Assembly: GCF_000196115.1 (NCBI RefSeq)
Contig: NC_005027.1
Coordinates: forward strand, 5,514,001-5,578,000
Length of the DNA stretch: 64,000 bases
Source: Rhodopirellula baltica SH 1
GTDB lineage: Bacteria; Planctomycetota; Planctomycetia; Pirellulales; Pirellulaceae
Direction: 5' to 3'
This document shows, one piece after another, positions 1 to 64,000 of the stretch. How positions within the stretch are numbered: the stretch's first letter is position 1; the number at the start of each line of letters is the position of its first letter. A model generated the notes under the pieces. The model made no database searches, had not been told where the DNA came from, and worked only from the letters and a program-made list of their open reading frames with translations. A program made the translations under genes and the position numbers.

Positions 1-927
1 GGAATCCGGGATGGCTACTACGAGTTCTTCCTGACCAATCACTTGATGATGACGGCCGTGGTCGGTTTGCTGCTGATCATCACCGGCGTATTGTGCTCGC
101 GAAAAATCAGCATCTTTCATGGCGAAGGCCTGGGACGCTATCAAACTCGCGGTCGCCTGTCGCAATTGTTCGAAACGATCTGTGCGTTCATTCGCGATGA
201 GGTCGCTTATCCGAACCTGCACGGCCTGACCGACAAATACATTCACTACATCTGGACGGTGTTCTTCTTCATCCTGTTTGCCAACATTTTGGGCGTCATC
301 CCATTTGGCTACATGTTGCAGTTGATCACTGGAAACGACGCATTTTCGCACTGGGGCGGTAGTGCCACTGGGAACCTGTCGTTGACCAGCATGTTGGCTT
401 TGACCTCGCTGATCGCGATCATTTTCATCGGGATTCGCGAAACCAGTGCCAAAGACTTCTTCAATCACTTCAACCCCATTGGCTGGGATGGCGGCATTTT
501 GATGTTGCCCATCGCGTTGATGTTGTACGTGCTCGAGTGGCTCAGTTTGCTGGTCAAATGCTTCGTGCTTGCCATGCGGTTGTTCGGCACGATGATGGCC
601 GGCCACTTGGTGCTTGCCGCTTTCGTTGGTCTGATCTTCGCCGCCGGTGAAGCGAGCAAGGGAATGGGATACGCGGTCAGCGTCCCTGTTGTCTTGGTGG
701 CAACATCGCTGACATTGTTGGAGTTGTTTGTTTGCTGCCTGCAAGCGTTCATCTTCACCTTCCTGACCGTGCTGTTCATCGCCGCGATGGCGACTCATGA
801 ACACGACGAGCATTTGGACGACGACCCGCACGCAATGACGGACGCCAACCAAATGGACCCAGACAAGATTTTTGACCCCAGTCGCATCAGTCCAGCCGTG
901 GGTGCCAGTCATCCAGCGGGCGTCTGA
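1..927 (+). CDS. atpB: F1Fo ATP synthase subunit a (5' end outside window)
   Basis: Proton-channel subunit a of the Fo sector in the inner membrane. The frame is open from base 1, and the residues before the first Met (GYYEFFLTNHLMM) look like normal subunit a sequence, so the start lies to the left. Several hydrophobic helices are visible. The helix containing the conserved arginine reads LAMRLFGTMMAGHL, around positions 570-610, and the last helices carry the usual LLELFVCCLQAFIFTFLTVLFI-type end. The C-terminal tail after the last helix is acidic, with an EHDEHLDDDPH stretch, and longer than in E. coli. It is the first visible gene of an operon in the standard order B-E-F-H-A-G-D-C. Confidence 0.95.
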   Translation, partial: GIRDGYYEFFLTNHLMMTAVVGLLLIITGVLCSRKISIFHGEGLGRYQTRGRLSQLFETICAFIRDEVAYPNLHGLTDKYIHYIWTVFFFILFANILGVIPFGYMLQLITGNDAFSHWGGSATGNLSLTSMLALTSLIAIIFIGIRETSAKDFFNHFNPIGWDGGILMLPIALMLYVLEWLSLLVKCFVLAMRLFGTMMAGHLVLAAFVGLIFAAGEASKGMGYAVSVPVVLVATSLTLLELFVCCLQAFIFTFLTVLFIAAMATHEHDEHLDDDPHAMTDANQMDPDKIFDPSRISPAVGASHPAGV

Positions 928-1209
928 TCCGTTTTGAAAGACCCGCGACGGTCGATTTGAATGAACAGAAAACGATGTGGCATTTTGTCGCTCGTTTTCA
1001 AGACTCAGAGCACGATGAAATTGCCCTGAGTCCGCAAACTGTTTTGATTCGCGCCGTCAGGCGTTCGGGACTGAAACCTTTTTCAGCTCCTTTCTGACGA
1101 AACTACAGCAGGGTGGCATGACGGTTCGACTTGGTTGGACTATTCTTCCGCACTCAAAAAACACCTTTCCCCTTTCACTCGCTCAAAATTTTTACGGAGC
1201 AATCTGAAG

Positions 1210-1467
1210 ATGTTAGAACTGGCAATGATGTTGGCCCAAGAAATCGCTTCCTACGACTTCGGCCGCATGGGTCTGGGGATCGGAATCGGATTGATCATTA
1301 TCGGTGCCGCTTTGGGCATTGGTCGCATCGGTGGCAGTGCTGTCGACGCGATGTCACGTCAGCCTGAAGCTGGCGGACGCATCCAAACGGCGATGATCAT
1401 CGCGGCTGCACTGATCGAAGGTGCAACCGTCATCGCATTGGTGTTCATTCTGTTGTGCCGCGGCTAG
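1210..1467 (+). CDS. atpE: F1Fo ATP synthase subunit c
   Basis: Proteolipid that forms the rotor ring of Fo; 85 residues, two transmembrane helices. Helix 1 is the glycine-rich GLGIGIGLIIIGAALGIG, the polar loop carries the conserved RQPEA, and helix 2 carries the ion-binding glutamate in AALIEGATVIAL. The helix-1 glutamine and the Ser/Thr next to the glutamate that mark sodium-binding c subunits are absent, so proton coupling is the likely mode (inference). The frame is open 25 codons further upstream, but the ATG at 1210 lies about 10 bases after ACGGAG and gives a normal-length protein. It is followed 10 bases later by atpF. Confidence 0.95.
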   Translation: MLELAMMLAQEIASYDFGRMGLGIGIGLIIIGAALGIGRIGGSAVDAMSRQPEAGGRIQTAMIIAAALIEGATVIALVFILLCRG

Positions 1468-1477
1468 GTCGAATTTG

Positions 1478-2206
1478 ATGAAACGCTTGCTTGCAATTAG
1501 CTCGCTCACTTTGCTGGCCTCACTGGTGTTGTTGGTGGTTTCACCTGCACGCTCGTTGGCAGCACAAGATGAAGTGACCGTGGTGGACGCTCTTGCGGAC
1601 GCGGCGGACAGCGAAGATGGCGATCACGACCATGATCACGAAGGTGATGACCATGGGCACGATGAAGCCGCCGGAGACGAACATGGTCACGGCGACGGCG
1701 ATCATGCAGCGACTCCTCTGTTGTCGTTCGACGGTGGGTCGGCCATTTGGAACCTGATCATCTTCCTGTGCGTCTTGGCGATTCTGTCCAAATTCGTTTG
1801 GCCAGCCGTCCTGGGCGGTTTGCAGGCTCGCGAAGAAAAGATTCGCGAAGATTTGGAATCGGCTGAAAAGGCCAGTGCCGAAGCAAAGCAAATGCTGAGC
1901 GATTACCAGTTGAAATTGGACGAGGCGGCCAGCCAAGTTCAAACGATGCTGGCGGATGCTCGTCGTGACGCCGAAGCGAACGGTCAGAAGATTGTCGATG
2001 CTGCCAAAGTGGAAGCCGCCGCCCAACGCGAGCGAGCTTTGTCGGACATCGAGAATGCAAAGAAAGTTGCGATGGCTGAGATGGCCGGACAAACGTCCAA
2101 ATTGGCCATGCAAGTTGCTCGCAGTGTGGTCGGTCGCGAATTGTCGGCTGACGATCACGCGGATTTGATTCGTCAATCGATGGAACGGCTGCCCAGCCAG
2201 AACTAA
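1478..2206 (+). CDS. atpF: F1Fo ATP synthase subunit b with signal-peptide-like start and His/Asp-rich insert
   Basis: Peripheral-stalk subunit linking Fo to F1; 242 residues, longer than the usual roughly 160. From the ATG at 1478 it starts with a hydrophobic signal-like stretch (MKRLLAISSLTLLASLVLLV, then an ARSLAA cleavage-like site). Next comes an acidic and histidine-rich segment (DHDHDHEGDDHGHDE and similar, about residues 45-75). The usual membrane anchor follows (WNLIIFLCVLAILSKFVWP, about residues 90-110), then the long helical stalk (LQAREEKIREDLESAEKA onward). The N-terminal addition would put the His/Asp-rich part outside the cytoplasm. Identity as subunit b rests on the anchor plus stalk and on its place between atpE and atpH. 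Confidence 0.92.
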   Translation: MKRLLAISSLTLLASLVLLVVSPARSLAAQDEVTVVDALADAADSEDGDHDHDHEGDDHGHDEAAGDEHGHGDGDHAATPLLSFDGGSAIWNLIIFLCVLAILSKFVWPAVLGGLQAREEKIREDLESAEKASAEAKQMLSDYQLKLDEAASQVQTMLADARRDAEANGQKIVDAAKVEAAAQRERALSDIENAKKVAMAEMAGQTSKLAMQVARSVVGRELSADDHADLIRQSMERLPSQN

Positions 2207-2216
2207 CGCCTTTGAC

Positions 2217-2900
2217 GTGGTCAAACTCCCTTCCCTGAAATTCCTACGACGCTCAACCGACGAGACCCCCAACGTGTCCGAAACCGCCTCGCATTCCACC
2301 GTCCTTGACGTCGGCGCCGAAAAACTCGGCAAGACCTACGCTCGGGCGTTGCTCGCTGCGACTCAAGCGGATGGATCCACCGATGCGGTTGTCAGTGATT
2401 TGAACGCGATTTGTGACGAAGCTTTGTTGCACAACCCCAAGCTGCAACTCGCATTTCAGTCGCCGCAAATCGACGCTGACGAGAAATGCCGTGTGGTGGA
2501 TCGTTTGTTTGGTGGTAACAGTCATCCGACCTTGATCAAGCTGATGAAGGTGATGGCCAAACGTGGTCGACTCGGTTACTTGGTCGCAGTTCGCGATGCT
2601 GCGGTCGATTTGTTCGATGAAGCTGCAGGTCGAGTCGTCGCGGAAGTTCGCACGGCGGTTCCGATGACGGAACAGCTGCGTGGTGAAGTCACCCAACAAC
2701 TTTCAAGCCGCTTTGGCAAAACCGTTCGCCTTCGTGAGTCAGTCGATACCGAACTGATCGGCGGCATGGTGATCCGAGTCGGCGACACCGTTTTTGATTC
2801 GTCAGTGGCCAGCCGATTGGACAAACTCGGCAAATCCGCTGCGGCTGGATTCGCTCGTCAATTGATCGAACAGTCGGATCGATTCAGTTCATCGTCGTGA
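2217..2900 (+). CDS. atpH: F1Fo ATP synthase subunit delta
   Basis: Delta (OSCP-type) subunit of the peripheral stalk, joining subunit b to the top of F1. The sequence has the family start (KLGKTYARALLAATQ), a helical N-terminal domain and the typical C-terminal part VRLRESVDTELIGGMVIRVGDTVFDSSVASRLDKL. The frame opens at GTG 2217, 10 bases after atpF. A second GTG at 2274 would remove a 19-residue basic extension and may be the true start; neither has a strong ribosome binding site. It sits between atpF and atpA as expected. Confidence 0.93.
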   Translation: MVKLPSLKFLRRSTDETPNVSETASHSTVLDVGAEKLGKTYARALLAATQADGSTDAVVSDLNAICDEALLHNPKLQLAFQSPQIDADEKCRVVDRLFGGNSHPTLIKLMKVMAKRGRLGYLVAVRDAAVDLFDEAAGRVVAEVRTAVPMTEQLRGEVTQQLSSRFGKTVRLRESVDTELIGGMVIRVGDTVFDSSVASRLDKLGKSAAAGFARQLIEQSDRFSSSS

Positions 2901-2974
2901 TCCAACGCGGCGACTGAACTTCCACCTCAAAACATTTACGCACAAACCACCATCGGAAAACACGGTACGGTCCA

Positions 2975-4498
2975 GTGAAATTCAATAGCGACGAGATCGC
3001 CTCTGTCTTGCAGGCCGAGATCGAACAGTTCGATAACAAAATTGACGTCCGCGAAGTCGGAACGGTCTTGGAAGTTGGTGACGGGATTGCTCGCGTCTAC
3101 GGCTTGTCCGGCGTCATGGCCGGTGAAATGGTCGAGTTCGCCAACGGATCGATCGGACTGGCCTTCAACCTGGAAGAAAACAGCGTCGGGGTCATCATTC
3201 TGGGTGACTACCTGACGATCGAAGAAGGTCAAGAAGTCAAAGCACTCGGAACGCTGTTGTCCGTTCCAGCCGGAGATGCAGTCATCGGTCGAGTCCTCGA
3301 TCCACTCGGGAACCCGTTGGACGGCAAAGGCCCCGTGCAAACCGACATCACCCGCCCGGTGGAAATCATCGCGACGGGCGTTGCTGAACGCAAACCAGTT
3401 ACCGAGCCTCTGCAAACCGGTATCAAGGCCATCGACTCGATGACCCCGATCGGACGCGGTCAACGCGAACTGATCATCGGTGACCGCAAAACCGGTAAGA
3501 CGGCCATCGCAATCGACGCGATCCTGAACCAAAAGGGTCAGGGCGTGAAGTGTTTCTACATCGCCATCGGCCAAAAGGACTCCGCCGTCGCTTCGGTCGT
3601 CGACGTCCTCGAGCGTCACGGTGCGATGGAATACACCACCGTCATCGCGGCGGGTGCCAGTGCACCAGCTCCTCTGCAATACGTGGCTCCTTATGCCGGA
3701 ACCGCGATGGCAGAACACTTCATGTTCAACGGCGGACACGCCTTGGTCGTCTACGATGACTTGTCCAAACAAGCCACAGCGTATCGCCAAATGTCCTTGC
3801 TGATGCGTCGCCCACCAGGCCGCGAAGCTTACCCCGGTGACGTGTTCTACTGTCACAGTCGTTTGCTCGAGCGTTCGTCGAAGTTGTCCGATGAACTCGG
3901 TGGCGGTTCGATCACCAGCCTCCCGATCATCGAAACCCTCGAAGGCGAAGTGTCGGCTTACATTCCAACCAACGTGATTTCGATCACCGACGGTCAGATC
4001 TACGTTCAACCTGACTTGTTCTTCTCGGGCGTTCGTCCCGCTATGAACCCTGGTATCAGTGTCTCTCGCGTGGGTGGTGCCGCTCAAACGAAGGCCATGA
4101 AAAAGGTCTCCGGCGGTTTGCGTCTTCAGTTGGCGGCTTTCCGTGCTTTGGAAGCATTTGCTCAGCTCGGTACCGACTTGGATCCCGCGACCCAGGCCGA
4201 ACTGGACCGTGGTTACCGCATGGTCGAGTTGCTCAAACAGCCACAGTACCAACCGCTTTCGGTCGCTGAGCAAGTCATCAGCATCTACGCCGGTACGAAC
4301 GGTCACCTCGATGACGTTGCCGTCAAAGAAGTGCAAAGGTTCGAAAAGGAATTGTTGCAATACGTCCATGACAAGCACAGTTCATTGATCAGCGATCTGA
4401 CCGCGACGCCAGCCTTGAGCGACGAAATCGCTGAACGCATCGTTGCGGCGGTCAAAGAGTTCAAGACTGTCTACAAACCCGCCACCCCTGCAGCCTGA
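2975..4498 (+). CDS. atpA: F1Fo ATP synthase subunit alpha
   Basis: Non-catalytic nucleotide-binding subunit of the F1 hexamer; 507 residues, normal length. It begins with a beta-barrel domain ([24 protein letters not shown]) and has the P-loop GDRKTGKT at about residues 169-176. It contains [30 protein letters not shown] and the arginine-finger region [16 protein letters not shown]. The start is GTG at 2975; no better in-frame start is near. It is followed by atpG after 21 bases. Confidence 0.97.
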
Positions 4499-4519
4499 AC
4501 CCGAAAGGCGGAGTGATTC

Positions 4520-5410
4520 ATGGCCAACGCACGTGCCCTCGATAAACGACGCAAGTCGATTCGCAACATCCGCAAGATCACGCGGACGATGGAGCTGATC
4601 GCAACGGCTCGGTACAAAAAAGCAATGGACCGCGCTGCCGCGGCCACGGCTTACACCGAGCAGATCACCAAAATTGTCTCGCGACTCGCTGATGCCGGGT
4701 TGGACGTGCAGCACCCGCTGTTGGAACAACGCGAAAAGATCAACACGACTCGCGTTCTGGTTCTGGCCAGCAACCGTGGTTTGTGCGGCGGATACAACGC
4801 TTCGATTCTGCGAACCGCTCTGCCCCGCATCAAGTCGCTTCGCGAATCGATTCCAAATGTGATCGTCGATGCCAGCGGTAAACGTGGCGTCAATGGTTTG
4901 AAGTTTCGTGGCATCGAAACGGAACAGCGTTTCTTGCAGTTCGAAGATCAACCGGCTTACGACGATGTCGAAAAGATCGCTGAAGGTTACTTGGCCGAAT
5001 ACATTACCGGCAAAATCGACCGTTTGGATGTCGTCTACACCAAGTTCATCAGCACATCGAAGCAAGAGGCCGTGATCGAAACCTTGCTTCCGCTTGGTTC
5101 CCTCGGCGACGAGTCAGATTCCGCTTCGGATGGTTCAGACGACACCAATGCCGAATACGAATTCCTTCCATCGGCGGAAAGCATTTTGGAAGAGGTCGTG
5201 CCGACCAGCTTCAAAGTCAAGTTGTTCAAGTGTTTCCTGGATGCGGCGGTGAGCGAACAAGTCGCTCGAATGATCGCGATGAAGGGAGCCACCGAAAGTG
5301 CCGGCGACATGATCAAACAGTTGTCGATGACCTACAACCGAGCCCGTCAAAGTCAAATCACCGGCGAAATCATGGAAATCATCGGCGGTGTCGAAGCCCT
5401 GGAAGGCTAA
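4520..5410 (+). CDS. atpG: F1Fo ATP synthase subunit gamma
   Basis: Central rotor shaft of F1. The N-terminal helix is typical (MANARALDKRRKSIRNIRKITRTMELIATARYKKA), and so is the C-terminal helix (MKGATESAGDMIKQLSMTYNRARQSQITGEIMEIIGGVEAL). The middle holds the Rossmann-like domain with SNRGLCGGYN. At about residues 195-215 there is an Asp/Ser-rich linker (GDESDSASDGSDDTNAEYE), so the protein is slightly longer than E. coli gamma. An RBS-like GGCGGAG precedes the ATG. An inverted repeat separates it from atpD. Confidence 0.96.
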   Translation: MANARALDKRRKSIRNIRKITRTMELIATARYKKAMDRAAAATAYTEQITKIVSRLADAGLDVQHPLLEQREKINTTRVLVLASNRGLCGGYNASILRTALPRIKSLRESIPNVIVDASGKRGVNGLKFRGIETEQRFLQFEDQPAYDDVEKIAEGYLAEYITGKIDRLDVVYTKFISTSKQEAVIETLLPLGSLGDESDSASDGSDDTNAEYEFLPSAESILEEVVPTSFKVKLFKCFLDAAVSEQVARMIAMKGATESAGDMIKQLSMTYNRARQSQITGEIMEIIGGVEALEG

Positions 5411-5428
5411 TGCCCTCGGGCAACTTGA

Positions 5429-6999
<1,571 letters not shown>

Positions 7000-7002
7000 C
7001 CG

Positions 7003-7389
7003 ATGTCCATTCGATGTGTCGTCGTCACGCCCGAACGAACCGAACTGGATCGGGAAGCTGACTTTGTAGCCTTGCCGATGTTCGATGGCGAACTTGGCGT
7101 CCAGCGCGGTCGTGCACCGATGATTGGCCGACTCGGCTACGGTGTGTTGCGTTTGCAGACGGTCAGCGGCCCCGAGCGTTACTTCGTCGACGGGGGTTTC
7201 GCCCAAGTCGAGGATGACGTCGTGAACGTTTTGACTGGACGAGCGATTCCCGTGGATTTGCTCGACAATGACGAAGCGACCAAGACATTGGCAGAAGCAC
7301 TGGACATGCCCAGCAGCACTCCCGAGCAAGCTCAAATCAAAGACGCCGCCGTGCGTCGAGCTCGCGGGCAACTGCGAGCCAGCCGCTAG
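7003..7389 (+). CDS. atpC: F1Fo ATP synthase subunit epsilon
   Basis: Small F1 subunit that couples rotation and can inhibit ATP hydrolysis; 128 residues. The N-terminal beta-sandwich is clear (CVVVTPERTELDREADFVALPMFDGELGVQRGRAPMIGRL), with the usual GG-F-QVEDDVVNVLTGRA strand. A short helical C-terminal part with AQIKDAAVRRARGQLRA follows. The start codon lies 3 bases after the atpD stop, which suggests translational coupling. It is the last gene of the operon. Confidence 0.94.
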   Translation: MSIRCVVVTPERTELDREADFVALPMFDGELGVQRGRAPMIGRLGYGVLRLQTVSGPERYFVDGGFAQVEDDVVNVLTGRAIPVDLLDNDEATKTLAEALDMPSSTPEQAQIKDAAVRRARGQLRASR

Positions 7390-7423
7390 GCTTCACCAAA
7401 GCTTCGAATCAAAAACAACATCG

Positions 7424-7452
7424 ACACGTCAGTTCTTGCTGACGTGTTTTTG
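7424..7452 (+). terminator. Intrinsic terminator of the atp operon
   Basis: A 9-bp perfect stem, ACACGTCAG (7424-7432) and CTGACGTGT (7439-7447), encloses the loop TTCTTG and is followed directly by TTTT then GTTTG. It sits 35 bases after the atpC stop, where the ATP synthase transcript should end. Confidence 0.85.
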
Positions 7453-7544
7453 TTTGCGCCGAGTTGGACTGCTGAATCGTTGCGGCCCAGTTTTCCAGCC
7501 TCCCCGGATCAAGTTTGGCACGATTCGGTTCCACCGGCACGAAA

Positions 7545-7560
7545 CGTTGCCGCGGCAACG
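7545..7560. promoter_or_regulatory. Perfect 16-bp palindrome upstream of the TIR gene
   Basis: CGTTGCCGCGGCAACG is its own reverse complement. It ends 33 bases before the TTG start of the TIR-domain gene and begins about 90 bases after the atp terminator. A loopless GC-rich palindrome here fits a dimeric repressor site near the promoter; no regulator gene is adjacent. An operator role is inference. Confidence 0.45.
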
Positions 7561-7593
7561 CGCAGCAGCTAGGATTCTGAGCACGGGAGTGAG

Positions 7594-8802
7594 TTGAGTG
7601 ATGTTGGTCAAACACCCCAACTCACTTACCCCGTATCCTGGGATTTCCCGAATACGATCCTACTGAGTAGGGTTGAGTCTGTTGTTGGGCGTCAAAACGG
7701 AGTCATCACGCCAGTGGCACTTAAAGACAAAGTTGAGGAAATCCAACGCCTGATCGAAGCTTTTGAAACCGAGGCCGCGAAATTCCATCACCTGCAGTTC
7801 CACACGTACCACATAACGCAAGAAGGCGGTTCCATCTTGGACCGCAAATTCGTCCAGCCCAATCACGCGATCATGTTGTGGCAATACTACGGCATGCTGA
7901 ACACTGACGATGACATCGAAGAGTTGGTAACGAACATAAACGACAGCGACTTGCAGTGGGGCCTCCGCGGGTCTGCCCTCACCTTCATGGGTGTCATCGA
8001 AGGTGACGCCACACCACTGTTCGTCCGGATGGCAGCCCGTGCAGGCACCATGTTCGACGCCGACGAAGCCCGATACATCGAGTCGCGGGTCGTATCCGAA
8101 ATCCAAGACAACGAGAAATCGCAAGGGCGTTCCGGTAAACCTACCGCCGCAGTCAATTCAAACCCGCTGTCCGTATGGCTCAACTACTTGCTGTATCACC
8201 TTTCACAGGTAAACCCTGGGCGGGACAAGGCTCATCGGATTGAACCGGACCCATTTTCCCTGTCGCTTCTTGCTTTGGAGCGACTCGCAAACGATCAATC
8301 TGTCGGCAAGAGCGATCGTTCTACGTACTCACTGTCCGACCTAAACTTCAAAGTCGCCGTCTCTTTTCCCGGTGAAAAGCGTCGATATGTTTCTCGCGTT
8401 GTTGACGCTCTGCGTGACCCACTTGGCAACGATTCTGTATTCTACGACTTCGATTACCAGGCGCAGTTGGCTCGGCCAAACCTCGATACACTGTTACAAA
8501 GAATCTACCGCGATCAATCCGACCTAATCGTGGTTTTCCTCTGCGATGAGTACGCCAAAAAGCAATGGTGCGGCTTGGAATGGCGGGCGATTCGCGACAT
8601 CATCAAATCAAAAGAAGACGAACGCGTAATGTTCGTCAGATTTGATGACGCCGAAGTGGACGGCATGCTGTCTATTGACGGCTATGTCGATGCAAGCAAT
8701 CGTACAACAAAGAAGATTGCTGAGTTCATACTCACGAGTTGGAGAGCTTCAAAAAGACGCCTAACCAATAAGGATTTGACTTCGCGTGGATGCGACGGTT
8801 GA
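7594..8802 (+). CDS. Protein with unrecognised N-terminal region and C-terminal TIR domain
   Basis: 402 residues. The C-terminal part (about 251-385) is a TIR fold: first strand FKVAVSFPGEKRRYVSRVVDALRD, then VFYDFDYQAQLARPNLDTLLQRIYRDQSDLIVVFLCDEYAKKQWCGLEWRAI. Glu329 in CGLEW is at the position of the catalytic glutamate of NAD-cleaving TIR enzymes. The N-terminal 240 residues, with a helical LKDKVEEIQRLIEAFETEAAKF near 43-64, match no family I recognise and could be a sensor. There is no signal peptide or membrane helix. The start is TTG 7594 after CGGGAG; the frame is closed by TAG at 7570, and no ATG lies nearby. Bacterial TIR proteins often serve in anti-phage immunity by NAD depletion, and the neighbouring transposase debris marks an accessory site. 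A role in defence is inference. Confidence 0.75.
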   Translation: MSDVGQTPQLTYPVSWDFPNTILLSRVESVVGRQNGVITPVALKDKVEEIQRLIEAFETEAAKFHHLQFHTYHITQEGGSILDRKFVQPNHAIMLWQYYGMLNTDDDIEELVTNINDSDLQWGLRGSALTFMGVIEGDATPLFVRMAARAGTMFDADEARYIESRVVSEIQDNEKSQGRSGKPTAAVNSNPLSVWLNYLLYHLSQVNPGRDKAHRIEPDPFSLSLLALERLANDQSVGKSDRSTYSLSDLNFKVAVSFPGEKRRYVSRVVDALRDPLGNDSVFYDFDYQAQLARPNLDTLLQRIYRDQSDLIVVFLCDEYAKKQWCGLEWRAIRDIIKSKEDERVMFVRFDDAEVDGMLSIDGYVDASNRTTKKIAEFILTSWRASKRRLTNKDLTSRGCDG

Positions 8803-8889
8803 GTCGCTTTCTCCTTCATATTGGTTCGTTCGTCGCAGTTCAAAACGCGTCGCCTAGTTGAAGCTCGAGTTCTCTGTTCAAGATGCCCG

Positions 8890-9178
8890 ATGAAGTTCTC
8901 CAGGCGAAGCCACGCAACCCAACGGGCAAACGCATTCGTCGCGACGGATGGCTCAGCCCGCTGACGCTGAGCAAAACAACGCTTTCAGCAGAACCAGAAG
9001 TCCACATCCAAGGTGTTCGCAGCAGTGACCGCGGGTTCCTCCACATTCGCTGGAGCGACTACAAGCGGTTGCTTGACTGGACAGCGGCGCAGTCAGTCGC
9101 CGGGCAAGTTGCCGAGCTGCCCAATCGTCTGGCCCATACGCTTTCCGAAGTCGGCATCGATGCGTCGATGTGGCGTGG
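8890..9178 (+). pseudogene. 3' remnant of an IS200/REP-type transposase
   Basis: This stretch aligns with 10746-11040 of the full-length transposase: same NPTGKRIRRDGWLSPLTLSKTTLSAEPEV reading, a few percent base differences, and one 12-base deletion after CTCCAGG. Homology stops at the codons for ASMWR (9178), after which the sequence is unrelated to the intact gene's end. The HUH catalytic part is missing. The divergence shows it is older than the exact duplication next to it. Confidence 0.8.
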
Positions 9179-9179
9179 A

Positions 9180-9330
9180 ACGATCAAAGGGGACGGAGGT
9201 AAATTAACCATACCACTGCACCAGAGAACTGCGGTAGCGTTCTTGCTCACGGATCGTTCGATGCTGCTAGTCAGCAACGTTCCGGCCTTGTTGAGTGGAA
9301 CGAAGGTGAGTGCCGCCATGCAGAGTCGGG
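9180..9330. mobile_element. Spacer with REP-like GGGGACGGAGG motif
   Basis: Non-coding sequence between the old transposase remnant and the duplicated unit. It holds AAAGGGGACGGAGGTAAATT (9187-9206). A G-rich GGGGAC tetranucleotide-type motif beside IS200-like transposases is known from REP-associated elements, so this may be an end or target of the element. No flanking inverted repeat could be confirmed by eye. Confidence 0.35.
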
Positions 9331-10507
9331 ATCGTCGGATGGTGCCACCCACCAAACCTTGACTCTCGAGTGCCGCTGCGTAGGATCCAGTTGTCTTTTC
9401 AGTCGGTTCCGAGATAGAGAGCACAGCCATGCCGCGGCCTCAGCGACGTGAACAGTTTGATTCCGGCGAAGTTGGGATCGTGCATGTCGTGCAGCGATGT
9501 GTCCGTCGAGCCTTTTTGGCTGGTGTCGATCACGCAACCGGCAAGGATTTCTCGTTTCGCAAAGAATGGATTCGTCGGCGGATGGAGGCTCTGGCGTCGG
9601 TGTTCGCCGTCGACGTTCTTTCTTACGCGATAATGAGCAATCACATGCATCAGATCCTCCGCAATCGGCCGGATGTTTGTGCGCAGTGGAGCGACGAAGA
9701 GGTGGCGATTCGCTGGCTGCGAGTCTTCCCCGGCCGACGTCTCGAAGAACACTTAGCCGAACCCACTGAAAACGACGTTCAGATGCTGGTTCGAAACAAA
9801 GAACGACTGGCCGAGGTCCGCAGTCGCTTATCTGATATTTCTTGGTTCATGAGAGCCCTGGCCGAACCGATCGCCCGTATGGCCAACAAGCAAGACGAGT
9901 GTACCGGCCGGTTCTGGGGATCGTCGGATGGTGCCACCCACCAAACCTTGACTCTCGAGTGCCGCTGCGTAGGATCCAGTTGTCTTTTCAGTCGGTTCCG
10001 AGATAGAGAGCACAGCCATGCCGCGGCCTCAGCGACGTGAACAGTTTGATTCCGGCGAAGTTGGGATCGTGCATGTCGTGCAGCGATGTGTCCGTCGAGC
10101 CTTTTTGGCTGGTGTCGATCACGCAACCGGCAAGGATTTCTCGTTTCGCAAAGAATGGATTCGTCGGCGGATGGAGGCTCTGGCGTCGGTGTTCGCCGTC
10201 GACGTTCTTTCTTACGCGATAATGAGCAATCACATGCATCAGATCCTCCGCAATCGGCCGGATGTTTGTGCGCAGTGGAGCGACGAAGAGGTGGCGATTC
10301 GCTGGCTGCGAGTCTTCCCCGGCCGACGTCTCGAAGAACACTTAGCCGAACCCACTGAAAACGACGTTCAGATGCTGGTTCGAAACAAAGAACGACTGGC
10401 CGAGGTCCGCAGTCGCTTATCTGATATTTCTTGGTTCATGAGAGCCCTGGCCGAACCGATCGCCCGTATGGCCAACAAGCAAGACGAGTGTACCGGCCGG
10501 TTCTGGG
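9328..10507 (+). repeat. Exact 589-bp tandem duplication inside the transposase locus
   Basis: 9328-9918 and 9917-10507 read the same with an offset of 589 at every point I compared: the non-coding leader, the ATG, and the protein up to TGRFW. Both edges have GGG (9328-9330 and 10505-10507), so the junction shows a 3-base microhomology. The unit contains about 100 bases upstream of the transposase ATG plus its first 163 codons. Lack of differences implies a recent event. Confidence 0.88.
9429..9918 (+). pseudogene. Truncated 5' copy of the IS200/REP-type transposase
   Basis: The first 163 codons match the full copy at 10018, including the HUH motif SNHMHQIL. After GRFW the frame runs into the duplicated leader and ends at 10040 with an unrelated tail (GSSDGATHQTL onward, 203 residues in total). 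The tail is read from sequence that is non-coding in the other copy, so this is a duplication product. It keeps the nickase motif but lacks the YVDLNPVRA segment and the C-terminal half. Confidence 0.85.
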
Positions 10508-11178
10508 AAGGTCGCTTCAAAGCCCAACGAATTGTCGATGAAGCGGGCTTGCTCGCTTGCAGCATGTATGTCGACCTGAATCCAGTTCGAGCGGCCATGT
10601 CCACCACGCCCGAGACCAGCCCGCACACCAGTGCCTACGACCGAATCGAAGCTCGCAAGGGCGAACAAATCCCTTCCGCCGCGTTTGATCTCAAGCCGAT
10701 TCCCACGGAAGAAGCCGGGTGCGAAATCCGCGAGACACCTGTCGAAATTCTCCAGGAAAAACGCAAGGCAAAGCGACGCAACCCAACGGGCAAACGCATT
10801 CGTCGCGACGGATGGCTCAGCCCGCTGACACTGAGCAAAACAACGCTTTCAGCAGAACCAGAAGTCCACACTCAAGGTGTTCGCAGCAGTGACCGCGGGT
10901 TCCTCCATATTCGATGGAGCGACTATAAGCGGTTGCTTGACTGGACAGCGGCGCAGTCAGTCGCCGGGCAAGTTGCCGAGCTGCCCAATCGTCTGGCCCA
11001 TACGCTTTCCGAAGTCGGCATCGATGCGTCGATGTGGCGTGACTTGGTATGGGACTGGCAAAAGTACTTCGGCAAGTCCAGTTGCGTAGGCCGTCCGGAA
11101 TCCATGAAAGCCGACGCGGAACGCAACGGCCATAGGCACCACCGAGGCCAAGCTCGAGCCTCGGCTTGTTTTGGCTGA
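10018..11178 (+). CDS. IS200/REP-type (Y1 HUH) transposase, full length
   Basis: 386 residues. Members cut and join single-stranded DNA through an HUH motif and a tyrosine. Here the HUH histidines are H72 and H74 in IMSNHMHQILRNRP, and YVDLNPVRAAM at about residues 184-194 is the other conserved block of REP-associated transposases. The C-terminal half (NPTGKRIRRDGWLSPLTL and following) seems characteristic of a planctomycete branch. It appears intact. It is flanked upstream by an exact partial duplication and an older remnant. Confidence 0.85.
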   Translation: MPRPQRREQFDSGEVGIVHVVQRCVRRAFLAGVDHATGKDFSFRKEWIRRRMEALASVFAVDVLSYAIMSNHMHQILRNRPDVCAQWSDEEVAIRWLRVFPGRRLEEHLAEPTENDVQMLVRNKERLAEVRSRLSDISWFMRALAEPIARMANKQDECTGRFWEGRFKAQRIVDEAGLLACSMYVDLNPVRAAMSTTPETSPHTSAYDRIEARKGEQIPSAAFDLKPIPTEEAGCEIRETPVEILQEKRKAKRRNPTGKRIRRDGWLSPLTLSKTTLSAEPEVHTQGVRSSDRGFLHIRWSDYKRLLDWTAAQSVAGQVAELPNRLAHTLSEVGIDASMWRDLVWDWQKYFGKSSCVGRPESMKADAERNGHRHHRGQARASACFG

Positions 11179-11240
11179 GAGAACGGTGGCTCATGTCTCT
11201 TTCAAGCTTTGAAAGAATGGGCGAGCTTCGCGATCATTTC

Positions 11241-12581
11241 TCAGCGTTTGGCAAACGCTCGCTTGAGTTCGTCGAGGCTGGTCAGTCCTCGCGCGACCGT
11301 GAGGACGGCTTCGGATTGGACGGGGCGGAAACCTTCGGATTTGGCGATCGCGGTCAATTGGCCGGCGTCCTGGGTCTTGGCCAATGCCGCTTTGAGTTGC
11401 GGGCCTGGTGTCAGCATCTCGTACAATCCGATGCGACCGTGATAGCCTCGTGAATTGCAGACGGGGCACGGTGTGATTGGTGCAGGGCGTCCGTTCTCGT
11501 CGACTTGTTGTTCGATCGGTGGTGGAATGAACGGTTTGTAGAGCAACGGAACTCGACCAGCCGGGATGCCCAGTTGAGCGAGCAGCTTTGGAGGCGGTTC
11601 AAACCCGACTTTGCAGTTGTCACATAAACGTCGAACCAATCGCTGATGAATTACACAGCCGATGTTGTTTGCGATCAGGCTGCGACATTCCGGGTAACGT
11701 CCCAAGAAAGTTAGCAAGGCGGGCATCGCACTTTCGGCCGCCATCCGGTGGATGACTTGTCGGTCGGCGGCGACGACTTGTTCCAACGCAACCTTCAGTG
11801 ATTCGGGCTGCGGTGGGTTGGGGAACATCAACACATCCGGTTCACGCAGAACCATTCGGTTGACCATCTCGAGTTCGGTTTTTCCCGTGTCTCCACCAAA
11901 CAAGTTGGGCGAGATGTTGATGATCTCGGGTTCGGGTGATTCAGCGGGTTCGAACGATTGGAAGTCGCGGACCAAGCGGTCAGCGGCACTGATGGCGACG
12001 TTCCAGAAAGTCGAAACACCTTCGCTTTTCTTGGCCGTGATCAGGACGATGTTGCCCGAACCGTTCAGTTTCTCTTTGAACTGTTCGATCATTTTGTCTC
12101 GCATGCCGAGGTCGCCCAATTTCTTGAACGGCATCTCTTCGGCTTCCAAACGACAGATCACACGTTCGCCGGTGGGCACGCCTTGTGATTGAACGTTGAA
12201 TTGATACTTGTCTTTGACCAACTTGACTCGCATGCCGCCTTTTTGGCTGCCGCGACGATCGGCCGGATTCATCAAGCACAGTTGTTTCAATGCGTACAGC
12301 ATCGCGTCACCGCTTTCGCGATCCAGCGGTGGTAGCTGTTCCCATGCCCCGTCAATCTGATAGCGAATCGCACAGGCGGACTTTGAAAAATCCATCAGGA
12401 TGTGCGTGGCTCGCGACGTGATCGCGTGCGCAATTTGGCCGCCAGCGATGGCGTAGCCGGCGCCTTGGCGGGTGCTGATCAGCAACGCTTGCAATTCGTT
12501 GTTGTCTTTGATCCGAGGAACGAATTCCACGGGAGCGACGGTTTGCCAGAGTTGTACTTCTTCGTTGGATTGCTTTGCCAC
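11241..12581 (-). CDS. PilB/GspE-like ATPase with degenerate Walker A
   Basis: 446 residues, family of type II secretion/type IV pilus ATPases. The overall order fits: N2-like domain (AHAITSRATHILMDF), ATPase core and a C-terminal zinc site, CDNC (near 340) and CPVC, followed by NSRGYHGRIGLYEML, which is typical of PilB/GspE. The P-loop is broken: the canonical G-P-T-G-S-G-K-T-T position reads AKKSEGVST (about 183-191), with valine in place of lysine. ATP hydrolysis is therefore unlikely. It starts with GTG directly after the pilT stop TAA (no gap), so the two are almost surely co-translated. A regulatory or structural partner role is inference. Confidence 0.8.
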   Translation of the reverse strand: MAKQSNEEVQLWQTVAPVEFVPRIKDNNELQALLISTRQGAGYAIAGGQIAHAITSRATHILMDFSKSACAIRYQIDGAWEQLPPLDRESGDAMLYALKQLCLMNPADRRGSQKGGMRVKLVKDKYQFNVQSQGVPTGERVICRLEAEEMPFKKLGDLGMRDKMIEQFKEKLNGSGNIVLITAKKSEGVSTFWNVAISAADRLVRDFQSFEPAESPEPEIINISPNLFGGDTGKTELEMVNRMVLREPDVLMFPNPPQPESLKVALEQVVAADRQVIHRMAAESAMPALLTFLGRYPECRSLIANNIGCVIHQRLVRRLCDNCKVGFEPPPKLLAQLGIPAGRVPLLYKPFIPPPIEQQVDENGRPAPITPCPVCNSRGYHGRIGLYEMLTPGPQLKAALAKTQDAGQLTAIAKSEGFRPVQSEAVLTVARGLTSLDELKRAFAKR

Positions 12582-13784
12582 TTACAGGATTCCTGGTGCT
12601 TTGACGTCGATGCCCTTGAGCGCCATCTTCAGCGCGTCCTTGTTCGGTGCGACTGCGAACGCGGTCGGCCGATCAATCAATTCATCGTCGATCAGTTGTT
12701 TCAAACTCATGGTGAAGTCTTGCATGCCGTCTTCGGCACCGATGCGAATCGCGTCGGGTAGTTTGTTGTCGTGGCCTTCGAGGACCAATTTGCGAATCAT
12801 TGGCGAGAACGTCATCACTTCGCAGGTTGGCACACGCGAAACGCCAGGCTTGATGCTCTTGAGCAGTTTCTGGGCGACGATGCCTTTCATGTTGAAGGCG
12901 ATGGCGCTGCGGATGGCGTTGTGCATTTCTTCGGGGAACAAGTCCAGAATCCGGCCGATGCAGGTCGAGGCACTCGCGGCGTGGATCGTTCCGAAAACCA
13001 AGTGACCTGTTTCGGCCGCGTGAATCGCCGTCATGAACGTTTCTTCGTCCCGAAGCTCACCGACCAGAATGATGTCGGGGTCTTCCCGCACGGCGTGTTT
13101 CATTCCGATGGAGAAGTCCACGACGTCCTGACCAATTTCGCGTTGGTTGATCAGCGATTTGTCTTCCGTGAAGATGAATTCGATCGGATCTTCGAGGGTC
13201 AAAATGTGTTTTCGATAGATGCTGTTGATGTAGTTCAGCATCGAACCGATCGTGGTACTTTTTCCCGAGCCCGTGACTCCGGCGAGCAGAACCATGCCCT
13301 GTTCGTAGTGGCAGAGGTTTTCAATCGAATCGGGCAGGAAGAGGCCGCGAAAGTCGGGAATGAAGTTACTAATCCGACGAGCGACCAAACCGATGTTGCC
13401 GAGCGATTTCAGCATGTTGATCCGGAACCGCCAGCGGGTGCCGTCGACTTCGCATTGGTAAGAAAAGTCGGCGCCGCCTTCTTCTTCAAAGATGATCAGG
13501 TTGCGATCGTCCATCATCGGCAACAGCAATCGAACCATTTCTTCGGCTTCGATCGGTCCCCGATTGAGCGGTTTGAGTTCACCGCCGACGCGAACCATGG
13601 GTGGTTGGCCGACTTTCAGGTGAAGGTCAGAACCTTCCAGTTTGACCAACGCCCGGAAAATCTTGTCGACTTCCAGTTCCTTCTTTTCTTGCAGCAAACT
13701 GCTTTTCAGCCGCGCGGCGACCGCATCGGGCGACATATCGCGGGGGGGGCCTGCGGGAACCTTTTTCGCTGCGCCGTGTGCCAT
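12582..13784 (-). CDS. pilT: Type IV pilus retraction ATPase PilT-like
   Basis: 400 residues. PilT hexamers power pilus retraction at the inner-membrane platform. Visible are the PAS-like N-terminal domain (GSDLHLKVGQPPMVRVGGEL), intact Walker A GVTGSGKST (about 169-177), LTLEDPIEF, the Asp-box/Walker B region REDPDIILVGELRDEETF, and HLVFGTIHAASASTCIGRILDLFP. No C-terminal zinc site, as expected for PilT. An N-terminal extension of about 35 residues precedes the domain. It is the first gene of a two-gene operon with a degenerate PilB-like partner. No pilin or assembly genes are adjacent. Confidence 0.88.
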   Translation of the reverse strand: MAHGAAKKVPAGPPRDMSPDAVAARLKSSLLQEKKELEVDKIFRALVKLEGSDLHLKVGQPPMVRVGGELKPLNRGPIEAEEMVRLLLPMMDDRNLIIFEEEGGADFSYQCEVDGTRWRFRINMLKSLGNIGLVARRISNFIPDFRGLFLPDSIENLCHYEQGMVLLAGVTGSGKSTTIGSMLNYINSIYRKHILTLEDPIEFIFTEDKSLINQREIGQDVVDFSIGMKHAVREDPDIILVGELRDEETFMTAIHAAETGHLVFGTIHAASASTCIGRILDLFPEEMHNAIRSAIAFNMKGIVAQKLLKSIKPGVSRVPTCEVMTFSPMIRKLVLEGHDNKLPDAIRIGAEDGMQDFTMSLKQLIDDELIDRPTAFAVAPNKDALKMALKGIDVKAPGIL

Positions 13785-14045
13785 TCGTTTTGATCTCGCG
13801 TGACCGAGAAAAGTCCGCCAGACAGGCGAAAATTCCCGTGAATCGGAGGAAGGAGGAAAAGAGTCTTCAGGTTGAATCCGGGCCTTAGCTTAGTCGATCA
13901 AGGCCAATTGTCGAAAGACAAGCCAGATGTTTGTAGGATGTCATCCCGTGGTTTTCCACCGGGCCTCGTGGCATCGCCCCCGTGACTCCTGCTCGCCCCG
14001 TTTGACTCTCCGCCCTTCTCCAGTCTTTCGCAAGGCAAGTGCTCG

Positions 14046-15317
14046 ATGCTGACCGCCAATTTGATCCGGACCAAGCGGGACGGCGGGGTCCTGAACGCCG
14101 AGCAATGGCGATTCCTGATTGAGGGCTACTGTGGCGGTGAGGTCACGGATTACCAAATGTCCGCCCTCGCGATGGCAATCTTCTTTCGCGGCTTGGATCG
14201 ACGCGAAACGGCTGAGCTGACCCGGTGCATGGTCGACAGTGGTGAACGTCTGCCCCGGGTCAGTGATCGACCTCGAGTCGACAAGCACAGCACCGGAGGG
14301 CTGGGCGACAAAGTCTCGCTGATCTTGGCTCCGCTGCTGGCCTGCTGCGATGTGGACGTGCCGATGATCAGTGGCCGTGGCCTTGGGCGAACCGGTGGGA
14401 CGCTCGACAAGCTCGAATCGATCCCGGGCTACCAAACGCAGCTGTCGATCGAACAATCCAGCCGAGTCCTGAAGGATGTGGGTTGCTTCATCGTGGGAGC
14501 CACCGAGTCAATCGCACCAGCGGATCGCCGTTTGTATGGACTGCGAGACGTCACAGCCACAGTCGAATCCGTGGGGCTGATCACGGCCAGCATTCTCAGC
14601 AAGAAGCTGGCGGCAAGCTTGGATGCCCTGGTGATGGATGTGAAGGTTGGATCGGCTGGCTTCATGCCAAGCATTCAGCAGGCAACCGAGTTGGCCGACT
14701 CGCTTCGAGAAGTGGGCGTAGAAGCGGGTTTGCCGACCATTCCCGTCCTGTCTGACATGGATCAACCACTCGGACGAGCCATCGGAAATGCGAACGAGGT
14801 CAACGAGTCTCTTGATGTACTCGATGGCGGTGGGCCGGAAGAAGTGCGAGCATTGACGTTGCGATTGTCGGCGGAGTTGCTGGTGGCAACGAAGCAAGCT
14901 GGCGATCTGCAAACGGCGGAGGGGTTGTTGGCTCGCAAACTCGATTCGGGTGAAGCGAGGCAACGATTTGAACGCATGGTGCACGAACAGGGCGGCAAGC
15001 TTTCCGGTCATCTGCCGCTGGGCAAACAACGCGACACCGTCGCGGAGCGATCCGGATGGGTTGAATCGATTGATTGCCCCGCCATCGGCGATGCGATCAT
15101 TTCGATGGGCGGTGGTCGACGCAAAACAACTGATCCCGTGGAACCGTCCGTTGGAATTGATTTGCACTTTCGCGTTGGCGACCGTGTCGAAACGGGCCAA
15201 CCGCTTTGGACGGTTTATGAAGGTCAAGTCGCTTGCCCGCCGATCCAACCCGTTCGAATGTCGGAAACAAGCGTCCCGGCTCGGCCGTTGATCCTGCAGC
15301 GAAAGTCCGGCGGTTGA
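14046..15317 (+). CDS. deoA: Thymidine / pyrimidine-nucleoside phosphorylase
   Basis: 423 residues. Phosphorolysis of thymidine (and possibly uridine) to the base and (deoxy)ribose-1-phosphate in nucleoside salvage. The N-terminal alpha domain reads LIRTKRDGGVLNAEQWRFLIEGY. The phosphate-binding loop KHSTGGLGDKVS is at about residues 79-90, and the family signature SGRGLGRTGGTLDKLESIPG follows at about 115. KKLAASLDALVMDVKVGSAGFM matches the substrate-site region. Whether it is DeoA or the broader-range Pdp cannot be decided by eye. It appears to be transcribed alone. Confidence 0.9.
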   Translation: MLTANLIRTKRDGGVLNAEQWRFLIEGYCGGEVTDYQMSALAMAIFFRGLDRRETAELTRCMVDSGERLPRVSDRPRVDKHSTGGLGDKVSLILAPLLACCDVDVPMISGRGLGRTGGTLDKLESIPGYQTQLSIEQSSRVLKDVGCFIVGATESIAPADRRLYGLRDVTATVESVGLITASILSKKLAASLDALVMDVKVGSAGFMPSIQQATELADSLREVGVEAGLPTIPVLSDMDQPLGRAIGNANEVNESLDVLDGGGPEEVRALTLRLSAELLVATKQAGDLQTAEGLLARKLDSGEARQRFERMVHEQGGKLSGHLPLGKQRDTVAERSGWVESIDCPAIGDAIISMGGGRRKTTDPVEPSVGIDLHFRVGDRVETGQPLWTVYEGQVACPPIQPVRMSETSVPARPLILQRKSGG

Positions 15318-15397
15318 TATCCCTGCCGCAGTCTCGGAACCGCGACAAACGTCGATCGGCTAGAGTGTGAGATCCAAATTCTTCTACAAGTGTCAGC

Positions 15398-16981
15398 ATG
15401 TCACCACGATTCGAAGGCAGGTCTCTAATGGTCGCATCGTCATTTTGTTGCCATCGATTTGGATCGCGATTGCGATTTCCAATGAAGTGCATGTTGGCTT
15501 TGTTTGCAGTGACGATGGCCAATTGCGTTCTGGCACGCGAGGTGTCTGCGGTTTCTGCAAACGAACAACCGAACGTGTTGATCATCCAAACCGATGAGCA
15601 CAATTTTCGGACGTTGGGTTGTTATCGCGACACGTTGCCGATCGAGGAGGCTGAAATTTGGGGCAAAGGTGCCGTGGTCGAAACACCCAGCATCGATTCC
15701 ATCGCAGCACGTGGTGCGATTTGTACATCGTTCTACGCGACGTCCCCCGTGTGCACGCCTTCGCGAGCTGCTTTCTTTACGGGGCGATACCCACAAAACA
15801 CAGGTGCCTACCAAAACGACCGACCGCTTCGCGGCGACATGGTGACGTTCGCGGAAGTGCTGCGACGGGACGGTTATGCGACCGGCTATGCGGGCAAATG
15901 GCATTTGGATGGACCTGGCAAACCTCAGTGGGGACCGGATCGCCAATTCGGCTTTTCCGACAATCGATACATGTTCAACCGCGGTCACTGGAAGAAATTT
16001 GACTTTGAGAATGGTCAACCGAGTGTCGCGGCGACGAACAAAAAGGGGCAGCCGAACTACGATCTAAATGGAGCGGATGAGAAGACTTTCAGCACGGATT
16101 GGTTGTGTGATCGAGCGGCTGATTTCATTCGTGAGCATTCGCAAGAACCGTTTTGTTATCACTTGTCGTTGCCTGATCCTCATGGTCCGAACACGGTTCG
16201 TCAGCCTTATGACACGATGTTTGAAAACATGCCGGTTCGGCCACCGATGACGTTTCAGTTGGATGGGGATCAACCGGGGTGGTTGCCAGCGACCAATCGC
16301 AATTCGCAACAGCGATTCAATGCGAGGTTGATGACACAGTACTTTGGAATGGTTCGATGCATTGATGACAATGTCGGCATGCTGTTGTCACTTCTTGACG
16401 AACTCAGCTTGACCAAGCGAACCGTGGTGGTGTTCACTTCAGATCATGGGGACCTGTGCTATGAACATGGCCGCCTCAACAAAGGCAATCCATACGAAGG
16501 CAGTGCGAAGGTTCCGATGATCATCGCGGCACCGGGGCTGATCTCGGCGGGATTGCGGATCGATCAAGCGATGGGCACTGTTGATTTCGCTCCCACTTTG
16601 TTGTCGTTGTTGAGGAAGGAAGTGCCCGCGGGGACTCAGGGACGAGATCTATCAGAATGGTTTCGAAACATTGAGACGTCCGACGAGGAATCTCATCGAA
16701 ACAGCGTCACGTTTTTGCGGGCCGCTTCCAGTAAAGCCGCCTGGATCGCCGCAGTCACGGATCGGTACAAGTTGATCGTGTCGGCGGACGATCAACCCTG
16801 GTTGTTTGATCTGAAAGAGGATCCGCACGAAACCACGAACCACATTGGCAAACCAGAGAATCAAACAATTGCCGCGAGGTTGGCGCGTTCGCTGCTTCGC
16901 TATGGAGATCTGATGAAAGATCCCCAACTGATCGAGGGCAAGCTAAGGAGCGATTTGCAAAAGTTGCAGATCCAACCCTGA
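15398..16981 (+). CDS. Secreted sulfatase (formylglycine type)
   Basis: Arylsulfatase-family hydrolase. The active-site signature C-T-P-S-R is at residues 119-123 (counted from 15398), with the cysteine to be converted to formylglycine. The N-terminal metal site QTDEHNFRTLGC, GKWHLDGPGKP and VVVFTSDHGDLCYEHGRLNKG are present. The ATG at 15482 would give a cleaner signal peptide (MKCMLALFAVTMANCVLA), so the true start may be there or at 15428. Export suggests action on sulfated polysaccharides. No sulfatase-modifying enzyme or glycanase is adjacent; substrate unknown. Confidence 0.88.
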   Translation: MSPRFEGRSLMVASSFCCHRFGSRLRFPMKCMLALFAVTMANCVLAREVSAVSANEQPNVLIIQTDEHNFRTLGCYRDTLPIEEAEIWGKGAVVETPSIDSIAARGAICTSFYATSPVCTPSRAAFFTGRYPQNTGAYQNDRPLRGDMVTFAEVLRRDGYATGYAGKWHLDGPGKPQWGPDRQFGFSDNRYMFNRGHWKKFDFENGQPSVAATNKKGQPNYDLNGADEKTFSTDWLCDRAADFIREHSQEPFCYHLSLPDPHGPNTVRQPYDTMFENMPVRPPMTFQLDGDQPGWLPATNRNSQQRFNARLMTQYFGMVRCIDDNVGMLLSLLDELSLTKRTVVVFTSDHGDLCYEHGRLNKGNPYEGSAKVPMIIAAPGLISAGLRIDQAMGTVDFAPTLLSLLRKEVPAGTQGRDLSEWFRNIETSDEESHRNSVTFLRAASSKAAWIAAVTDRYKLIVSADDQPWLFDLKEDPHETTNHIGKPENQTIAARLARSLLRYGDLMKDPQLIEGKLRSDLQKLQIQP

Positions 16982-17204
16982 TGCCGCGAGAAGCCGACGC
17001 GGCGAGGTGCTTTGACGATTCAGCCAATTCGTGTTTCTCGGGTTTCTGTCCGCAATCGCAGCAATCGTCACCGGGTTCACGCCTTCTGCAGTTGTCGGCG
17101 TGTGATGGAAGTGCTGGAAATTTGCATTCCAGCGGCTCAGACGCCATGATCATCCTCAGGGTGTAACCGCCCTCCCCCTTTTCTGCTTTTTCAAAGGCGA
17201 ACGA

Positions 17205-17750
17205 ATGAAGCGAGCTTTGTTGGTCATCGATGTCCAGCGTGAATACTTCGACGGTGCGTTTCCTATTCGGCATCCCGTCGGACATCTGGAATCGATCTTG
17301 GAAGTCATGGACCAAGCCCGAAACGCAAAGGTTCCAACGGCGGTGATTCGTCACCATCAACCCGATCCGGATTCACCCGTGTTCTGCAAGAACAGCGAGA
17401 TGTGGCAGTTGCATCCCGAGGTGGAGTCGCGACACAGAGATGCGTTGATTGACAAGGCCTTGCCAGGTTCGTTCACCAACACGGACCTCGACGAATTTCT
17501 GAAATCCAACGACGTTGATACGGTCAGTATCGCGGGCTACATGACACAGGTTTGTTGTGACACGACGGCTCGTCAGGCCTTTCACCGTGGGTATCAGGTC
17601 GAGTTTTTAAGCGATGCGACCGGAACATTGGACGTTTCCAACAAGGCTGGTTCAGTGACTGCGGAACAGTTGCATGAATCCATCTTGGTGGCTCAGCAGA
17701 TGTTCATCAGTGATGTGATTGATCGAAACGAATGGTCGGGGCGTTTGTGA
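17205..17750 (+). CDS. Isochorismatase-family cysteine hydrolase
   Basis: 181 residues, normal length. The family triad is present: Asp9 in LLVIDVQREYFDG, Lys84 in LIDKALPGSF, and the cysteine at about 117 in IAGYMTQVCCDTTAR. Members hydrolyse amide or ester-like bonds in small molecules (nicotinamidase, N-carbamoyl amidases, isochorismatase), and the exact substrate cannot be read from sequence. Cytosolic. The ATG follows TCAAAGGCGAACG, a fair binding site. It stands alone between a sulfatase and a DUF1559 gene. Confidence 0.85.
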   Translation: MKRALLVIDVQREYFDGAFPIRHPVGHLESILEVMDQARNAKVPTAVIRHHQPDPDSPVFCKNSEMWQLHPEVESRHRDALIDKALPGSFTNTDLDEFLKSNDVDTVSIAGYMTQVCCDTTARQAFHRGYQVEFLSDATGTLDVSNKAGSVTAEQLHESILVAQQMFISDVIDRNEWSGRL

Positions 17751-17833
17751 CCGAATGGGGAGAAGCCATCGCGTTTGCCACGGTTTGAACACCATCGTCA
17801 CGCTCAGATTTCTTTTTAGGTTGGGATGAAGTC

Positions 17834-19567
17834 ATGGGAACGAAGCTTCACATAAGGTTTGTCGATGTCATCACATTCGGTGTTGCATTGATGGTGGGTT
17901 TGGTTTTGTTAGCCGGCGTTGTCCCTCGAATGAGACAAAACGCGAGGCGGTCCACGTGCGAGATGAATCTCAAACAGGTGGGGCTCGCACTTCACAACTA
18001 CCATTCTGCTTATCGAGCGATGCCGATGGGATGCGGTGGCACATCCTCCGGAAGTGCGGATGAGCCGACATTGGGCAACGCGAATCGTTTGAGTCCGCTG
18101 GTGGGTTTGACTCCATTCTTTGAACAACAACCGTTGTGGGAAAAAATTGCCAACCCATTGCGAGCCAATGGGGAGGTCTTCCCGGCGATGGGCCCGGTTC
18201 CCTGGTTTGATCCAAAGGTTTACACACCTTGGAACGAACGGCCCGAGTTGTTGGTTTGTCCCGCCGATCCAACCGCGAAGGATTTTCCGACGGTCGCCAG
18301 TTACACGATCAACTATGGCGACGCGGTCATGAATGTGGGAGCATCGCCGCTAGAAGAAATGCCACCCTATGGACGAACGCCCGGTGCTTTAAGAGGCATG
18401 TTTGGCTATCAGATGGTTTTTCGGTTTCGTGACGTCCTGGATGGGTTGTCCAATACGTTGCTGATGAGTGAAGCCCGAATTGGCGGTGTCCGTGTTGCGA
18501 AAGAGGTCTCCGGATTGATCGAGCGACCTGCGGTTTGCCTGGACGCTCATGAGGACGATCAGACCAAGTACTGGCCTGAGGGACGCGGTGCGTGTTGGGC
18601 CGATGGATCGCTGTTGTCAGTGGGTGTTCAAACCATTCTGCCACCCAATTCTCACTCGGCGACATCGGAGAAAGGTGAGCTCGAGGGCGTGATGTCGGCG
18701 TCTAGTCTGCACGGTGAAGGAGCTCACGTGTTGATGGCCGATGGAGCCGTGCGATTCGCGAGCAGTTCCATCGATGTGGGCGATCAGGAATCCCCGAGTG
18801 TTGCCGAAGGACACCTGGACAAAGGCAAGACTCTTCCGCCAGGTAGTAAGAGCCCGTACGGGGTTTGGGGTGCGATGGGGACGAGAGCGGCCCGGGATCG
18901 ATTCGATTCCAACGAATTGTCTGAGCCTGTGCGCACTTTCACCGAGGAAGAGCTCGCTGAGTTTGCGAAGTTTGAACTGGAAACTTGGCATGCGGCAAAA
19001 GGCACCGGAAAGATCCAAGCTCGTCAGGTGGATTTGACCGACAAGGGTGTCCTTGTCTTGATGTCCGAACAAGGTGGGATTCGTCGGTTGGCGTTGTCGA
19101 GATTCAGCAGCCAGGACGCTTACCGAGCGGTTCAAACCCATCGCCAACGAAAGCTGGAGGAAGCGAAGCTTTTGGTCGAGCAATTGTCGACTCAACTTGA
19201 ATTGTTAGAGGACAAACAGTTCGAAACATTTGTTCGTGAGTGGGTTGTTCTCGGCGATGGTCAACAGGGAGATGATCCTGCCGCGATTGCAATGACGGCA
19301 GCGATGATAGGGTCACAGCGAGGTGCATTGATCACCGTATACGATCAGCTTCTTGGAGTTACCAGCACAGCTACACCGGAGGTTCTGGGGAAGCTGCAGG
19401 AGGCATTGGCAACCGGCAAGGGACTCACTCGCGGTTTCCAATGGGCGTTTTTGGGTGGTCGTTGGAAGCTCGTTTTTGATGCACGGGCAAATCAACGCGG
19501 TGGTCGTCAACCGGTTCAGTTTATGCGGGCGATGGAGGCCGCCAGGGATCCTTTCGGGGCCCGTTAG
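17834..19567 (+). CDS. DUF1559 (H-X9-DG) pseudopilin-like protein with SHD1-like domain
   Basis: 577 residues. It has an N-terminal hydrophobic helix (VDVITFGVALMVGLVLLAGVVP), then the DUF1559 opening RRSTCEMNLKQVGLALHNYHSAYRAMP, and the family's H-X9-DG motif with H293 and D303-G304 (LHGEGAHVLMADG). DUF1559 proteins are abundant in Planctomycetes and resemble type II secretion pseudopilins. The prepilin-peptidase site G-F-T-L-x-E is not recognisable here. About residues 380-440 resemble an SHD1-type domain (TWHAAKGTGKIQARQVDLTDKGVLVLMS), followed by a helical tail. It has a paralogue immediately downstream. Confidence 0.82.
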   Translation: MGTKLHIRFVDVITFGVALMVGLVLLAGVVPRMRQNARRSTCEMNLKQVGLALHNYHSAYRAMPMGCGGTSSGSADEPTLGNANRLSPLVGLTPFFEQQPLWEKIANPLRANGEVFPAMGPVPWFDPKVYTPWNERPELLVCPADPTAKDFPTVASYTINYGDAVMNVGASPLEEMPPYGRTPGALRGMFGYQMVFRFRDVLDGLSNTLLMSEARIGGVRVAKEVSGLIERPAVCLDAHEDDQTKYWPEGRGACWADGSLLSVGVQTILPPNSHSATSEKGELEGVMSASSLHGEGAHVLMADGAVRFASSSIDVGDQESPSVAEGHLDKGKTLPPGSKSPYGVWGAMGTRAARDRFDSNELSEPVRTFTEEELAEFAKFELETWHAAKGTGKIQARQVDLTDKGVLVLMSEQGGIRRLALSRFSSQDAYRAVQTHRQRKLEEAKLLVEQLSTQLELLEDKQFETFVREWVVLGDGQQGDDPAAIAMTAAMIGSQRGALITVYDQLLGVTSTATPEVLGKLQEALATGKGLTRGFQWAFLGGRWKLVFDARANQRGGRQPVQFMRAMEAARDPFGAR

Positions 19568-19662
19568 AAGATCCCGATTAAGTGAACCGCAACGTCGCCG
19601 CCAAGCTTGAAACACAGTCATCCCCGTGCGGATGCAACCGCCTTTTCCTTTGGAGTTCTCCG

Positions 19663-21099
19663 ATGAAGTCAAAGCTCACTCTCACAGATCTGATCCTCGT
19701 CAGCGTGGTGGCGTCAGTTGGATTCAGTTTGTTGTTGCCGGTGGTCTTGCGTCAGCGTGCTGCTAATCGAAACATTCAGTGTTCGAACAACCTCGCAATG
19801 TTGGGCTTGGCGATGCACAACTATCACGCTGCTTACAACCAATTGCCGCCGGGGTTGGGTGGAACCGTTGGTGGAGAAGATGACACTTGCAACCAAGGAC
19901 GGCTCAGCCCGTTGGTCACGCTCTCGCCGTTTTTGGAACAGCAGGCATTGTGGGAAAAAATCGCGAATCCCTATGTGTCGCCGAAGACCGGGAAGCGATT
20001 TCCGCCAATGGGTCCAGCGCCCTGGTTTGATTCAACGGAATACACACCATGGGCATCGGCTTTCGCAACCTTGCGTTGTCCCGACGACATGCAAACCAAA
20101 CCGGAAGTGCCGGAACAAGAAACAATCGTGGTGACGACCTTGGCGATGCCCGAGCTGCCGCCTGGGGCAATCGATCCAGCAACGTTCTGCAACTACGTGT
20201 TTAGTTATGGTGACGGAACGTATTTGATGGGTGAGAAGATTGACCAGAAAAATGCCGAATCGATGCGGCGCGTGCAGGCGGGTATGCGAGGTGCGTTCAG
20301 CGGGAATCAGCGAAAGAGGTTTCGTGACTTCTTGGACGGGTTGTCCAACACAATTGGAATGTCCGAAACGATCACGCCGGATGAGAATGACGCGAAGGAG
20401 TCCCACATTGCTCAAGGGATCAAAGGGTTGAGCTTGAATCCATCGTTGTGCCTGAAGACACGCGACGGTGACCATGCCGATTGGTGGGAGGTTCGCCGGG
20501 GATCTCGTTGGGCAGACGGAGCTTTGGCGATCAGTGGTTTCCAAACCGTCTTGCCACCCAACTCGCCGACCTGTTTATCGGATTTGGGAATGGAGGACCC
20601 GATTGCATCGGCATCCAGTCGGCACGCCGATGGGGTGCATGCTTTGATGATGGACGGCCGAACCGTGTTTGTTCGGGACAGCATCGACACGGGAGATCTT
20701 TCTCAGCCGGGTGTGTCGATTGGCAGCGAATATACCCGGCCGGGATCACGCAGTCCGTATGGAGTCTGGGGCGCGATGGGAAGTCGAGCAGCCAGGGAAG
20801 TACTGGCCAGTCCAATCACCAACAATGCTTCCATCGAAGAAGTGGTCAGAGAGCAACGCAATCCAGATCAGGCTGCCGCAGCCGAGGAACGCTGGACGAC
20901 ATGGACAGATCACGATGGCGAACATCGTTTGAAAGCGAAGCTCAATCGGATCATCGAGCGCGAAACGGTGGAGCTGGAAGACAGCAAAGGCATCCTGCAC
21001 CGGGTGCCTTTGAACACTTTGTCCGACCGACACATCATCATGGCGGTGATGATGTATGAGAGGGAGTTAGAATCGAAAGCGGCGTCCAAGTCGGAGTGA
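19663..21099 (+). CDS. DUF1559 (H-X9-DG) pseudopilin-like protein, second paralogue
   Basis: 478 residues from the ATG at 19663, which has GGAG 8 bases upstream; the frame is open 27 codons further up, but that part (many Cys, no pattern) is less convincing. The N-terminal helix TLTDLILVSVVASVGFSLLLP resembles a decayed prepilin motif, with Asp where the +5 Glu should be. The core CSNNLAMLGLAMHNYHAAYNQLPPG and H321-X9-DG (RHADGVHALMMDG) define DUF1559. It ends with an SHD1-like domain (TWTDHDGEHRLKAKLNRIIERETVELED). It is similar throughout to the gene before it, so the two arose by tandem duplication. Confidence 0.82.
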   Translation: MKSKLTLTDLILVSVVASVGFSLLLPVVLRQRAANRNIQCSNNLAMLGLAMHNYHAAYNQLPPGLGGTVGGEDDTCNQGRLSPLVTLSPFLEQQALWEKIANPYVSPKTGKRFPPMGPAPWFDSTEYTPWASAFATLRCPDDMQTKPEVPEQETIVVTTLAMPELPPGAIDPATFCNYVFSYGDGTYLMGEKIDQKNAESMRRVQAGMRGAFSGNQRKRFRDFLDGLSNTIGMSETITPDENDAKESHIAQGIKGLSLNPSLCLKTRDGDHADWWEVRRGSRWADGALAISGFQTVLPPNSPTCLSDLGMEDPIASASSRHADGVHALMMDGRTVFVRDSIDTGDLSQPGVSIGSEYTRPGSRSPYGVWGAMGSRAAREVLASPITNNASIEEVVREQRNPDQAAAAEERWTTWTDHDGEHRLKAKLNRIIERETVELEDSKGILHRVPLNTLSDRHIIMAVMMYERELESKAASKSE

Positions 21100-21125
21100 T
21101 TGGAAGCCGTGATGGTGGAAGCCGA

Positions 21126-22118
21126 TCAGAACTTCAGCGATTCACGCGGCTGCATGGGATTGGCAGCGTCGAACTGTTCGATCAGTTTCTTGGATTCGTC
21201 GTCGATCGATTCAGGCAATTGGATTTGTAGTTCGACCATCAAGTCGCCGTCCGTTCCCTTTGGGTTGCGAACGCCCTGTCCTTTCAGACGCAAACGTTTG
21301 CCGCTGGAACTGCCGGCGGGAATCGAAAGCGTGATCGTTCCCGCGGGAGTTGGCACGTCGACCTTGGCACCCAACACAGCTTCCGCGACGGTGATCGGAA
21401 GTTTGAGTTCCAAGTGGTTGCCGTTGCGTTTGTAGAACGGGTGGTCGTCGACTTGAATGATCAGGATCAAGTCACCCGCACCACCGGGGCCGGGATGTCC
21501 CTGTTCACGCAATCGAATTTTGCTGCCGGAGCTGACCCCGGGTGGAATCGCGACCGACAGTTTTTCTTGTTTGCCACCTCGAGCGAGATAGAACTCGACT
21601 TTGTCACCCAGCACCGCGGTGCGGAACGTGACAGACAATTCGTGCCGAATGTTTTGACCACGTTGCGGAGGCGCCGATCGCTGGCCACCACCGAATGGTG
21701 AACCGCCACCGCCTCGTGCTCCGCCACCGAGGATTTGTTCAAAGAAGTCGTTGAACCCGTTCTCAAATCCAGGTTGGCCTCCTCCCCCGCCACCGCGACC
21801 GGCCGCGCCGAAGATTTGTTCCAGATCCAAGCCGTCAAAGGATGGACCCGCTGCTCCGCCACCACCACCGGCTCCGGGATTCCAACCCCCGCGAATTTTT
21901 TCGAAGTCGGATCCGTAGCGATCGTATGCCGCTCGCTTTTGTTCGTCGTTGAGGACTTCGTACGCTTCCTGAACGCGTTTGAATTTTTCTTGCGCGTCCG
22001 GGTTATCGGGGTTCATGTCCGGATGGTACTTCCGGGCTAACTTGCGATAGGCTTTGGTCAGTTCGGCCTTGTCGGCGTCGCGAGAAACTCCCAGCGTTTG
22101 ATACAGATCTTCGGCCAC
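21126..22118 (-). CDS. cbpA: DnaJ-family co-chaperone, CbpA-like (no zinc domain)
   Basis: 330 residues. The J domain spans residues 5-70 with HPD in [12 protein letters not shown], and stimulates Hsp70 ATPase. A long Gly-rich linker (about 76-150, several runs of G) follows. The two C-terminal beta domains come next ([20 protein letters not shown], then [25 protein letters not shown]). The cysteine-rich zinc domain of true DnaJ is absent, giving CbpA/type II architecture. It is divergent from the secreted protein at 22222, with a 13-base palindrome in the shared upstream region. Confidence 0.9.
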
Positions 22119-22146
22119 AGCGTGTCAATGATTTTGAAGGCGATTG

Positions 22147-22159
22147 TGTCATTTTGACA
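22147..22159. promoter_or_regulatory. 13-base inverted repeat between cbpA-like gene and divergent gene
   Basis: TGTCA-TTT-TGACA lies 29 bases upstream of the cbpA-like start (minus strand) and 63 bases upstream of the divergent start at 22222. The position fits an operator for either gene. No heat-shock CIRCE element is present. Function unknown. Confidence 0.3.
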
Positions 22160-22221
22160 GGAACAGTCTTTTGTGGATTCACCATAGCAAACACCGAACC
22201 ACAGACCGATGGGGGAATGCC

Positions 22222-23874
22222 GTGAAGTCGATTTGTCCCCTTTTTGCCCTGGTTTTGTGCGGTTTCTGCCCACCTGTGCCGCTTTGGGCCGACGGCGACC
22301 TGACGCTGCGAGTGGTTGACGAGTCGACGGGAGAACCGACGATCGCGCGCATGGAGCTGACCCGACAGCTGCCCACAACGGTGCGGCGAACGTCGCGGCC
22401 GAAGTCAGTTTCGGTGGCTCCGCGTCATTCGCTGTCGTCGGGGCCCGGATTTGTGCTGGATGAATTCGCGGAACTGTCGCTGCAAGATGGCGCGTACGAG
22501 TTCAAGCTGACGCGAGGTCCCGAGTCGCGAGTTCTTCGAGGCACTTTTGAAGTTCAACGTGGCGGTGAAGACGAGCATCAACTCGCACTTCCGCGAATGG
22601 TCCAGATGCGACCGGAAGGCTGGACGAGCGGCGATTGCTTGGTGCCTCGTTCGGCGGAAAGTTTGCCGATGCGAATGACGGCAGAGGATCTGCATTTGGC
22701 AAACGTCCTCCGTGATTTGGAAATTGCCGGACGCGGAATAGAGAAACCGATCCCACGTCGCAACGCTAAGAACCTGTTCGGTGACAACGAGCCTGTGCAA
22801 ACGCCTGATGGTTGGCCGACGGAACCATTGTGGATTGAGACTAACGTCGACTGCATCGGCGGTTTGGCGTTTTATCGGAACCAGATCGATCCCGACTGGA
22901 ATCCAGTTCCAACGGAAAAGTTTGCTTCGCAGGAGCTTGCTTCACTCGGTTGGTTGGCAAGTTTGCCGGCCGATTCTTCCACGCGTGTTGCGATAGAAAA
23001 TCCGTTCGCTTGGTTGTTGCCGATTTGGTTGGCCAGCGAAAAGATTGACGGCGTCTTTGTGCTCGGCGATTGGTTGCGACTGAACGAATCCGTCAATCGC
23101 GTTTCCGACGGACGCATGCTGCAACCCGCCAACCGAACCGATGCGACTCAGCTTGGACGTGACGCCGAGCAGATCCATTGGCATTTGTTGGACGCTGGTT
23201 TCCGACTGGCGCCGATGGCGGGCTCAGGTGATGAACCGGGTAACTCGCCGGTGGGATACAACCGTTTGTATGTTGCTGCTCGATCGCAGACTTCGTCGTT
23301 TGATTCGAGGGAAGAATCGGTCGCCGTCGGGACGATGGAAGATTGGTGGAACGCGGCTTGGGACGGTTGCAGTTTCGCGACAAACGGTCCCTTGATGCGG
23401 ACTAATTTGGAGGGACGTTTGCCCGGCCATGTATTCGAGATTCGTCGGGCTGACGTCAGCGGCGACGAATCGGTCGAGCTGACCGCCGAAGTTGTCCTGA
23501 ACGTTCGCGACCCGGTCGAGTACCTCGAAGTCATTCACAACGGTCGGTTGCACTATGGAGCGAAGTTGGACGAATTCGCGAAAGCGGGCGGTCGAATCCC
23601 TCCTCTGAAAATCAAAGAATCGGGCTGGGCGACGGTTCGAGTGGTGACATTGCACGAGGACCACTACCGGGCCGTGATTTCGTCGCCTTGGTATTTTCAG
23701 GTTGGTGGGCAACCGAGAATCTCCGCACGCAGCGTCGCTTTTTTCCAGAAGTGGTTGGGCGAAACCGAGCAGCGATTGGCCAAGCTTCCACCTGACCAAT
23801 TGAAGGCATTTGTGCCCTACGTTCGGGCGGCTCGCAAATTTTGGGCGGAGCGAGCCGAGAAAGCTGGTTCGTGA
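22222..23874 (+). CDS. Secreted CehA/McbA-like protein with altered metal site
   Basis: 550 residues from GTG 22222, which follows GGGGGAA and gives a good signal peptide (MKSICPLFALVLCGFCPPVPLWA). Next is a beta-domain (LTLRVVDESTGEPTIARMEL). The segment GWTSGDCLVPRSAESLPMRMTAEDLHLANVLRD lines up with the G-W-x-S-G-D-x-H-x-H...P...A-E-D-L start of the CehA/McbA metallohydrolase family. Here CLVP replaces the expected His-x-His, so the metal site looks altered. It might be a non-catalytic relative. The frame is open back to 22144, but that part overlaps regulatory sequence. Confidence 0.65.
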   Translation: MKSICPLFALVLCGFCPPVPLWADGDLTLRVVDESTGEPTIARMELTRQLPTTVRRTSRPKSVSVAPRHSLSSGPGFVLDEFAELSLQDGAYEFKLTRGPESRVLRGTFEVQRGGEDEHQLALPRMVQMRPEGWTSGDCLVPRSAESLPMRMTAEDLHLANVLRDLEIAGRGIEKPIPRRNAKNLFGDNEPVQTPDGWPTEPLWIETNVDCIGGLAFYRNQIDPDWNPVPTEKFASQELASLGWLASLPADSSTRVAIENPFAWLLPIWLASEKIDGVFVLGDWLRLNESVNRVSDGRMLQPANRTDATQLGRDAEQIHWHLLDAGFRLAPMAGSGDEPGNSPVGYNRLYVAARSQTSSFDSREESVAVGTMEDWWNAAWDGCSFATNGPLMRTNLEGRLPGHVFEIRRADVSGDESVELTAEVVLNVRDPVEYLEVIHNGRLHYGAKLDEFAKAGGRIPPLKIKESGWATVRVVTLHEDHYRAVISSPWYFQVGGQPRISARSVAFFQKWLGETEQRLAKLPPDQLKAFVPYVRAARKFWAERAEKAGS

Positions 23875-24001
23875 AGAATCCGGCTGGAAGATGCAGTCTG
23901 CTAGAGATTTGAAGCAGGCGAGAGAATTGAAAGCGGGTGGCAATTGAGATTTGAGTTGCCGCCTCTCGTCAAATCGCCGCGGATCGTCGAAACTAGCCGC
24001 C

Positions 24002-24937
24002 ATGACGAATCTTGCTAGCGATCTGTTTCCCCACCCGTCGTCGGAATTGTCCATCGACGGTCACACGCTGCGCTACATCGATACGGCGGCCAGCTCTGAC
24101 ATCCCGAGTTCCGCGGTCGGATCCTCCGATGGCGAGCCAACGTTTCTTTGTGTGCATGGCAATCCGACGTGGAGCTTTTACTACCGGCGAATCATCGAGC
24201 GGTATGGCAAGCAGCAACGAGTGATCGCGGTCGATCACATCGGTTGTGGTCGCAGCGACAAACCATCGGAAGACGAATTCCCGTACACGATGGCCGCGCA
24301 TCGAGACAACCTGATTCGGTTGGTCGACGAGTTGGATCTGAAGAACGTGATCCTGATCGCTCACGATTGGGGTGGTGCGATTGGTTTGTCAGCCATGCAT
24401 GCTCGCCGAGACCGCTTGGCTGGGATTGGGTTGCTGAACACGGCTGCGTTCCCACCGCCGTACATGCCTCAGCGAATTGCCGCGTGCCGGATGCCGGTGT
24501 TGGGAACTCCCGCAGTTCGCGGATTGAACTTGTTCGCACGGGCCGCGGTCACCATGGCCATGTCGCGTACGAAGATGAAACCCGATGTCGCAGCGGGATT
24601 GCTGGCTCCCTATGACAATTGGAAGAACCGAGTCGCAATCGATCGGTTCGTTCGCGACATTCCTTTGAATGATTCGCATCCCACGATGAAGACTCTTCGG
24701 CAGCTGGAGTCCGATCTGCCGGACCTGGCATCGCTACCCATCTCTTTGATTTGGGGAATGAAGGATTGGTGTTTTCGACCGGAATGTCTGCGACGTTTCC
24801 AATCCGTTTGGCCCGACGCGGAAGTCACGGAACTGGCGACGACCGGTCACTATGTGATCGAAGACTCGCCCGAAGAAACCTTGGCCGCGATTGATTCATT
24901 GCTCGCCCGCGTCAAGGAACGCATCGGTGCGGCGTGA
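24002..24937 (+). CDS. Alpha/beta hydrolase, haloalkane dehalogenase-like
   Basis: 311 residues from ATG 24002. The oxyanion segment HGNPTWSFYYR and nucleophile elbow AHDWGGAIGL have Asp as nucleophile, the hallmark of haloalkane dehalogenases and OleB-type enzymes, as opposed to serine esterases. The C-terminal part carries LIWGMKDWCFRPE, and the catalytic histidine is in TTGHYVIEDSPEE. Substrate cannot be read from sequence; no other ole genes are nearby. Its end overlaps the next gene, so the two are probably translated together. Confidence 0.82.
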   Translation: MTNLASDLFPHPSSELSIDGHTLRYIDTAASSDIPSSAVGSSDGEPTFLCVHGNPTWSFYYRRIIERYGKQQRVIAVDHIGCGRSDKPSEDEFPYTMAAHRDNLIRLVDELDLKNVILIAHDWGGAIGLSAMHARRDRLAGIGLLNTAAFPPPYMPQRIAACRMPVLGTPAVRGLNLFARAAVTMAMSRTKMKPDVAAGLLAPYDNWKNRVAIDRFVRDIPLNDSHPTMKTLRQLESDLPDLASLPISLIWGMKDWCFRPECLRRFQSVWPDAEVTELATTGHYVIEDSPEETLAAIDSLLARVKERIGAA

Positions 24938-25841
24938 TCCGTGGCAATGGATCGCGAATACAATTGGCGGTCCAGCCGATGCGATTCAGTACGCTTGCGT
25001 GTTGGAAGCGACCGCACCGAAAGCGGGCAACGTTCATCCGGTCGCAAAGTTTGACGATCTCTGCTTTGCCGATTTCGTTTCTGCCGCCGAAATTGCCGCC
25101 ATCGAACTGACCGTGGCCTCATCGGGTTTGGGCGATCGAGTGCATTCATTGATCGATCAGACAAGACGCAGGACAAACACGAACGTCAATCTAGGAATCG
25201 CGTTGCTGTTTGGACCGATCGTGTTGGCGGAAGAACAGCAGCGGCCGACGAGTGATTCATGGACGTTGAATCATTGGCACGACGCAACTTCAAACGTTCT
25301 GCTGAACATCACGAAAGAACAAAGTCATCGGTTGGGACAAGCGATCGCGAAAGCGTCGGCCGGTGGCATGGATGGAGATTATCAACCGGAAGACCCATCG
25401 CTCGACGTTCAATCGTTGACCGATTCGTTCGACGTGATGGCCGCGATGCGAGAGGCAAAGAATCGCGATTTGATTGCGGTTGAATACGCAAACGGCTTTG
25501 AGAGTTTCTTTGCTGATGTTGTGCCGACCGTAGAAACATCCGTTCGCGAAACGGGCGATCTGTTATCCGGTATTTCGCTGGCTCATTTGCGATTGTTGGC
25601 CGACCGCGGTGACTCTTTGATCGCGCGGAAGAATGGCCGACAAACCGAACGAGAGATTCGCAAACGAGCCGAGCGATGCGTGGACGATTTCCAACGCAGC
25701 GGGAATTCCGGTATCGGCGAACTTGAATCGATCAAAGAGTTCGACGCGTATCTGCGGAGCGAAGCTCACCGTTTGAATCCTGGAACGACGGCGGACTTCA
25801 TTGCCGCCGCCGTCTATGTTTGCTTGCGAATGCGCAGTTGA
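24927..25841 (+). CDS. CitG/MdcB-like triphosphoribosyl-dephospho-CoA synthase family protein
   Basis: About 304 residues. The motif ACVLEATAPKAGNVHP and the later NVNLGIALLFGPIVLA match the CitG/MdcB family, which makes the prosthetic-group precursor of citrate or malonate lyases. No lyase genes are present. Homologues occur among the H4MPT-linked C1 genes of methylotrophs and Planctomycetes, and fae and mtdB lie 23 kb away, so a cofactor role in that pathway is more likely (inference). GTG 24927 has AAGGA 8 bases upstream and overlaps the previous stop by 11 bases; the frame is open up to TTG 24891. It ends 9 bases before a convergent gene. Confidence 0.75.
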   Translation: MRRDPWQWIANTIGGPADAIQYACVLEATAPKAGNVHPVAKFDDLCFADFVSAAEIAAIELTVASSGLGDRVHSLIDQTRRRTNTNVNLGIALLFGPIVLAEEQQRPTSDSWTLNHWHDATSNVLLNITKEQSHRLGQAIAKASAGGMDGDYQPEDPSLDVQSLTDSFDVMAAMREAKNRDLIAVEYANGFESFFADVVPTVETSVRETGDLLSGISLAHLRLLADRGDSLIARKNGRQTEREIRKRAERCVDDFQRSGNSGIGELESIKEFDAYLRSEAHRLNPGTTADFIAAAVYVCLRMRS

Positions 25842-25850
25842 ATTCCGGCG

Positions 25851-27332
25851 TCATTCCTTCGCTTGCAGTTGTTGCTTCAAGCGTTGGATTTCGCGTTGCA
25901 ATTCTTCTACCGTCGGTGGCTTGGGCTCGGCGGGCGGAAGACTTTCGACACTTGGAGCGAAGGAATCGTTGGGCAACGCCAACGGATCGGACTCGACCGA
26001 TGGTTCCGCAGTCGGCTTGGGCGAAGGCAGGGATTCGGCGGGAGCGGGCAAAGTGAATGTCGCCTTGGGCTCGGCGTTCGGCGGAGGAAGCTCTTCGCTA
26101 GCGGGTGCCTGCGATGTCGAAGTGTTGCCGCCGAGCATCTTGCCAAACATGGATCCCATGCCGCCGAGGAATCCACTCGATGGTGCTTCGCCCGAGTCGG
26201 TGGTTTCTCCGTTGGTTTCCGCGGTCGTGGTGGCTGAATTGGCAATGGCGGAACGTGTGGGTTCGCCGCCCGGCCCGCCCATTTCAATTTGCTTTTGAAG
26301 CATTGCGTCGCCGCGAATCAAACCAAACTCGATTTCGTCGCCGGGTCGAAGAACGGAGATCTCACGAAGTAAGTCGTCCGTTCCACGGATGAGACGACCA
26401 GAGGCCGAAACAATCCGATCTCCTTCGGCGAGACCCGAGACTTTGCCCGCGGTGCCATCAGGAACCGACACGATCATGACGCCACGTTGGGGTGCCGCAT
26501 CGCGAACTTCGATGCCAAGTGAACCACGCGAACGAGCGAGGGTGGGGCCCGCGTTGTTAGTTGGCGGCGGCAGACGGTTGGTCGCTGGTGCTGGGAGTCG
26601 GGGTGCAGGAAACTCGTTGTCCTGCGGACGATTCATGTTTGATTCGGAGTCGTCCAAAACACTTCGGCCGGCATCGGGAAGTGTGATGGGTGGCTTGGCG
26701 GCGATGCGTTCATTGGCGATTGCCGGAACATTTCCGCGGTACAAGCGACCGCCTCGAAACAACTGCATCGCGACGGAAGGTTCTTCTCCAGGTGTCGACC
26801 GGATGTCATCGAGTGCGGCGACGGCTTCGTCAAGCGAGCGTGTTCGCGAGTTGCCGATCGATACGATCAAGTCTCCCGGGCGAACACCAGCTTCATCGGC
26901 ACGTGAGTCGGACGAAAAGCCATCGACACGGAGGCCTTGGTATCCGCCGACAACCGCCGGCGAGACTCGCATGCCGAACTCGATGCTATCCGACGCGATC
27001 TCACCGCTACGTCCCGTCACGGTGGGTTGCCCGTTCGATGCGGTTGGGTTGCGTTGCGTCGTTGGGGCACGTCGATCGGTCGACGGATTCGTTCTTGGGA
27101 ACGGCGTGGCCAACGTCCGGTTTCGTCCCGAATTGGCGCGGTTGGTGGCAGCAGGATTCTGGTACGGTGGTTGTTGAAGCGGAGACGGCGGCGGGGTTTG
27201 AATGCGGTTTCGCAAACGTTCCAGCAGCCGTTGAGCCGACGCATCCGATGCGTCGATCGCATGAATGCACGAAAACATCGACAGGCAAACGGCCCAACGA
27301 ATCCAGTTCGAGCGTCGACGTGATCGAAGCAT
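25851..27332 (-). CDS. Secreted PDZ-domain protein, Pro-rich
   Basis: 493 residues. A signal-like N-terminus (WIRWAVCLSMFSCIHAIDAS, then SASAQ-type region) leads into a Pro/Asn-rich linker. Two PDZ domains follow, one around residues 115-200 (GYQGLRVDGFSSDSRADEAGVRPGDLIVSIG) and one around 270-345 (GSLGIEVRDAAPQRGVMIVSVP... GLAEGDRIVSASG). The rest is low-complexity Pro/Ser/Glu with a final coiled coil (VEELQREIQRLKQQLQ). No protease domain is present, so it is probably a periplasmic scaffold or adaptor; partner unknown. Confidence 0.8.
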   Translation of the reverse strand: MLRSRRRSNWIRWAVCLSMFSCIHAIDASDASAQRLLERLRNRIQTPPPSPLQQPPYQNPAATNRANSGRNRTLATPFPRTNPSTDRRAPTTQRNPTASNGQPTVTGRSGEIASDSIEFGMRVSPAVVGGYQGLRVDGFSSDSRADEAGVRPGDLIVSIGNSRTRSLDEAVAALDDIRSTPGEEPSVAMQLFRGGRLYRGNVPAIANERIAAKPPITLPDAGRSVLDDSESNMNRPQDNEFPAPRLPAPATNRLPPPTNNAGPTLARSRGSLGIEVRDAAPQRGVMIVSVPDGTAGKVSGLAEGDRIVSASGRLIRGTDDLLREISVLRPGDEIEFGLIRGDAMLQKQIEMGGPGGEPTRSAIANSATTTAETNGETTDSGEAPSSGFLGGMGSMFGKMLGGNTSTSQAPASEELPPPNAEPKATFTLPAPAESLPSPKPTAEPSVESDPLALPNDSFAPSVESLPPAEPKPPTVEELQREIQRLKQQLQAKE

Positions 27333-27385
27333 TTTTATCTCAATTTTAGGACTGAAGGTTCCTTCGGCAGTTTGCCTCCCGACGG

Positions 27386-28546
27386 GTGGGAGGGAACGCA
27401 GAAGGACGCGGTCAATCGATCATAGAGAGAATGATGGGGAACGCCAACCAATTCGGGTTTGACGAGCCTGCCAACGGCACCCAAGCGGCCAATTCTGGCG
27501 ATGCATCCGACCGAATACCGCTTTTTCGGCCATTTTCTCTGACAGAGCTTCCCACGCTGCTGCCGCCAGCACTCGCCCAAATCCCGCCATCTCGAGCGGT
27601 GATGGTGGCGGACCAAATTCGATCGGCGATTTCACGCCAAGTCACCGACGACTTGATTTTGTTGATCAGCGAGAGCTCCGATGCGATCGGGATCGTTCTG
27701 GGAACACCCAACAGCGATATGGCGACTGTGCTGCACGCAGGCCCGATCGTTGTCGCGGCGGACCAATATGCTCGCCCGCTCGACCGAGAATCTCAGAATT
27801 CACGATTGGCCGATGGGCTTGGCCGGACACTTGGTCAGATTTGCCGGCAGCGGGGAATCAGATTCTTGCAGTGGGCGACCGCTTGGCCGCCGGAAGAATC
27901 CGCTTCTGATGCGGATGATCCATCGTTTGCAGAAGGCGACTCCACTCGGTCCATCGATTTGCCGAGTGCCTGGCCGAAGTGGATGGGGTTCTCCAAAGTC
28001 GGCGATTTGGAGTATCTCGCTCTCGACTTGACCAAATCGTCTTCCTTCGACTCGTTGGATGCCCCGACCCAGTTGCACGTTCGTGCCGTCGATGTCGATG
28101 ACGAAGAGCAAATGAACGCAATTCGTGCGTTGGTTGAGCTGACGTATCAGGGGTCGATGGATTGTCCCTCGCTGGAACAATTTCGGACGGCGGCGCAGAT
28201 CATGGATGGCTATCAAGGCGTACCCACCTACGCTCCCGATCTGTGGTTCACGTTGTCCGAGCGACCGGGCGACGAACCCATTGGATGCTTGTTGATGGCG
28301 CGGCACGGCGGCGATTCGGCATCGGTTTTGGAAGTCGTCTACATGGGCGTGGTTCCTGAGGCTCGTGGTCGTGGATTTTCGCGTGACATCCTTTCGTTGG
28401 CGCTTGAGTGCTGTCGTGAGGAGTCCGCTTCACGAATGATTCTTGCCGTGGATCGAACCAATCGTCCGGCACGCGATGCATACCTGCGTTTGCCGATGCA
28501 AACTGTTCTGCGTGAGTCGGTTTGGGCGAGGAATACAACCAGCTGA
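27386..28546 (+). CDS. GNAT-family N-acetyltransferase
   Basis: 386 residues from GTG 27386; ATGs at 27431 and 27434 (after AGAGAG) are also possible. The C-terminal 150 residues are a GNAT domain, with the acetyl-CoA loop in VVYMGVVPEARGRGFSRDIL (about 330-350) and the closing NRPARDAYLRLPMQ. The N-terminal 200 residues look like a second, divergent GNAT half, which gives a two-domain protein. Substrate unknown. It is divergent from the PDZ gene. Confidence 0.75.
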   Translation: MGGNAEGRGQSIIERMMGNANQFGFDEPANGTQAANSGDASDRIPLFRPFSLTELPTLLPPALAQIPPSRAVMVADQIRSAISRQVTDDLILLISESSDAIGIVLGTPNSDMATVLHAGPIVVAADQYARPLDRESQNSRLADGLGRTLGQICRQRGIRFLQWATAWPPEESASDADDPSFAEGDSTRSIDLPSAWPKWMGFSKVGDLEYLALDLTKSSSFDSLDAPTQLHVRAVDVDDEEQMNAIRALVELTYQGSMDCPSLEQFRTAAQIMDGYQGVPTYAPDLWFTLSERPGDEPIGCLLMARHGGDSASVLEVVYMGVVPEARGRGFSRDILSLALECCREESASRMILAVDRTNRPARDAYLRLPMQTVLRESVWARNTTS

Positions 28547-28655
28547 GAACAGGAAACAAGTGTGCATCGATCTTGAATCCCCTCGCTGGAATGAGGTATC
28601 GACGTTCTGCAGAACGTGTCTTCTATTTCCGCTCCGTGCGCTGTCGTGATTCGCT

Positions 28656-29669
28656 ATGACCGAAACCAGTATCTCACCATCCACCATTGCTTCTGAGATG
28701 AACTTGGGAGCCGCCGATCCTTCCACTCCAAGTTTTGCGGATGCAACGTCGGACTTGGTCAGTCAAATGACCGAAGGCAACTTCGATGGTTTGACGGACT
28801 ACGCCACCACACACCTCGCACCCGCACTTCTATCAGCGGGTTTGGGTTTGTTTGTCATCTTCATCGGATACTTGGTGGCCAAGTATCTGATGCGAGTCAT
28901 CAGTCGGCCGGTTTGTCGACGCGTGGATGAAACGCTGGGCAAGTTCGTCGGCAAGATGGTTTTCTACTCGATCATGTTCGCCGTCGTCGGCGGTGTGCTG
29001 ACGAAGTTGGGTGCACCTCTGGGCGGATTGGCCGCGATGTTGGCCGCGGCAGGCTTTGCCGTCGGTTTGGCGTTCCAAGGAACGCTCAGCAATTTCGCGT
29101 CCGGTGTTTTGATGTTGGTGTTTCGGCCGTTCAAAGTCGGTGATGTTGTCAACGCGGCTGGCGTGACGGGCAAGGTCGACGAAATCGATTTGTTCACGAC
29201 GACGTTGGACACCCCTGACAACCGACGCATCATCGTTCCCAACAGCGCAATCGCGGGTGGAACAATTGAAAACATCAGTCACCATCAACATCGCCGTGTC
29301 GAAGTGCCCGTCGGTGTGGACTACTCTGCCGATCTGCAAACCACTCGAACTGCACTTCAAAACGCGGTCGATCAGTTGTCTGCCAATGTGATCCAAGGCG
29401 AAAATCGAGGCAGCGCCGTCGTGCTGGCTGGTTTGGGTGACAGTGCCGTGAATTGGAAGGTCCGCATGTGGGTTGCCAGCTCAGATTTTTGGCCGATGAC
29501 CGAGGCTTTGACCGGCGAAATCAAAACGCAACTGGATGCGGCCGAAATCGGTATCCCATTCCCTCAAATGGATGTGCACGTGCATCAATTTGCAGACGCG
29601 GCTGCAATTGCTGAAAAAGCTGGACGCACGCGGCCGACCCGACGGGGCGCCGATCGCATGGTTGGGTGA
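28656..29669 (+). CDS. MscS-family small-conductance mechanosensitive channel
   Basis: 337 residues, close to E. coli MscS length. Opens under membrane tension to release solutes on osmotic downshift. Two helices (LLSAGLGLFVIFIGYLVAKYLM, FVGKMVFYSIMFAVVGGVLTKLG) precede the pore helix GGLAAMLAAAGFAVGLAFQGTLSNFASGVLMLVFRPFKVGD, the family signature, followed by the beta domain (GVTGKVDEIDLFTTTLDTPDNRRIIVPNS). The start ATG at 28656 gives a 50-residue periplasmic N-terminus. Apparently monocistronic. Confidence 0.92.
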   Translation: MTETSISPSTIASEMNLGAADPSTPSFADATSDLVSQMTEGNFDGLTDYATTHLAPALLSAGLGLFVIFIGYLVAKYLMRVISRPVCRRVDETLGKFVGKMVFYSIMFAVVGGVLTKLGAPLGGLAAMLAAAGFAVGLAFQGTLSNFASGVLMLVFRPFKVGDVVNAAGVTGKVDEIDLFTTTLDTPDNRRIIVPNSAIAGGTIENISHHQHRRVEVPVGVDYSADLQTTRTALQNAVDQLSANVIQGENRGSAVVLAGLGDSAVNWKVRMWVASSDFWPMTEALTGEIKTQLDAAEIGIPFPQMDVHVHQFADAAAIAEKAGRTRPTRRGADRMVG

Positions 29670-29836
29670 GTTAGATGCACCCTTCCGCGGAACGGTGAAC
29701 AATTGGCGAATCCGTGACTGGGATCGCTGTCGGCTAGCCCGGCGGTGACGCTGTGAAGTATGCTGAGGCCACCGAGTCAAATCTGTGGCCTTTTTTCGTT
29801 AGATGCCGTTTCATCACACCATCAATCGGTACGACC

Positions 29837-30559
29837 ATGTGGCACACCAGCCAAGGCGATCGCACGCTCGAAGGTGCCGAAGCGGAATTGATGCAGCGAT
29901 TGATTGAGTCGTTGCTCGAAGATCTGCTGATGCAGTTCGATGAAGAATGGCAGCCCGATGCCGATTGGTCCTGCGAGACCGGGATCGAACTGTTTGATAA
30001 CCTGCACAGCGAACAACAGATCGCATTGTTGCATGACGTCGCGCAGCACTTGTTGGAGCCCACGCCCGAAGGCATGCCGCTCAGTGCGATTGCCGAAGCC
30101 ACGGTGGCAGCCCTGTTTTCGGAGTTGCACCATCACGTGGAGATGGAAATGGATTTGTCGTTGGACGTCGAAAACGTCTACTGGCGGCAATTGATCCGGG
30201 ACGCGGCAATTGATTGTTTAGTCCGCGATGACTTGCTGGGGATGGAACGTAAGACGGGCGAAGTCATTCATGTCGACGAGGTGATGCCAACGGAATTCCG
30301 GATCCCAGATCTGCATTCGCTAGACACAGCGGCGTGGGATGAATTGATCGAGTCACTGGCAGATCAAATTCTTTGGGACCGCGACTTTGAGATGGCGTCT
30401 TTGTTCTTAGACGAAGACCCACGCCAATCAGCGACACGCCGAGAAGTGATGGGAATCGACGCGAATTATTTTGTTCAGATCCCGCCTGATCCCCGTCCCA
30501 GCGAAATGCCTTCGTTGGTGTCGGCGACGCAAGCGTTGATCCGGCGCAAACCTCGCTGA
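29837..30559 (+). CDS. Acidic protein of unknown function
   Basis: 240 residues from ATG 29837; the frame is open from GTG 29753, which would add 28 residues. It is strongly acidic and mainly helical (LMQRLIESLLEDLLMQFDEEW; FSELHHHVEMEMDLSLDVENVYW), with no signal peptide, membrane helix or motif I recognise. It is followed by surE 48 bases later on the same strand, so co-transcription is possible. Function not assigned. Confidence 0.6.
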   Translation: MWHTSQGDRTLEGAEAELMQRLIESLLEDLLMQFDEEWQPDADWSCETGIELFDNLHSEQQIALLHDVAQHLLEPTPEGMPLSAIAEATVAALFSELHHHVEMEMDLSLDVENVYWRQLIRDAAIDCLVRDDLLGMERKTGEVIHVDEVMPTEFRIPDLHSLDTAAWDELIESLADQILWDRDFEMASLFLDEDPRQSATRREVMGIDANYFVQIPPDPRPSEMPSLVSATQALIRRKPR

Positions 30560-30607
30560 AACAGACTTCATCGAACTTCACCTTTGGCCAACGGTTCAGA
30601 TCCGCTG

Positions 30608-31453
30608 ATGCAACGCACCGCGATTTTATTGACCAATGATGATGGGATTGATGCACCCGGCTTGGTTGCAATGCATCAAGCGATCTCGCAATGGATTCAG
30701 ATATCCGGCAACCAAGATCGCTATGACATCACGGTGGTTGCACCCGATCGAGGACGTAGCGAGTGTGGACACAGCGTGACGACCACCCGCGACTTGGCCG
30801 TCACCGAAGTGCAATCAGGATGGTTCGCGGTCGACGGAACTCCAGTCGATTGTGTTCGTTCTGCGATGACCGTGCTGTGCCCCAACGCTTCGCTGGTGTT
30901 CTCTGGCATCAATGCGGGCGCCAATTTGGGCGTTGACCTGCTGGTCAGCGGAACATTCGCTGCCGCCCGCGAAGCGGCGTTGCATGGCGTCCCGAGCATG
31001 GCGGTCTCGCACTATCGACGTCCGGATGTGCCCAAGACATGGGATCACACAGGGCGGTGGCTCAAGCCGGTTTTGGATTCATTTTTTCGCGAGGTGATGT
31101 CGACCGGCAATTTTGATGTCAGAGTGACAGCAAATGATTCCGAGCATCGACCGGGACAATTGTGGAACGTCAATTTGCCAGCAATTGATCCGGACACGGA
31201 TTTACCACCGATGTTTGATTGCGAGGTGGAACGAAAACCAATGCAGAGAGCAGGAACGCTGAAAGACCAAACGGAGGTTTTCGCGAGGTCTCAATCTGCG
31301 ACCGGTTCGGAACCGATGCCGAGACGAGTCGAACGTCAACCGATTCAAATCCAATCGGATTTCCATGGACGGCCGAGGACGTCGGGGACGGACGTTGAGC
31401 GATGTTTTTCAGGCAATCTGACGATCAGTCGGATCAGCCCCTATCCTGCCTAG
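30608..31453 (+). CDS. surE: 5'/3'-nucleotidase SurE
   Basis: 281 residues from ATG 30608. Metal-dependent survival-protein nucleotidase that dephosphorylates nucleoside monophosphates. The N-terminal metal site LLTNDDGIDAPG (Asp11, Asp12), the DRGRSECGHSVTT loop, and FSGINAGANLGVDLLVSGTFAAAREAALHGVPSMAVS are all typical. The upstream TTG at 30584 would put eight residues before the first strand and is less likely. The C-terminal tail is variable. Confidence 0.92.
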   Translation: MQRTAILLTNDDGIDAPGLVAMHQAISQWIQISGNQDRYDITVVAPDRGRSECGHSVTTTRDLAVTEVQSGWFAVDGTPVDCVRSAMTVLCPNASLVFSGINAGANLGVDLLVSGTFAAAREAALHGVPSMAVSHYRRPDVPKTWDHTGRWLKPVLDSFFREVMSTGNFDVRVTANDSEHRPGQLWNVNLPAIDPDTDLPPMFDCEVERKPMQRAGTLKDQTEVFARSQSATGSEPMPRRVERQPIQIQSDFHGRPRTSGTDVERCFSGNLTISRISPYPA

Positions 31454-31718
31454 GATACGAGCCCGCCTAAGACGCGAGTCGTTTTTCGCGAACAAGAAAT
31501 CTCATACGGCGGATGATTTTCCACCAACCGCATGTTCACACTGGTCCCTGATTGCACACCTGATGTGTCGCACCGGGGCAACGTGGAGGCTTTGCACAGC
31601 CTCAGCACGTGAAGCGTCAGCTTCAATGATCCGACCGAATCGGTCTCAATCGACGTGGGGCAAGATCCACAGCGTGAGACAGGAGGGAAGGACGGGACTC
31701 AGTGTGAGAGAGCGGCAA

Positions 31719-31964
31719 TCAACGTTCGGCTTGGCCAGCGACGGCGATGTCGTGCTCAAGCATGGCCGAGTTTGGAGCACCCGCTAGGTCTTTGCTGACG
31801 CGATCAACGCTGTCACGTTGATCCAATTCGCCACGCACGATCGAAACTTCACGAGGAGCTTCGATGCCGATTGCGACACGATTGCCAGCGATTCGGTTGA
31901 CCGTGATCACGATGTTGTCACCGATGACCAACTTTTCGCCTTCTTTTCGACTGAGTACCAACAT
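31719..31964 (-). CDS. csrA: Carbon storage regulator CsrA
   Basis: 81 residues from the ATG at 31964, with AGGA 7-10 bases upstream. RNA-binding post-transcriptional regulator that blocks ribosome binding at GGA motifs. MLVLSRKEGEKLVIGDNIVITVNRI is the family start and GNRVAIGIEAPREVSIVRGEL includes the RNA-binding arginine. The frame extends 24 codons upstream, but that part is not CsrA-like. The tail after residue 55 is longer than in E. coli and has no clear pattern. No flagellar genes are adjacent. Confidence 0.93.
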   Translation of the reverse strand: MLVLSRKEGEKLVIGDNIVITVNRIAGNRVAIGIEAPREVSIVRGELDQRDSVDRVSKDLAGAPNSAMLEHDIAVAGQAER

Positions 31965-32290
31965 TTCTGAATCCTTTCCCTGCGGGATGCTTTTGCGTTT
32001 TGAAAATCGTTTCAAGCGTTGGTTGTTCGAGTTCAACGTCTCAGACTGAAGAGGGTTGTTCTCGTTTCACTTTGCAACACGGGGGCGATGCCCTCGTGAG
32101 GAAACTTTAAGGAGCAAGATCTGCGCCATAAGGTTCACCTAAACTTCCAAATCCTCTTAAATCATTCGCGAATGCTCAAAAAACACATTCTAAGCGGAAT
32201 TTGACTACATTCGCAAATCGATTTGAGTTCAGACTTGGTTTGGATCGATGACAGTCCGTTCCAACCAGTTCGCGTCCAGCTCATTTCAAA
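31965..32290. other. Non-coding leader region upstream of csrA
   Basis: No credible gene. The DNA is AT-richer than its surroundings (for example around 32140-32225), which fits promoters for csrA on the minus strand. No operator or riboswitch was recognised; the mtnA terminator lies at its right end. Confidence 0.5.
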
Positions 32291-32330
32291 ACGAGAGGCC
32301 GTCTCACCCTGAGACAACTGTTTCTCTCGT
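32291..32330 (-). terminator. Nested-stem terminator downstream of mtnA
   Basis: Outer arms ACGAGAG (32291-32297) and CTCTCGT (32324-32330) enclose an inner perfect stem GTCTCA/TGAGAC with loop CCC (32301-32315). Read on the minus strand it begins 40 bases after the mtnA stop and is followed by TTTGAAATGA, so four Ts in total trail the stem. The T-tract is short. Confidence 0.6.
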
Positions 32331-32369
32331 CCACACAAGTAGTATCAGCTAGGGGCGTGACACGTTTGG

Positions 32370-33440
32370 TCACAGACCAAGATGAGCCCGGACTTTTGCT
32401 GTGTCAGGCTCAGAAATCACGCCTTTTTCGGTGATCAACGCTGTTACCAATTCCGCTGGCGTCACATCGAACGCGGGATTCACGACCGCGACCCCCTCGG
32501 GAGTCTGGCGAGGTGAATCGGTTCCGCAGGGATACGAAACTTCGTCCGCACTGCGTTGCTCGATTGGGATCAAATCGCCCGATTCCAATTCCGAATCAAA
32601 GGTGTTCGTCGGTGCCGCGACGTAGAACGGGATGTTGTGGTATTTGGCCAGAACAGCCAGCGGGTAAGTTCCAATCTTGTTGGCGACGTCTCCGTTGGCC
32701 GCGATTCGATCGGCGCCCACGATGACGGCGTCGACCCGCCCCTGCCGCATCAGACTGCCGGACATTGAGTCCGTGCAGACAGTGACCGGAATTCCGGCTT
32801 GGTGAAGTTCCCAGGCCGTCAGACGAGCTCCCTGGAGCAGCGGTCGTGTTTCGTCGGCGAACACTTCCAGCGAGTGGCCGGATTCGTGCAGGTGGTACAT
32901 TGGTGCGAGGGCTGTTCCCCACATCGAAGTTGCCAGTGATCCTGCGTTGCAGTGTGTCATGACGCTTTTGCAATCAGCCAATAGCGTCGCGCCATGGCAG
33001 CCGATGGAACGACACATCTGCCGATCGTCATCGTGAATCCGAATGGCTTCGGTCACCAAGCGTTCGCGAAGTTCAGCGACTGGCCCGGAGAAGTCATCCA
33101 CGATCGCTCGCATGCGATCCAGCGCCCAGAACAAATTGACCGCCGTCGGTCGGCTGGTCGCCAGATAGTCGATTGTTTGCCGATACCGAGCCTGCGCTTC
33201 AGGCAGGCTCGAGTTTGACTCAGCATCGACCGGAGTCAGGGTGACTCCGTACGCGGCGGCGATGCCAATGGCGGGCGCACCACGAACGACCAATCGTTGG
33301 ATCGCATCGTGCGTTTGGTCGATGGTTGTGCAAACCAAACGCGTCAGCGTTCCAGGCAACTTGGTTTGATCCAGCAGGTCCAGTTCTGCCGGCCGCCCAT
33401 TGTGGGCGGCGTGATATCGAATCGTTTCGGCTTCGTTCAC
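32370..33440 (-). CDS. mtnA: S-methyl-5-thioribose-1-phosphate isomerase
   Basis: 356 residues. Converts methylthioribose-1-phosphate to methylthioribulose-1-phosphate in methionine salvage. The RGAPAIGIAAAYGV motif (about 52-65), the catalytic cysteine in MTHCNAGSLATSMWGTAL and the catalytic aspartate in VDAVIVGADRIAANGDVANKIGTY are present. It is 30 bases downstream of an oxidoreductase on the same strand and may share its transcript. No other mtn genes are in the window. Confidence 0.94.
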   Translation of the reverse strand: MNEAETIRYHAAHNGRPAELDLLDQTKLPGTLTRLVCTTIDQTHDAIQRLVVRGAPAIGIAAAYGVTLTPVDAESNSSLPEAQARYRQTIDYLATSRPTAVNLFWALDRMRAIVDDFSGPVAELRERLVTEAIRIHDDDRQMCRSIGCHGATLLADCKSVMTHCNAGSLATSMWGTALAPMYHLHESGHSLEVFADETRPLLQGARLTAWELHQAGIPVTVCTDSMSGSLMRQGRVDAVIVGADRIAANGDVANKIGTYPLAVLAKYHNIPFYVAAPTNTFDSELESGDLIPIEQRSADEVSYPCGTDSPRQTPEGVAVVNPAFDVTPAELVTALITEKGVISEPDTAKVRAHLGL

Positions 33441-33470
33441 ATCAGGGACCGTTGCGAGAGGTTCGTCGAA

Positions 33471-35033
33471 TCAAACGTCAGTCGCACTGGGAACGACAAA
33501 CCCGTCGCGGTACTCGCGAGTTTCCATCGCTTTGGCTTCGTCGTTGTCGACAAAGCTTTCCGCCTCGGGATCAAACTTCAGCACGGGGCCGAGCGACAAC
33601 TGCTCTTTTTCAGGATCAACGTTGTTGTCCCGAAGGTGTTGAAGCGTTCGATCGAGCGTGGCTTGATCGTCATCCAGAGACGAAATGTTCGCGAGTGACT
33701 CGGAGATCGTTTTGGGATCGACCCGGTTTTCTTGACCAACGTAGTACGAAATGTTGCCCAGGTGAGCGACCGCGGCAGACAGGTGACCGCAGCGCGCATC
33801 GGCATGGAGCTTTGAGGCGTCGCGAGACTGTACCGCATCGAGGAAGTTCGCAAAGTGGGCGTCGCCGACGTTGGATGTTGTCTTGAATTCACGCACCAAT
33901 TTGCGTTCTTTGTCGAACACGGCACAACGGCTGTAACTGGGGCCCTGCACGAGATAGCCGTCTTCACCGTAGAAGATGACGCCGATCTTGTTTCCCTTGC
34001 TATAGCCAAACAACTCGTTGATCTCTTGGTCGGCCGATTCGTCAACGCTGAGACCACGAGTTTCAAACACGATGGTTTTATCGCCGTAATCGTAGATCGA
34101 AACTTGCGTGTTGGCGGTGTCGCCAGCATCAACGTAGTCGGGGTCTTTGCGTTCCGCTTTGTAACCCAAACGACCGGCATAGCTCAGCACCGCGTTGGGG
34201 TGACGATCCAGACCCAGTCCCCAACGTGCGACGTCGGTTTGGTGAGGACCCTGGTTGCCGGAGTCGCCATTGCCGTAGTGACGTTGCCAGTGCCAATCGT
34301 AATGGAAACGCTGACGGGTCAGTTTGGGATCGGTGTAGGTGGCCGGTCCGCTCCACTGATTGAAGTCAACGCCGGCGGGAATTTCATAGTCGCCCAATGG
34401 GCCGATCGACTTGCGCCGTTTGTAACACAGGCCACGGGCAAGCTTGACTTCGCCGATTCCACCATCAGCGAGGAACTGCATGCCTTCGCGAATGCCGGAA
34501 CTGCTACGGCACTGAGTACCGGTTTGGAACATGCGGCCGTACTTGGCTGCTGCTGCGACGAGGGCACGGCCTTCGTGAATGTTGTGGCTGATCGGTTTTT
34601 CGATGTAGACGTCTTTGCCCGCCTGCATCGCTTCGACACCCATCAGTGCGTGCCAGTGATTGGGCGTAGCACTGGTCAGGATCTGCACATCGTCCATGTC
34701 CAAAGCTTCGCGAAAGTCTTTGACGACTTTGGGGCGAAGTCCCTGCAAGTCGGCGACTTTGTCGGCGCGGCTGTTACCGACTTTTTCATCAATGTCGACC
34801 AACACTCTGATTTCGGTGCGAGGATCTTTGTCGAACCCTCGAATGTGCTCTCCACCGCGGCTGTTGACGCCACAAATTGCCACGCCAAGTTTTTCGTTGG
34901 GCGAGGTGGCTTGGGCGGAAGCGGATCGGCTGGTGTGAACACCAATAGCCGCCCCGACCGCGATTCCGGTAGCGGTGAACTGACGGCGACTGATTCGCGA
35001 GCCACGGGTGGAGGAGGCTGGGGCAGATTTCAT
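33471..35033 (-). CDS. Tat-exported Gfo/Idh/MocA-family oxidoreductase
   Basis: 520 residues. The N-terminus has a twin-arginine-type signal (SRRQFTATGIAVGAAIGVHTSRSASAQ), so the protein is probably exported folded with its cofactor. The Rossmann domain starts with LGVAICGVNSRGGEHIRGF, and the family EKP motif is in VYIEKPISHNIHEG. The C-terminal beta domain carries NQGPHQTDVARWGLGLDRHP. Such exported dehydrogenases are expanded in Planctomycetes and are tied to sugar turnover; substrate unknown. Confidence 0.87.
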   Translation of the reverse strand: MKSAPASSTRGSRISRRQFTATGIAVGAAIGVHTSRSASAQATSPNEKLGVAICGVNSRGGEHIRGFDKDPRTEIRVLVDIDEKVGNSRADKVADLQGLRPKVVKDFREALDMDDVQILTSATPNHWHALMGVEAMQAGKDVYIEKPISHNIHEGRALVAAAAKYGRMFQTGTQCRSSSGIREGMQFLADGGIGEVKLARGLCYKRRKSIGPLGDYEIPAGVDFNQWSGPATYTDPKLTRQRFHYDWHWQRHYGNGDSGNQGPHQTDVARWGLGLDRHPNAVLSYAGRLGYKAERKDPDYVDAGDTANTQVSIYDYGDKTIVFETRGLSVDESADQEINELFGYSKGNKIGVIFYGEDGYLVQGPSYSRCAVFDKERKLVREFKTTSNVGDAHFANFLDAVQSRDASKLHADARCGHLSAAVAHLGNISYYVGQENRVDPKTISESLANISSLDDDQATLDRTLQHLRDNNVDPEKEQLSLGPVLKFDPEAESFVDNDEAKAMETREYRDGFVVPSATDV

Positions 35034-35331
35034 GGCGGGCCTATGGAAAGGAGAGGAAGGTGGGACAACGGGGAAGCATGCACATTATGCACGCTTCGTG
35101 CGGCGTATTCATCCACCTTGTGCCGTCAAAGTTCCAAGACTCGCAATTTTACGCTCCGGTTAAGGAATCTCGTCGATCAGGCCGATTCGGAGGCGACGCC
35201 CAGATTTCCTCAAGCGGACGAGCCGCGAAGGTGGAAGGGCTGAGATCTGAAATTTTCAGGGAAAGGCCGAGCCGATCGGTTCATTTCGCAAGCCATTCGC
35301 GGCAACACGCTCGCCGCTCAGTCCCAAACAG

Positions 35332-36216
35332 TCAATTCGATTGCGTTTGCAGGAATTGATTGAGCCCCTCAAGATCGTCGGTGTTGATCAGATCCACTCC
35401 GGCATCATTCAGAACTTTCCAGGCTGCTTGGTGATCGGGCGTTGCCCAGAATCGAACTCGGCGGTTTTGTCGATGAGCTCGTTCCAGAATCCCGCTCAGC
35501 TTTTCGCGATCGGCCTCGGGCAAGTCGCCTTTGCCCCGCCATTGAAAATTGCGGCCCCAGTGATCGCTGATCAAGGGCATCAGCTCGGCTGAGTAATCCT
35601 TGTTCAAATCGTCCAGCCGACCATCCACGCCAACGAAACGCGGCAAGTCCGACTGGACTGATTCGATGGGACGGTTGCCACTGATGATGGCGGTGACGCC
35701 GCGACGGTGAATGCCATCGGAATCGACATGCGTGAACACATCGTCGTATTTCGATAGCAATTGATTGAGTGCCCGATATGTCGACTCTCCATCAGACTTC
35801 AAGTCAATCAGCAATGTGATGGGTTGGCCATCGCCTTCAACACTTTGGAAAGAGCCCGGGGAATCATTCGCGTGGGTTTGCATGCGCCGACGCAGCGGGT
35901 CGAGGTACAACGCTTTCAATGTTCGATCGGCGGAAAGTTCTGCAGTGGAGTGAGCAACCCAAAGATCACCTTCGACCAAAAAAATGTCTGCTTCGACACT
36001 GCGAAATCCATTGTCGAGTGCGTCCAGCAGCGGACGATCATGCAGATAGTCGTTGTGAGCGTGAGCCTTTGGATGCGATGGACGAACCGTTGAGTTCGAT
36101 GCGGACGTCTGGGCCGAGCATACTGTGGCGGTAAGGCTGACGAAGCAGGCTGCGATGCAGAATGGAACAGCAGCGAAGACGCTTGTTCGGCGTCGCAATG
36201 GCGATGGGATGTTCAC
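35332..36216 (-). CDS. Secreted phosphodiesterase-like protein (AIM6/PI-PLC-type TIM barrel)
   Basis: 294 residues with a signal-like N-terminus (FAAVPFCIAACFVSLTATVCSA). AHAHNDYLHDRPLLDALDNGFRSVEADIFLVEGDLWVAHS matches the start of the PI-PLC/glycerophosphodiesterase-type barrel, with His and the Glu-x-Asp pair as metal or catalytic ligands. The end, LNDAGVDLINTDDLEGLNQFL, is also typical. Substrate is likely a phosphodiester lipid headgroup, but this is inference. The start is GTG at 36216 with a weak binding site. Confidence 0.75.
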   Translation of the reverse strand: MNIPSPLRRRTSVFAAVPFCIAACFVSLTATVCSAQTSASNSTVRPSHPKAHAHNDYLHDRPLLDALDNGFRSVEADIFLVEGDLWVAHSTAELSADRTLKALYLDPLRRRMQTHANDSPGSFQSVEGDGQPITLLIDLKSDGESTYRALNQLLSKYDDVFTHVDSDGIHRRGVTAIISGNRPIESVQSDLPRFVGVDGRLDDLNKDYSAELMPLISDHWGRNFQWRGKGDLPEADREKLSGILERAHRQNRRVRFWATPDHQAAWKVLNDAGVDLINTDDLEGLNQFLQTQSN

Positions 36217-36355
36217 GTGAGGCTCGTGTTGAATGCATGAATCTGGGGTGCAATTTCAGAGCCATGATTCTATCTGCTTTGCGAGGCAGCGTTGGCATCA
36301 CCATTTTTTGTGAAGGCCTGGCAAAACCAACGGAGCCGATTCACAAGCTGGAAAC

Positions 36356-37906
36356 CTACGCCACTGCAGTGGGCTCGGGACGAGGCGGTACGCCGCGGGC
36401 AGAGTCGTCGATGAAGCCAGTGTCCATCCCCAAGTCCTGCAGCAACAATCTCGAACTGATGCGGCTGGACTCGTAGATCACAGGCAGTCCACTGCCCGGG
36501 TGAGTTCCGCCACCGACCAGATACACGCCATCGAGTTCTTCGAATCGATTGCGTGGTCGCTTGTGAAGCATTTGGCCTAAGTTGTGTGCCAAGTTGAACG
36601 TCGCACCCTTGTAGATCGAGTAGTCGCTTTGCCAATCGTCAGGAGTGATTTGGTGTTCCACACGAATTCGATCACGCACATCGGTCAGACCGAGTTCACC
36701 AAGTTTATCGAGAGTCAATTCGCGAAAACCGGCGGCTTCTTTTGACCAATCAACGTTTTCGGTGTCATGTGTGACGGGGACCAGCACATAAAGCGAACTG
36801 TGCCCGGCGGGAGCCAGTGTCGGATCGGTCACGCCAGCATTCTGGACATACACCGACGGATCTTGGCTGAGGATGTGATCGGTTTCAATTTCGCGAAGGT
36901 TGCGGTTGTAGTCGCTGCTGATGTGAATGCTGTGATGTGGCAGGTCTTCGTATAATCCTTCGATCCCCAAGTACAACATGTAAGTGCTGCAGGAGAACTT
37001 CTTTTTGGCGATCTGTTCGTCCGACCAACGTTTGCGAGAAGCGTTGGGGACCGTCTTTGTCATCCAGTCAGCGAAGTCAGCATTGACGACGAATGCATCC
37101 GCGTCGTAACGATCGGCTTGGGTATGCAACGCACGAACTCGTCGGCCTTCCATTTCGATGGAATCGACTGGTTCGTTGAGCCGGATCTTCACACCCATCT
37201 CTTCGGCGATCTCAGCCATTTTTTCGCTCACGCGACTGCAACCACCGATGGGATGGAAGACGCCATACTCGTATTCGAGAAACGAGAGGATGCTGAACAG
37301 ACTCGGGCAATTGAACGGCGACATGCCGAGGTACTTGGACTGGAACGCAAACGCGATCACAAGCCTTGGGTCGCTGAAGTAGCGTTCAAGTTCCTTGCCC
37401 AACGTTCGAAACGGATGCAGGTGCTTGGCCGCGCCCAGCAACGACGGCTTCATCACATCCAATGCGGAGTGAAAGGGCGACTCCAGAATGGGACGAAACT
37501 TTTCCAGCTTGATCCGGTTGTCGTCCATGTACCGCTTTAATTGCCCAACATCTTGCGGTGAAAACTGAGCGATCTGGCGATCCATCTCGTCCATGTCGGG
37601 CGTGCAATCCAGTTGACCGCCGCCACCGAATGTCAGCCGATACTGAGGGTCCAAACGTTCCATTGGGACCTCTTCCATCAGGTCGCGACCGGTCGAGTGA
37701 AAGATCTCGTCGAGCACGCGTGGATAGAGGAAAAAGGTGGGACCGCAGTCAAAGCGGAAGCCATCGATTTCGATCGCGGATGTTCGTCCGCCGACCTGGC
37801 CGCGGCGTTCCAGGATGGTCACATCACAACCGCCCGCGGCGAGCTGCATCGCCGACGCCAGTCCACCCGGTCCGGCCCCAACGACAACGACTTTCTTTTG
37901 GGACAT
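36356..37906 (-). CDS. Phytoene desaturase-family (CrtI/CrtN-like) carotenoid oxidoreductase
   Basis: 516 residues from the ATG at 37906, which has AAGG 5 bases upstream. The FAD-binding start KKVVVVGAGPGGLASAMQLAAGGCDVTILERRGQVGGRT and the C-terminal signature GVYLVGGGTHPGSGLPVIYESSRISSRLL are those of the CrtI family. Members desaturate phytoene, 4,4'-diapophytoene or related carotenoid precursors, and the pink colour of Rhodopirellula-like bacteria depends on such genes. No synthase gene is in the window, so the exact step is open. Confidence 0.85.
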   Translation of the reverse strand: MSQKKVVVVGAGPGGLASAMQLAAGGCDVTILERRGQVGGRTSAIEIDGFRFDCGPTFFLYPRVLDEIFHSTGRDLMEEVPMERLDPQYRLTFGGGGQLDCTPDMDEMDRQIAQFSPQDVGQLKRYMDDNRIKLEKFRPILESPFHSALDVMKPSLLGAAKHLHPFRTLGKELERYFSDPRLVIAFAFQSKYLGMSPFNCPSLFSILSFLEYEYGVFHPIGGCSRVSEKMAEIAEEMGVKIRLNEPVDSIEMEGRRVRALHTQADRYDADAFVVNADFADWMTKTVPNASRKRWSDEQIAKKKFSCSTYMLYLGIEGLYEDLPHHSIHISSDYNRNLREIETDHILSQDPSVYVQNAGVTDPTLAPAGHSSLYVLVPVTHDTENVDWSKEAAGFRELTLDKLGELGLTDVRDRIRVEHQITPDDWQSDYSIYKGATFNLAHNLGQMLHKRPRNRFEELDGVYLVGGGTHPGSGLPVIYESSRISSRLLLQDLGMDTGFIDDSARGVPPRPEPTAVA

Positions 37907-38070
37907 GACAACCTTACTGACCAAACGAAGAACACAAACCGATAGCGTGTTCCGCGAAGTGGACTTCAAACGCTCGGTGAGAGAAACGGACTCAAGACGG
38001 CCGGGAGATTAGGGCTAGGTCTCTAGCACTTGCTTCCCGCTCACTGCTTATCTTACGCGTCCGGCCAGTG

Positions 38071-38547
38071 TTACAGATATTGTTGGTACGCCGCGACCGC
38101 CAATTTATCGCACAGTTCGTTTTCGGTGTGTCCGGCGTGACCTTTGACGTGGTGGTAGGTCACCCGGTGAGCTTGCATTTGCTGATCGAGCTCCTGCCAC
38201 AGTTCGACATTCTTGACGGGCACCAGTTTGGAACCGTCTTTGCGTTTCCAGCCGCGACTTTTCCAACCCGCCATCCAGCTCGACATCCCCTGCCCGACGT
38301 ATTTGCTGTCGGAATACAGATCGACAGCGCAAGGTTCTTTGAGAGCTTCGAGTCCACGGATGACGGCCATCAATTCCATTTGGTTGTTGGTCGTGTGAGG
38401 TTGCCCGCCCGAACGCTGGATCTCTTTCAGCGTCCGCGGGCAACGCAACACAAATGCCCAACCGCCAGGTCCCGGGTTCCCGCTGCAAGCACCGTCGGTG
38501 TACAGCTCCACGGGTTTGAAAGCAGCCTCGGTTTTGGAATCGGTCAT
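38071..38547 (-). CDS. rnhA: Ribonuclease HI
   Basis: 158 residues, normal length. Cuts the RNA strand of RNA/DNA hybrids. The four acidic residues are visible: Asp18 in [15 protein letters not shown], Glu58 in [10 protein letters not shown], Asp80 in LYSDSKYV and Asp147 in [11 protein letters not shown], with the handle-region basic residues [11 protein letters not shown] and the catalytic-loop VKGHAGH. It stands between the carotenoid desaturase and an SDR gene, without an obvious link. Confidence 0.95.
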
Positions 38548-38650
38548 CGTGGTTCAGTCCGTTGGGTGGAGGTGCGTCCGTGTTGCGGGATTTGGATTGC
38601 CGGATTTGAGTCGCGGAATGAATGTCGCGACGGTCTCGCTTTGGCCGGGT

Positions 38651-39475
38651 TCATCCGGTGTTGCGACCGATCTGAAGCCCATCCGGCGCAAAGATGCTGC
38701 GGCCGCCGTCGACCGGCAAACAGACTCCGGTGACGAATGTGTTTTCGCAGAAGAAGCTGACCGCGTGAGCGACATCTTCGGGCGTTCCAACTCGCCGAAC
38801 CAGGGTGCTGTCCGCCAATTCGTTGACTGTTTCCTGCGAGACGTCATCGGATAGCAGCACGGGTCCTGGCTGAACGCAGTTGACGCGAATACGAGCGTTG
38901 TGGGCACCCAGTTCGACGGCCAGCGACCGGGTCATGACCTCAATCGCGCCTTTGCTGGGAAAGTACGCGGCATGTTCGGCATACGGTCGAACGGTGGCCC
39001 AGTCACCGAGGTTGATGATGCATCCGCCACTCGATTGAGCGACCATGTGTCGGCCAGCGGCTCGAGCGCACAGCAACGACGCGACGGAGTTGATTTGGAA
39101 GTACCGACGGATCTCTTCACCGGTGATGTTTTCCAATCGCGTCGGGGTCCAGATCGCTGCGCTGTTGACCAGGATGTCGAGCCGGCCAAAGTGTTGATGT
39201 GTTTGATCAACGATCGCGTCGCAGGTCGCATCTTGTTCGAGTGGTCCTTGGACGACGATTGCTTCTCGGCCAAATCGTTGCTGCCACTGTGAGGCGGCTT
39301 GTTCAGCCTCATCGACACTGGTGTTGGCATGCAAAGCGACGTGGCAACCGCGTCGCGAAAGCTCTTCCGCGATGACACGGCCGACTCGCGGTGACCCACT
39401 GCCGGTGACGATGGCAACCGGGTCATCGGTTTCGAAGACGTTTTGCAATCGTGAACGAAGATCGGTGGTTCCCAC
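38651..39475 (-). CDS. Short-chain dehydrogenase/reductase
   Basis: 274 residues. The NAD(P) site is GSGSPRVGRVIAEELSRRG, and NSAAIW replaces NNAG. The catalytic Tyr-x3-Lys is in AAYFPSKGAIEVM, and the C-terminal CLPVDGGRSI is typical. HANTSVDEAEQAA after the second strand is reminiscent of pteridine-reductase-like members. It starts with GTG one base after the bioB stop (TGA-G-GTG), so it is co-translated with bioB. A link to biotin or lipid metabolism is only suggested by position. Confidence 0.85.
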   Translation of the reverse strand: MGTTDLRSRLQNVFETDDPVAIVTGSGSPRVGRVIAEELSRRGCHVALHANTSVDEAEQAASQWQQRFGREAIVVQGPLEQDATCDAIVDQTHQHFGRLDILVNSAAIWTPTRLENITGEEIRRYFQINSVASLLCARAAGRHMVAQSSGGCIINLGDWATVRPYAEHAAYFPSKGAIEVMTRSLAVELGAHNARIRVNCVQPGPVLLSDDVSQETVNELADSTLVRRVGTPEDVAHAVSFFCENTFVTGVCLPVDGGRSIFAPDGLQIGRNTG

Positions 39476-39476
39476 C

Positions 39477-40556
39477 TCAGATGCTCATCTCTTCGCACGA
39501 ACCGGTGACGTCGAAGCCAAGGTCGCGAATCATGTCGTAATCCGCTTGAGGGGCCTGCCCTTGTGTTGTCAGGTAGTCGCCAACGAACACGCTGTTGGCA
39601 ACGTACAGCCCCATCGGTTGCAACTGACGCAGGTGCAGTTCACGACCGCCAGCGATCCGCAGTTCGCGATCGGGGTTCACGAATCGGAACATCGCCAAAG
39701 CTTTGAGCGCGTCTTGAGGCGTGAGGGCGGCGGTTCCTTCCAAAGGCGTGCCATCGATCGCGTTAAGAATGTTAACGGGAATCGATTGCACACCGAGCTC
39801 ATTCAGATCGAACGCCATCGACACGATGTCGGATTTGGATTCGCCCATCCCGATGATGCCGCCACTGCACATTTCCATGCCCGCATCGCGAACGTGACGC
39901 AGCGTTTGAACGCGGTCTTCGTATGTGTGCGTTGTGCAGATCTTCTCGTAGTGCGATTCGCTGCTGTTGAGGTTGTGATTGACTCGGTCGACACCGCAAG
40001 CCTTCAGTCGAGCCGCTTGAGATTCATCCAGCAAACCCAAGCAGGCACAGATGTCCAAGTTGTACTTTTGCTTGATCTCGGGAACGATCTCCTCGACCGC
40101 TTTCATCTCACGTTCGTTGGGTCCACGGGCGGAGATCACCAAACAGTAGGTCTTTGCACCTCGTTCGGCAGCGACCTTGGCGGCGTCCATCAACGCATCG
40201 CGTTTGAGAATGTTGTACTTGGGAACGGGAGCGTCGGAGACCTTGGATTGGCTGCAGTAATGACAATCCTCAGGGCACAATCCACTCTTGGCGTTCATCA
40301 AAAAGTACAGCTGGACGGTGTTGCCAAAGTACTGATGACGGATTCGGTAGCCAGCCGAGATGATCGCGGGCACGTCCAAATCGGACGCTTCCAACATCGC
40401 CAGAGCTTGCTCTCGGGTGATCGGCGTGCCATCGAGGACTTGTTGAGCTAACGCGTCGTAGTATCCCGGAGGCGAAAACACACCGACGGACGATGACGTG
40501 TCGGCAGTGTCCGGGGCAGCAACAGAATCAGCAGCACTGGAATCAGCAACGCTCAT
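39477..40556 (-). CDS. bioB: Biotin synthase
   Basis: 359 residues. Radical-SAM enzyme that inserts sulfur into dethiobiotin. The SAM cluster cysteines C94, C98 and C101 lie in NAKSGLCPEDCHYCSQSK. ARGPNEREMKAVEEIVPEI, CACLGLLDESQAARLKACGVDRVNHNLNSSE and the end of the barrel with ELHLRQLQPMGLYVANSVFVGDYLTTQGQ are all as expected. An Ala/Ser-rich N-terminal extension of about 25 residues precedes the enzyme. It is first of a two-gene operon with an SDR. Confidence 0.95.
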   Translation of the reverse strand: MSVADSSAADSVAAPDTADTSSSVGVFSPPGYYDALAQQVLDGTPITREQALAMLEASDLDVPAIISAGYRIRHQYFGNTVQLYFLMNAKSGLCPEDCHYCSQSKVSDAPVPKYNILKRDALMDAAKVAAERGAKTYCLVISARGPNEREMKAVEEIVPEIKQKYNLDICACLGLLDESQAARLKACGVDRVNHNLNSSESHYEKICTTHTYEDRVQTLRHVRDAGMEMCSGGIIGMGESKSDIVSMAFDLNELGVQSIPVNILNAIDGTPLEGTAALTPQDALKALAMFRFVNPDRELRIAGGRELHLRQLQPMGLYVANSVFVGDYLTTQGQAPQADYDMIRDLGFDVTGSCEEMSI

Positions 40557-40593
40557 GGAACCAGGGGGTCAGCGGGGAAGGAGATGAGGAAGA

Positions 40594-41217
40594 TCAGGAC
40601 GTGATTTCGACCCGCATCGTCGGCGTTTGGTCTGCCGTCGACAAGCCGGGGCGTTCCGAAGTGGGAGTTTCTTGGATCGCCAAATCCAAAATTTGGTCCA
40701 GCTGCTCTCGCAATTCGATCATTTGGTGGCGGCTCAAGCCTTGTCCGACCAAGCTCGCCGCGTGCAATCCAGCGATCACGACGAGCGAAAGTGGCACCAG
40801 CCAAAGGCCCGTCAGTGAAGCACCAAGGCTCCACTGCACGTAGCCGATGAGCAAACCGCCACACAGGACCATCGCCATCACGAGGTACAGAAACATGCAG
40901 AAGGTCCAGATCTCCGGCCGTGGCGAGAAACGCCCAAATAGCTGGCAATGCGATTGATGGTCTGAAGAATCCACGGAAGGGGTGACTTCGGTTTGAGCGT
41001 TGGAGCTCGCCGGCGCGTCACCGATCTGGACCGACAAATGAGGTGACCAGAATCGAGTCTCGGTTTTTGGCGGAGCAATCTCGACGCACTTGCCCGCCGC
41101 GACCGCCCGTGTGTTCGGTCCAAGCGACTTGATTGCCGACCGCACTCGACCCACGAGGACATCCGCTGAGACCGGAAAGTCCATAGAGAACGTGGGCTGC
41201 ATTTCAAGAGGGGACAT
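40594..41217 (-). CDS. Membrane protein of unknown function
   Basis: About 207 residues if begun at the ATG at 41217; the frame is open to 41310. The N-terminal 100 residues are soluble (PVSADVLVGRVRSAIKSLGPNTRAVAAGKCVEIAP). Two transmembrane helices follow (FCMFLYLVMAMVLCGGLLIGYV; LTGLWLVPLSLVVIAGLHAASLVG), then a short helix with RHQMIELREQLDQILDLAI. I do not recognise the family. It ends 37 bases upstream of bioB on the same strand, so it may be the operon's first gene. Confidence 0.65.
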   Translation of the reverse strand: MSPLEMQPTFSMDFPVSADVLVGRVRSAIKSLGPNTRAVAAGKCVEIAPPKTETRFWSPHLSVQIGDAPASSNAQTEVTPSVDSSDHQSHCQLFGRFSPRPEIWTFCMFLYLVMAMVLCGGLLIGYVQWSLGASLTGLWLVPLSLVVIAGLHAASLVGQGLSRHQMIELREQLDQILDLAIQETPTSERPGLSTADQTPTMRVEITS

Positions 41218-41413
41218 CGTGCGAAATCCAAAGTCGCGAATGTTCGGAAGCTGCCCGGCATTGTGACCGGCAAGGCGAACGGAGGCAAATGTGACCAACA
41301 AAGCCCTCACCGGTGGGATGCTAGCCGTTGGTCGGCCGACTGGTTGTTTGCGGAGCCTTTGCCCGCGACACTTCGCCGCCTCGTCACTTATTTCCGCTCA
41401 TTGAGACGCAACC

Positions 41414-42844
41414 GTGCAGGACTACCGTCACACAAAAATCATTGCCACGATCGGCCCGGCAACCGAGTCCCCCGAAAAACTAGCGGCGTTGATCGAAGCG
41501 GGCGTCGATGTCATGCGACTCAATATGGCACACGGAACGCCTGAATGGGTCGGCGAAATCGTCGCACGGATCCGAAAGGTTTCCAAGGATATTAGTCGTC
41601 ACGTTGCGGTGATGATGGACGTCAAAGGCCCAGAGATTCGAACCGGTGCGGTGGAGGATGCGATCGAATTGAAAGCCGGCGACGAGCTGGTCCTGTTCAC
41701 CGAAGACTGCGCGGATCAATCGGCGGTCGAATCCGACGGAACTCCGCGGGTCAGTGTGAACTATCTGGGCCTGCCCGGTGCGATCGACTTGGACAGCACG
41801 ATTTTGGTCGACAGCGGTTTGTTGCATTGGCATGTACTGAAGAAAGACGCCACCACCGTTCGCTGCCGCGTGATCACGCCCGGCGTTCTGGAATCTCGAC
41901 GTCACATCAACTTGCCTGGCGTCCAAGTCAACTTGCCCGCGATCACGGACAAAGACCGCACCGATTTGGCGGCGGGCGTCAAAGCGGGCATCGACTTCGT
42001 TGCGCTTTCGTTTGTTCGCCAAGCGGAAGACGTCCGCACGCTGCGTGCATTCTTAGACGAACACGGCTCACCCGCACGAATCATTTCAAAGATCGAAGAC
42101 CAAGCCGGTGTTCGCAACATGAAGGCGATCATCCGGCAATCCGATGCGATCATGGTCGCTCGTGGTGACCTCGGCGTTGAAATTGATTACCACCGATTGC
42201 CGCTTGTTCAAACCGATTTGATTCGTGCCTGCCAAGAAGATGGCAAGCCCGTCATCATCGCCACGCACCTGCTCGAGTCGATGATTCAATCGCCGGTTCC
42301 AACTCGTGCGGAAGTGTCGGACGTCTCCAACGCAATTCGCGAACAAGCCGATGCGGTGATGCTGTCTGGTGAAACGACCACGGGTAAATACCCGCTGGAG
42401 TCCGTTGGTGTGCTGCAAAACATTGTCGCCAGCATCGAGCCAACGGTCAGCCGCCAACTGAACTCAAAGATCGTGCTTCGAGAGCCCAAATCGATGATGC
42501 TGCGATCGGCGTGCACCTTGGCACAGGAGATGGGTGATTCAGGAATCGTTGTCTTCACCCGCAGCGGTTTTCTCGCTTACGTCCTGGGGGCCCTGAGGCC
42601 TCGGGGTGTGCCAATTTTCGCCTTCACCGATGTCGAGCATACGTTCCGTCACTTAATGTTGCCGTGGGGTGTGGAGCCGTTCTTCATGGAGTTCTCCGAA
42701 GATCACGATCAAACCATCACCAACGCATTGGAAGTTCTGAAGGAGAGCGGTTGGTGCAAACCGGGCGTTTGGTTGGGGGTCATCACCAACGCTTTGGCCG
42801 ACGAAAAAATCATCGACACGCTTCAGTTGCGTCAGGTCCAGTAA
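41414..42844 (+). CDS. pyk: Pyruvate kinase
   Basis: 476 residues. Last ATP-forming step of glycolysis. The N-terminus has TKIIATIGPATESPEKLAALIEAGVDVMRLNMAHG with the ADP/PEP-binding residues. The barrel carries MMDVKGPEIRTG, FVALSFVRQAEDV, IISKIEDQAGV with the catalytic lysine, and MVARGDLGVEI. The C-terminal domain is present and complete. The start is GTG 41414. A weak GCCGT-TTT-ACGGC stem near 42896-42908 lacks a T-tract, so no convincing terminator is seen. Confidence 0.95.
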   Translation: MQDYRHTKIIATIGPATESPEKLAALIEAGVDVMRLNMAHGTPEWVGEIVARIRKVSKDISRHVAVMMDVKGPEIRTGAVEDAIELKAGDELVLFTEDCADQSAVESDGTPRVSVNYLGLPGAIDLDSTILVDSGLLHWHVLKKDATTVRCRVITPGVLESRRHINLPGVQVNLPAITDKDRTDLAAGVKAGIDFVALSFVRQAEDVRTLRAFLDEHGSPARIISKIEDQAGVRNMKAIIRQSDAIMVARGDLGVEIDYHRLPLVQTDLIRACQEDGKPVIIATHLLESMIQSPVPTRAEVSDVSNAIREQADAVMLSGETTTGKYPLESVGVLQNIVASIEPTVSRQLNSKIVLREPKSMMLRSACTLAQEMGDSGIVVFTRSGFLAYVLGALRPRGVPIFAFTDVEHTFRHLMLPWGVEPFFMEFSEDHDQTITNALEVLKESGWCKPGVWLGVITNALADEKIIDTLQLRQVQ

Positions 42845-43024
42845 ACCGTCGCTTGGTCTTGAGTTTGAACCTCATGCCGCTTTCGCATAACGGGCCGTTT
42901 TACGGCTCATGATTCACCGCGATGGTCTTCGATCGCGTGGGCCAAAACCCTGTTCTACGAACGGCTCCGGTTCACGGTTTGGTTCGTTTTTGAGGCCCTG
43001 AATTTAAGGCCGCTTCGCCATCAA
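42845..43024. other. Intergenic region between pyk and hsp20 genes
   Basis: No gene seen. Two small stems are present (GCCGT/ACGGC near 42900 and CGCGAT/ATCGCG near 42920) without T-tracts. The functional element is the sigma-54-type promoter that begins at its right end. Confidence 0.5.
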
Positions 43025-43041
43025 TTGGCACACTCGTTGCA
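43025..43041 (+). promoter_or_regulatory. Sigma-54-type -24/-12 promoter for the hsp20 pair
   Basis: TTGGCAC-ACTCG-TTGCA matches the RpoN consensus TGGCAC-N5-TTGC exactly: GG at 43027-43028 and GC at 43039-43040 with 10 bases between. Transcription would start near 43052, about 95 bases before the first hsp20 ATG. It would need an enhancer-binding activator, and none is encoded in the window. Confidence 0.72.
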
Positions 43042-43147
43042 TTTTTGAAGTTCTCGAACGACGTCGTCTGTCAGATTGACATTCGCTGTCGAATGAAACT
43101 GAATCAACAAACTTTGCTTGCACATTCGTGTAGACGGAGGATCAAAA

Positions 43148-43573
43148 ATGTTAGCGACTCGTTGGGAACCCTGGAACGAATTGAGCCAACTTTCGCGTGA
43201 GATGGATCGTTTGTTCTCTCGCGGTGGTTCATCCCCCACATCCGTTGTGACCTTTCCCGCGCTGAATGTTTGGGAAGACGAGGGCACGGTTTACGTCGAG
43301 GCCGAGTTGCCCGGATTCAACTCCGAGCAGTTGGAGATTTATGTCGATGCGAATCAGCTCACTCTCAAAGGCGAGCGATCCGCTCCGGAAATGGAAGGCG
43401 GGACTTGGCATCGTCAGGAGCGTGGTTTCGGAAGCTTCCATCGAACGATGGAGTTGCCTGCTGACGTGGACGCCGACCAAGTCTCGGCGGAATTTCAGCA
43501 CGGCATTCTGAAGATCACGTTGCCAAAGAGCGAAACCGCCAAACCACGTCGAATTGAAGTTCGGTCGAACTGA
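43148..43573 (+). CDS. Small heat-shock protein (Hsp20), first of pair
   Basis: 141 residues from ATG 43148, which follows GGAGG by 7 bases. ATP-independent holdase that binds unfolding proteins. The alpha-crystallin domain spans about residues 35-140: FPALNVWEDEGTVYVEAELPGF, HRQERGFGSFHRTMELPADVD, then the hallmark A-x-x-x-G-I-L in EFQHGILKITLPKSE. The C-terminus AKPRRIEVRSN has the I-x-V assembly motif. The next gene is a second Hsp20. Confidence 0.93.
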   Translation: MLATRWEPWNELSQLSREMDRLFSRGGSSPTSVVTFPALNVWEDEGTVYVEAELPGFNSEQLEIYVDANQLTLKGERSAPEMEGGTWHRQERGFGSFHRTMELPADVDADQVSAEFQHGILKITLPKSETAKPRRIEVRSN

Positions 43574-43625
43574 CCGCTTGTTTTCTTCTTGGCCCACCCC
43601 TTTGTCTAATTGATTGGAGAATCTC

Positions 43626-44060
43626 ATGAGCACTGCCATGACGACCCATTCCAATGGGTCAGATAATAAAACGACCACCGTGACCAGCCCCAATGCTCGT
43701 TCGAAGGAACAAACCCAGAATGGCAACCGCGGCAAAATGTTCACGCCGCGATTCGATATCTGGGAAGGCGAGCAAGCGTTGACGCTGTTAGGTGATTTGC
43801 CTGGCGTCGAGCCGGAAAATTTGGACATCCAATTTGAGAACCGATTGTTGACCGTTCGCGGAAGGGTCACACGTCATGTCGAAGCGGACCGCTACCTGCA
43901 GTCCGAGTACGAAGTCGGTGACTTTCAGCGAAGCTTTACGATCGGTGAAAAGATTGACGCGGCTGGTATCACAGCCGAGTTGAAGGACGGAGTGCTGACA
44001 TTGCATTTGCCTAAATCCGAAGAAGCAAAGCCTCGTCGAATCGAGGTCCAGGTCCGCTGA
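43626..44060 (+). CDS. Small heat-shock protein (Hsp20), second of pair
   Basis: 144 residues from ATG 43626 after TTGGAGA. Its alpha-crystallin domain is similar to that of the gene before it (PRFDIWEGEQALTLLGDLPGVE; YEVGDFQRSFTIGEKIDAAG; AELKDGVLTLHLPKSEEAKPRRIEVQVR), but the N-terminal arm is different, polar and Asn/Thr/Lys-rich. The two probably co-assemble. It lies 52 bases downstream of the first copy and before a strong terminator, which makes a two-gene heat-shock operon. Confidence 0.93.
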   Translation: MSTAMTTHSNGSDNKTTTVTSPNARSKEQTQNGNRGKMFTPRFDIWEGEQALTLLGDLPGVEPENLDIQFENRLLTVRGRVTRHVEADRYLQSEYEVGDFQRSFTIGEKIDAAGITAELKDGVLTLHLPKSEEAKPRRIEVQVR

Positions 44061-44097
44061 GACTGGTGACCATCGATTTGGTGTGGGTGTCAATGAG

Positions 44098-44129
44098 AAA
44101 GACCGTGCGGGGTAACCGCACGGTCTTTT
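44098..44129. terminator. Strong terminator after hsp20 operon
   Basis: Stem AAAGACCGTGCGG/CCGCACGGTCTTT (13 bp, perfect), loop GGTAA, trailing TTTTG. The A-run on the left and T-run on the right let it act in both directions. It therefore could also serve the convergent DapA-like gene, whose stop is at 44161. Confidence 0.9.
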
Positions 44130-44160
44130 GTTTTGGAATGTTTCTACTTTGGGCCACGAC

Positions 44161-45072
44161 TCAGTCGATCAGCTTCATCGTTCGCAAAGCTTCTTGAATC
44201 TTGGATTTGGTTTCGTCGCAGACGTTGCTGAGCATGGGCTGGATCGGCCCTGTTTCTGCAACGCCGGCGAGAGCGACCGCTTCGTGCAGAACCCGAATTG
44301 GGTGGATTCCATCGCGAAGGTTTTCGAGCGGTTGGAAGTATTGCCGAATCGATTCTGCCATCTCCATATCACCGCCTTGGATGGAACCAAGCATGTCCAT
44401 GCTTTTGCGTGGTGCGACGCAAACACATCCACTGGTGAATCCTGTGATGCCGAAGTCTCGTAAGTGAACGATCGCGGGTTGCTCTCCGATGCCGCTGACA
44501 ATCCGCTCCGCAGGAAAGACGTCCAAGACTTCGCGGAGGTAGTCATCTTCCGCGGGGTTGTCACGAACGACCGCGTACTTGATCCATGAGATCACACCGT
44601 CACTTTCCAGCGACTTCAAATCTTCGGGAGACAACCAACGGTCGTGTTTCAGATAAACGACGATTGGCTTGCCGTATTGTTCGGACAACTTACGGATACC
44701 GGTTGCGATGCCCGTCGAATCGACGATGTCTCGCGACGGCAACAGCATCGCGGTTCCAAAATCAAACTCTTGAAGGATATTGATTTGATCCGACGCGATT
44801 CCAAAGGATGGGCCAAACGATGGCACCACGGTTGTGTCCGGACCGGCCGAGTCGGAGATCATCCCGAGCAAGTCGTCAAAGTCAGCCAAGCTGGTGTGGT
44901 AGAGCACGGCGTTGCCCCCATACAGCAACGAACGGACGCCGCCGGCTTCTAAGAAGCGGATGATCTTTTCGTTTTCGTCGGCATCGATTTGGTAGTCCGC
45001 GTCACGAGCCAACGGTGGCACCGCAAAGACGGATTCTGACAACAGGTTGGGATTGAACGGTCCAGTTTTCAT
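44161..45072 (-). CDS. Dihydrodipicolinate synthase (DapA)-family aldolase/lyase
   Basis: 303 residues. The (beta/alpha)8 class I aldolase fold is suggested by FLEAGGVRSLLYGGNAVLYHTSLADFDDLL, PIVVYLKHDR and the Schiff-base lysine region VISWIKYAVVRDNP. GITGFTSGCVCVAP corresponds to the family's late strand. It differs from true DapA: it lacks the G-T-T-G-E motif (GGNAVLYH instead) and is a member of the wider family acting on keto-acid sugars. Substrate unknown. A terminator lies downstream at 44098. Confidence 0.75.
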   Translation of the reverse strand: MKTGPFNPNLLSESVFAVPPLARDADYQIDADENEKIIRFLEAGGVRSLLYGGNAVLYHTSLADFDDLLGMISDSAGPDTTVVPSFGPSFGIASDQINILQEFDFGTAMLLPSRDIVDSTGIATGIRKLSEQYGKPIVVYLKHDRWLSPEDLKSLESDGVISWIKYAVVRDNPAEDDYLREVLDVFPAERIVSGIGEQPAIVHLRDFGITGFTSGCVCVAPRKSMDMLGSIQGGDMEMAESIRQYFQPLENLRDGIHPIRVLHEAVALAGVAETGPIQPMLSNVCDETKSKIQEALRTMKLID

Positions 45073-45660
45073 GGTGGGAACTCAGGGGGCGGGGAAGTGA
45101 TCGGTGGGGGCCCGCTGACAGACGACGCAACGGAAGGCAATGAGGTCCGGCGGCGGGCAAAAGAAGAACAGTCAAATCTTGGCTCACAAAGTAACTTGTC
45201 CTTCACGCGGAAGCGACGGGAGCAGCAATCCGATCAGCGAACGGGACTCTTACGCTTCTGGATGCCTTCTTGCTGCTGTTTCGATGTTCGGATGCGATGT
45301 CGATCGAAAATGATGCCCTGAACGAACGGGAGGCTTGGGTGGATTGTGCGATGTTGCGAAAATGCAACACCTGTGTGTTTGGCGAGACGGTCTCGGCAAA
45401 ATAGCGAAGCTGCCACCCCGGGGAGGTCGCAAAAGTGTCGTTTTTCACGGGTTTTTTCTGCAAATGGCTTAAGTCTTGCCTACTCTTATTTGTGCGGCTG
45501 TTTTGGCCCCAAGGATGCCTGCCGCGCCGATGGTTCGCCCTTTCCTTTGGGTGCGTCATTGCAACAATCCGGCTGTGACCCGTGGGTCTGTACACCTGTC
45601 GTCTCGAAGCATTGAGATCTCGGTGTCCCACCCAGGTTTTCCTTTTTGAGACATGCCACC
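45073..45660. other. Long intergenic region upstream of the repeat protein
   Basis: No credible gene on either strand. A TGTTGC/GCAACA inverted repeat with loop GAAAAT is at 45352-45369. A T-rich stretch (CGGGTTTTTTCTGC) near 45450 and CTTAAGTCTTGCC near 45470 could include a promoter for the downstream gene. No named regulatory element was recognised. Confidence 0.4.
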
Positions 45661-47391
45661 ATGACCGTTTCGACTCGTATCGGCCTTCGCCTCAAAGACC
45701 TCTGTTTGAATGAACGCATGAATCACACTGTTCTGTCATCGAAATTTGCCAAGCTCTCGGCACTGAGTTGCTTGCTGGCAGCCGGCACCGCATCGGCTCA
45801 GGATGCATGCTGCTTCACGCCGCAATATCGCTTGCAGTCCCAAACGATCATGCAGCCCGAGTTGGTCGAGCGAACACGATTGACCTACGAGACGCAGTAC
45901 GTCGAAGAAGAGGTCAAAAGCTATCGGCCCGTCCTGAAAACTCGTGTCGAAGAACGTGAGATCACCGTCCCGGAAACGGTGACCGAAACCTCGTTCCGCG
46001 AAGAACGCTACACGATTTATAAACCGGTCACGGAGACTTCGTACCGGGAAGAAACCGTGACACAAACTCGCTACGTCAATGAGACGGCGGAGCGCGAAGA
46101 ACGTGTCACGACGTACCGTCCCGTGACCGAAACGCAGATGTACCAGCAGCAATACCAAGTGCAGCGTCCGGTCACCGAAACGCAAATGGTTCAAAAGCAG
46201 TACATGGTTCAACGGCCTGTGACTGAGACCCAATTGCAGACGCAGCAAGTCACTTCCTATCGACCCGTCACCACTGTGCAACAACAAACGGTCGACGCCG
46301 GTGGTTATGTGCCGCAGACGACCGTTACCCCAAGCCAACTGCAATACGGTTTGGGTTGGAACCCGCGAGCCTACTATCAACCTGGGCCGCTCGGATTGCT
46401 GGCGTACCCTCGAGGTGCCGCGACCGCGGTCCCCGTGGTCACACCGCCGCAGGTCCAAACGCAAATGGTTTATCGTCCGAACTACGTCAATCAACAGATT
46501 GCTCAGACGCAGTACGTGCCGGAAGTTCAGCAAGTCCAACGTCCGATCCAAGTGACTCGGATGCAGTCGGAAATGGTGACTCAAAACGTTCCCGTTACCG
46601 TCCAACGGATGCAAACCGAAATGGTCACGCAGAACGTTCCCGTGCAAACGACCAAAATGGTTCCACAAACCACCGTGCGGAAAGTGCCCTACATCGTTCA
46701 GCGTCCCGTGACGGAAACGTCCACTCGTAAAGTGCCGGTGCAAAGCAAACGTTGGGTAGCCGAAGAAGTGGTTCGCAAAGTACCGGTTCAAACGAATCGC
46801 GTCGTCTACAAGACTCGTCGTGAACCGATCACGGTGAAGTACTACGAGCAAGAGGAAGTCGTGCAAGTGGTTCGCCGACCTGTGTCGGTTCCGCGATACC
46901 AAAAGTATCAAGTGCAGCAAATGGTTCCGCGAACCGTGGTTGAACGGGTTCCGTTGTCATACGTCGACCCTTTCAGTCCAGCAATCACGAGTGGATATTC
47001 ATCGTTCCATCCAATCGTTGACTCGGTTCCTTACTCGTCGAGCTATCCCAGTTCGTCAATCATCACCGAGCCTGGTTCGGTGATTAGCTCGCGACCCGTT
47101 TTGGATTCGGAAGAAACGGAACTTGAAGCTCCGTATCAATCGGATGAATCCGAACCAAAGTCGACCATGGGCAAAGTTGAGTTTGGAGCTCCTGAGCCCG
47201 ACTCCGAGAGCGATCTGCCTGACAGCTACGATTACTTGTTCGATCCAAAAGATTCGGATGAAGTCGAGCAACCAGAATTGGGTGACCGAGAAGCCAATTG
47301 GAAACGCCGTGGAACGTACGGCCAACCCGCTAGCATTCGTAACATCTCGCACCGTGTTCGTTGGAACCCGACCTACGCTCGCGAACTTTAA
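45661..47391 (+). CDS. Secreted repeat protein rich in YRPVTET-type repeats
   Basis: About 576 residues. The ATG at 45718 would give a neat signal peptide (MNHTVLSSKFAKLSALSCLL then ASA-Q), so translation may begin there. The mature part is built of short repeats: YRPVTETQM/YKPVTETSY-type units (about residues 85-220) and, after a Pro/Gly-rich break, units such as MVTQNVPV, VRKVPVQT and VQRPVTETST (about 290-430). The repeats are rich in Val, Thr, Gln, Tyr and Arg. The tail is acidic. This composition recalls envelope repeat proteins of Rhodopirellula, and a structural cell-surface role is inference. A terminator follows. Confidence 0.7.
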   Translation: MTVSTRIGLRLKDLCLNERMNHTVLSSKFAKLSALSCLLAAGTASAQDACCFTPQYRLQSQTIMQPELVERTRLTYETQYVEEEVKSYRPVLKTRVEEREITVPETVTETSFREERYTIYKPVTETSYREETVTQTRYVNETAEREERVTTYRPVTETQMYQQQYQVQRPVTETQMVQKQYMVQRPVTETQLQTQQVTSYRPVTTVQQQTVDAGGYVPQTTVTPSQLQYGLGWNPRAYYQPGPLGLLAYPRGAATAVPVVTPPQVQTQMVYRPNYVNQQIAQTQYVPEVQQVQRPIQVTRMQSEMVTQNVPVTVQRMQTEMVTQNVPVQTTKMVPQTTVRKVPYIVQRPVTETSTRKVPVQSKRWVAEEVVRKVPVQTNRVVYKTRREPITVKYYEQEEVVQVVRRPVSVPRYQKYQVQQMVPRTVVERVPLSYVDPFSPAITSGYSSFHPIVDSVPYSSSYPSSSIITEPGSVISSRPVLDSEETELEAPYQSDESEPKSTMGKVEFGAPEPDSESDLPDSYDYLFDPKDSDEVEQPELGDREANWKRRGTYGQPASIRNISHRVRWNPTYAREL

Positions 47392-47433
47392 ACGCTCATC
47401 TGCAAACGGTTCTCGCGAACCTGCCAATGCATC

Positions 47434-47466
47434 AAAAAGGCGAGTCTTTCGGGACTCGCCTTTTTT
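47434..47466. terminator. Terminator between repeat protein and mtdB (convergent)
   Basis: AAAAAGGCGAGTC (from 47434), loop TTTCGG, GACTCGCCTTTTTT: a near-perfect stem with A-run and T-run. It sits 43 bases after the repeat-protein stop and 35 bases after the end of mtdB on the other strand, so it can stop both transcripts. Confidence 0.9.
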
Positions 47467-47500
47467 CGTCGCTACAGGTGTCGTGCTCGCGTCTCGACGC

Positions 47501-48385
47501 TCAACGATTCATTTGTTCGATCGTCAAGTCGTAGATTTCGTCGGCGTCTAAAACTAGAGAGTTCGAGGTGAAGAGTTTGGCGATTGCGGCTTTGTGAGTC
47601 CGCATTTTCAAACCGCCGACACCGATCGGACCATACGCCACGGGACCATCCTCGTCCCCTTCATGAAGCAGCTTGGCTTTGTCGAACGCTTCGACGCCTC
47701 CGAGTCCGGCGGGTGGCACCGCGTTGAGGTCGATGGCAACTCGTAGCTTGGACAAACTGTCGATCAACTCCTTCGAAGCCAACTCCACGCCGGCGGCTCC
47801 GCTGGCGATAATCACATCGGCTCGTTCCAGCAAAGCTCTGAAGTCATCTGGGGTTTCGGGAGCGGCAGCTTCGAGGTTGCCCGAGTTGACGTGCTCGCCG
47901 ATTTCTTTGCAGGCGATCTCGGCACGGTTGAGCGATCGGCTTGTCAGCAACACGTCGGCGTTTTGCCGTGCCAGCATTTGTGCGACACGACGGCCAACCG
48001 GACCGGTGCCTCCCAGGACCACCGCCGTGCATCCGTTTAGAGACACGTGCTTGGAGGCGGAGGCAACCGCAGCGGCGGCGGTCGTGTTGCATCCCGATGC
48101 GTCCAACATCACCGACACACGGACGGGCCCAAAGAATGCCTTTTGGACACTGCGAAAGATCGCTTCGGCTTTCACGACGTCGTTTCCACCGATGAACAGA
48201 GCCGAATTCTTCAGGTCGTCGCCGCCCCGGGTGAACATCGCTCCGTGGACCAGCGACTCGACCGCTTCGCTCTGTACGTTGCCGTACTGAAGCAAGTGAT
48301 CGACGCCCGCATCCACCGCGACCACCGAATCGAACGAACTGGGATGAGGATCCACGTCCAGTTGAAGAAGGATTTTCTTAGACAT
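47501..48385 (-). CDS. mtdB: NAD(P)-dependent methylene-H4MPT dehydrogenase
   Basis: 294 residues from the ATG at 48385. Oxidises methylene-tetrahydromethanopterin to methenyl-H4MPT in formaldehyde oxidation. SKKILLQLDVDPHPSSFDSVVAVDAGVDHLLQYG is the family start, and the NAD(P) site is VVLGGTGPVGRRVAQMLARQNADVLLTSR. LRVAIDLNAVPPAGLGGVE and GPIGVGGLKMRTHKAAI complete the fold. It is encoded downstream of fae on the same strand, with a hairpin between. The enzyme family is well known from methylotrophs and Planctomycetes. Confidence 0.93.
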   Translation of the reverse strand: MSKKILLQLDVDPHPSSFDSVVAVDAGVDHLLQYGNVQSEAVESLVHGAMFTRGGDDLKNSALFIGGNDVVKAEAIFRSVQKAFFGPVRVSVMLDASGCNTTAAAAVASASKHVSLNGCTAVVLGGTGPVGRRVAQMLARQNADVLLTSRSLNRAEIACKEIGEHVNSGNLEAAAPETPDDFRALLERADVIIASGAAGVELASKELIDSLSKLRVAIDLNAVPPAGLGGVEAFDKAKLLHEGDEDGPVAYGPIGVGGLKMRTHKAAIAKLFTSNSLVLDADEIYDLTIEQMNR

Positions 48386-48424
48386 CGTCGCGACCGTTGC
48401 TGGTGAGGGAAACTTCTTTGAAGG

Positions 48425-48458
48425 CAAAAGAAAAGCTTCGGGTTCTCACCCGAAGCTT
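48425..48458 (-). terminator. Terminator-like hairpin between fae and mtdB
   Basis: An 11-bp perfect stem, AAGCTTCGGGT (48433-48443) and ACCCGAAGCTT (48448-48458), has loop TCTC. On the minus strand, the direction of fae-mtdB transcription, it is followed by TTCTTTTGCC, so the stem ends in a T-rich tract. It lies 33 bases after the fae stop and 40 bases before the mtdB start. It would act as a partial terminator or an mRNA-stabilising end for fae. Confidence 0.8.
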
Positions 48459-48490
48459 GTTCGTCGTTTGCTTTGGACAAAAGCTTTGGC

Positions 48491-48988
48491 TCAGAATCCC
48501 TTGAATGGGTGAGCGGCGGTGTCCTTCTTCGCCAACATGTCGTCTGCCGATGGCTTGCCTTGCATAGCCGACTTCAGAGCGTCCTTGGTGGCTTCGTAGT
48601 TGTACTTGTAGATCTTTTCGTCATCTTCGGCCGCTGGGTGAATGAACACGCCGCAGACGCAAACCAGATCTTCGCACTGGTCCTTTGGAATGATGCCTTC
48701 GCTGACGGCATCGGCAACAGCTTGTGCAACGGCGGCTTGAGCAGGTCCGAACATTTGGACGGCTTGCTTCATTCCTTTGATCGTGACCTTGGTCACCATC
48801 ACGGTCGATGGCTTGACGGCAACGTTGGGCTCGAGAACGGCCAACAGGTTGGTGTGACCTTCGCTTTGGTTGGCCAGAGCGTTGGCGAACGCCATGCCAA
48901 CAGGTCCGTCCTTGCTGCCGATCATGAGATCGATGTGAGAAATTTCGTTGCCGTCACCGACGAGGGATTCACCAATGTGGAATTGCAT
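48491..48988 (-). CDS. fae: Formaldehyde-activating enzyme
   Basis: 165 residues from the ATG at 48988; the longer open frame upstream (to 49216) is spurious. Fae condenses formaldehyde with H4MPT to methylene-H4MPT. The start MQFHIGESLVGDGNEISHIDLMIGSKDGPVG holds the active-site histidine (H18), and AFANALANQSEGHTNLLAVLEPNVAVKPSTVMVTKVTIK continues as in characterised Fae. Its product is the substrate of the MtdB encoded next. A divergent ATP-grasp gene begins about 80 bases away. Confidence 0.95.
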   Translation of the reverse strand: MQFHIGESLVGDGNEISHIDLMIGSKDGPVGMAFANALANQSEGHTNLLAVLEPNVAVKPSTVMVTKVTIKGMKQAVQMFGPAQAAVAQAVADAVSEGIIPKDQCEDLVCVCGVFIHPAAEDDEKIYKYNYEATKDALKSAMQGKPSADDMLAKKDTAAHPFKGF

Positions 48989-49068
48989 GACAAGATGCCT
49001 TTGGAGAGGGGAAACAAACGCCCAAAGAGTTACCGGTGGGAACACATGGTCCTTACCCCACACGCAGG

Positions 49069-50403
49069 ATGAACACACCAATGGCGATGGGTGGGTCGGG
49101 CAGGCTCGAAACGGTAACAAACCCCCGCGACGGTGAAAACCGCCCCGCGATTCTGCTGGCGGGGGCGTCTGTCCGCTGGGCTGCGCAGTCACTGCGTCGT
49201 GGCATGCCAAATTCACGGGTCATCGGTCTGGATTGGTTTGGCGATTCTGACACCCGAATGGTTTGCGACCAATTTCATCCTTTTCAGACTGGCGAAGATT
49301 CCCAGGAAAATCTTTCGCAACAGATCCAATCAGTCGCGAATTTGCATGCCGCTCGCACAATTCATGTCGGCGGGCTCCAGGTTCCTGGCGGGGGAAAACC
49401 TTGGCAACGATGGAATCGTTTGCAAGCAATTGTTCGTGAAATCGCCGCCGGATCGGATTGCGGCGAATTCCCCGTCGCAACTCCGATCACCTATCAATGC
49501 TCCGCTGGTCGATGCAGCTTGACCGGTGCGAATGATGGTGTCGTTGTCGTCGGCGATCTGATTGCCCAGACGTCGGGGCGACCCATTCACTGGCTTTGGA
49601 AGGAGACGAACTCCACCGGCGGAATGGGAGTTCGTTCGGTGGCGCCATCCAATATGTCAAATTCGAAGACAAGCGATGGATGGATGCAACAACGCGTGGC
49701 CGGGCGTTCGTACGGGTTGGTGGCAATTGCCAGTGCCGACCAAACACGCATATTGGGGATCACCGTTGGGCTGCACCAAAGGTTCGATGATCGGCCGTTT
49801 GTTTATTCCGGCTCTCGCGGTCCGGTGTCACGAATTGGAGACGCCGGTGTCAGTGACGTACCCTGGCGTCATTTGCAAACACTGAGTGAACAAGTCGCAA
49901 AATCGTTTTCGCTTCGTGGGTTGTTCAACCTCGATTTCATTCGCGACGCATCCGGGCGATGGTGGTTGCTGGAACTGAACGCACGTCCGAGTGCGTCGTG
50001 CGAAGTGATCGAGCGCTGGGCAACGGATGCTGGTTGGTTGGCCCCGGATGATTCGTTGATGCGAATGCACATGGAGGCGATCGATGGTGGTGACTCAACG
50101 AGCCGATTTGATGGGGATTCACAAACAGCGGTTTGGTCTTCGCCAATTGTTCGCACTCAGTGGAACAAGCGAATCGTGTTCGCCAATCGAGAAGGTGTCG
50201 TCGACGTTGGTAGGATTCGAAGGCGATTGTGTGCCGAATCAATCATCATCGAACTCGCTGACCTTCCTACTGAACGTACCCGAGTTGCAATCGGTGAGCC
50301 GATCATGACGTTGTTGCTTCGAGTTGATGACCGCGCAAAAAAAATGGCCTCGGCGCAACTGCGCCGGGCCATTCGGATTGTTCAGGGTGAACTACTTCCG
50401 TAG
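49069..50403 (+). CDS. ATP-grasp ligase-like protein of the C1 cluster
   Basis: About 444 residues; the frame opens at GTG 49036, with ATGs at 49069, 49081 and 49087. The ATP-grasp core shows [20 protein letters not shown] (lysine and glycine loop), [16 protein letters not shown] and [36 protein letters not shown] with the metal-binding Glu/Asn pair. ATP-grasp carboligase-like proteins of this type accompany H4MPT genes in methylotrophs and have been linked to C1-cofactor synthesis. The divergent position next to fae supports that here. The product is not known. Confidence 0.78.
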
Positions 50404-53400
50404 CAACACCGCCCAGTCCTGATCCGCATCCGCGGGAGGCTGTCCGATCTCAACGGAACCACCACCGGAAACCGTTTTGACGGATCCCGATTGAAGATCG
50501 CCGCCGATGCGAGCGTTGTACCAATGAACTTGGAACTCACCGTCGGCATCACTCAAATCGATCGAAGTGGTGCCACCATTGGGCAAGTAGACCACGTACG
50601 CTTCGCCAGCTTTCGCCAAGCAGTACTTCGAGTTGTCGTGCTTTTCATTGCCCACCAACTCGTCTGCGTTGACCATCTCCCAAAACGGAACTGCGTTGTT
50701 TTGGAAGAACTCGATGGCGACTCGGCAAGCGTCCCAGCTTTGATCGCGACTGCGCCAATCTTCGCAGCCGAGATCATTCTCGTCGTATTGGTAGCCGAAG
50801 TAGTATTCGACTCCGCCGCCGCCACCCATGAAGTTACCCCACAGCGTTTGCTTGCGGACTTCATGTTGGGTGTAGGTCATCTTGCCAGTCTTGTCGCGAC
50901 CGTCGTAGCCACGGTAACCAAGGTCGGGGCACTGACCGTGAGCGGCCGATCCAGACTCGTCAAAGGCAACCACCCAAGGTTTTCCAGCCTCACGGGCTTT
51001 CTCGCTCCACTTCACGGTTTGCCAGTGAGTGTCTTTGATGTGGCTGTTTTGCAGCGACACACCTGTCAGATTCGACTTGTCACCAAGCAACGGATCGTAC
51101 TTCTTGTCTTGCTCACCCGGGTAAGTGTGCAAGACACGATGATGACCGTACGGATCCATCTCTTCGATGTAGTTCAACATCGCGAGGTGTTCGTCGGTGG
51201 TTTGCGTCGTTTCTTCGGCGAGGTTCCAGTTCAATGCCAAGTTGTGACCGAAGCGAGCGATGATCTCTCGCAAATACAGCTTTCGCTGTGACCCGAGTTT
51301 GCCACCATCGAGCGATTCAGGTTTGAAGCCTTTGGCCTTTTGCCCTTGCCGATGGTCATCGTTCTCGGTTTCCTGCAACTTGAAGTGCAGGTACATGCCG
51401 TTTTCAGTTCCATGGTCAAAGACGATGCCCCACTGATCCAGCTTGCTGCAATCATAGTGAAGTTTGTCATCACGCTGAATGAAAGGCCAAACGTTGTCGC
51501 CGTCGCCACCCGCGTTGTAGGTCAGGAATGAAAATGCATTGCAGCCCTTTGATGAAAGGTAGTTGACCGCACCGATCAAACCCTTGCCTTGTCCGTCTTT
51601 CCAGGTCGGATCACCACGACGCCAATCGCCAAGGTGCGGTTCATATTTCTTCAAAGGAACCTTGCCGGGTTTGCCAGCGACGGTTCCATCGAATTCAGCA
51701 TAACCAAGCAGCGTTTCTGGAGCGTCCGCACCAGCTTTGAGGAAATACTGGCCGGTGCCCGCGAATTGGAGGTGCGATTGGTTGACGTATCGAAGTCGAC
51801 CATGTGCACGGAAGTCACGTCCGGATTTGTTCGTCTTTGCGACATTGAACGTTCCGGTCTTTCCGTTGAATGCAGCCACCGTTTTGGCCGATGCATCGCG
51901 ATCGATCGCAGCATCTTTTCCAGTCGCGAAATGAACGGTGTAAGTCCACTCGCCCGTTTCGTCAGGAGCAAAGTGAGCTCGCCACTGGGTGCCCGATTCA
52001 GCCGATGTATTGGCAGCATTTCCATCGGCGGCAAAGTATCCCGGTACCAAATATTGCTTGCCGCTTTCATGTTTGAATTCGACTTCCATCCGATGATCCA
52101 AGTATGGGTTCGGAGTGTTGTCTTGCTCGTGAGCGTAGGGACCGTTGAGAGTGACGGTGACCTTGTGCCACATGCGTTTTTCACCGGTGACCTGAACGCT
52201 ACCGTCGCCGTCTTTTTCGCGAGGCATTTGTAGAGGTTGATCACTGACCGGTTTGGTGGGGCTGCCGGTGCGGTCGTTGGACTCAGCAGAAGTCTTCGCG
52301 GCAACGAGGTGATTCTCTTTCGCGAAATTGGCTGCCGCCTTCGCGGTCGCTTCGTTGGCTGGAGTAAATGTCAATTCGCTCCAACGGGCCCGGCTGTATT
52401 CTGCTCCATCCGCTGATGCGATCTTCGAAGCGACTTCCAGTTCAGCTCCTTCGGTGATCTGAACGTTCGCAAATGTTTGGTGGAATTGTTTGCCTTCGGC
52501 AAAGGTTTGGTCCGCCATCGGACAAGTGAAGGAACCAATCGACTCTTTGTCAGCCGATACCGAGTAGGTGGATTGACCGTCGTTCTCACCCACCGCCTTC
52601 AAAGTGACGTCGTAACGTCCACTGGGAAAAGGAAAGACCTTCTTCGCAGCAGCGGATTGATTGCGATCAGGATTGATTGCCAACCATTTGCCTTGGTCCA
52701 AGTAGTAACCACCGGATTTGAATTCAAACTCCTTCGCCGGAAGCGAAAGGACTTGCGTGGTCGCATTTTCCTTCGGCTTGTTCGACTTACCGGCCGGAGG
52801 TCGTTGGAAACTGCTGTCGGTCGTCATCAACCATTGGTCGAACTCAAACCCATCTTCTCGCATGGAGAAGTGAATTTTGTGTTCGCCGGGCTCATGAATG
52901 TCGAGGAAGATCTTGCCGGGCTCACCGCAGTGTTGAGCCTCAGTTCGTTGCTTGCTGTCCCAGTACCAAGAGTGTTTTCCCTGACACCATTGCAGGCGTT
53001 GCCCTGATTCAGGCCAGGTGCCATCGATGCCGACGTGCAATCCGTTGTCTTCGCTGCCGGTCGAATAGGCTCGTACCCAAACGTAGTAACGACCAGGAGT
53101 CTGGACATTCACCCGATAGGTCAGCACTGCCATTTTGCCGGGTTGCGGCGAAAAGTTGGTTCCGTGAATCAGTTTGTCCGCGTGTGTTCGCCGTGTGTCC
53201 GGCAAGATCTCCAGGTACGCCCCGCCACTGGCATCGGACGCGTGAGAAGGATCTCCATCGGGTTGGACTGAAGGAGCCGATTCAGCGGTTGTCAAATAGA
53301 AGGCGCGTTTGTCGGTGTTGGTTTGTGAAGCAAAGTCTTCCGCTTCGACTTTCAAAAACCCGTTTGCTTCCGTGAACACAGCGTCTGGTTTTTGGGCCGC

Positions 53401-53484
53401 GACACTGACGCACCAGGTGGCTGTGACAGCCAAAGCAAAGACTGTTTGCAGCGTAAGGAATTTACGTAATCTACACACTTGCAT
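50392..53484 (-). CDS. Large secreted glycoside-hydrolase-like protein (DUF5060, collagen-binding-type end)
   Basis: 1030 residues from the ATG at 53484, with AGGAG upstream. Signal peptide [20 protein letters not shown] with VAAQ. A carbohydrate-binding-like domain follows ([32 protein letters not shown]), then a second sugar-binding-like domain. A DUF5060-type domain ([18 protein letters not shown]) precedes a TIM-barrel-like catalytic region ([50 protein letters not shown]). The C-terminus resembles a putative collagen-binding domain ([33 protein letters not shown]). Probable extracellular polysaccharide degradation; substrate not readable. Confidence 0.78.
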
Positions 53485-53638
53485 GGTGTTAGGACTCCTT
53501 GAGGGGGTGATAGGAGCGACCAATCTAGTTCAGTGGTTGCGGAATTAACAGCGATCGCTTGCAAGGTTGTTTTGACGATCGCAGTCCACTACAAACGGGA
53601 GGTCGCTTCCGCTCCTTTTAACCATGAAGTAGAGACAG

Positions 53639-53959
53639 ATGGACATCGAAAAATACATGGCCAACGTCAAAAAGTACGTGCCCAATCCCAGCGAAGACGC
53701 GGTGGAATCTTTGGCCAACCATCTGCGGTTGGCTTTAGCGAACCGTGACTCAGCAATCGTCGCGGCCTCTGACCCTGAAGAACTGGCCAGCATCAAACGT
53801 GGTTACTGTTCGGTGAACCTCGATTTGACATCCGAAGAGGCCGACGCAGCCATCGCGAAGGTGTGCAAGATCATGCAAGGCGACAAGTCAAAATGTCGCG
53901 TCACGTTCTACTATTTGTTGGCACAAGAAAGCGATACGATGAGCCGCGTGGCGGGATGA
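53639..53959 (+). CDS. DUF2853-family small protein
   Basis: 106 residues, a typical size. The sequence IEKYMANVKKYVPNPSEDAVESLANHLRLALANRDSAIVAASDPEELASIKRGYC fits the DUF2853 family of small helical proteins of unknown function. The later part, KVCKIMQGDKSKCRVTFYYLLAQE, is also family-like. No signal peptide. It precedes the aldolase-like gene by 40 bases on the same strand. Confidence 0.78.
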   Translation: MDIEKYMANVKKYVPNPSEDAVESLANHLRLALANRDSAIVAASDPEELASIKRGYCSVNLDLTSEEADAAIAKVCKIMQGDKSKCRVTFYYLLAQESDTMSRVAG

Positions 53960-53999
53960 TGATTTTCTAATGCGCTAAACTTTCGCGAGGTATCGGTTC

Positions 54000-55049
54000 A
54001 TGTTTTTTGCGAGTGACAATTGGGCCGGTGCCGCCGATCCAATTGCGGAATCCTTGAGCCGCCACGCGAAGGGGATGTCGCCCGCCTACGGGACGAGCGA
54101 CTTGGATCAACGACTCGAACAACGTTTCAACGATTTGTTCGAGACCGAGCTGGAAGTCTTTTTTGTCGGTACCGGTACCGCCGCGAATTCGTTGGCTCTG
54201 TCCGCCGTTAACCGACCGGGTGGCTTTGTGCTTTGCCACCGTGATGCTCATCTGATCGAAGATGAATGTGGGGCCCCCGAATTCTTCACCTCGGGGGCTC
54301 GTCTGGCACCCGTCTCGGGAGACCTGGGAAGGATTTGCCCGCGAGCCTTGCAAAAGCAACTGCGGCGGTTCGATCCCAATTTTGTTCACCATGGACAACC
54401 GATGGCGGTCAGCATCACGCAAGCGACCGAAGTGGGAACGGTATACAACGTTGATCAGCTGAAAGAGATCAGTGGCATCGTCCATGACCATAAGTTGCCG
54501 CTTCACATGGACGGTGCGCGTTTCGCGAACGCGCTCGTCCATTTGGATCTGACACCCGCAGAGATGACATGGAAAGCGGGTGTCGATGTGTTGTCGTTTG
54601 GCGGTACGAAGAACGGTTGCTGGTGTGCAGAAGCCATCATCTTCTTTCGTCCTGAGTTGGCCAAGCAAATGCCATTCATTCGGAAACGAGCGGCGCAGCT
54701 GTTTTCAAAGACTCGTTTTATCGCCGCTCAGTTCCACGCTTACCTGGATGACGATCTTTGGCTCGGCTTGGCTCGGCATGCAAATAGGATGGCATCGCGT
54801 TTGGCCGATGGAATTGAGAAGTCTTCCGCTGCGGAACTCGCTTGGCAAAACGAAACAAACGAAGTGTTCGTGGTGATGGAAAAATCGCGAGCAGAAAGCT
54901 TGCAAGCAGCGGGGGCCCGTTTCTATCCCTGGCCGACTCCGAATGACTCCACGACGGACCCACCTGAGGGGCATGCGATGTACCGATTTGTGACCTCGTT
55001 CTGCACGGATCCCGCCGAAATTGATCAATTCCTGGGTTTACTGGGTTAG
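54000..55049 (+). CDS. Threonine aldolase/beta-eliminating lyase-family PLP enzyme
   Basis: 349 residues, fold type I PLP enzyme. FFASDNWAGAADPIAESLSR and SPAYGTSDLDQRLEQRFNDLFETE match low-specificity threonine aldolases. VGTGTAANSLALSAV binds the cofactor phosphate, HRDAHLIEDECGAPEF stacks on the ring, LHMDGARFANALV binds the pyridine nitrogen, and the lysine is in LSFGGTKNG. Likely splits L-threonine/allo-threonine to glycine and acetaldehyde. The start ATG at 54000 has GAGG upstream. Confidence 0.87.
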   Translation: MFFASDNWAGAADPIAESLSRHAKGMSPAYGTSDLDQRLEQRFNDLFETELEVFFVGTGTAANSLALSAVNRPGGFVLCHRDAHLIEDECGAPEFFTSGARLAPVSGDLGRICPRALQKQLRRFDPNFVHHGQPMAVSITQATEVGTVYNVDQLKEISGIVHDHKLPLHMDGARFANALVHLDLTPAEMTWKAGVDVLSFGGTKNGCWCAEAIIFFRPELAKQMPFIRKRAAQLFSKTRFIAAQFHAYLDDDLWLGLARHANRMASRLADGIEKSSAAELAWQNETNEVFVVMEKSRAESLQAAGARFYPWPTPNDSTTDPPEGHAMYRFVTSFCTDPAEIDQFLGLLG

Positions 55050-55130
55050 GCGACTACGGAGTCCCGAATGTGTCCTACGTTTGAACGTCATCTCAAACTC
55101 GGCACTCATTTCACGGACTGATCCCAACCT

Positions 55131-56057
55131 ATGCCCATCGAATCTCTTCGCTTGTTGTTGGTCGAAGACAATGACTTGGATGCGATGTTCATCACACGGG
55201 TGTTCCAACGCTCCACGATGTTCGATGCCGAGATCGTTCGAGCGTGTTCGCTCAGTGAAGCTCTTGAAAAGACCGAACAATCGGACTTCGACGTTGTCCT
55301 GCTGGATTTAGGGTTGCCTGACAGCAGCGGACTGCAATCAATCCGCGCGATTCGGGAACGAGTCACATCGATTCCTATCGTTGTCCAAACCGGCGACGAT
55401 CGAGTCGAAACCGGGTTCGCCGCAATCGAAGCGGGCGCTCAAGACTTCTTATCCAAGAACGACTTGAAGGATCACTTGCTGACGCGATTGACGATCCATG
55501 CCATTCTGCGTCAGCGTCAAATGCTGGAACTTCAAGAGGCTTCTCACATCGACTCGATGACGGGAATCGCCAATCGACGCCGCTGTGATATTGAATTCCA
55601 AACCCGGTTGGAGTTGTTTTCACAAAGCGGTGTTCCGTTTTGCGTTGCCATCGTTGACATTGACTGTTTTAAATCGATCAATGATTCCGGCGGTCACGAT
55701 TTGGGTGACCACGTCATCTGCAAAGTCGGTCAAGAACTTCGTGAAATCAGCCGGCCCGGTGACCTGGTGGCTCGGATCGGTGGCGAGGAGTTCGCAATCA
55801 TCTTTACAAACACGTCGATTGATGAACTCGGAACGCTTCAGCAGCAACATCGAAAGGCGATTGAGCGATTGGACTTTCACCCCGAAAACATCAGGGTGAC
55901 TGTCAGTGTTGGTGGCACATGTGTGCTGGCTTCTGATGACAGCCGTTCTGCTTTTCGCCGAGCGGACCTGGCCTTGTACGCCGCAAAGAAAAACGGACGC
56001 AATCAATGCAAGATCGAGACCGCCATTCGGCCCGCGTGCAGCGGCCAAATTGCCTGA
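55131..56057 (+). CDS. Response regulator with diguanylate cyclase (REC-GGDEF)
   Basis: 308 residues. REC domain (1-125): acidic pocket LLVEDNDLDA and phospho-acceptor Asp59 in VVLLDLGLPD. The GGDEF domain (about 140-300) starts with DSMTGIANRR and has the active loop G217-G-E-E-F. The inhibitory I-site R-x-x-D is intact (RPGD, five residues before the loop), so product inhibition by c-di-GMP is expected. No histidine kinase is adjacent. The gene ends 6 bases before the convergent sugar porter. Confidence 0.93.
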   Translation: MPIESLRLLLVEDNDLDAMFITRVFQRSTMFDAEIVRACSLSEALEKTEQSDFDVVLLDLGLPDSSGLQSIRAIRERVTSIPIVVQTGDDRVETGFAAIEAGAQDFLSKNDLKDHLLTRLTIHAILRQRQMLELQEASHIDSMTGIANRRRCDIEFQTRLELFSQSGVPFCVAIVDIDCFKSINDSGGHDLGDHVICKVGQELREISRPGDLVARIGGEEFAIIFTNTSIDELGTLQQQHRKAIERLDFHPENIRVTVSVGGTCVLASDDSRSAFRRADLALYAAKKNGRNQCKIETAIRPACSGQIA

Positions 56058-56063
56058 GTTCGC

Positions 56064-57518
56064 TTAAACGCGGATTCCGAGTTTTGCTTCCATTTGCTCC
56101 AGCGAGATGCCCTTGGTTTCAGGCAACATCGTGATGACCCAAAGTCCTTGCAGGACCATCATGAAGCAGAAAAAGCCGAAGATGGCAGCGGGATGAAACG
56201 TCTCCACCACGGCCGGAAAAACAAGCGTCAGCAATGCCGCAAAGATCCAGTGCGTGAAGCTTCCCAGCGATTGACCCGCGGCACGATGCTCGTTGGGAAA
56301 GACTTCTGAGATCAGCACCCAAATGACCGCACCCTGCCCCATCGCGTGCGATGCGATGAAGGCGAAAATGCATGCGGGAACAATGCTAAATGTTTCGGAT
56401 TGAAAGGCGTAGGCGCACGTCCCCAGCGACAGGATGTAGCCCGCCGAACCAATCAGTAGCAACGTGCGACGACCCAGTCGGTCGATCAAATACAAGCCCA
56501 CAAAGGTGAAGATCAGGTTGGTGATACCAATGCCGATCGATTGCAAAAGAGCGGCTTGTTCGCCCATACCGGCCAATTCAAAAATTCGCGGTGAGAAGTA
56601 TAGAACGGCATTGATTCCAGAAAGCTGATTGAAAAACGCGACGAGGAATGCAATGGATATGGGAGTGAATAGTCGACGGCTCCAAAACGGTTCCGCGGGA
56701 GTCAGGTCCGACTCGGCACGGAGAGAGGCGACAATTTCATCGACCGTCCTTTGCACCTCTTCATCGGACGCATCTGGCCGTAGTTGTTTCAGAACCGACA
56801 TGCCGGCCGCTTGGTCTTTCTTGACCGCGATCAACCATCGAGGGCTGGATGGCAACGAAATGCACATGACGGTGAAGATCAAAGCGGGGATCGCTTCCAC
56901 CGCCAACATCCATCGCCAAGCATTCTCGTTACCCCAGGTGCCAATCAGATAATTGGACGCGAACGCGACCATGATTCCAAAGACGATGTTGAATTGAAAC
57001 AATCCAGTCAAAGTCCCGCGATGTTTCGGTGGCGAGATTTCAGAGATGTATAGCGGAGCCGCGACGGTAGAAATTCCAACGCCTAAGCCGCCGATGAAGC
57101 GAGCGATCATGAACGAGAAAACGTCGGTCGCGAAACCTGACCAGATCGCCGAAACCAAGTACAGAATTCCGATCCAGAGCAACGTCTTTTTGCGTCCAAA
57201 TTTGTCAGTTGGCCAACCGCCGACCAAGGATCCGATGACGGTCCCCCACAACGCGGCGCTCAGAGCAAGACCGTGTTGGAAATCACCCAGCGCCCACAGA
57301 CCCTGGATGGCTTTTTCAGCTCCGGAAATAACGACTGTGTCAAAGCCGAACAAAAACCCCGCCAAGGACGACGTCAAACTCCACAGGAAAACACGCTGAT
57401 TCAATTTTGATTGCCCGATGTTGGAACGTTGCTCGTCGGAGGCACGCTGCTCAACCGCCGTGCCAATGATTTCGCGCCGACCGAGCGTTTGCGTGCCCGC
57501 CGTTCCAAAGTCTAGCAA
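56064..57518 (-). CDS. MFS sugar porter
   Basis: 484 residues from TTG 57518; the first 40 residues are soluble and a start nearer 57404 is possible. Twelve-helix sugar:proton symporter family: LAGFLFGFDTVVISGAEKAI in helix 1, GGWPTDKFGRKKTLL (the R-x-G-R-R-type loop), RFIGGLGVGISTVAAPLYISEISPPKHRGTL, FNQLSGINAVLYFSPRIF and PETKGISLEQME at the end. Substrate is probably a hexose or pentose. It begins 4 bases after the end of the dab-like operon on the same strand, so readthrough from it is possible. Confidence 0.9.
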   Translation of the reverse strand: MLDFGTAGTQTLGRREIIGTAVEQRASDEQRSNIGQSKLNQRVFLWSLTSSLAGFLFGFDTVVISGAEKAIQGLWALGDFQHGLALSAALWGTVIGSLVGGWPTDKFGRKKTLLWIGILYLVSAIWSGFATDVFSFMIARFIGGLGVGISTVAAPLYISEISPPKHRGTLTGLFQFNIVFGIMVAFASNYLIGTWGNENAWRWMLAVEAIPALIFTVMCISLPSSPRWLIAVKKDQAAGMSVLKQLRPDASDEEVQRTVDEIVASLRAESDLTPAEPFWSRRLFTPISIAFLVAFFNQLSGINAVLYFSPRIFELAGMGEQAALLQSIGIGITNLIFTFVGLYLIDRLGRRTLLLIGSAGYILSLGTCAYAFQSETFSIVPACIFAFIASHAMGQGAVIWVLISEVFPNEHRAAGQSLGSFTHWIFAALLTLVFPAVVETFHPAAIFGFFCFMMVLQGLWVITMLPETKGISLEQMEAKLGIRV

Positions 57519-57522
57519 GACT

Positions 57523-58980
57523 TCATTCGGGTATGTTCACCGCTGTGGATGAGTGTTCATGGGATGCGGCGTTGGCTGGTTCGCCATCAGGCGGAGTGTC
57601 GTGGCGCAAACGCGTCAGTTCCTTCGCGGCGTGATAACGCGAAGCGATTCCCGGTTGTGGGTACAAACCGCCACCAAGCAGCAACAACGTCAGCAGCAGA
57701 ATCGCGAAACGTTCAGCAGGGCGAGCCCGCATCGAAACCAAAGTTCGATTTTCGCGACCGGTGAATACTCGGAAATAGGCGAGCAACACCGCGATGCCGC
57801 ATAACGCCGTTGCGATCACCACCATCGTCCCAACCAACGGGTAAACCTCGACCGCGCCTTCGATCAGTAGTTCCATTCCAACGAACCCGATCGTTGCAGG
57901 GAATCCAATTGATGCGAGTCCGGTCAGCAGAAAGAATCCTGCCAGCATCGGCATTTGTGCGTAGAGACCGTGGAACTCGTCCAACGAAAAACGAGAAATT
58001 CTTGCTTCGATGCATCGCAACGTGATCCCAAATCCGGTCAGCGACATGGCCACCGACAACCACAAGCTCAACGCACCGGTCAGTCCGGTAGGCGTGACCA
58101 GTTCCAGTCCAACCAAAATCAACGAAGACTGAGACAGAAGCAAGAAGCAGAACATTCGGCGAGCGTCCGATTGCACCAACGCCATCGCACCGGCATACAC
58201 CGCCGTGAACAAGGATAAAACCGCGATGCTTTGCAACGCCCACGAAGGAGCAATCGGCAAAACCAATCGCATCACCGCGTAAGCACCCACCAAGGGAGTT
58301 GTGTGCAAAATCGCGGTGCCAAAGGTGGCCTTTTCGAACAGATCCGTCATCCACAAGTGCAACGGGAAAATGCCACTTCGAAGCAGACCCGCCGCGGTCA
58401 GCAACGCACCTGGAATCAGAATGGCGGTGGTGCCGGAGTCGACCAGCGTCAACCACCCATAACCAACGACCAGCAACCCAGCGAACAGGCCCATGTGCAA
58501 ACAATAAATCCGTGTGCACCGCTGGCGACGTCGCAGTTCCAAGAAAGGCGGAATGGTGGAAGCGATCAACAACGCGACTAATGCCCATGATGCGCGACAA
58601 CTGAACGTTGCCAACACCAACGACTCTGAAATCAATGCCAACTCAAGCGAGAAACGTGGTGCCTTTGTGCGAAGCGTTGATAGCACGATGACCATGAAAA
58701 TCAACGCTGCCAACGGAAGCTGAAATGCACTCAGTTCGTCAATCACGAAAACATCCGGCGGAAAGATCCAGCTCAGAAATTGCCAGTGGTCGTGAGCTTC
58801 GAATGCGCCGACCATGGTGAAGTCGACCAGTTCGCCAATCGTCAACAACAATGTCACGATGCAGATGACAACGGTGTCCCGCAACGCGCGTTCGCTGTTG
58901 CTGCGGAGTTGCAACCAGACGGCACCGAGCAGTGGAACGAGAATCGAACATTCGATCCAGGGAAAATGCAGTTCAGACAA
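57523..58980 (-). CDS. Third, NuoM/MrpD-like membrane subunit of the Dab-type operon
   Basis: 485 residues with about 13 hydrophobic segments. Proton-conducting antiporter-like family: RSGIFPLHLWMTDLFEKATFGTAILHTTPLVGAYAVMRLVLP is the conserved central part, with the lysine/histidine region of complex I membrane subunits. The start is TTG 58980, placed 7 bases after AGGGA, which overlaps the dabB stop. It is not a copy of the DabB-like gene. Known Dab complexes are usually a DabA plus one DabB, so its role is open: extra proton path or assembly partner. It is followed by the sugar porter. Confidence 0.78.
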   Translation of the reverse strand: MSELHFPWIECSILVPLLGAVWLQLRSNSERALRDTVVICIVTLLLTIGELVDFTMVGAFEAHDHWQFLSWIFPPDVFVIDELSAFQLPLAALIFMVIVLSTLRTKAPRFSLELALISESLVLATFSCRASWALVALLIASTIPPFLELRRRQRCTRIYCLHMGLFAGLLVVGYGWLTLVDSGTTAILIPGALLTAAGLLRSGIFPLHLWMTDLFEKATFGTAILHTTPLVGAYAVMRLVLPIAPSWALQSIAVLSLFTAVYAGAMALVQSDARRMFCFLLLSQSSLILVGLELVTPTGLTGALSLWLSVAMSLTGFGITLRCIEARISRFSLDEFHGLYAQMPMLAGFFLLTGLASIGFPATIGFVGMELLIEGAVEVYPLVGTMVVIATALCGIAVLLAYFRVFTGRENRTLVSMRARPAERFAILLLTLLLLGGGLYPQPGIASRYHAAKELTRLRHDTPPDGEPANAASHEHSSTAVNIPE

Positions 58981-58992
58981 CGATGGGGATCC

Positions 58993-60402
58993 CTATGCGG
59001 CGGTGGAGATGTCTTGTGGCGTGTTGTCGTCAAAACCAGACTCATCGGTTTCGACGTTGGAATCAGGTTCCCGCGAGAGAAAACGAGTGATCCGTTCTTC
59101 CGTTCGATTGCAGGCGAGGAAGAAACCCACGAATGGTCCCGCAATCCAACGATCCAGGGCAATGTCCATGAAGCCTCGGTCAAACCCGAATCGATAACAC
59201 CAACGTTGGACTGGTTTTGGCAACCAGCCCACACCTGACCAAGGTTGTTGCTGCAAGCGAGAACCAATTTTATTCTCGAGGTCGTTGTAGTCTCGAAGCA
59301 GGGTTGGAGCCCTGAGCAACTGCATCGTTCGCAATGTCGCATGCCCCATGATGTGAATGAGCGCGAGGTAACGCAGGCCCAATCCGATTTCGACGACGAT
59401 GATTCCGACCTGAGTCAGAGACGCATACGCGAGCGACGTTTTTACATCGGTTTGCACCCGAGACATCAAGGCGCCTCCGATGGCCGAAATGACGCCGAGT
59501 GAGAGGACCATCACTTGCAATGCGAGTGAAGCTTCCAACAAGGGGCTGAGACGAAGCAACAAATAGGCACCCAAATGAACCGACAAAGCCCCGTAGAAGA
59601 TTGCACTCGACGGAGTTGGCCCTTCCATCGCGCGCGGCAACCAACCGCTGAATGGAAAGAGTGCCGATTTCCCTGCTGCACCGATCAGCAACAACGTGCC
59701 CACCAAGAGTGCCTGGGATGAAGTCACTGCCGCGGTTCCTTCCGGCCAGATTCCTGAGTTCATCAGACCGCCGAAATCGCCTTCGCCGACCATGTGATGC
59801 ATCGTGATCGCGGCAATCAACAAAGCGGCATCCGAGAGCCGATAGATCGTCCAAACGCGTTGTCCATTTCGAACCGGATTTTCGCGTTCGTGGAAATAGG
59901 CGATCAGCAAGGCAGACGACAATCCCACCATTTCCCATCCAACAAACAATGTTTCAATGGTGCCCGCCAGCGAAGACAGGACCATCCCGCAGTAGAAGAT
60001 CGCGTAGAACAAAAAGAACCGAGCAAAGCCTTGTTCGCGATGCAAGTATCGCCGCGTGAACTCTCCGACGACGCCGCATAGCACACACGAGAGCATCAAG
60101 AACGGAATGCTCAGTCGATCGAAGGTGAACTTCAAATGAAAGTGAAAGGCTTGTTCCGGAATCGTCACCCAATTCCCAAATTCGATCGGAACGTTTCGGA
60201 TTCCCGTCGCCAACATCGCGATCAAAATCGCAATCGCAGGAATGAGAGCAAGCAACACCGATGTTTGCGTGAGCCGAACCGTCGCTGTTTCGCTGAGCGG
60301 GCGATTGAAAAGCAAGGTCAACCCCATCACCGCCAGCAGCAACACGGGGCTGGCAACCACGGCGGTGCCCAGCACATGAAAGAAAATGTCCAGTGTGTTC
60401 AT
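58993..60402 (-). CDS. dabB: DabB-like proton-channel subunit (NuoL family)
   Basis: 469 residues, NuoL/antiporter-like membrane protein that in Dab complexes couples proton flow to DabA. Visible: [63 protein letters not shown], with the conserved Glu and following helix, and [44 protein letters not shown], the conserved lysine/proline segment. Its ATG overlaps the dabA stop (ATGA at 60399-60402), so translation is coupled to dabA. Shorter than NuoL of complex I, and no other complex I genes are near. Confidence 0.85.
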
Positions 60403-63400
60403 ACCAAAACCTCCGATGTGTTCGCGTCGGACTCGGATGAACTCACAGGCGTTTTGATCTCAGATTCTTGAATGGTCGCAAACCCGAGGTGGTCACGTTG
60501 GCCTCTGTACCAATGCATCGAGGACTGGACCGTTGGGATCTCACGATCGGTGACCACGTGCGGTTCAAAATGTCCGTCGATGTATCTCTGGATGGTGTAG
60601 GTCGACGGATCGAGGATGGCGAGCTGAACCCAGTTGCCTTCGACCATTCGCCGGATGCCTTCGTTTTCGGAAATGATCTTTTTAAGCATCTCTGGAGTGG
60701 TTTCGATGACAAACAAAATTCGCATCGGTTCGTGAATCTCAACCATTTGCTGTGAGAGACCCGGTCGCAGATCGCTGGCCGCACCTGTCATGACGCCGAC
60801 CATGGACGCCACATTGTGCGGCAACTTCGATCCACACCCGTAACCTTCAACGTCCACCGTCGAGAAGTAGTATTCCAAGCTGATGCCACCGCAAACCGGA
60901 ATCGCAGCTTGCAAGATGCGAGTGAGAATGTGTCCGTTTTCGTCATCCACCGTCGGGTCGTATTCGGTCACGAATGCTCTGCGATCCATGAACAAACCTC
61001 GCGACCAGTCACGTCGACCCACCGTGACCAATGCGTTGGTCGCGTGGTTGTATTCCGGTCGCGCTTGCGACAAATCTTCTGCGCGTTCCTCAACATGTTC
61101 GAGAGCTTCCTGAGGCGTCAAATCCAATGGAGCCGACTCAAATCGGCGGGCTCGTTCGTGAGCGTTGCGGGCTCGCGTTTCGATGACATCCGATTCAATT
61201 CGTCGGAACAGCTCACGAAGTGACCGCGGCAAGAGATCCAAATCGTAGTAGTCGACGTCGTCATTGCAGGTGTTGTGATAGGCCCCGACAAAGCGAACTT
61301 CATCGGGCAGTTCGATCCCCTGTTCGGCAACGCGGCGGCGCACCCGAGGGTCGTTGGCCATCACAGCGAATGCTCTCGCGTTGGGGCCACCACGACCTCC
61401 ACTGCAGGCACCACAGTTGTAAGCGGATTCGTGCGGGTTGTTCAGGCTGCCGCTGCCATGACCAAAGAACACGATGATGGGTGGGAAGGCATCGACCATG
61501 CCGATGTCTTGCAATATGCGGACGACAATTTGGGACATCTCATCGAGGCTGTAACCCATCGACGCCGGATCGGAACCAGGGGCATCGGCCAGTCGTTCGA
61601 GATGCAGCTCAGTTGCTGGCGGACGAACCAAGCTTCCCATCGATTCGCGAATCTGCGATGTCAAACGAGGTGCCAAGATGCGAGCGACCATCGGCACCGT
61701 CGCGATGGCACCAAACAAACCAGTGACCCAGCCGCCAATCAACGTCCGTGAGTTTTGATGAACTTGGTGAGCGAACCAACCCAGCCGTCGTCGCCGAACA
61801 GCACGTCGTTCACCGGCGGCCATCGAAGAAAACAACGGTTCTTCGCGGACGTAGTGTTGTGGTTTTACGATCGCCGGACAAAGAGGGCGGAAGCTTGCGT
61901 GATCGGCACCCTGGTAGTACATCGCCACGGCAAAGAAGCCGGCTGCCGATGCGGTGCGGCAATCCGGAGCGACCTCTTCTAGATGCCGCCGGAATGATTC
62001 TTCGCGGTCGTCGATGCAGAAAATCGCAGCGTAAGCTGGACGTCGTCGCGAATTTGTCGCGAGCTCACGTCGGCGACGAGAGTGAATTGAAATCGCATCG
62101 AGCGCCTGGTTGGCGTAATGGCGTTCGTAGGCGGCATGCAACAACCGGCGGCGATCCAATGACGCGAATGATTCGATTTCGGTTATCAAGCATCGCCATT
62201 GAGCGGACGACATGTTCAGCATCTGCTCGGGAGTCCAGCCTCCCAATTGAGCCAGCTGAAATACCGTGTGGGTGCGGGAACGCACGGAGGACGCGGACCG
62301 GACGTCCGCCGATTTCAACGCCAGTCGAAGGATCTCGCTCGCGGTTCCGACGTTGAACTTGGCTTTGCCGAAGTGCTCAATGGCGTGCGCGAGCAAAATC
62401 AAACGGATGGCCAAGTACTCGTTGAGAGATCCCTCGGGGATTGGATTCGCTAAGAATGGACCGTTTGTTTCCATCTGCCAAATCATTCCTGCCCAACCTC
62501 TCAGCGAGAGCAGACACTCGGACAGAAAACCTTCGCACTCATTGTTCGAAATACCCATTCGTTCCAGCGACTGTTCAATGCTCTGGATGGCATCCCAATC
62601 CGGCGACTGGACTTCACGTAGCGACGCGTCGACATGTTTCATCCAGTCCGCACGGATCGCCCACCGACCCAAGTACAAATCGGCGAACGCTTTGGCGAAG
62701 CCGTTTTCCCGCTCGGGCAGCTTCCAATCCGCGAACCCCTGGTCGAGGAAGCAGCCACAAAAACGAATCAGGACGTCATCAATCTTCGTCTTCAGATCAA
62801 TGCCAAGTTCACCCCGCATCAATCGATGGAGCGAATCATTGCTTGCCGTATTGGGTGTTTGAACCTCTGCTTTCTCAACGCCCTGTTGGCAAGTCTCCCA
62901 CAACGCGTGCAAGGTGAAGGATTCCCATTGCTGATCATTCCAGCGATGGATTTGGGATTCACCGGCCGCTTTTAAACGATCCTGCAGTGGAGCAGGTAGC
63001 GGAGATGCCGGATTCGACGATGTGGTGTCCGTGGTGATCGGTTCCAGATGTCGCATCACCCAACCACGTGTTTGGGTGATTGTTTTTTCGCGATAGGGCG
63101 CGGGAACTTCCTCTCGAAAGCGTTTCAACAATTCGCTCTCGGCCAAGACCCAACTGAGTCCTGATTCGGGCATGGGTTGCAGTTCGGTCTGCAACATTGA
63201 CAAACGCAGCGTGTAGCGAGTCCCAAATGTCGCCACCAATTTGTCGGCGTCATCCTGCAAGTCAGCCATCAAGACTTCGCGAAGATCCTCGCGGCTAATA
63301 CGACCTCGCAAAAGCTCTTGGTGGTAGCGTTCCTCGCTGAGATAGGGTTCGCAACCAAATCGTCGTCCACCCTCGATCACTGCTTTCTCGAAAGGCAGAT

Positions 63401-63620
63401 CTTCGAAAGCGTGCAGGGTGTTGTGGTGGACAAATACTGAGATAGGGCCCTGCGCAGGCAAGAAGTGACGTGCGTGTTCGATTGCTTGCAGGACGTTTGT
63501 GGCTTGATGTGAAGTGTTTGGTTGAGTGTCCTTGTGAAGGGCGGGAAGCGGTGATTTGAGACGGGTTGGCTGATTGTTGACTGGTGAGTGGTTTTGGCTC
63601 GACGTGTTGCCAGAGCTCAT
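60399..63620 (-). CDS. dabA: DabA-like inorganic carbon transporter subunit (DUF2309)
   Basis: 1073 residues. DabA is a beta-carbonic-anhydrase-like zinc protein that converts CO2 to bicarbonate, with uptake driven through DabB. The ligands line up: Cys535 and Asp537 in [14 protein letters not shown], His721 in [11 protein letters not shown], Cys736 in YNCGACSGG. The Cys-x-Asp pair and the 15-residue His-to-Cys spacing agree with the characterised enzyme. N-terminal [21 protein letters not shown] is also family-like. It is larger than many DabA. An array of palindromic half-sites lies about 210 bases upstream. Confidence 0.9.
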
Positions 63621-63827
63621 TGAGCTTTGTAAGTCAGTTTCAGTTCATATGGGAAACAGCGAGTTCTGCGGTTGCGTCCAAGAAAACAGAAGGTCGTTGG
63701 GAAAGCACGTGTTGTGCCAAGGACGGTTCTGGGTGAAAACGAGTGCGACTGGCGAGCTTAAACGGCGTTAAAAACGAAGTTTTCTGTTCGCTCACTCCAT
63801 TTCGCTCGCGTTAGATTCTTCCCGAGG

Positions 63828-63868
63828 TTGTGCAGAATGTTGCACAAAATGTGTGCAAAGCATTGCAC
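63828..63868. promoter_or_regulatory. Array of TTGTGCA/TTGCACA half-sites upstream of dabA
   Basis: Two overlapping palindromes share a half-site: TTGTGCA-GAATGT-TGCACAA (63828-63847) and TTGCACA-AAATG-TGTGCAA (63840-63858), followed by another TTGCAC (63863-63868). Half-sites start at 63828, 63840, 63852 and 63863, about 12 bases apart. This arrangement fits cooperative binding of a dimeric regulator. The array could serve dabA (minus strand) or the partial gene starting at 63911. Confidence 0.55.
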
Positions 63869-63910
63869 GCTGGCCGCGAATGAACATGACCCTTCAACCA
63901 CGCAATCTCG

Positions 63911-64000
63911 ATGTTTGACAATCACGATGGCCCCAGCGTCAGGGGATTCGCAGCGGTGCTGGCACTGCTGAGTCTGACGGCATTCGCGGTCACCGCGTCC
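63911..64000 (+). CDS. Possible start of a membrane or secreted protein (cut by window edge)
   Basis: From ATG 63911 the frame is open to the window end (30 codons): MFDNHDGPSVRGFAAVLALL and a continuing hydrophobic stretch, which would suit a signal peptide or membrane anchor. No ribosome binding site is evident, and the ATG at 63880 is in another frame and stops at once. Too short to identify. Confidence 0.35.
   Translation, partial: MFDNHDGPSVRGFAAVLALLSLTAFAVTAS

Follow-up and report, generated by a model that had tools for sequence, protein, structure and literature searches.

The locus analysed here, part of a 64,000-nucleotide stretch of the Rhodopirellula baltica genome (hereafter the window), represents in our view a distinct, new DAB architecture rather than a DAB with an extra pump. 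In many planctomycetes one membrane subunit is devoid of its second half, which appears to be provided instead by a NuoM-like protein, either separate or fused; our data suggest that two proteins jointly form the proton path by which the enzyme is driven. Judging from sequences and predicted structures, we consider it slightly better than an even bet (probability of roughly 0.53) that the product of the third gene, named dabM in this study, is an obligate subunit contributing the half that DabB lacks to a single composite proton path through DabB and DabM, which would drive DabA. The locus would then be a three-subunit relative of the DAB pump, which hydrates CO2 at the expense of the proton motive force.

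The three genes are packed as tightly as the initial annotation described (Table 1). dabA and dabB overlap by ATGA, the four bases at 60399-60402 being common to both, and dabM follows 12 bases past dabB, as measured from the dabB stop codon to the TTG. A purine-rich stretch resembling a ribosome-binding site (TAG-GGATCC on the minus strand) was indeed found on the dabB stop codon. Most aligned DabM rows begin with an MSELH-like start, and, among the 80 of 114 DabM frames with a placeable start, dabM most often overlapped dabB, by 4 bases in 28 cases and by 1 base in 20. The sugar porter gene downstream (56064-57518) was rejected as a member of the unit, as it is found 3' of dabM in one of 87 loci with enough flanking sequence.

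Table 1. Features of the three-gene locus in the window.
Feature	Position	Strand	Basis or remark
dabA (PF10070), presumed CO2-hydrating zinc subunit	60399..63620	-	1073 aa; Pfam DabA 781 bits
DabA membrane finger, residues 624-652, without equivalent of DAB2 Glu444	61665..61751	-	alignment column
dabB, NuoL-like, cut off after about TM11	58993..60402	-	469 aa; PF00361 and PF00662
DabB E157 codon (NuoL E144 / DabB2 I151 position)	59932..59934	-	alignment
DabB tail, residues 366-443, standing where TM12-15 would be	59074..59307	-	related tail in fused f37 DabB
dabM (third gene; name used here), NuoM-like, TTG start	57523..58980	-	485 aa; PF00361 81 bits, residues 186-393
DabM R201 codon (NuoM K234 position)	58378..58380	-	Arg in 112/112 frames with letters there
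DabM E370 codon, TM12 (GFVGMELL)	57871..57873	-	acid in 111/112 frames

A search of planctomycete genomes for the same gene order revealed that the third gene is kept beside dabAB, which favours the suspected link between them. In our in-depth survey, which covered Planctomycetota, matches to DabM (E <= 1e-50) and to DabA of the three-gene type (> 1200 bits, a limit chosen after the scores had been seen) occurred in the identical 31 of 294 genomes. The two genes adjoin on the same strand in all 31, 1379-1747 nt apart, and thus their association is not due to chance. Below the 1200-bit limit fell one genome in which DabM is also present (G284, DabA 1057 bits), another with the contig ending after dabB (G049), and half-size or fused kinds. 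Among the best 80 of 243 loci from a GTDB-wide scan, a script recovered the order dabA-dabB-dabM in 68; the remaining 12 comprised seven contig ends, three loci with broken genes (L094, L139 and L120), L168, in which the order is intact and was overlooked by the script, and L129, in which no dabB was visible. The titles of these 80 loci were planctomycete or unplaced ('bacterium'), save L161, which is labelled Verrucomicrobia and groups among planctomycete rows in the tree. Several genomes were counted twice, once per collection (e.g., L064/L158, L065/L151 and L071/L150), so that the counts are not independent. A plasmid-borne origin was not supported, as the complete unit had no counterpart in a blastn search of plasmids; 123 plasmid records had a DabA match, and the three inspected all carried the canonical dabB-dabA pair, with no NuoM-like gene among their listed features.

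The premise of the initial annotation that described Dab complexes consist of DabA and one DabB was incomplete. DAB1 of Halothiobacillus neapolitanus (hneap_0907-0909) has already been described as a three-subunit complex and likewise comprises three genes, albeit the third is described as a small hypothetical transmembrane protein rather than a NuoM-like one. The three-gene order itself had been given a single line in a 2017 paper, when its function was unknown: clade C (ybcC-nuoL-nuoM) of the COGNAT study has ybcC (dabA) ahead of a nuoL homologue, with COG1008 NuoM and COG0659 SulP frequent (PMC5700660). The DabB truncation, the lost finger glutamate, the residue swaps and the fusions described below are unmentioned in the available part of that study (PMC5700660). 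Planctomycete canonical loci differ in that dabB stands before dabA (20/20 paired loci), whereas it stands after dabA in the three-gene locus. The cyanobacterial NDH-1MS CO2-hydrating complexes are also complex I-type membrane complexes coupled to vectorial CO2 hydration, but are driven by ferredoxin oxidation.

DabA bears the marks of the DIC-accumulating complex (DAC) family (PF10070/PF00361), namely PF10070 and a NuoL-like PF00361 partner encoded beside its gene, and it matched DabA2 in the DAB2 structure (PDB 9rd0_A) by phmmer with an E-value of 7.4e-62. The zinc-site residues are kept in the window (C535, D537, R539, H721 and C736), as in DAB2 of H. neapolitanus (DabA2-DabB2; Cys2His and Asp-Arg; PDB 9rd0, PMC13144422). 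Across 106 DabA rows of the three-gene type, two of which are L164, the DAC zinc/catalytic set (C351, D353, R355, H524 and C539) is retained as C, D, H and C in 106/106 and as R in 105/106. DabA would, on these residues, hydrate CO2 at a beta-carbonic anhydrase-like zinc site. The membrane finger is a different matter. In DAB2, which has two subunits and no NuoM-like one, the finger carries Glu444; this residue is reported to be essential, its E444A/Q variants being inactive, and to occupy the place of NuoL K399/D400 (PMC13144422). The corresponding column holds Glu or Asp in 0 of the 106 three-gene-type sequences versus Glu in 23 of 24 canonical ones, although an Asp occurs at a later position of the finger in some DabA of family f37.

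The dabB product is closest to NuoL by family profile and, like DabB of DAB2, conserves the Lys and His residues of the proton path. It retains K245, K321, H350 and D191, which in a NuoL-type proton channel belong to the cytoplasmic half. The second half is another story: no hydrophobic peak follows TM11 in 91 of the 92 complete DabB sequences accompanied by DabM (a 93rd, from L094, is broken), versus at least three in 20/20 canonical DabB, by a crude peak count that yields 13 for NuoL and 11 for NuoM. The AlphaFold2 model of the window DabB (pLDDT 82.1) shows 11 long helices followed by a final one at 409-443, which might cross the membrane. As the sequences and this model both show, DabB lacks TM12-15, the helices that form the periplasmic half-channel with the DabA finger in DAB2, whose DabB has 15 helices. 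At the TM5 position, Glu (E157 in the window) is found in 101/101 three-gene-type DabB versus 0/20 canonical ones; in the DAB2 study, the ion pairs involving this Glu and the retained residues named above are located close to the subunit interface, and the TM5-type Glu is reported as replaced by Ile in DabB2 (PMC13144422).

DabM matches the NuoM profile TIGR01972 (NDH_I_M) with 128.6 bits, under the curated cut-off of 263.8. We rejected the idea that dabM is a duplicate of dabB, since DabM is closest to NuoM and DabB to NuoL. Its AlphaFold2 model (pLDDT 86.7) has the NuoM antiporter fold over the whole length, the top Foldseek match being chain M of mycobacterial complex I (TM-score 0.83 by query and 0.78 by target); DabB2 of 9rd0 was not among the matches listed (50 of 543). 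Proton pumping in NuoM involves a TM5 Glu, a TM7 Lys, a TM8 Lys and a TM12 Glu. Unlike complex I NuoM (ND4), all 43 aligned DabM lack the TM5 Glu (E144 column) and the TM8 Lys (K265) and have Arg for the TM7 Lys (K234), and the gene adjoins the dabA region. Invariant positions number 12 in residues 1-190 versus 52 in 191-456. Part of the first-half path could nevertheless survive, as an acid lies no more than three columns from the lost TM5 Glu in 17/43 sequences, and E148, slightly past that column, is conserved. The acid one residue off the NuoM TM12 Glu is retained in 43/43. By alignment column, this position (E370) is that of NuoL D400 and adjoins NuoM E407/NuoL K399, the place taken by Glu444 in DAB2. 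It is E in 108, D in three and G in one of the 112 frames with letters there, the two others being split frames (L085 and L129); the Gly is from L072, whose dabA is in two frames.

Other planctomycete families have a NuoM-type second half fused behind a shortened DabB. Such fusions occur in two parts of the tree, for which FastTree warned of long branches meeting, and the tree requires at least two fusions or fissions. A tail related to that of the window DabB follows TM11 in the long fused f37 DabB (hmmsearch E 6e-6 to 0.009). In three half-size DabM, the first half is shortened to about 90 residues. The TM12 acid is present in 21/21 fused forms (by motif search) and in 3/3 half-size DabM, in which R201 and E325 are not retained (Gly at R201 in 3/3). 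The fused halves resemble NuoM-type second halves at large and may or may not descend from DabM: against a C-half profile, E. coli NuoM scored 104 bits, compared with 9 to 55 for the extensions of f37 and f63, and the score of L182 is inflated by its relatives L092/L180/L181 in the profile. A further architecture (L035, L038, L045 and L047) has a fused NuoM-like half even though its DabB is long and the finger Glu is retained, so that this half is not always a replacement. The idea of a NuoL-type TM12 Lys regained by the long DabB of f37 was dropped; the alignment is poor, and the evidence points to a fused NuoM-like half.

If DabM formed a further, complete proton channel next to DabB, as the initial annotation surmised, two protons would drive each CO2 hydration. 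The extra NuoM-like gene as part of a variant unit holds, being conserved, while two proton paths are not supported. The complete NuoM-like fold, the acids near the lost TM5 Glu in 17/43 sequences and a resemblance to the COGNAT proposal that the number of membrane subunits is related to that of ions (PMC5700660) are in its favour; nevertheless, the loss of first-half residues in 43/43 DabM, the missing second half of DabB and the three DabM with a first half of about 90 residues make it improbable. A purely structural DabM, which closes the open side of the short DabB and holds the DabA hairpin while protons pass via DabB alone, is somewhat less improbable but still unlikely. It would accord with the loss of most charged proton-path residues from DabM, the Lys residues retained in DabB and the loss of R201 and E325 in half-size forms, but the TM12 acid, kept in separate (111/112), fused and half-size forms alike, exceeds the needs of a plug. 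We give equally little credence as to two channels to a complex that uses Na+ or transports bicarbonate in the manner of MpsAB, instead of proton-driven CO2 hydration; MpsAB has been argued in the literature to use Na+, yet the beta-carbonic anhydrase-like zinc-site residues are retained in DabA.

The composite path, to return to it, fits the complementary state of the two proteins: as DabB is without a second half and the first half of DabM is degenerate, neither alone resembles a full antiporter, but together they resemble one. Gene order, overlap and fused forms point to DabM as an obligate membrane partner that would contact the other subunits, and its second half and TM12 acid would supply the missing half-channel, with a glutamate on a NuoM-like helix taking the place of that of the DabA finger. 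More tentatively, at odds just short of even, this DAB clade may have shifted the essential proton-coupling acid from the DabA finger to TM12 of the NuoM-like protein, one channel being made of the DabB first half and the DabM second half, whether these are separate proteins or fused into a single chain.

In DAB2, the switching-on of CO2 hydration by proton flow is ascribed to a residue and to helices that the three-gene variant has lost, while it has gained another protein. The variant thus offers a natural experiment on the mechanism of DAB2, and two of its subunits may share an antiporter-like channel. The R. baltica genome gave no match to the RuBisCO large subunit. In planctomycetes, this organism included, the complex is a likely supply of bicarbonate, which in R. 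baltica would feed anaplerotic carboxylases.

The locus lies in a single-contig genome of 7,145,576 bases, and the gene spacing and overlap read from its sequence in the initial annotation were borne out. The third, NuoM-like gene following dabA and dabB is here called dabM.

Features of the three-gene DAB locus and its surroundings (window positions)
Feature	Position	Strand	Match or remark
dabA	60399-63620	minus	Pfam DabA, 781 bits
dabB	58993-60402	minus	Pfam PF00361 and PF00662; nearest NCBIfam NuoL, under curated cut-off
dabM	57523-58980	minus	Pfam PF00361; nearest NCBIfam NuoM, under curated cut-off
Glu540 of DabA	62001-62003	minus	position of DAB2 Ser356
Sugar porter	56064-57518	minus	TIGR00879, 378 bits
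First gene of divergent group	from 63911		kinase/regulator/SulP group

The same genome carries another DAB, a canonical one (C1:580710), in which dabB precedes dabA and no third gene is present. RuBisCO large-subunit family PF00016 had no match in the source genome, and its sole match to PF00484 (beta-carbonic anhydrase) is a frame fused with a SulP transporter domain (L176:1423-3444; G000:C1 near 5995533). The sugar porter gene starts, taking the longest frame, within ~5 bases of the dabM stop; it was found at this place in one of 87 relatives' loci, so that the position is not conserved. Divergent to dabA, at and beyond the right end of the window, are a PAS histidine kinase, a sigma-54 response regulator and a SulP transporter (L004:9912-14600, on C1). 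Of 26 further DabM loci whose upstream flank was long enough, 14 have a match to this SulP protein somewhere, 10 to the regulator and 8 to the kinase. According to excerpts of the COGNAT study (PMC5700660), NuoM- and SulP-type genes are frequent where ybcC (dabA) precedes a nuoL homologue.

Within the phylum, PF10070 was detected in 68 of 294 genomes (63 of the 280 of better quality), and the DabM profile matched 31 of the 294 at E ≤ 1e-50. Exactly these 31 genomes hold the 31 places scoring >1200 bits with the three-gene-type DabA profile, a limit chosen after the list was seen. In all of them dabM follows the DabA match on the same strand at a distance of 1379 to 1747 nt, which is the space of dabB. 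The observation made in the initial annotation is upheld, and the extra gene is a real and conserved one. A GTDB-wide scan gave 243 DabM relatives, and in 68 of the best 80 of these 243 the intact dabA-dabB-dabM order was found by script. The other 12 loci include seven contig ends (L103, L113, L122, L127, L133, L135 and L142), three loci with broken genes (L094, L139 and L120) and L168, in which the order is present and was overlooked by the script. At L129, dabB was looked for at the locus and not found. For the 80 of 114 DabM frames with a placeable start, the overlap of dabB and dabM was most commonly four bases (28), followed by one base (20).

We aligned 130 DabA sequences, 106 of the three-gene type (counting their half-size and fused relatives) and 24 canonical, using H. 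neapolitanus DabA2 as the ruler. The zinc-site residues of the reference complex DAB2, Cys351, Asp353, His524 and Cys539, occur in all 130 rows, and Arg355 in all but one. Glu444, which is borne by the membrane finger, is conserved in 23 of the 24 canonical rows; no three-gene-type row (0 of 106) has Glu in its column (G 49, A 37, T 5, S 4, I 4, H 4, L 2, Q 1). Both the A and Q mutants of Glu444 in DAB2 are inactive (PMC13144422). Nine of the 106 finger segments have an acid elsewhere, at one end of the hairpin or in a fragment. The DabA proteins of three plasmids (Nocardia, Mycolicibacterium and Phaeobacter) have the finger Glu. Ser356 of DAB2, adjoining the zinc-site Asp-Arg pair, corresponds to Glu in 104 of the 106 rows. 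Separately, genome G119 has a 573-aa DabA-like open frame (L196:5264-6985; PF10070, 314 bits in two stretches) that comprises the beginning and the end of DabA but not its catalytic middle and adjoins an IS21-like pair; PF10070 pieces matching it occur in G144 and G202 of the same genus.

Three-gene-type DabB keeps the residues equivalent to DabB2 Lys235, Ser256, Lys310 and His339, and has Tyr for His260 and Arg for Lys347 (100 sequences each). The NuoL E144 residue is absent from DabB2, and the DAB2 authors connect these ion pairs with the interface between complex I subunits (PMC13144422); unlike DabB2, which has Ile151 at this position, the three-gene-type DabB has the Glu (101 of 101, and 0 of 20 canonical). 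The protein is also truncated. After TM11, the 92 complete DabB with a separate DabM have 100-133 residues, and 91 of them have no hydrophobic peak. The corresponding region has a median of 188 residues and 3-4 peaks in canonical DabB (n=20; four with 11-12), and a median of 296 residues and 4-6 peaks in those long DabB of family f37 that lack a separate DabM (n=8). AlphaFold2 models the window DabB (pLDDT 82.1) as 11 long helices followed by a final one at 409-443; the model matches NuoL/ND5 only in part (best E. coli rows, TM 0.53-0.54 by target length).

Along its length, the DabM model (pLDDT 86.7) matches the NuoM/ND4 chains found in complex I; the top row has TM-scores of 0.83 (query) and 0.78 (target). 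In 43 aligned DabM, the column of E. coli NuoM TM5 Glu144 has no Glu (an acid lies within three columns in 17), TM7 Lys234 is replaced by Arg in all 43, and the site of TM8 Lys265 is gapped, the columns around it lacking Lys. Twelve invariant positions lie in the first half (1-190) and 52 in the second (191-456). All 43 have Glu one residue past the NuoM TM12 Glu407 column, which is the column of NuoL Asp400; in the 112 frames where this position can be read, Glu occurs in 108, Asp in three and Gly in one, L072, whose neighbouring dabA is divided between two frames. Since the finger Glu444 of DAB2 occupies the place of NuoL Lys399/Asp400 (PMC13144422), the acid lost from DabA is, as judged from the alignments, matched by a DabM acid in the equivalent position of the antiporter fold.

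In three genomes (L092, L180 and L181) DabM is ~345-358 residues long, with the first half down to ~90 residues; Asp stands at the TM12 place, and R201 and E325 are not kept. In 21 DabB frames (f37, f63 and genome G280), a truncated DabB is followed by a NuoM-like second half in one frame, with Glu (15) or Asp (6) at TM12 by motif search. The one pair compared by hhalign, an f37-type extension and DabM, gave 96% probability (E 3.2e-9, 92 columns). Fused genes are a usual sign of contact between their products. The DabA tree separates the canonical and three-gene types at 100 by two methods, and its starred branches require two or more transitions, by fusion or fission, between the separate and the fused state. 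Four loci (L035, L038, L045 and L047) count against a simple replacement: their DabA keeps the finger Glu, and their DabB is long, showing 11-12 peaks beyond TM11 and a NuoM-like half at its end (28-51 bits). They may be intermediates. In L087-L090, from f37 genomes, two divergent dabA-dabB pairs lie side by side, with a NuoM-like half fused to each DabB. L087, L186, L192 and L195 have, next to the DAB genes, an additional open frame of 674-680 aa that resembles NuoL/NuoM. In open-licence full text, no earlier description was found of the DabB truncation, the missing finger Glu, the exchanged residues or the fusions.

The initial annotation proposed a variant complex, perhaps with two proton paths, and the excerpted COGNAT study (PMC5700660) holds that the number of ions may rise with the number of membrane subunits. 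Two paths are unlikely, as both antiporter-like subunits are half-degenerate; a composite single proton path is the better reading. Its observed steps are the residues, lengths, co-occurrence and fused forms. DabB and DabM would be in contact, with protons entering through the second half of DabM at the TM12 acid and passing to the Lys/Glu/His chain of DabB, so that the two half-degenerate subunits would form one channel. Proton flow through both would drive DabA; the complex would then hydrate CO2, and the bicarbonate may be used by anaplerotic carboxylases.
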